Origin: a bacterium
GTDB lineage: Bacteria > UBA4055
DNA length: 19,007 nucleotides
Reading direction: 5' to 3'
NCBI GenBank assembly: GCA_029559475.1
Contig: JAKQBN010000033.1
Coordinates: 1-19,007, forward strand
Positions 1-19,007 of the stretch are shown here, one piece after another. The number at the start of each line of letters is the position of its first letter. The stretch's first letter is position 1. A program made the translations under genes and the position numbers. The notes beneath the pieces were generated by a model, which saw nothing but the letters and a program-made list of their open reading frames with translations, was not told the DNA's origin and searched no databases.

Positions 1-17
1 CTCCTGTTTGACATATC

Positions 18-39
18 CGCTCCTCTTTTGTTCGGAGCG
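18..39. repeat. Inverted repeat upstream of the broken regulator
   Basis: A perfect 6 bp inverted repeat, CGCTCC (18-23) and GGAGCG (34-39), is separated by 10 nt. It lies between a TTGACA (8-13) and a TATAAT (42-47). Those two boxes are 28 nt apart, too far to act as one sigma70-type promoter, so each may belong to a different promoter or be fortuitous. The hairpin could be an operator or the remnant of an upstream terminator, although no T-tract follows it. Confidence 0.35.
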
Positions 40-135
40 AATATAATAGGAGTTCTTGAAGTGGAAAACTTTTATTTTATATCAGATTATCTGTAACACT
101 TTGACAGGAATTGACTGGTCACTTTCGCAAGAATT

Positions 136-1121
136 ATGCAGCTGCAGAACGGAGAATCTTATCTTGTGGAATTTAAGGAAGATGTTAATAGTTCTCTTTC
201 TCGCGAGATCACTGCTTTTGCAAATGCTTCAGGCGGTAAGATATACATAGGGATTACCGATAGCGGAGAAGTAAAGGGTGTAAAAGTTACGAACAAGCTT
301 AAATCTCAATTAACAATGAACTGAAAATGAAAAATGCAGGTGTTCTGTTTTTCTCTGATTCTATACAATTGTTATGCGAGCAGGCTACAATTACCTGCGG
401 TGTTTTTGACGGTACGGAAAGGTTTACTATTCTTAACAGAAAGGATTACACTCAGGATATTATAACTAATATTGACAATGCTCTTCATTTTGTAAAGCAG
501 GAACTTCGGGTTAAATATGAAATGACCGGTACGGCAAGAAGAAAAGAGATTTATGAATTGCCTCTTGACGCTTTGAGAGAGGCTGTTATCAATGCGGTAG
601 TACATAGAGATTATTTCCTTTCAGGATCGCATACAGTTATAGAGATATTCGATGACAGAATAGAAATATCAAATCCCGGCGGGTTGCCCAGAGGATTGAC
701 CGAAAAAGAATTCGGGAAAAAAGCGGTACGCAGGAATCAGCTGATAGCTTCACTGCTTCACAGGATCGATTTCGTAGAAAATATGGGTACAGGCATTACC
801 AAGATCAGAACTCTGCTTGAAGAATCGGGTTCTGCTCAGCCTCAGTTTGAATTCGGAGATTTTTATACGATAAAATTCATAAGAGAAAAGGTTGAGCCTC
901 TAAATGAGCCTCTAAATGAGCCTCTAAAAATTCTTTTGAACGAATTAAGGATAAATCCAAAGATAACAAAGATCGAATTGTGTCAAAAAATGAATATCAG
1001 CAGAGCTACTGTTACAAGACAGTTAAAGAAACTTAAAGAATTATCACTGATAAAAAGGATCGGGTCAGATAAAGGCGGTCACTGGGAAGTTATAAATGAT
1101 AAAAGTTCACAGAAAGAATAA
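136..1121 (+). pseudogene. Broken AlbA_2 (Schlafen-like) / HATPase / winged-helix transcriptional regulator
   Basis: This is a COG2865-type predicted regulator that has been disrupted. Frame 1 (136-324) encodes the start of an AlbA_2 domain, with GESYLVEFKEDV followed by ITAFANASGGKIYIGI, and then stops at TGA 322-324. Another frame, open from 303, carries the rest: KMKNAGVLFFSD, a GHKL-ATPase-like REAVINAVVHRDY, the DRIEISNPGG segment, and a C-terminal winged helix ending near GGHWEVI. Intact relatives are usually about 450-480 residues, whereas the two pieces total about 326. The end of AlbA_2 and the linker, roughly 100 or more residues, are therefore missing at about 303-312, together with a frame change. 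A deletion rather than a sequencing error is the simplest reading. The C-terminal ORF (327-1121, 264 aa) could still be expressed from ATG 327. There is no clear ribosome binding site at 136. Confidence 0.8.
894..929 (+). repeat. Three tandem 12 bp repeats encoding NEPL
   Basis: The unit GAGCCTCTAAAT occurs at 894-905 and 906-917, with a near copy ending AAAA at 918-929. It encodes EPLN-EPLN-EPLK in the linker between the ATPase-like domain and the winged helix. Such short in-frame repeats are common in this linker in the family and expand or contract by slippage. Confidence 0.8.
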
Positions 1122-1159
1122 AAAGAGAGGGGGCAATTTACCGCTTCCCTTTTGAACTG

Positions 1160-1174
1160 TCGACAAATTGTCGA
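1160..1174. repeat. Palindrome 1 in the 1122-1373 spacer
   Basis: TCGACAA-A-TTGTCGA is a perfect 7 bp inverted repeat around one base. It lies 38 bp after the broken regulator. Its core ACAAATTGT is shared with palindromes 3 (inverted) and 4 further along the spacer. Confidence 0.65.
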
Positions 1175-1198
1175 TGATTGAAATAGAATGAGTATTGT

Positions 1199-1226
1199 AC
1201 CATTTCGAGGACATCCTCGATATGGT
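1199..1226. repeat. Palindrome 2, 28 bp near-perfect
   Basis: The arms ACCAT (1199-1203) and ATGGT (1222-1226) flank TCGAGGA (1205-1211) and TCCTCGA (1214-1220) around a CA centre. The whole is symmetric about 1212.5 with one mismatch (T1204/T1221). No T-tract follows, so it is not a typical intrinsic terminator. Confidence 0.65.
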
Positions 1227-1230
1227 TTTG

Positions 1231-1255
1231 AGTTGACTTCAATTTGTAGTCAACT
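1231..1255. repeat. Palindrome 3, 25 bp near-perfect
   Basis: AGTTGACT (1231-1238) pairs with AGTCAACT (1248-1255), and the inner CAA (1240-1242) pairs with TTG (1244-1246), leaving one T/T mismatch. It is symmetric about 1243. It begins 4 bp after palindrome 2, and on the minus strand its core reads TACAAATTG. Confidence 0.65.
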
Positions 1256-1260
1256 GAATG

Positions 1261-1286
1261 AAACCAGTTACAAATTGTAACGGTTT
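1261..1286. repeat. Palindrome 4, 26 bp
   Basis: GTTACAA (1267-1273), a central A and TTGTAAC (1275-1281) form the core. Outer AAACC (1261-1265) can pair with GGTTT (1282-1286), leaving A1266 bulged. It is centred at 1274, about 31 bp from the centre of palindrome 3. It lies 10 bp before the TTGACA box at 1297. Confidence 0.65.
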
Positions 1287-1296
1287 GAGAAAACCC

Positions 1297-1360
1297 TTGA
1301 CATATTAACAATATTTTTGCATATTAACTGACACATTGTTATTGTGCATTATAATTGTTA
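1297..1360 (+). promoter_or_regulatory. Promoter region with three TTAACAAT-type operator heptamers
   Basis: Two promoter-like arrangements precede the gene at 1374. One is TTGACA (1297-1302), 17 bp, CATATT (1320-1325). The better one is CTGACA (1328-1333), 16 bp, TATAAT (1350-1355). The heptamer TAACAAT (1306-1312) and its inverse ATTGTTA (1335-1341 and 1354-1360) occur three times across these boxes. That arrangement fits an operator where the winged-helix protein encoded downstream might repress its own operon. The boxes and repeats are seen; autoregulation is inferred from AbiE-type systems. Confidence 0.55.
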
Positions 1361-1373
1361 ACACAGGAATAAA

Positions 1374-2348
1374 ATGAAGCTGATAGAAGAATTGAAAAAA
1401 TATATAAAAGACACTCTCGGTATTGAAGTATCAGCGGAACAGGCGAAAGCGGGTAACTTGCCTTTTTATCTTACGGATAAATACGATTTTTTCAAAATCA
1501 AACTGTTAAATGAATATTTTATCGTTATAAAACCGGTCGAAGATAATAGCGGTCCGACTCCATCCGAGATTCAAAAGCATATTTTAGCTTTAAGAAAATA
1601 TTTCAATGAAAAGATCATATATTCAGATACAAATATTACATCTTTCAACCGCAAAAGGCTGATCGAAAAACATATACCTTTCGTTATTCCGAAAACTCAG
1701 TTGTATCTGCCTATGCTTAAGATCGATATGCGCGAGCATTTTTCAAAGAAGACTGAAAGTATTAAATATCTGAGCCCTTCTGCCCAGTTTGTTTTTATAT
1801 ACCTGATCTTCAATGATTTTGATCTGAAGATCCCCGCTCAGAAACTAGCGGTTTTGCTGAATACAAGCGTAATGACAATAAACAGAGCGTTTAAAGAAAT
1901 GAAAACTGCAGGAATATGCGGGATCGAAAAGAAAGGCAAAGAAAACAATTATTCATTCACTGCCGGCAGAAAGGAAATTATTCAGAAAGCATTACCTTTT
2001 TTAAGATCACCGATATCAGGTGAATTCTGGATAGATAAAATCCCGAAAGATATAATATTTTATAAATCCGGGCTTGATGCGCTGTCTGAAATATCGCTAA
2101 TAGCTAAAGGTAAAAATATTGAAGCTGCGATCTCAAAAGAAGAATTCAAAAAGCTGAAGAATATTTTAGGATCAACCGAGTATGAACCGGGACAAGGCTT
2201 TAAGTTAGAAATATGGAGCTATTCTCCCGGAATTCTTGCAAAAAACGGCATAGTGGATCAACTCTCGCTTTATTTATGTCTGAAAGATACGGGTGATGAG
2301 AGGATCAAAAGCGAAATCGATAAGATATATAAAGGATTATTAAAGTGA
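1374..2348 (+). CDS. Winged-helix regulator, putative antitoxin of an AbiE-like nucleotidyltransferase module
   Basis: This 324-residue protein is predicted to be cytoplasmic. Residues ~95-122 carry LIEKHIPFVIPKTQLYLP followed by IDMREHF, a conserved-looking block. Residues ~132-196 form a winged helix-turn-helix (SPSAQFVFIYLIF, then LAVLLNTSVMTINRAFKEM and a wing near KKGKENNYSF). The C-terminal ~100 residues contain EIWSYSPGILAK and VDQLSLYLCLKD, which resemble regulators found beside AbiEii-like nucleotidyltransferases. It does not show the COG5340/AbiEi sequence seen in the gene at 5232. The start ATG has an AGGA 5 bp upstream, and the gene overlaps the next one by 4 bp (GTGA), which implies translational coupling. 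By analogy with type IV systems it would repress the operon and counteract the downstream enzyme. Function is inferred; a transcriptional regulator without antitoxin activity is the alternative. Confidence 0.65.
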   Translation: MKLIEELKKYIKDTLGIEVSAEQAKAGNLPFYLTDKYDFFKIKLLNEYFIVIKPVEDNSGPTPSEIQKHILALRKYFNEKIIYSDTNITSFNRKRLIEKHIPFVIPKTQLYLPMLKIDMREHFSKKTESIKYLSPSAQFVFIYLIFNDFDLKIPAQKLAVLLNTSVMTINRAFKEMKTAGICGIEKKGKENNYSFTAGRKEIIQKALPFLRSPISGEFWIDKIPKDIIFYKSGLDALSEISLIAKGKNIEAAISKEEFKKLKNILGSTEYEPGQGFKLEIWSYSPGILAKNGIVDQLSLYLCLKDTGDERIKSEIDKIYKGLLK

Positions 2349-3106
2349 TCAGAGGCATAGACAGATTCAGGGAAAGTTTTGAAAGTTTCAGCGACTGTTA
2401 TGTGATTATCGGCGGTACAGCCTGTGACGCACTCATGGATGAGGCAGGCATTGATTTTAGAGCGACTAAAGACATCGATATAGTTCTCCTGATCGAAGAA
2501 ATTAATGCTGATTTTGCTCAGCGTATTTGGGATTTCATTAAAGCAGGGAATTATCAGAATATTGAAAAAAGCATCGAATCAAAACAATATTACAGATTTA
2601 TGAAACCTGATAAAGATGATTTTCCTTACATGATAGAATTGTTTACCCGTAAACCTGATTTGATGCAAAAAAGTATCGATTCAAAGTTCACCCCGCTACA
2701 TTTTGGTAATTATATCTCAAGCTTATCAGCCATACTTCTTGATGAAGATTATTATAATTTATTGAAATCAAACAAGATCGTAATAGAAGGGATCTCTGTC
2801 GCGGGGACTGAAAGCCTTATACTTCTTAAGGCAAAAGCTTTTATTGATCTATCAAAAAGGAAAGAAGAAGGTGATCCTATCGATTCGAAAGATATTAAAA
2901 AGCACAGGAATGATGTTTTAAGACTGTCGCAGCTATTGAGTCAAGATCAAAGAATAAGTATAGCGAATAAATTAAAGTCAGATTTCGAAGAATTTATTGA
3001 TGCTTTATCCGATGACGACAACATTGATCTAAAACAGTTAGGAATAAAAAATGTTACGCTTAAGGATGTAACATCCAGGCTTAAAATAACTTTTGGGATA
3101 GAATAA
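2345..3106 (+). CDS. AbiEii-like nucleotidyltransferase, putative toxin
   Basis: This 253-residue protein belongs to the polymerase-beta-type nucleotidyltransferase superfamily. It has the signature IIGGTACDAL (21-30) followed by the metal-binding pair D43-I-D45 in ATKDIDIVLL. A likely third carboxylate is E98 in YMIELF. A lysine-rich segment at 155-193 (TESLILLKAKAFIDL, later DSKDIKKHRNDVLRL) resembles the C-terminal helical part of AbiEii/AbiGii toxins. Known relatives such as MenT transfer nucleotides to tRNA 3' ends; whether this protein does so is unknown. The GTG start lies inside the stop of the preceding regulator gene (GTGA overlap), typical of toxin-antitoxin pairs. Its stop codon coincides with the first bases of the duplicated leader at 3104. 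Confidence 0.7.
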   Translation: MIRGIDRFRESFESFSDCYVIIGGTACDALMDEAGIDFRATKDIDIVLLIEEINADFAQRIWDFIKAGNYQNIEKSIESKQYYRFMKPDKDDFPYMIELFTRKPDLMQKSIDSKFTPLHFGNYISSLSAILLDEDYYNLLKSNKIVIEGISVAGTESLILLKAKAFIDLSKRKEEGDPIDSKDIKKHRNDVLRLSQLLSQDQRISIANKLKSDFEEFIDALSDDDNIDLKQLGIKNVTLKDVTSRLKITFGIE

Positions 3107-3169
3107 TCGTTTGTTATATTGCTCTTGTGAATCGTAAAAGATTAATTAACTAAAGAGGAAAATGAAATG
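3104..3169 (+). repeat. Duplicated leader, copy 1 (before trmO)
   Basis: About 65 bp closely matches 4225-4291. The first 23 bases (3104-3126, containing TTTGTTATATTGCTCTT) are identical, and the rest is similar up to a shared AGAGGAAAA ribosome binding site followed by GAAATG. It contains a TATATT (3115-3120) that may serve as a -10 box. It starts exactly at the TAA of the nucleotidyltransferase gene, so transcription would begin right after that module. Confidence 0.75.
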
Positions 3170-3202
3170 GGAAGAAAGTTTAAGGCGCGGGAGGTATTAT
3201 GA
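3167..3202 (+). CDS. Possible leader mini-ORF overlapping trmO
   Basis: After the AGAGGAAAA Shine-Dalgarno of the leader, ATG 3167 opens an 11-codon ORF (MGRKFKAREVL). Its TGA overlaps the trmO start as ATGA (3199-3202). The position matches the mini-ORF in leader copy 2, but the peptides are unrelated. It may couple translation to trmO. It is too short for coding potential to be judged. Confidence 0.35.
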   Translation: MGRKFKAREVL

Positions 3203-3684
3203 CTGAATTAATAGAATTAAAACCGATCGGGATAATTCATTCCCCGTACAATAGCATAGAGAATATACCCATCCAGTCGCACGGCGGTAAAGGTATTGCC
3301 GGAACTGTTGAGATAATGCCTGAATTAACGGAAGGACTCAAAGATATTGACGGATTTTCACACATTATTCTGCTATATTATTTTCACAAGTCTGAAGGAT
3401 ATTCACTAATCGTAAAACCTTTTCTTGAAGAAAAACTTCGGGGAGTGTTCGCGACAAGAGCGCCGAAGCGGCCCAACTCAATAGGACTATCAATTGTAAA
3501 GCTTGTAAAAGTCGAAGGGAACAGGTTGTTTATAGAGGATGTGGATATGCTTGACGGAACACCGCTACTTGACATAAAACCTTATGTGCCCGGATTCGAT
3601 GATCGAAAGGATGCTCTTTCGGGCTGGCTGTCAGAGATATACGACAGATCGGATGAGGCAAGATCGGACGACAGATTCAAATAA
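3199..3684 (+). CDS. trmO: tRNA (N6-threonylcarbamoyladenosine37-N6)-methyltransferase TrmO (TsaA/YaeB family)
   Basis: The encoded 161-residue enzyme would methylate N6 of t6A37 in tRNAs reading ACN codons, using SAM. Family hallmarks are visible: GIIHSPY (11-17), the strongly conserved ATRAPKRPNSIGLS, and LDGTPLLDIKPYVP. TrmO has its own SAM-binding fold rather than a Rossmann GxGxG motif. The N-terminal domain is complete; the extra C-terminal domain of longer homologues is absent, as in many short bacterial forms. The start at 3199 has a strong GGGAGGT (3189-3195). The gene sits behind the duplicated leader and is followed 23 bp later by the TPR-like gene, probably in the same transcript. 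Confidence 0.88.
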   Translation: MTELIELKPIGIIHSPYNSIENIPIQSHGGKGIAGTVEIMPELTEGLKDIDGFSHIILLYYFHKSEGYSLIVKPFLEEKLRGVFATRAPKRPNSIGLSIVKLVKVEGNRLFIEDVDMLDGTPLLDIKPYVPGFDDRKDALSGWLSEIYDRSDEARSDDRFK

Positions 3685-3707
3685 TTAAAAGTTAAGGGAG
3701 ATAAATC

Positions 3708-4184
3708 ATGGAAAAACATGAACTCGATCCGAATATTCACCATTACATGGGAATAGAACTCAATATGCAGGTATGGGATCTGCTTGGTAAAACCGACAGG
3801 GATCAGAATGACGACAACAGAATGATCGCATTCGCCAAAGCATCATTATATCACTGGTATAATTCTCCGAATTATCAGCCTGTGAACGCTCTACGGGGAG
3901 AATGGATGATCTCCCATGTTTACGCCGTGCTGAATAAAGCCGATAAAGCACTGGAACATGCTGAAAATTGCAGAAAGCTTACCGAAGAACTTGATCTGAA
4001 AGGTTTCGATCTTGCTTATTCTTATGAGGCTGTTGCAAGAGCGTATGCTTTGAAAGGTGATAAAACAGAAACAGAAAAATATATCAAACTGGCTAAAGAA
4101 ACCGGCGAGAAAATAGAAGGCGAAGAAGACAGGAAAATATTTCTCGATGATCTCAGTGCGGAGCCCTGGAACGGAATGTGTTAA
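3708..4184 (+). CDS. TPR-like conserved hypothetical protein
   Basis: A soluble 158-residue all-helical protein. Helical pairs such as MIAFAKASLYHWYNS (~39-53), ARGEWMISHVYAVLNKADKALEHAENC-like text (~63-90) and LAYSYEAVARAYALKGDKTETEKYIKLA (~102-130) read as two to three degenerate tetratricopeptide units. They belong to a widespread uncharacterised family with conserved HWYN and RGEW motifs. No catalytic motif is visible, so a protein-protein interaction role is the most that can be said. The start has AAGGGAG 7 bp upstream. It lies just after trmO and is likely co-transcribed with it. No signal peptide or membrane segment is seen. Confidence 0.7.
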   Translation: MEKHELDPNIHHYMGIELNMQVWDLLGKTDRDQNDDNRMIAFAKASLYHWYNSPNYQPVNALRGEWMISHVYAVLNKADKALEHAENCRKLTEELDLKGFDLAYSYEAVARAYALKGDKTETEKYIKLAKETGEKIEGEEDRKIFLDDLSAEPWNGMC

Positions 4185-4224
4185 GATAATTGCAGAAAAA
4201 CAGTAGAAGGTCACTAGATGGCAC

Positions 4225-4291
4225 TAATCGTTTGTTATATTGCTCTTATCAAAGCTAAAAGAGTAATTTAACTGGAGAGGAAAAAGAAATG
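4225..4291 (+). repeat. Duplicated leader, copy 2 (before the methyltransferase)
   Basis: This segment repeats 3104-3169. The first 23 bases are identical (4225-4247) and the next ~45 are similar, ending in AGAGGAAAA and GAAATG. CTCTT (4243-4247) can pair with AAGAG downstream (~4258-4262), giving a small hairpin after the TATATT (4236-4241). Matching leaders before two functionally unrelated genes point to a duplicated promoter/leader cassette. Confidence 0.75.
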
Positions 4292-4321
4292 ATTGAAATA
4301 AGAGGATGCCATGACAACTGA
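4289..4321 (+). CDS. Possible leader mini-ORF overlapping the methyltransferase
   Basis: ATG 4289, placed after the leader's AGAGGAAAA, opens a 10-codon ORF (MIEIRGCHDN). It ends at TGA 4319-4321, 11 bp inside the methyltransferase in another frame. The layout parallels the mini-ORF at 3167. It could couple or dampen translation of the downstream gene, or it could be a relic start left by the leader duplication. Confidence 0.33.
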   Translation: MIEIRGCHDN

Positions 4322-5072
4322 AGAATACGGCGTGGGAGATTTTATATACGACCCGCAGATATATGATAAGCTGAACGATTTTGACGGGGATCTTGATTTC
4401 TATTACGGACTTGCGAAGGAGCATAATGAAAGAGTGCTCGAGTTGTGCTGCGGGACCGGCCGTCTGACTATCCCTTTAAAAGAGAAGGGCATAAATATTA
4501 CCGGCCTTGATTTTACGAAGTCCATGCTTGAAGGTGCAAAAGAAAAAGCTCGGAAGCGCGGCCTGGATATTGAACTTGTTCACGGCGATATGAGAGATTT
4601 TGATCTTAAGCGGAAATTCTCTATGATATTCATACCTTTCAACTCGCTTCAGAATACCTACAGCATTGAAGATGTTTCAAGAGTGTTTTCTTCGGTCGCA
4701 AAGCATCTGACAGATGACGGGATCTTTGTTTTTGATATATTCAATCCGAGCATTCATTTAATGATCGGAAGAGAGAATGAGTTCGAGGAAATTAACAGAT
4801 TTACGCTTGATAACGGCGAAGAGGTCATATTATCGGAAAAATCTAAGTATGATCCTGCAACCCAGACACTCAGATTGATCTGGAGGCATAAGATCGGAGA
4901 AAAGATGATTGATCAGAAACTTGATATGAGGTGCTTCTATCCTCTGGAAGCGGATATGATGGTCAGATATAATAATTTTGAGGTCATAAATAAATACGGC
5001 GATTTTGATAAAAGCGCATTTACTTCAGAATCCATGAAACAGATATATGTTTGTAAGCGCAAGATTCTTTGA
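4311..5072 (+). CDS. Class I SAM-dependent methyltransferase
   Basis: A 253-residue cytosolic protein with a Rossmann-type SAM-binding core. Motif I is VLELCCGTGRLTIPL (42-56). The acidic residue after strand 2 is D67 in ITGLDFTKSML, and motif post-II is HGDMRDFDL (91-99). A catalytic-region loop reads FIPFNSLQN (107-115). The C-terminal half (NRFTLDNGEEVILSE, then DMRCFYPLEADMM) is the beta-rich cap typical of small-molecule methyltransferases. The substrate cannot be told from sequence. The start has AGAGG (4301-4305) 5 bp upstream. It follows leader copy 2 and is not obviously linked to its neighbours. Confidence 0.8.
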   Translation: MTTEEYGVGDFIYDPQIYDKLNDFDGDLDFYYGLAKEHNERVLELCCGTGRLTIPLKEKGINITGLDFTKSMLEGAKEKARKRGLDIELVHGDMRDFDLKRKFSMIFIPFNSLQNTYSIEDVSRVFSSVAKHLTDDGIFVFDIFNPSIHLMIGRENEFEEINRFTLDNGEEVILSEKSKYDPATQTLRLIWRHKIGEKMIDQKLDMRCFYPLEADMMVRYNNFEVINKYGDFDKSAFTSESMKQIYVCKRKIL

Positions 5073-5146
5073 TGAGCTCCTCGAAGATATACTCGATACC
5101 AGATCGGGAGAAAGAATGGTTTATCAGAAAATCACCGAAAAATCAT

Positions 5147-5214
5147 TTGCATTTGATCTGTCAATTATTTATATTACACATTAAGTAACAAAAAGACCTA
5201 AATTATTAGTCTTT
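5147..5214 (+). promoter_or_regulatory. Promoter and small hairpin before abiEi
   Basis: TTGCAT (5147-5152), a 17 bp spacer and TATATT (5170-5175) form a plausible promoter for the abiE pair. Downstream, AAAGAC (5192-5197) and GTCTTT (5209-5214) form a 6 bp inverted repeat with an 11 nt loop. It ends 8 bp before the GGAGGT ribosome binding site (5223-5228). It may be the operator bound by AbiEi, since known AbiEi proteins bind inverted repeats in their own promoter. Confidence 0.4.
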
Positions 5215-5231
5215 AATTTATTGGAGGTGTA

Positions 5232-6032
5232 ATGGGCGACGGAGTGTATATTTCAAAGAACATGAATTCTGATCAGATCGGTTTTATTCAGTTGCTGAAA
5301 GAAAACGAGATCGAATATTTCACAATTGATGATATACAGGACAGGCTTGGTCAAAATTATGAAAATATCAACGAAGTTCTGGAAAATCTGGTTAAGAAAA
5401 AATTTCTGGTCAGGCTGCAGAGAAAATATTATGCAGACATTAATTTCAACAATTCTTTTGTAATAGGTACTTTCATCTGTAAAAACAGCGCTGTCGGGTA
5501 CTGGTCTGCATTAAGCCATTACGGACTAACTGAGAGATTTCCAAATACTGTTTATATTCAGACAGTAAACAAAAAATCGGATAAAGCATTACTCGGTGTA
5601 AGTTACAAATTCATTAATATTAAACCGGAAAAACGAGCTGGAATTGTTAAATCCGGTTACGGGAACAACCAGTTTTTCATTACCGATATTGAGAAAACAC
5701 TTACCGACTGTTTTGATCTGCCAAAAAATTCCGGAGGATTTGATATTCTTATACCTGCTTTTCAAAGAGCCGATATAAACGCAGAGAAACTTATAGGATA
5801 CGCAAAACTGATCAATAATATCGCAGCTACAAAAAGAATGGGGTATCTGGCAGAACTATTCAATAAAACAAAACTGAGGAAATTTACGGCTTACGCAAAA
5901 TCGATCGTAAATGAAAGGTATAATGTCATTGATCCAAGCGGTAGCGATGAGGGAGAATTCGAAAACAAGTGGAAATTGAGGTTAAATGTAAGTAAAGAGA
6001 AAATTTTTAATATAGCTAACACAGAATACTAG
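5232..6032 (+). CDS. abiEi: AbiEi-family antitoxin / transcriptional autorepressor (type IV TA)
   Basis: A 266-residue protein with an N-terminal winged-helix domain (~15-68: FIQLLKENEIEYFTIDDI, then LVKKKFLVRLQRKYY). It continues with the COG5340 hallmarks GYWSALSHYGLTERFPNTVY (89-108), ITDIEKTLTDCFDLP (150-164) and KRMGYLAELF (201-210). AbiEi represses its own operon and antagonises the AbiEii nucleotidyltransferase without direct binding in studied systems. The ATG has GGAGGT 3 bp upstream. The toxin gene begins 2 bp after the stop, the standard abiE layout. Length is normal for the family. Confidence 0.85.
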   Translation: MGDGVYISKNMNSDQIGFIQLLKENEIEYFTIDDIQDRLGQNYENINEVLENLVKKKFLVRLQRKYYADINFNNSFVIGTFICKNSAVGYWSALSHYGLTERFPNTVYIQTVNKKSDKALLGVSYKFINIKPEKRAGIVKSGYGNNQFFITDIEKTLTDCFDLPKNSGGFDILIPAFQRADINAEKLIGYAKLINNIAATKRMGYLAELFNKTKLRKFTAYAKSIVNERYNVIDPSGSDEGEFENKWKLRLNVSKEKIFNIANTEY

Positions 6033-6034
6033 AT

Positions 6035-6913
6035 ATGATACTTAAAAAAGAGATTCAGAATAAATCGATCGAATGGGGAGTGCCTCCCGATACTGTGGAT
6101 AAAGATTGGGTTTTAGGCCATTTTCTATCAGCAATGTTCTCTATAGAAAAGTTTAAGAACGAATTGATATTTAAAGGCGGAACAGCTTTACGAAAATGCT
6201 ATTTTAACGATTATCGTTTCTCTGAAGATCTGGATTTTACCGCAATTGATCCTGATTACGTAATTTCTGTCAGGGATATTGACGAAATTACTCAGACTGC
6301 AAATAAAAATTCAGGTGTTCTGTTCCATATAGATAAGTTTAAAGAATTGAAATTTGAAGATAAGCTAACAGGATACGAGATCAAATTGAAATATTGGGGT
6401 GCTAATCATTCCAAAAGCCATGAACCGGCAGATAAAGAAAGGTGGGTATCCGGGATCAAAGTTGAAATAATACTATACGAGCAGGTTGTATTTAAACCTG
6501 TTATGAAAAAAATCATTCATCCATATTCAGATGCCTTTATATTCAACAGTCATGTAATCCCATGCTACGATCTTAAAGAAGTGACAGCTGAGAAGCTTAG
6601 AGCTTTGATACAAAGATCATATACAGCTCCGAGAGACTTTTATGACATTTATTCATTATGCGATCGATTTAAAGTATCTGAATGGAAAGAGATTATATCT
6701 GCATTTGTGCAAAAAACCAAATTTAAAGGATACGATCCTGAGAGTATTGAAAAGGTTTTTAACGAAACAACCTTAAAAAGCGTAAGAAATGCATGGAACA
6801 ACAGTATAAAGCATCAGATCTCTCAAGCCGATTTTCCTGAAATAGAAATTGTCTTGAGTAAGGTTAAGAATATTATAGAAAAGTATATTGTAGTGAGCAC
6901 AAAGAATTTATGA
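6035..6913 (+). CDS. abiEii: AbiEii/AbiGii-family nucleotidyltransferase toxin (type IV TA)
   Basis: A 292-residue DUF1814-type nucleotidyltransferase. The motifs are in order: KGGTALRKCYF (47-57) and RFSEDLDF (61-68, metal-binding D66 flanked by E65 and D68); a basic core strand near IKVEIILYE (141-149); EVTAEKLRALIQR (182-194); and RDFYDIYSL (200-208). These are the four conserved AbiEii motifs, so the enzyme looks intact. Characterised relatives inhibit growth and block phage spread; MenT homologues add nucleotides to tRNA acceptor ends. No strong ribosome binding site precedes ATG 6035, so expression probably depends on coupling to the antitoxin gene 2 bp upstream. Confidence 0.87.
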   Translation: MILKKEIQNKSIEWGVPPDTVDKDWVLGHFLSAMFSIEKFKNELIFKGGTALRKCYFNDYRFSEDLDFTAIDPDYVISVRDIDEITQTANKNSGVLFHIDKFKELKFEDKLTGYEIKLKYWGANHSKSHEPADKERWVSGIKVEIILYEQVVFKPVMKKIIHPYSDAFIFNSHVIPCYDLKEVTAEKLRALIQRSYTAPRDFYDIYSLCDRFKVSEWKEIISAFVQKTKFKGYDPESIEKVFNETTLKSVRNAWNNSIKHQISQADFPEIEIVLSKVKNIIEKYIVVSTKNL

Positions 6914-6952
6914 TAAGAAAAGTACGGCAGTTTCAAAAAATAGGGAGTTAAA

Positions 6953-7546
6953 ATGGCATTTTTTGTAGAGTATGAACCGGATGATAAGAAAAATTACGAC
7001 GAATTTTACAGCCGGTATGAGCTGACCATAAGAAGGTCGGTATTTTCAGACTATATCGAAGTCGCAAAGATCACTACGGACAGAAGAGGTGAAGGCGCGG
7101 ATCATGAACAGAATCTTGAATTCTTTAAACAAAAATTTGAATTGAGAGATGAAAAAGAAAATGAGTATTTTATAGCTGCCCTCAAAGATAAAAACGATCC
7201 TGATGCTCCGGAAGAAGTCATCGGTTATTCTCATGTTGAGTACTGTGATTTTAACAGCGAAAAATATAAAAAATACGCGGACATCAATACTCCTTCAGGC
7301 TGGTATCTGCTTGGGCTGGGAGTGTATCCAAAATACAGAAGGCTCGGGATCGGTTCAAAGCTGACCGACATCAGGCTGAAGTGGGCTCGTGATGCTGGAG
7401 GGAAAAAGGTTTATTTTTACACAAACCCTTTAAATGTCACTTCCCAGGAATTTCATAAAGTGCTCGGGTTTAAGAAAATGGAAGGTGAATGGAGGTTCCT
7501 CGACAGACCTTCATCAAAAACAGTTATGTTCGGGATCGATCTGTAA
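6953..7546 (+). CDS. GNAT-family N-acetyltransferase
   Basis: A 197-residue protein with a GNAT fold. Motif A is LLGLGVYPKYRRLGIGSKL (119-137), with the acetyl-CoA pyrophosphate-binding R-x-x-G-x-G at 129-134. Motif B is visible at ~157-173 (TNPLNVTSQEFHKVLGFKK). The acceptor is unknown. GGGAG (6943-6947) lies 5 bp before the start. It begins 39 bp after the abiEii stop, so it may be co-transcribed with the abiE pair. Its size and lack of a DUF1778-type partner argue against it being a GNAT toxin. A terminator follows. Confidence 0.78.
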   Translation: MAFFVEYEPDDKKNYDEFYSRYELTIRRSVFSDYIEVAKITTDRRGEGADHEQNLEFFKQKFELRDEKENEYFIAALKDKNDPDAPEEVIGYSHVEYCDFNSEKYKKYADINTPSGWYLLGLGVYPKYRRLGIGSKLTDIRLKWARDAGGKKVYFYTNPLNVTSQEFHKVLGFKKMEGEWRFLDRPSSKTVMFGIDL

Positions 7547-7553
7547 GTATCGT

Positions 7554-7581
7554 GATAAAATAGGATTTTATCGTTTTTTTT
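7554..7581 (+). terminator. Rho-independent terminator after the acetyltransferase
   Basis: GATAAAAT (7554-7561), a 3 nt loop and ATTTTATC (7565-7572) form a perfect 8 bp stem. It is followed by G and eight T residues (7574-7581). It sits 8 bp after the acetyltransferase stop and would close the abiE-acetyltransferase transcript. Confidence 0.75.
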
Positions 7582-7597
7582 ACGATATAAATAGTTT

Positions 7598-7631
7598 ATA
7601 TTTCACGCGCTGTTAAAAAATAGTGAAATAT
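7598..7631 (+). promoter_or_regulatory. Inverted repeat overlapping the clc start codon
   Basis: ATATTTCAC (7598-7606) and GTGAAATAT (7623-7631) form a perfect 9 bp inverted repeat with a 16 nt loop. The 3' arm includes the first two bases of ATG 7630. No Shine-Dalgarno sequence is visible before either candidate start (7630 or 7636). It may be a protein operator or an RNA hairpin that masks the start. This is inference from the structure alone. Confidence 0.4.
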
Positions 7632-9354
7632 GAATATGAAATTAGCTCTGCCCGACATAAAAGCCTTAAAAGACAGGATCCCCGACAACACGCGCGAAGT
7701 GATAGTTACGTGCATATTAAGTATTGCATCGGCTTTGTCCGCAGTGGCGTTTTTATACGCGATAAAGATATCATTCGCTCTGACCTATGAAAGATTCGCC
7801 GAAGAGTCACCTTTATATTTCATAATTTCGAGCTTCATACTGATAACTGTAAGCTCGCTTATGGTCGGTTTTCTACTCACTGTATTCAGCCCTGAAGCTG
7901 CAGGAAGCGGTATACCCCAGATGAAAGCTGCCTACTGGAAAGAATCGGGCGATCTAAAATTAAAACCTGTGATCGTAAAATTTTTTGCGGGCATAATCAG
8001 CATAGGAGGCGGAAACAGCCTCGGGCGTGAAGGCCCTTCCGTCTATCTCGGAAGCGGAGTCGCCTCCAATCTTGATAAAACGATAGAAAAAGGAGAAAGG
8101 AACAGAAGGGCCGCCAGCGTTGTCGGAGCTTCCGCAGGACTTGCCGCCGCTTTCAACACTCCGTTAGCCGCTATCGCTTTCATAATTGAAGAAGTCGTCG
8201 GAGATATGAACAACAAGTATCTCGGCCGTGTAGTAATATCTTCTGTCATCGGAGCTTTTGTGGTCTATGCTCTGATGGGAAGGCATCCTTCATTCTCCAT
8301 GGAAATGCTTACTGATATCAGCTGGACGCATTATGCTGTAGTTCCATTCGCAGCATTCGCCGCATCTTATCTCGGTATAATTTTTCAGAAAGATACTTTA
8401 AAGCTCAGAAGATCAATTAAGAAAAGAAAAAAGATAAAACCGTGGATAATGCCTCTCTTCGGCGGCCTGATCACATGGGTGATCGGGACTTCTCTGTTCC
8501 TTTTTACAGGGAAATTAGGCGTATTCAGCCTTGGTTATAACGATCTCTCCGAACTCATGACAGTAGGATTCGAATGGAAGATCGCAGGGATCCTGGCCAT
8601 CGGAAAGCTGATAGCGACAATATCAAGCTACGGCTTCGGCGGATGCGGCGGAATATTCGCCCCTTCCCTATTCATAGGAGGATTTTCAGGTTATTTTATC
8701 GGATCAGCCGCAGCTTTATGGCTTCCGTTAACGCACGACGATATTATTGTTATCGCGGCTGTGGGAATGAGCTCGTTCCTGGGAGCTGTAGTTCAGGCTC
8801 CTCTGACATCGCTTCTGATAGTATTCGAAATGACGCACCAGTTCGCTATCGTACCGGCTCTGATGATCGGAATTATAGTCAGTCAGGCAATGGCCAGAAA
8901 GGCATTCAGGCTCAACTTCTATGATGCTATTCTTATTCAGGACGGCAACGAACTTCACAAGATACGGCCTCCGGTAGATCTTTACAGCTGGCAGAACCTT
9001 CCTATCTCCGCTATAGCTCATCCCAATCCTGTCGTACTGAAAGATCTATCCAATGCTTCAATGAAAGAGATCATTGAGAATTATCCCTACGGTGCATTTC
9101 CTGTGACAGAAACAGGCGAGCTGAAAGGTATCTTAACAAGGGATGAGATCAAAGATGCATTAAAAACAAGAGAAAAACCTAAAGTTCACGAAGCCGGAAC
9201 GTGTTATTGCGACGAAACAGTAAAAGATGTCGGGAATAGATTCATAGAATATGATGTACATGTTCTTGTCGTCAAAAACAGAAAGACGGAGCAAATATCG
9301 GGAATAGTCACTCTTCGTGATCTTATCAGGGCTCAGAGCGCGATGCAGGATTAA
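7630..9354 (+). CDS. ClC-family chloride channel/H+-Cl- antiporter with two CBS domains
   Basis: A 574-residue inner-membrane protein with about 10-12 hydrophobic segments up to residue ~420, then a cytoplasmic tail. The anion-pathway signatures are present: GSGIP (92-96), GREGP with gating Glu134 (132-136), and GIFAP (341-345). Tyr431 in NFYDAIL matches the inner-gate tyrosine. Glu188 in AFIIEEVVG matches the internal proton glutamate of E. coli ClC-ec1 (E203), which favours a 2Cl-/H+ antiporter over a channel. Two CBS repeats follow, at ~457-515 (ISAIAHPNPVV, FPVTETGELKGILTRDEI) and ~520-570 (CDETVKDVGN, SGIVTLRDLI), probably sensing nucleotides. The start is 7630 or 7636. recG begins 17 bp after the stop, likely in the same transcript. 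Confidence 0.9.
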   Translation: MNMKLALPDIKALKDRIPDNTREVIVTCILSIASALSAVAFLYAIKISFALTYERFAEESPLYFIISSFILITVSSLMVGFLLTVFSPEAAGSGIPQMKAAYWKESGDLKLKPVIVKFFAGIISIGGGNSLGREGPSVYLGSGVASNLDKTIEKGERNRRAASVVGASAGLAAAFNTPLAAIAFIIEEVVGDMNNKYLGRVVISSVIGAFVVYALMGRHPSFSMEMLTDISWTHYAVVPFAAFAASYLGIIFQKDTLKLRRSIKKRKKIKPWIMPLFGGLITWVIGTSLFLFTGKLGVFSLGYNDLSELMTVGFEWKIAGILAIGKLIATISSYGFGGCGGIFAPSLFIGGFSGYFIGSAAALWLPLTHDDIIVIAAVGMSSFLGAVVQAPLTSLLIVFEMTHQFAIVPALMIGIIVSQAMARKAFRLNFYDAILIQDGNELHKIRPPVDLYSWQNLPISAIAHPNPVVLKDLSNASMKEIIENYPYGAFPVTETGELKGILTRDEIKDALKTREKPKVHEAGTCYCDETVKDVGNRFIEYDVHVLVVKNRKTEQISGIVTLRDLIRAQSAMQD

Positions 9355-9371
9355 CTTTTTATTCAGGTGAT

Positions 9372-11459
9372 ATGAAGCTGTCCGAAATAGACATATCTCA
9401 GGTAAAGGATGTCGGCCCAGTCAGGCAGAAAGCCTTAAATTCCGCCGGTATTTTCACCGTTGAAGATCTTCTTTATTATTTTCCGAGAAGATATATCGAC
9501 AGGAAAACTATACAGCCGATAAGCAATATCCTGATGAACTCGCCCGAAATGACGTTCATAGCTAAATTATATAAAACGAAGCTTTTCCCCGCGAAGAACG
9601 GCCATACTCTTCTTAACGCCGCATTCTCAGACGGTACGGGAATACTTACCTGCACATGGTTCCAGGGAGGCGAATATATATCCAAAATGCTCGTCGAAGG
9701 CGAAGAATATATCATCTCGGGCGTCCCTAAATACTTCAGCGGATGGAAGATCGATCATCCGGTGATTGAAAGGATGGACGATGAGGAAAATCTTAAAAAT
9801 ACCGGAAAGATCATCCCACTCTACCCTCTTACGGCTGCGTTGACGGCTAAAAACATCGACAGCAGGACTATAAGAAAGCTTATAAACAGTGCTTTATTAC
9901 AGTTCGGTCATCTGCTGACGGACACTGTTCCGTTCTCGCTAAGGCAGAAGCGGAATTATCCCGATCTTTTAAATTCGGTAAGGGAAATGCATCTGCCGAC
10001 TGATGAACAGAACAGGTCACTTGCTTTGAAACGGATGAAATACGAGGAGTTTTTCCGTCTTCAGCTTGTATTATGCAGACGCAGAATGAACATGAAAGCT
10101 CTACCTAAATCCTTCAGGATAGACAATGCCGGCAGCCTGATGAAAACGGTCTACGAAAAACTTCCTTTCGAACTTACTGAAGCTCAGAAAAAGGTCGTCC
10201 GCGAGATCTATGACGATCTTAAGAGCGACAGGCTTATGAACAGGATGCTTCAGGGCGATGTCGGCAGTGGTAAAACTGTAGTTGCACTTCTAGCAATGCT
10301 GATGATGGCAGGGAACGGATTTCAGTCCGCTGTTATGGCGCCGACGGAAATATTAGCAGAACAGCATTATAAAGTATTCTCGTCGCTCTGCGAAGAGATC
10401 GATGTGGAGATAATTCTTCTGACCGGAAGCATGAAGAAAGCTGTCCGCGAGGAAAGGCTGGCTTATGTGTCTGACGGCAGAGCTCAGATCGTGATAGGAA
10501 CGCACGCCATAATTCAGGAAGGCGTCAATTTTAAAAACCTCGGGCTTGTGATAATTGATGAACAGCACCGTTTCGGCGTGCTTCAGAGAGGCGAGCTTGT
10601 CAAAAAAGCCGGCGAAACTCCGAATATCCTCGTGATGTCGGCCACCCCTATCCCCCGCACTCTTTCGCTGTCTTTGTACGGCGATCTGGACATTTCAATA
10701 ATCGATTCTCTTCCGAAAGGAAGGAAAACGGTCAGAACGGCTGTCAGATATGAACAGGACATGCCTAAAGTGCTTGACTTCATCAAAGCCGAAGTGCAGA
10801 ACGGCAGGCAGGCTTACATCGTCTATCCGCTGATCGAAAAAAGCGAAAAGTCAGACCTTCAGGCTTCGAATGATGGTTACGAAGAACTCAGTTCAGGCGT
10901 ATTTAAAGGGATTGAAATGTCACTGCTTACAGGTAAGATGAAAAGCGATGAGAAAGACGGAATAATGAACAGATTCAAAGCCGGCGAGATCAAAATACTG
11001 ATCAGCACGACCGTTATTGAGGTCGGAGTGGACAATCCCAACGCGACGGTAATGCTCGTGATGCATTCCGAAAGGTTCGGTCTTTCGCAGCTTCATCAGC
11101 TCAGAGGCCGCGTCGGCAGAGGTCAGCATCAGTCGTACTGCATACTTCATCTGGGTGAAGTGAATAACGACGAGACCGTAGCCCGTGTGAAGGTCATGGA
11201 AACGACCAATGACGGTTTTAAGATAAGTGAAGCCGATTTCGAGCTTCGCGGTCCGGGAGAGTTCTTCGGCGAAAAGCAGAGCGGGATGCCCGATCTTAAG
11301 CTTGCACATCTTATCTATGACCGCGATATTCTTAACGCTGCGAGAGAAGATGCATTCGAACTTCTCAATTCAGATCCTGTACTCGCGCATCATCCCGATC
11401 TGAGAGACATTATGAACGAAAAATTTAGAGATAAAGTCCAGTTCTTAGATTACAGCTGA
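9372..11459 (+). CDS. recG: ATP-dependent DNA helicase RecG
   Basis: A 695-residue superfamily 2 helicase that remodels and reverses stalled replication forks and branches Holliday junctions. The N-terminal wedge/OB region (~60-150, e.g. FIAKLYKTKLFPAKNGHTLL) is followed by the motor. Walker A is GDVGSGKT (295-302), Walker B is DEQH (396-399), and motif III is SATPIPRTL (423-431). Motif VI is QLRGRVGRG (576-584). FELRGPGEFFGEKQSG near the C terminus is diagnostic of RecG. Length is normal and no lesion is seen. The start at 9372 has an AGGTGA very close upstream. RecG is frequent in the core genome and carries no specific link to the ClC gene. Confidence 0.96.
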   Translation: MKLSEIDISQVKDVGPVRQKALNSAGIFTVEDLLYYFPRRYIDRKTIQPISNILMNSPEMTFIAKLYKTKLFPAKNGHTLLNAAFSDGTGILTCTWFQGGEYISKMLVEGEEYIISGVPKYFSGWKIDHPVIERMDDEENLKNTGKIIPLYPLTAALTAKNIDSRTIRKLINSALLQFGHLLTDTVPFSLRQKRNYPDLLNSVREMHLPTDEQNRSLALKRMKYEEFFRLQLVLCRRRMNMKALPKSFRIDNAGSLMKTVYEKLPFELTEAQKKVVREIYDDLKSDRLMNRMLQGDVGSGKTVVALLAMLMMAGNGFQSAVMAPTEILAEQHYKVFSSLCEEIDVEIILLTGSMKKAVREERLAYVSDGRAQIVIGTHAIIQEGVNFKNLGLVIIDEQHRFGVLQRGELVKKAGETPNILVMSATPIPRTLSLSLYGDLDISIIDSLPKGRKTVRTAVRYEQDMPKVLDFIKAEVQNGRQAYIVYPLIEKSEKSDLQASNDGYEELSSGVFKGIEMSLLTGKMKSDEKDGIMNRFKAGEIKILISTTVIEVGVDNPNATVMLVMHSERFGLSQLHQLRGRVGRGQHQSYCILHLGEVNNDETVARVKVMETTNDGFKISEADFELRGPGEFFGEKQSGMPDLKLAHLIYDRDILNAAREDAFELLNSDPVLAHHPDLRDIMNEKFRDKVQFLDYS

Positions 11460-11478
11460 TATCATTCGCCATGATATC
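11458..11478. repeat. Short inverted repeat at the recG stop
   Basis: GATATCA (11458-11464) and TGATATC (11472-11478) form a 7 bp inverted repeat with a 7 nt loop, starting within the recG stop codon. There is no T-tract after it, so it is at best a factor-dependent transcript end. Confidence 0.4.
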
Positions 11479-11500
11479 CTTCAGAAAATTGTCTGTCAAA

Positions 11501-11629
11501 ACACCTTATATAACTTCATTCATGATCTCATCCTGCAATCATCCGTTCAATAACTTGTTTGATAGCAACAAGTACCGGCGGGATCGAATACGTAACGGAT
11601 GTCGATCCATCATGAAATATATAAGGTGT
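11501..11629. repeat. ~130 bp nested palindromic element
   Basis: Four pairs of inverted arms are nested in order: ACACCTTATATA (11501-11512) with TATATAAGGTGT (11618-11629); TTCATGAT (11519-11526) with ATCATGAA (11609-11616); CATCCGTT (11540-11547) with AACGGATG (11594-11601); and ACTTGTT (11553-11559) with AACAAGT (11567-11573). The result is a long imperfect hairpin or cruciform between recG and the porin. A 99-codon ORF crosses it but has no ribosome binding site and no recognisable protein. Candidates are a MITE remnant or a structured RNA. Confidence 0.65.
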
Positions 11630-11859
11630 TGTTTGATGATTTGGAGATTGCACGACCCGGCACGATCTTTGACAATTTTTTTCCGGATTAATGGCTCATT
11701 CATAGAAGAACAGCATTACCTGCTGATCTCGAACCGATTTAAAATCAATATCTCTTTAATACGATTCTAAAACAAAACTAACGGATTATTAGCGGGAGTT
11801 TATTAAGATTCTAATAAATGAACTGCATATTTCTTCCAAAACTAAACATGGAGGAAAAA
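11630..11859 (+). promoter_or_regulatory. Porin upstream region
   Basis: This AT-rich stretch without a gene should hold the porin promoter; no pair of boxes is convincing. TTATTAG (11786-11792) and CTAATAA (11811-11817) form a 7 bp inverted repeat with an 18 nt loop shortly before the gene. GGAGG at 11850-11854 is the porin ribosome binding site. Confidence 0.35.
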
Positions 11860-13248
11860 TTGAAGATCAACAAAAAAGTAATAATGCTCAAAACAGGCAT
11901 GGCGATAATGCTTTTGCTGCTTGTTTTCTGCGCGAAAGCACAGACATTTAAAAGCGGGCTCGATTTGATCGGCAAAGCTGAGTTCCACAACCTGAAAAAA
12001 GGCGACTGGGATGCGGACAAACAGACAATGAACCGTTACACGGATCTCAGGCTGAGACCATGGTTCAATTACGAAGCGAACAAGTTCATATCCGCAAGAT
12101 TCGTTTTCGAGATCGGCGATATGGCTTTCGGAGGAGATAAAGGCGGAACTATAGGTGCTGACAAAGAGATCGTGGAACTTAAGAACGCATATCTGGATAT
12201 TGCTTTTACTGAAAAGCAGTCTGTAGCTCCTATTCACGACGCGAAGATCAGGTTCGGTATGCAGAGCCATAAAGACCCGCATTCTTTAATCTTAGAAGAT
12301 GATATTGCGGGGTTAAAATATTCAGGCAGATACAACGCGTTCTTTTATGATATAGCATATTATATTCCGACCGATTCGGGTGAAAAGAACATCAATAAAG
12401 ATACTTACAGCTTCGGTACTGATCTTTTCAACGCCGACATTTACTACAAGATCAACGACAACATGACTGTCGGAGCTTACAATCTGATAAAAAGCGATGT
12501 ATCGGTTCATGATGCGGCTGCCGATACTCTGTCGGCAGGTTATACTGACGGAGGCAAAGACTATGTTAATAAGAATTCCCTCTACACATGGATATCTCCG
12601 TATTTCAAGGGAACATTCGGGATCGTGAGCCTTGACGCGATGCTTTCTTTCAACACAAGAAGCGCTGAATACGAAGCTGTCGGCGAAGATATCGAAGTTG
12701 ACGGGAATGCCGAAAGTTCTCTTGAGGACGGAGTTGAGAACGGATCAGGAATGGCTCTAAGCTTTAAATCAACTGTTAAAGCGACTGAAACACTCAGCAT
12801 GGGAGTTAATTTTGCTTACATCGGCGGAGATAAAGACGGTGTGGATTTCTGGCAGCCTTACAAGAACAAATACAATAACGGAACACAGATGATCGGCTAC
12901 GGTCTGAACGATAAGACGACTTATAATCTTATTAATACCGGAGCGCACGGGATCATGCTTCCTACAGTTGCAGCGAAATACAAATTGAGCGATACGATGG
13001 CTTTCGGTGGAGCAGTGGGTATGGCTATGACTACAGAAGATGTAGAATTTACTGATGCAGACGGAAAAGATCAGAAAGAAACATATCTCGGAACAGAGAT
13101 CTCGTTAACGGGAGAATTCCATGTAATGGAGAAACTCAAAGTCGAGCCTTATTTCGCTATATTCATGCCGGGTGCCGCTTCGACAAAAGGCGCGGATAAA
13201 GAAGATTCGCAATTGAGAGCCGGACTTGTAGCGAATATAAAATTCTAA
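11860..13248 (+). CDS. Outer-membrane beta-barrel porin-like protein
   Basis: A secreted protein of about 462 residues from TTG 11860, chosen because GGAGG (11850-11854) lies 5 bp upstream. The upstream ATG at 11818 would add 14 hydrophilic residues before the signal peptide and has no ribosome binding site. The N terminus is basic (KINKKVIMLK), followed by a hydrophobic core (MAIMLLLLVF) and a likely signal peptidase I site after CAKA, before QTFKSG. The mature part alternates short amphipathic strands and polar turns, for example RLRPWFNYEANKFISARFVF, and ends RAGLVANIKF. That terminal Phe is the classic barrel assembly signal. Substrate specificity is unknown. It is a single gene flanked by hairpins. 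Confidence 0.75.
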   Translation: MKINKKVIMLKTGMAIMLLLLVFCAKAQTFKSGLDLIGKAEFHNLKKGDWDADKQTMNRYTDLRLRPWFNYEANKFISARFVFEIGDMAFGGDKGGTIGADKEIVELKNAYLDIAFTEKQSVAPIHDAKIRFGMQSHKDPHSLILEDDIAGLKYSGRYNAFFYDIAYYIPTDSGEKNINKDTYSFGTDLFNADIYYKINDNMTVGAYNLIKSDVSVHDAAADTLSAGYTDGGKDYVNKNSLYTWISPYFKGTFGIVSLDAMLSFNTRSAEYEAVGEDIEVDGNAESSLEDGVENGSGMALSFKSTVKATETLSMGVNFAYIGGDKDGVDFWQPYKNKYNNGTQMIGYGLNDKTTYNLINTGAHGIMLPTVAAKYKLSDTMAFGGAVGMAMTTEDVEFTDADGKDQKETYLGTEISLTGEFHVMEKLKVEPYFAIFMPGAASTKGADKEDSQLRAGLVANIKF

Positions 13249-13264
13249 AAATCTAATCTTTTTC

Positions 13265-13302
13265 TAACATCCGGTTAATGATCTTCTAATTGCCGGATGT
13301 TA
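13265..13302 (+). terminator. Hairpin after the porin gene
   Basis: TAACATCCGG (13265-13274) and CCGGATGTTA (13293-13302) form a perfect 10 bp stem with an 18 nt loop, 17 bp after the porin stop. Only an AT-rich AAATTTAATT follows instead of a T-run. It may protect the 3' end of the porin mRNA or act as a weak terminator. Confidence 0.55.
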
Positions 13303-13330
13303 AATTTAATTAAGAACTTTGAAATAGATA

Positions 13331-13444
13331 TCAGGTAACAAAAGACGGGGGAATCCTAGACCTCCTACTAGCGCAGGAAGGCCGAATCCGCTTAGACAGA
13401 GCCTGAAATTATTATAGATCCCGGTGTAAAACCCGGGATTTTTT
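13331..13444 (+). ncRNA. Candidate structured small RNA with intrinsic terminator
   Basis: The spacer between the porin and the convergent toxin gene holds a strikingly G+C-rich island (13345-13405) in AT-rich surroundings. It can fold as a three-way junction. P1 is TCAGGT (13331-13336) with GCCTGA (13401-13406). P2 is GGGGG (13347-13351) with CCTCC (13361-13365), including one G-U pair. P3 is CTAGCG (13368-13373) with CGC-T-TAG (13389-13395), with one bulged T. TCCT in the P2 loop is complementary to AGGA in the P3 loop, a possible kissing contact. A terminator follows 11 nt after P1. No known family was recognised. It could be an sRNA processed from the porin transcript or an independent one. 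The pairings are by eye, not by calculation. Confidence 0.45.
13418..13444 (+). terminator. Rho-independent terminator
   Basis: ATCCCGG (13418-13424), an 8 nt loop and CCGGGAT (13433-13439) form a G+C-rich 7 bp stem running into six T residues (13439-13444). It points along the plus strand and overlaps the end of the convergent toxin gene. It closes the porin transcript and/or the candidate RNA. Confidence 0.85.
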
Positions 13445-13712
13445 ATTTTGGAAAGTTTTTATAAATATCCTTTCTGTGTAAAGCTCTTACAAATACAACA
13501 GTATCATCAAGATATTCAAAACCGATTCTATAATCCGCAATTCTAATCCTGTAAAAATTTCTTGCACCGTGCAGTTTCTTAACATTTTTCAAATCTGAGA
13601 TACTCTCAGAAAACTTAACAATGTCAATCAGCTCTCTAATTCTATCAAATATTTTCTGGTCATCTATTTTCTTTAAATCTTTTTCAAAACTCGCTTCATA
13701 ACAAACTTTCAC
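13443..13712 (-). CDS. RelE/ParE-superfamily toxin (type II TA)
   Basis: An 89-residue protein with the RelE-fold pattern. An N-terminal strand (MKVCYEASFEKDLKKI) is followed by two helices, then KLHGARNFYRIRIADYRIGFEY (46-67), and a C-terminal VVFVRALHRKDIYKNFP (72-88). The basic/aromatic residues R55, R57, R62 and R80 with H79 are typical of mRNA-cleaving members. By family it would be a ribosome-dependent mRNA endonuclease or a gyrase poison; the sequence cannot decide. It overlaps the antitoxin gene by 4 bp (ATGA, 13709-13712), so translation is coupled. Confidence 0.85.
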   Translation of the reverse strand: MKVCYEASFEKDLKKIDDQKIFDRIRELIDIVKFSESISDLKNVKKLHGARNFYRIRIADYRIGFEYLDDTVVFVRALHRKDIYKNFPK

Positions 13713-13915
13713 TTTTTACCACCAAGAATATAATCGACAGCTTCTTCGCTTACTAAACTGTTTTTTCTTCCTTCTTCAATTGCTTTATACATTCCAGCGT
13801 CTTCAAAAGCAGAAACAAGAACTTCATAGAATTCATCATTTTTCTCATGTATAAAATCAATTATAATTTCTTTGAGCATAACCTTTATTTTATCGTCAGT
13901 AATCGTTTTCTGCAT
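13709..13915 (-). CDS. Small antitoxin partner of the RelE/ParE-like toxin
   Basis: A 68-residue, mostly helical, acidic-rich protein. The N-terminal half (ITDDKIKVMLKEIIIDFIHEKNDEFYEVLVSAFED) is followed by a tail (MYKAIEEGRKNSLVSEEAVDYILGGKK) resembling the toxin-wrapping ends of short RelB-like antitoxins. No clear ribbon-helix-helix DNA-binding motif is recognisable, so autoregulation is uncertain. The start has GGAG 6-7 bp upstream on the minus strand. It is the first gene of the pair and overlaps the toxin gene by 4 bp. Confidence 0.7.
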   Translation of the reverse strand: MQKTITDDKIKVMLKEIIIDFIHEKNDEFYEVLVSAFEDAGMYKAIEEGRKNSLVSEEAVDYILGGKK

Positions 13916-13939
13916 AACATACTCCGTCTATTTCTATGT

Positions 13940-13967
13940 AATATACAAAAATTTTCTACTAAAGCAA
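13940..13967 (-). promoter_or_regulatory. Promoter of the toxin-antitoxin pair
   Basis: On the minus strand TTGCTT (13967-13962), a 16 bp spacer and TATATT (13945-13940) lie about 25 bp before the antitoxin start. It falls between the alpha-glucosidase stop (14024) and the antitoxin, so the cassette has its own promoter. Confidence 0.45.
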
Positions 13968-14023
13968 AATTCTATACTTTGTATTTTTCCATCGATTACT
14001 GCTCAAACTTGTACAGCGCAGTT

Positions 14024-15637
14024 TTATTTTACTTTGAATATAAGTCCTTCGAGAGGGCGGATTATAAAGTTTTTGAGCTGAATATGGCCGTCAATATTTC
14101 TTCCTTCAGAGGATAGGATAAGTTTAAATTCGTTCGAATCCTGAAAATTGACAGTTTTTTCCATACCGCTGAAATTTAGGACTATAAGCATATATTCGTG
14201 ACCGGATATCCTCATATAGGACAGGATGTCATCGTTCCCCTTTGAAACCGGAGCCCACTCTCCCCTGTTCAGCGACTGATGTTTGTTTCTCAGTTCTATC
14301 AGCTTAATATAAAAATTTAAAAGCGAGTATTTGTTGAGCTTCTGAATGAACACATTGTTCTTTTCATAATCGTCATTCAATGGAAGCCACGGCTCGGTTC
14401 TTGTAAACCCAGAATTAATTGTTTCATCCCACTGCATCGGAGTTCTTGAACCGTCCCTGCCCTTATAAAGCGGCCAGTATATTCTGCCCAGCGGATCTTT
14501 TATTTTCTCTTTGGGTACGGGACAGTTCTTCATGCCGATCTCTTCGCCGTAATAGACAAACGGCGTTCCCTTTAAGGTCATCTGTAATATCGCCCTTATC
14601 TTAGCTTTTTCAAGCGCGTGAGAACCTTTGAATTTATCGTAGCTCCTCGCAAGGTCATGATTTGAAAGAACTATGCACGGCCAGCCTTTTGAAGGAATAC
14701 TTCCGTATGATCTTTCGATCGCTTTGTAATATTTTTCAGCATTCCATCTCTGAAAAAGCAGCGAGAAGTCGAAAGCCATATTCAATGTGTCTTCGCCTGA
14801 GGATAGATAGAGACCTACAACATCGGATTCGCCCGGCGGAAGCGCGAATATTTCTCCTACAAGCATCCTGTCGTCGTAAGAATTTATCAGACTTCTGAAT
14901 TCGCGCAGAAGCGCTATCGAAGTGAAGCGGTTCCTTGAATAAAATTTTCTTTTACCGAATATAAGTTCTATGATATTCGGATTCGACCTCAAATATTCGT
15001 CCTTGACGATAAAATTAACAGCATCGAGCCTGAATCCGTCAACTCCCTTATCAAGCCAGAAACGGAATATATTAATAAATTCTTCCTTAACTTCCGGATT
15101 GCGCCAGTTAAGATCAGGCTGCTGCTTAAGAAATGAATGATAATAATATTCGCCGGTAGCGCTGTCTTTTTCCCAGGCCGTACTTCCGAAAACGGTTTTC
15201 CAGTTGTTCGGCGGACGGCCGTTCTTACCTTCGTTCCATATAAACCAGTCGCGCTTCGGATTCTTTTTTGATGATGCGGACTCGATGAACCACGGATGTT
15301 TTTCCGAAGTGTGATTCATGACCATATCGAGAATTATTTTTATACCCAGATCATGAGCTTTCACGAGAAGCTCGTCAAAATCGTCCATCGTACCGAAAAT
15401 AGTATCGATGCCGTAATAATCTGCGATGTCATACCCGAAATCAGCCATGGGGGATTTGAAAACCGGAGACAGCCAGACCGCAGAAACACCGAATTCTTTT
15501 AAATAGTTAAGGTTATCTATTACTCCTCTCAGATCACCGTAACCGTCGCCGTCAGAATCTTTAAAACTGAAAACATAAATGTGGTAGATTATTCCGTGTT
15601 TCCACCATATGAAGTTATCTTCTTTTCTGCGGTCCAT
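14024..15637 (-). CDS. GH13 alpha-glucosidase (alpha-amylase family)
   Basis: A 537-residue cytoplasmic enzyme that would hydrolyse or transfer glucose from short alpha-glucans. It has a (beta/alpha)8 barrel with the four GH13 regions: DMVMNHT (104-110), GFRLDAVN (201-208) with nucleophile D205, VGEIF (260-264) with acid/base E262, and SNHDLAR (325-331) with D328. A calcium-type loop, DSDGDGYGDL, lies at 27-36. QPDLNWRNPEV and DGSRTPMQWD are typical of the oligo-1,6/alpha-glucosidase group. Alanine rather than valine after the nucleophile favours alpha-1,4 over alpha-1,6 linkages. No signal peptide is seen. The start overlaps the glycosyltransferase stop by one base (TAATG), so it is the last gene of the minus-strand operon. 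Confidence 0.88.
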   Translation of the reverse strand: MDRRKEDNFIWWKHGIIYHIYVFSFKDSDGDGYGDLRGVIDNLNYLKEFGVSAVWLSPVFKSPMADFGYDIADYYGIDTIFGTMDDFDELLVKAHDLGIKIILDMVMNHTSEKHPWFIESASSKKNPKRDWFIWNEGKNGRPPNNWKTVFGSTAWEKDSATGEYYYHSFLKQQPDLNWRNPEVKEEFINIFRFWLDKGVDGFRLDAVNFIVKDEYLRSNPNIIELIFGKRKFYSRNRFTSIALLREFRSLINSYDDRMLVGEIFALPPGESDVVGLYLSSGEDTLNMAFDFSLLFQRWNAEKYYKAIERSYGSIPSKGWPCIVLSNHDLARSYDKFKGSHALEKAKIRAILQMTLKGTPFVYYGEEIGMKNCPVPKEKIKDPLGRIYWPLYKGRDGSRTPMQWDETINSGFTRTEPWLPLNDDYEKNNVFIQKLNKYSLLNFYIKLIELRNKHQSLNRGEWAPVSKGNDDILSYMRISGHEYMLIVLNFSGMEKTVNFQDSNEFKLILSSEGRNIDGHIQLKNFIIRPLEGLIFKVK

Positions 15638-17142
15638 TAAAAATCATTCGCATTCATAAAGTCGTTCAGTATTCTGTCCGCATTGAATTTTCTGGATTTT
15701 CCGATCGCGCTTTTTTTGAAGTTCTCCCACATATCTCTGTGTGAAAGATAATAAACTGCCCTCTCGGCTATTTCATCGGCTGTTTCGGCCAGAAAACCAT
15801 TCTTATCATTATTTATAATATCCTTTGGCCCTTTAGTGTTATATGAGATCACCGGGAGCCCGCAGCTCATAGCTTCGAGAACAACACATCCGAATGTGTC
15901 GAATCTTGACGGAAGTATAAAAATGTCGGCCGAAGAATACAGCGCAGGCAGGTCGGAATGATTGACCCAGCCCAGATATTCGGCTTCTGGAAGTTTGTTT
16001 TTCAGTTCAGCTTCGGTAGGACCTGTGCCTGCTATGACGATCCTTACATCTCGGATCACTTTTCTGATATTATAGAATATTTCAGGTAGCTCCATAACGC
16101 CCTTTTCTTTGCTGATCCTTCCTGCGTAGAGTATCGTCGGAGCGTCCGTGTGTTCGGGATGTATAATAAATTCAGTATGATCATGGCTGAAACTTTCATG
16201 TTTATTTTGCTCCTGAGGTTTGAATATTTCATTAACCCAGTGCGCGGTTACGAATACATTTTTTTCGTCAAAGCCCATTTCTTTACCTGTCAGCCATTTT
16301 TTCTGATCTGTATTCAGAACGAACAGCTTGTCGAAAGCGCTGTAATAAGCACGAAGATACCTTCGCGACCTGTTGATCTCGTGGATATCAAAATTAAGCA
16401 CGTCTTTAGCGAAAGTTATCCAGTCTGTATGAATGTAGAAATTCGCAGGCACTGTGTATGCATGTTTCAGATATAATGCCGCCGCCCCCATTACTCCCTC
16501 GGTCGAACAAATTATCCTGTCATAATCATTTTTCTGAAATATTTCATGGATCTTCAGGAAATTAGGTATTCTTACAGGCTGCTGCTTGTAGAAAGGCAGA
16601 GTAAATTCCATTTCAGGTTTGATAACGATCAGGTTGTCGTCAGATTTTAATTTGCTTGAACACACAAGAAAATCTATCGGCAGATTTCTCTTTTTAATCT
16701 CTTTATGGATATCGTTCAGAGCCATGGAAACACCGTTCTTATCTTCAAATGTGTCTGTCAGCCATAAAGCTCTTTTCGGATGGGATAATTTTCCGATCCT
16801 GCCTGCGAATTCGTTGTATAAAGGCCTTAAGTGAGTGAGTGATTTTGCCGCTGTAAAATTGGCGGCGAGAATTATCAGTGAAGTCAGCATCGGGAACGAC
16901 AGTCCGTCAAGAAATTTGGGTATGTCGGGAATTATCATATTGCTTCCCTTTTTAGACTTTGACCCTGAGTAAGACCTTAAGTCGCTGGGAAGCTCAAGCA
17001 GATTGATTATATTATCAAGCGAAGTCTTTTCAAACTTACTTTCAAAATCAATCTCATCGAGCTTTTTTGTAAGCCTCGAAAAAAGTACTTTGTTAAGCTC
17101 GTTCGATATAAGAGTGATATGTTTCTGATAATCATCTACCAT
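15637..17142 (-). CDS. GT4-type glycosyltransferase (probably the C-terminal half of a split PHP-GT fusion)
   Basis: A 501-residue GT-B protein. Residues 1-120 are helical linker. The first Rossmann half begins near RALWLTDTFEDKNGVS (124-139). The donor domain has GRISKEKGV (341-349), AGTGP (371-375) and FDTFGCVVLEAMSCGLPV (414-431). That last segment is the EX7E motif with Asp replacing the first Glu (D415, E423). The acceptor is unknown; a nucleotide-sugar donor is expected. ATG 17142 lacks a Shine-Dalgarno. The frame is open back to a stop at 17200-17202, and the residues just upstream (SIAEARQKRPDI) read like continuous protein. This suggests that the gene was once joined to the PHP gene ending at 17178. 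It is followed by the alpha-glucosidase with a 1 bp overlap. Confidence 0.82.
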   Translation of the reverse strand: MVDDYQKHITLISNELNKVLFSRLTKKLDEIDFESKFEKTSLDNIINLLELPSDLRSYSGSKSKKGSNMIIPDIPKFLDGLSFPMLTSLIILAANFTAAKSLTHLRPLYNEFAGRIGKLSHPKRALWLTDTFEDKNGVSMALNDIHKEIKKRNLPIDFLVCSSKLKSDDNLIVIKPEMEFTLPFYKQQPVRIPNFLKIHEIFQKNDYDRIICSTEGVMGAAALYLKHAYTVPANFYIHTDWITFAKDVLNFDIHEINRSRRYLRAYYSAFDKLFVLNTDQKKWLTGKEMGFDEKNVFVTAHWVNEIFKPQEQNKHESFSHDHTEFIIHPEHTDAPTILYAGRISKEKGVMELPEIFYNIRKVIRDVRIVIAGTGPTEAELKNKLPEAEYLGWVNHSDLPALYSSADIFILPSRFDTFGCVVLEAMSCGLPVISYNTKGPKDIINNDKNGFLAETADEIAERAVYYLSHRDMWENFKKSAIGKSRKFNADRILNDFMNANDF

Positions 17143-17177
17143 TATATCCGGACGTTTCTGCCTTGCTTCCGCTATAC

Positions 17178-18311
17178 TTACAGCTGAATCAAATACTTTT
17201 TATATGCGCCGGGTACCAGAAATTTTTTGAAATACGACGGCACTTCTCCTCTGAATGAATTGTGAAATAGTTCAATGAATTTGATAGTCACTCCGTGCCT
17301 CTGGATCTCTGATAGCGCGTTCGAGATCACAAAAGCGATGAGCTTATCTATCGTCGTGCCTTTGTGCAGAAGCATCCTTGTAAGACCGGGGTCCTCAAAG
17401 TTTAGGCATACCTGATTGAAATAATCCAGGAACGCGACTGTAAGTTTTTCGGTATTCTGATCGGAGCCGTAAACAGCCGTGTTCCCGTTTTTTATAGCTT
17501 CCAGAGCCAGTTTTGAAAGAGGCTCTTTTTTTCGCCTGTTTTTAAGATCGGGAATGTGCAGATATGTTCCTGTCTGACCCGCGAAAATACCCATGTGGCT
17601 GTCAGAACCGCCCGTAAAAGATTTTTTGTAGGGATTATTGCAGTAATCGTTAGGATCGATCCCGAATTTATTTGACCATGAATCGATCTCCTCCGGAGTT
17701 ATGCTTTCGAGCCAGAATTTTACAAGCATGTTCTGCCATGTATTCCTCTGTCCGTTGACAACTTCGAATCTCTCAAAGAGAAGTGCTGTTTTGCAGAAAA
17801 AATTAAAGGGCGGCAGCCCGTCGGATTTATACTGGTACAGAGGATGAGCCCAGACCGTAGGTATATCGTTTGCTTTTGTGTATTTCAAAAAATCGTATAG
17901 ATTTTCTTTAAGATGTAACAGGACAGCTTCCTGCTCTTCTGAAAACCCGTATGCGAGCACATGGATCCCTATATCATAATCAGGTACAAGACAGCTGAAT
18001 TCAGCGCCGACGAGCATATCATACCCTTTTTTTATCAGATCAAAATTCGATCTGGCATTATTGTGATTCGTAACGGTAAAGACATCGCATCTGTTCTTTT
18101 TTAGTGTATCAATAAGATCTTCTGTTCTCAGCCATGTTTCGGGAACGTTCAGTATTCTGCCCAGAAGTTCGTCAGGCACATTGCTGTTATGGTCATGGCA
18201 GTGCAGATCTATCTTTAAAAGTTCGTCCTTTGGAAATTTGACTGACTCGCTTTCGAAAAAGCTGTTAACTTCCTGCCTGAGTTCATTCTGAAAACCTGAT
18301 ATTTTCTTCAT
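17178..18311 (-). CDS. PHP-domain metal-dependent phosphoesterase
   Basis: A 377-residue protein with the four PHP motifs. These are DLHCHDHNS (35-43, H37 and H39), TVTNHNNARS (79-88, H83) with GAEFSC (102-107, E104), IHVLAYGF (116-123, H117) with WAHPLY (154-159, H156), and GGSDSHMG (234-241, D237 and H239). PHP enzymes use two or three metals for phosphate-ester hydrolysis. The second half (FEVVNGQRN, VAFLDYFNQVCLNFEDPG, FVISNALSEIQRHG) is an extra helical region. It is preceded by the START gene with a 1 bp gap and an AGGAG ribosome binding site. The stop TAA at 17180-17178 lies where a -1 shift would join the glycosyltransferase frame, so this may be the first half of a fused enzyme. Confidence 0.83.
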   Translation of the reverse strand: MKKISGFQNELRQEVNSFFESESVKFPKDELLKIDLHCHDHNSNVPDELLGRILNVPETWLRTEDLIDTLKKNRCDVFTVTNHNNARSNFDLIKKGYDMLVGAEFSCLVPDYDIGIHVLAYGFSEEQEAVLLHLKENLYDFLKYTKANDIPTVWAHPLYQYKSDGLPPFNFFCKTALLFERFEVVNGQRNTWQNMLVKFWLESITPEEIDSWSNKFGIDPNDYCNNPYKKSFTGGSDSHMGIFAGQTGTYLHIPDLKNRRKKEPLSKLALEAIKNGNTAVYGSDQNTEKLTVAFLDYFNQVCLNFEDPGLTRMLLHKGTTIDKLIAFVISNALSEIQRHGVTIKFIELFHNSFRGEVPSYFKKFLVPGAYKKYLIQL

Positions 18312-18312
18312 T

Positions 18313-18900
18313 CTATTCTCCTATTCCATAAAGCTTTTCTAAGATTTCAACGGTCTTTACCGGTCCGGTTAGAATCAGTTTATCAATAACCCATGACGGA
18401 ACTTTCTCTGTTATTTTCATGCTCCCGGTTATCTTAAGAACGGTTTTATTATTTCCCGATACCTCAATTTCGAGCTGCTCTTTAAATCCATTTACTCTGA
18501 TTAATTTATCGGATTCAGGAAATTCGGGATCCGTTACTGATCGGGAATTTAATGTAATCTTATCTTTATTTTTTGAAATGATAATTTTTGTGACCATATC
18601 TCTGTCCTTAAGAGGCCATGGAGTATTTATTACAGTATAATGATAAGCCGAAGAATCGTTACTGTCAATAATTTTTATCGAACTGATATTATCGTAGTAT
18701 TCAGGAAACTTTTCAAACCCTGTCAGGAATTTATAAACCGAATCCGCGGATGCTCTGATTACGGCTTCAACCCTGTATTCTTTTCCTTCACCGTCTTTTG
18801 TATAAGCTTTATAATGAGGAGAGCTCTTCTGAAGTTTCCAATCGCATAACAGAGCGCTGTGTACAAAAAATATCAGTATTAAAAAAATAAGATTTTTCAT
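18313..18900 (-). CDS. START-domain (SRPBCC-fold) exported lipid-binding protein
   Basis: A 195-residue protein with an N-terminal signal sequence (MKNLIFLILIFFVHSALLC, cleavage near residues 18-20). The lipobox is imperfect (ALLC), so lipid attachment is uncertain. The rest follows the START pattern: VEAVIRASADSVYKFLTGFEKFPEYYDNI (44-72), NTPWPLKDRDMVTKIIIS (91-108), then VLKITGSMKITEKVPSWVIDKL (154-175), ending in a long C-terminal helix. Such proteins bind a hydrophobic ligand in the periplasm; the ligand is unknown. It is the first gene of the minus-strand operon with the PHP, glycosyltransferase and alpha-glucosidase genes, which hints at glycolipid or envelope-glycan metabolism. Confidence 0.75.
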   Translation of the reverse strand: MKNLIFLILIFFVHSALLCDWKLQKSSPHYKAYTKDGEGKEYRVEAVIRASADSVYKFLTGFEKFPEYYDNISSIKIIDSNDSSAYHYTVINTPWPLKDRDMVTKIIISKNKDKITLNSRSVTDPEFPESDKLIRVNGFKEQLEIEVSGNNKTVLKITGSMKITEKVPSWVIDKLILTGPVKTVEILEKLYGIGE

Positions 18901-19007
18901 ACCTGAATTTACTGAATTATTGTTACGTCAGTGTCAGCATATTGTTAGAAATGTGTTATAAATTGAATAGGCGAGAAAAAAGTTTTTCTAACTGAATTTT
19001 AACATAA
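18901..19007 (-). promoter_or_regulatory. Upstream region of the START-PHP-GT-GH13 operon
   Basis: This AT-rich end of the window should carry the operon promoter on the minus strand. A CTGACA and several A/T-rich hexamers are present, but no well-spaced pair could be chosen. The sequence is cut by the window edge. Confidence 0.25.

Follow-up and report, generated by a model that had tools for sequence, protein, structure and literature searches.

The window, the whole stretch of 19,007 nucleotides that was analysed, lies on contig C19 of a Candidatus Delongbacteria genome, as judged by the MAGs closely related to it. The window carries two overlapping genes, called A and T here (Table 1). 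A codes for a protein of 324 amino acids, and T, which starts with GTG, for one of 253. An earlier reading made from the sequence only had described a 324-residue winged-helix protein without AbiEi hallmarks that overlaps by GTGA with a GG...DxD nucleotidyltransferase, and this description holds. The overlap is present, the winged helix is found in A while AbiEi is unmatched in Pfam, NCBIfam, and PADLOC, and T has the sequence IGG (residues 22-24) as well as D43-I-D45, with both glycines and both aspartates invariant. The two genes are likely translationally coupled through the overlap. Close relatives in other Delongbacteria are 93-97% identical as a pair; together with the distant pairs found across phyla, they show that the arrangement is not due to chance.

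Table 1. Features of the A/T locus and of the neighbouring AbiE pair (nucleotide positions in the window; a dot marks features without a strand)
Feature	Position	Strand	Basis
Dyad ACCATTTCGAGGA-ca-TCCTCGATATGGT, terminator-like or second operator	1199..1226	.	dyad search
Dyad AGTTGACTTCAATTTGTAGTCAACT	1231..1255	.	dyad search
Putative promoter TTGACA-N17-CATATT	1297..1325	+	sequence; also upstream of the 42%-identical paralogue L007
Operator-like palindrome TGCATATTAAC-n9-GTTATTGTGCA, inferred A site	1318..1348	.	genome specificity; kept in distant relatives
Gene A, three-domain regulator and putative antitoxin	1374..2348	+	ORF; AF2 model pLDDT 88.5; three-domain profile match to the COG4861 set
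Domains of A: N-domain about 1-130, winged helix about 131-200, C-domain 201-324 (residues)
Winged-helix part of A, recognition helix S165-x-M167-T168-x-x-R171-A172	1764..1973	+	winged-helix matches (about residues 130-208), AF2 model, conservation
GTGA overlap, A stop and T start	2345..2348	+	sequence; overlapping genes in 51/57 family loci (counted without dereplication, with T as the longest ORF)
Gene T, nucleotidyltransferase, putative toxin	2345..3106	+	ORF; AF2 model pLDDT 87.9; MenT3/MenT1 among the closest solved folds
T motif II R39-A-T41-K-D43-I-D45	2459..2479	+	T41, D43, D45 invariant 22/22 and 29/29
T motif III K162-A-K-A165-F166	2828..2842	+	K162, A165 invariant
T motif IV-like K186-H187-R-N-D190	2900..2914	+	K, H, D invariant; AbiEii has (K/R)DxxD (PMC3985639)
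Neighbouring canonical AbiEi-AbiEii pair of COG5340-COG2253 type, outside the A/T module	5232..6913	+	PADLOC: AbiEi 9.4e-82, AbiEii 1.7e-84

The canonical AbiE pair lies about two kilobases downstream of A/T. Elsewhere the two modules are directly adjacent (loci L002 and L096), and in an Arcobacter plasmid (L025) a related nucleotidyltransferase pair adjoins A/T. Another contig of the window's own genome, C3, holds a pair of the COG4861-COG4849 type (AbiEi_2; L066), so that the host carries three different modules of regulator plus nucleotidyltransferase. Genes for a ParE-like toxin and a RelB-like antitoxin are also present on the minus strand at 13443-13915 (Pfam, 8.8e-9 and 7.3e-10).

Two copies of a repeat of about 63 bp, 84% identical, lie at 3107-3180 and 4228-4291 and are the only two in the genome. 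They bracket trmO, which codes for tRNA methyltransferase O, and an unassigned small gene. Loci L001 and L002 have copies close to the pair, and the repeat is also present in L092. A Schlafen AlbA_2/HATPase_c_4 gene at 136-1121 is split into two open reading frames and is shorter than its relative of 479 amino acids upstream of the pair in L001; it has probably decayed. In another Delongbacteria genome, the pair comes just after a short gene that matches the PADLOC candidate PDC-S05 at 4.4e-32 (2039-2347 of L001, 1963-2271 of L005), which may mark a defence island.

Control region upstream of A

The operon had been credited with an operator-rich promoter of its own, and the 252-bp gap upstream of A bears this out, with two strong, compact dyads and a 31-bp palindrome that overlaps the -10 element of the putative promoter. 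The two dyads exceed chance: in 300 dinucleotide shuffles, the mean number of such dyads was 0.12, and two were never seen together. The palindrome is specific to A genes in the genomes scanned. Allowing up to two mismatches, it occurs at four sites in 98 whole genomes, and all four are directly upstream of A genes, one of them (G009:C167) on a contig from which no more than the initial 35 codons of A can be read. All 22 defined bases are present in the paralogue L007, and 19-20 of them are kept in loci from Phycisphaerae (L003), Shinella (L011), and Methylocella (L017) and in a viral contig (L034).

The core of the palindrome, AAC-n9-GTT, is found in 18 of 48 A upstream regions compared to 2.9% of control segments, and the next best spacing, n3, reaches 7. 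It is missing from the other 30 regions, and many distant members show other dyads; overall, the best dyads upstream of A are stronger than those of control segments (mean 8.3 versus 5.9). The core is absent upstream of seven COG4861 genes and from the AbiE promoter of the window. An exact operator scan of IMG/VR returned four palindromes (L125, L126, L127, and L128), none beside an A gene. The pattern, although specific in the tested genomes, is therefore not exclusive to A genes across a collection as large as IMG/VR; in these four contigs the palindrome may serve another regulator.

The specificity and conservation of the operator, along with a recognition helix (S-x-M-T-x-x-R-A) that is conserved in the alignment of A relatives, make autorepression of the operon by A, through the palindrome, a well supported prediction. 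The presumed A site would then have remained identifiable between phyla whose A proteins are about 30-40% identical.

Folds, motifs, and family of A and T

No curated Pfam or NCBIfam model matches A or T above its cut-off, and PADLOC has no match for either. Scans of all aligned family members against the libraries give weak matches only, and phmmer searches of both proteins against the PDB return nothing. The PADLOC candidates PDC-M21B for T and PDC-M05A for A were set aside as weak and as belonging to different system numbers. The pair consists mostly of “hypothetical protein” genes unrecognised by the libraries tested, and surveys of toxin-antitoxin and defence systems therefore undercount it.

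For A, Pfam offers only generic winged-helix models, below cut-off, and a profile search against solved structures relates the middle of the protein to MarR-type regulators. The winged helix is confident in the AF2 model, while the domain arrangement is not reliable, given a pTM of 0.60. Foldseek and a second structural search with this model found winged helices and, in the N-domain, weak XisH matches, and no firm structural assignment for the N- or C-domain. A role of the N-domain as a nuclease-like sensor domain is speculation on the basis of these matches.

Two associated pairs were described by Dy et al. in 2014, COG5340-COG2253 (AbiE) and COG4861-COG4849 (PMC3985639), and PF09952 corresponds to COG4861 (PMC7251935). 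The profiles of A and T were compared by hhalign with seven proteins carrying PF09952 and six of their partners, and with 15 COG5340-type and 10 COG2253-type proteins. A aligns with COG4861 at 97.2% (E 3.8e-11) over 268 columns that run through the N-domain, the winged helix, and the C-domain, and T aligns with the COG4849 partners at 95.8% (E 7.8e-9) over 146 columns. Reversed and column-shuffled controls give 0.3% or less (0.1-0.3% for A versus COG4861). Since single domains of A score 29-60%, its link to COG4861 rests on the colinear sum of the domains. The Pfam model PF09952, which covers the C-domain of COG4861, is found at E 0.1 or better in none of 25 A members; two genuine PF09952 proteins reach 76 and 155 bits.

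These comparisons suggest that A/T is very probably a distinct and unnamed branch of the AbiE/MenAT superfamily, on its COG4861-COG4849 side. The proposal of a variant module whose antitoxin belongs to a different family can be kept insofar as A is not AbiEi (COG5340); what has to be revised is its separateness, as A is a distant relative of COG4861 with the same three-domain order. That A/T is instead a plain member of AbiE that has diverged beyond recognition is highly improbable. The gene order and the layout of a winged-helix protein plus a nucleotidyltransferase are the same, T matches PF08843 (AbiEii) in Pfam with 14.6 bits, below the cut-off of 22.5, and A scores 88.4% against COG5340. 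This last match, however, spans 122 columns centred on the winged helix, which scores as high alone, and T reaches only 11.9% against COG2253. Moreover, PADLOC finds a true AbiE elsewhere in the window (about 1e-82) and nothing for A or T. A/T is thus distinct from AbiE, as the sequence-only reading had maintained, and the canonical pair is a separate locus.

Conservation in T was assessed in two alignments, of 22 and 29 relatives. The invariant residues include G23, G24, T41, D43, D45, R84, F85, E98, K162, A165, K186, H187, and D190; the two glycines, D43, D45, E98, K162, and D190 are of catalytic type. In motif III, the relatives have K-x-x-A followed mostly by W, Y, or F, and the arginine of the COG4849 pattern KLxA-aromatic-xxR is absent from its stated place. 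The “AbiEii-like tail” ascribed to T is therefore right only in part: K162-x-x-A165-aromatic is there, but the arginine of motif III is lacking and motif IV reads KHxxD rather than (K/R)DxxD.

The AF2 model of T (pTM 0.88) has a fold of the AbiEii/MenT class. The closest solved structures include 5uvd, a fungal nucleotidyltransferase-like protein of unknown role (Z 11.4), MenT3/TglT (Z 11.3, with 200-205 residues aligned at 4.1-4.2 A), MenT1 (Z 10.6), and JHP933 (Z 10.1). MenT1 (8an4) is also weakly matched by the T profile (E 0.23), aligned over GG and TRDVD. Two residues before the DxD motif, at the place of the Ser/Thr acceptor of type VII MenAT-like toxins, T has a threonine. This residue, T41, aligns with T39 of MenT1, which is phosphorylated in the presence of the antitoxin and whose counterpart in MenT3 is S78 (PMC11375011); the title of PDB entry 8rr5 also records the MenT1 phosphosite. 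MenT toxins add nucleotides to the 3' CCA ends of tRNA (PMC10435456), and by analogy T may act on tRNA 3' ends too.

The fold of T also matches the antibiotic nucleotidyltransferases ANT(2'')-Ia and LnuA (Z 8.5-9.2), and the MarR/Crp-like winged helix of A is typical of ligand-responsive repressors. One could therefore consider a role in small-molecule modification, with T adenylylating an antibiotic or metabolite and A serving as an inducible repressor. This is improbable: MenT3 matches T better and over more of the model, T41 and the lysines of motifs III and IV are features of the toxin family, and the profiles link the pair to COG4861-COG4849. In addition, T decays while A stays (see below), which a resistance pair need not show.

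Distribution, decay, and likely role

The A and T profiles were searched separately in 386 genomes, which mostly belong to other families of the domain, and led to the identical 13 places in 12 genomes. T is also found in phage records and on 32 IMG/VR contigs, and A precedes it in all 31 of these contigs that have upstream sequence. A neighbourhood survey had been suggested as a check, and a lack of co-occurrence is decisively contradicted by these counts. Relatives of A occur in 33 plasmid records and relatives of T in 51, from Pseudomonas (on megaplasmids), Novosphingobium, Shinella, Methylocella, Croceicoccus, Mesorhizobium, Acetoanaerobium, Latilactobacillus, Collinsella, Phocaeicola, Sulfurospirillum, Arcobacter, Edwardsiella, and Pantoea; the plasmids span Pseudomonadota, Bacillota, Actinomycetota, Bacteroidota, and Campylobacterota. 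In the 22 plasmid and phage regions read, A lies directly before T except where one of the genes is damaged. Altogether, the pair is carried by conjugative and other plasmids, phage contigs, and chromosomes in at least seven phyla. The pairwise distances of A and T are closely correlated (r = 0.92, reached in none of 2000 permutations), which on its own proves only linkage, since overlapping genes of an operon are inherited together anyway.

Loci in which one gene is broken were examined with tblastn. In seven of them, A is intact and T is broken: T is interrupted by IS481 (L010), gone (L016), reduced to 19 residues (L018), frameshifted (L029), replaced after about residue 97 (L061), or stripped of its catalytic core by internal deletions (L104 and L105). 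The reverse is seen only in L031, where IS66 genes take the place of A and T is full-length with a compensated +1/-1 frameshift. The seven-to-one count comes from a small sample gathered in several searches and is not an unbiased rate, but the direction of decay is the one expected if T is dangerous without A.

Taken together, A/T is best explained, with a probability of about 0.7, as a mobile module of the toxin-antitoxin type, in which A represses its own operon and T is a nucleotidyltransferase toxin of the pol-beta fold acting on RNA. Going by the conservation of the site, A would bind the palindrome over its own promoter and repress the operon. A, whose translation precedes that of T and is linked to it through the overlap, would also hold T inactive, and antitoxin-promoted phosphorylation of T41, as proposed for MenT1 and MenT3, may contribute, given that T41 is invariant. 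When A is lost or titrated, T, judging by its fold and motifs, would add nucleotides to RNA, most likely to tRNA 3' ends, and halt translation. The benefit would be the stabilisation of mobile elements, abortive infection, or both.

The toxicity of T should not be taken for granted, however, since MenT2 of M. tuberculosis showed no detectable toxin activity (PMC11375011); its system, MenAT2, has a COG4861 antitoxin and is the nearest characterised one of the COG4861 type. A literature search on the PF09952/MenA2 antitoxin found no experimental study beyond those cited here by PMC number. A could also be a regulator linked to a housekeeping nucleotidyltransferase, with no antagonism between the two, and the joint inheritance of overlapping genes would be accounted for in this way. 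Such a role is quite improbable for a pair that is patchy (12 of 386 genomes) and mobile, that loses the toxin gene first, and that has a conserved operator, all of which point to a selfish or defence module.

Phage defence, with the nucleotidyltransferase switched on by infection rather than acting in addiction, is a sub-case of the toxin-antitoxin explanation and does not exclude it; it is a tentative reading, falling short of even odds. AbiE relatives give phage resistance (PMC3985639), members of the family adjoin AbiE and HipA genes (L025) or a type II restriction enzyme (L011), and the pair occurs on phage contigs, as exclusion between phages would need. On the other hand, carriage by conjugative plasmids fits addiction equally well. 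A more specific version, which is unlikely, would make A a sensor-antitoxin whose N-domain senses foreign DNA or a phage product and frees both the operator and T. If this were true, the pair would form a distinct class of phage defence that has a trigger of its own, is common on megaplasmids and phages, and escapes the detection libraries tested.

Comparison with known systems

Among known systems, the COG4861-COG4849 pairs, such as Rv0837c-Rv0836c (MenAT2; AbiEi_2 PF09952 plus a DUF1814-type nucleotidyltransferase), resemble A/T in having the regulator first and the nucleotidyltransferase second. Their antitoxins, like A, have 320-390 amino acids with an N-domain, a central winged helix, a C-domain, and a conserved arginine near the end, and their nucleotidyltransferases share with T the sequence T-x-D-x-D and a lysine segment that precedes a KD/KH motif. 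They differ in that the aligned identity is about 16%, motif IV of T is KHxxD and not KDxxD, and A lacks PF09952. AbiE is likewise bicistronic with the regulator first, and combines a winged-helix protein with a DUF1814-like nucleotidyltransferase that has R-x-(S/T)-x-D-x-D. However, AbiEi has its winged helix at the N-terminus followed by one C-domain, whereas in A the winged helix is in the middle.

JHP933 of H. pylori resembles T in its fold, matched over the full length. MenT1 and MenT3 (TglT) of M. tuberculosis share with T the fold, the DxD motif, and the phosphosite threonine or serine at 11-17% identity. Their antitoxins are unlike A, as MenA1 is a single extended helix and MenA3 is AbiEi-like. 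The A/T pair offers a test of whether nucleotidyltransferase toxins undergo antitoxin-induced autophosphorylation, here at T41, outside the mycobacteria and with another antitoxin architecture.
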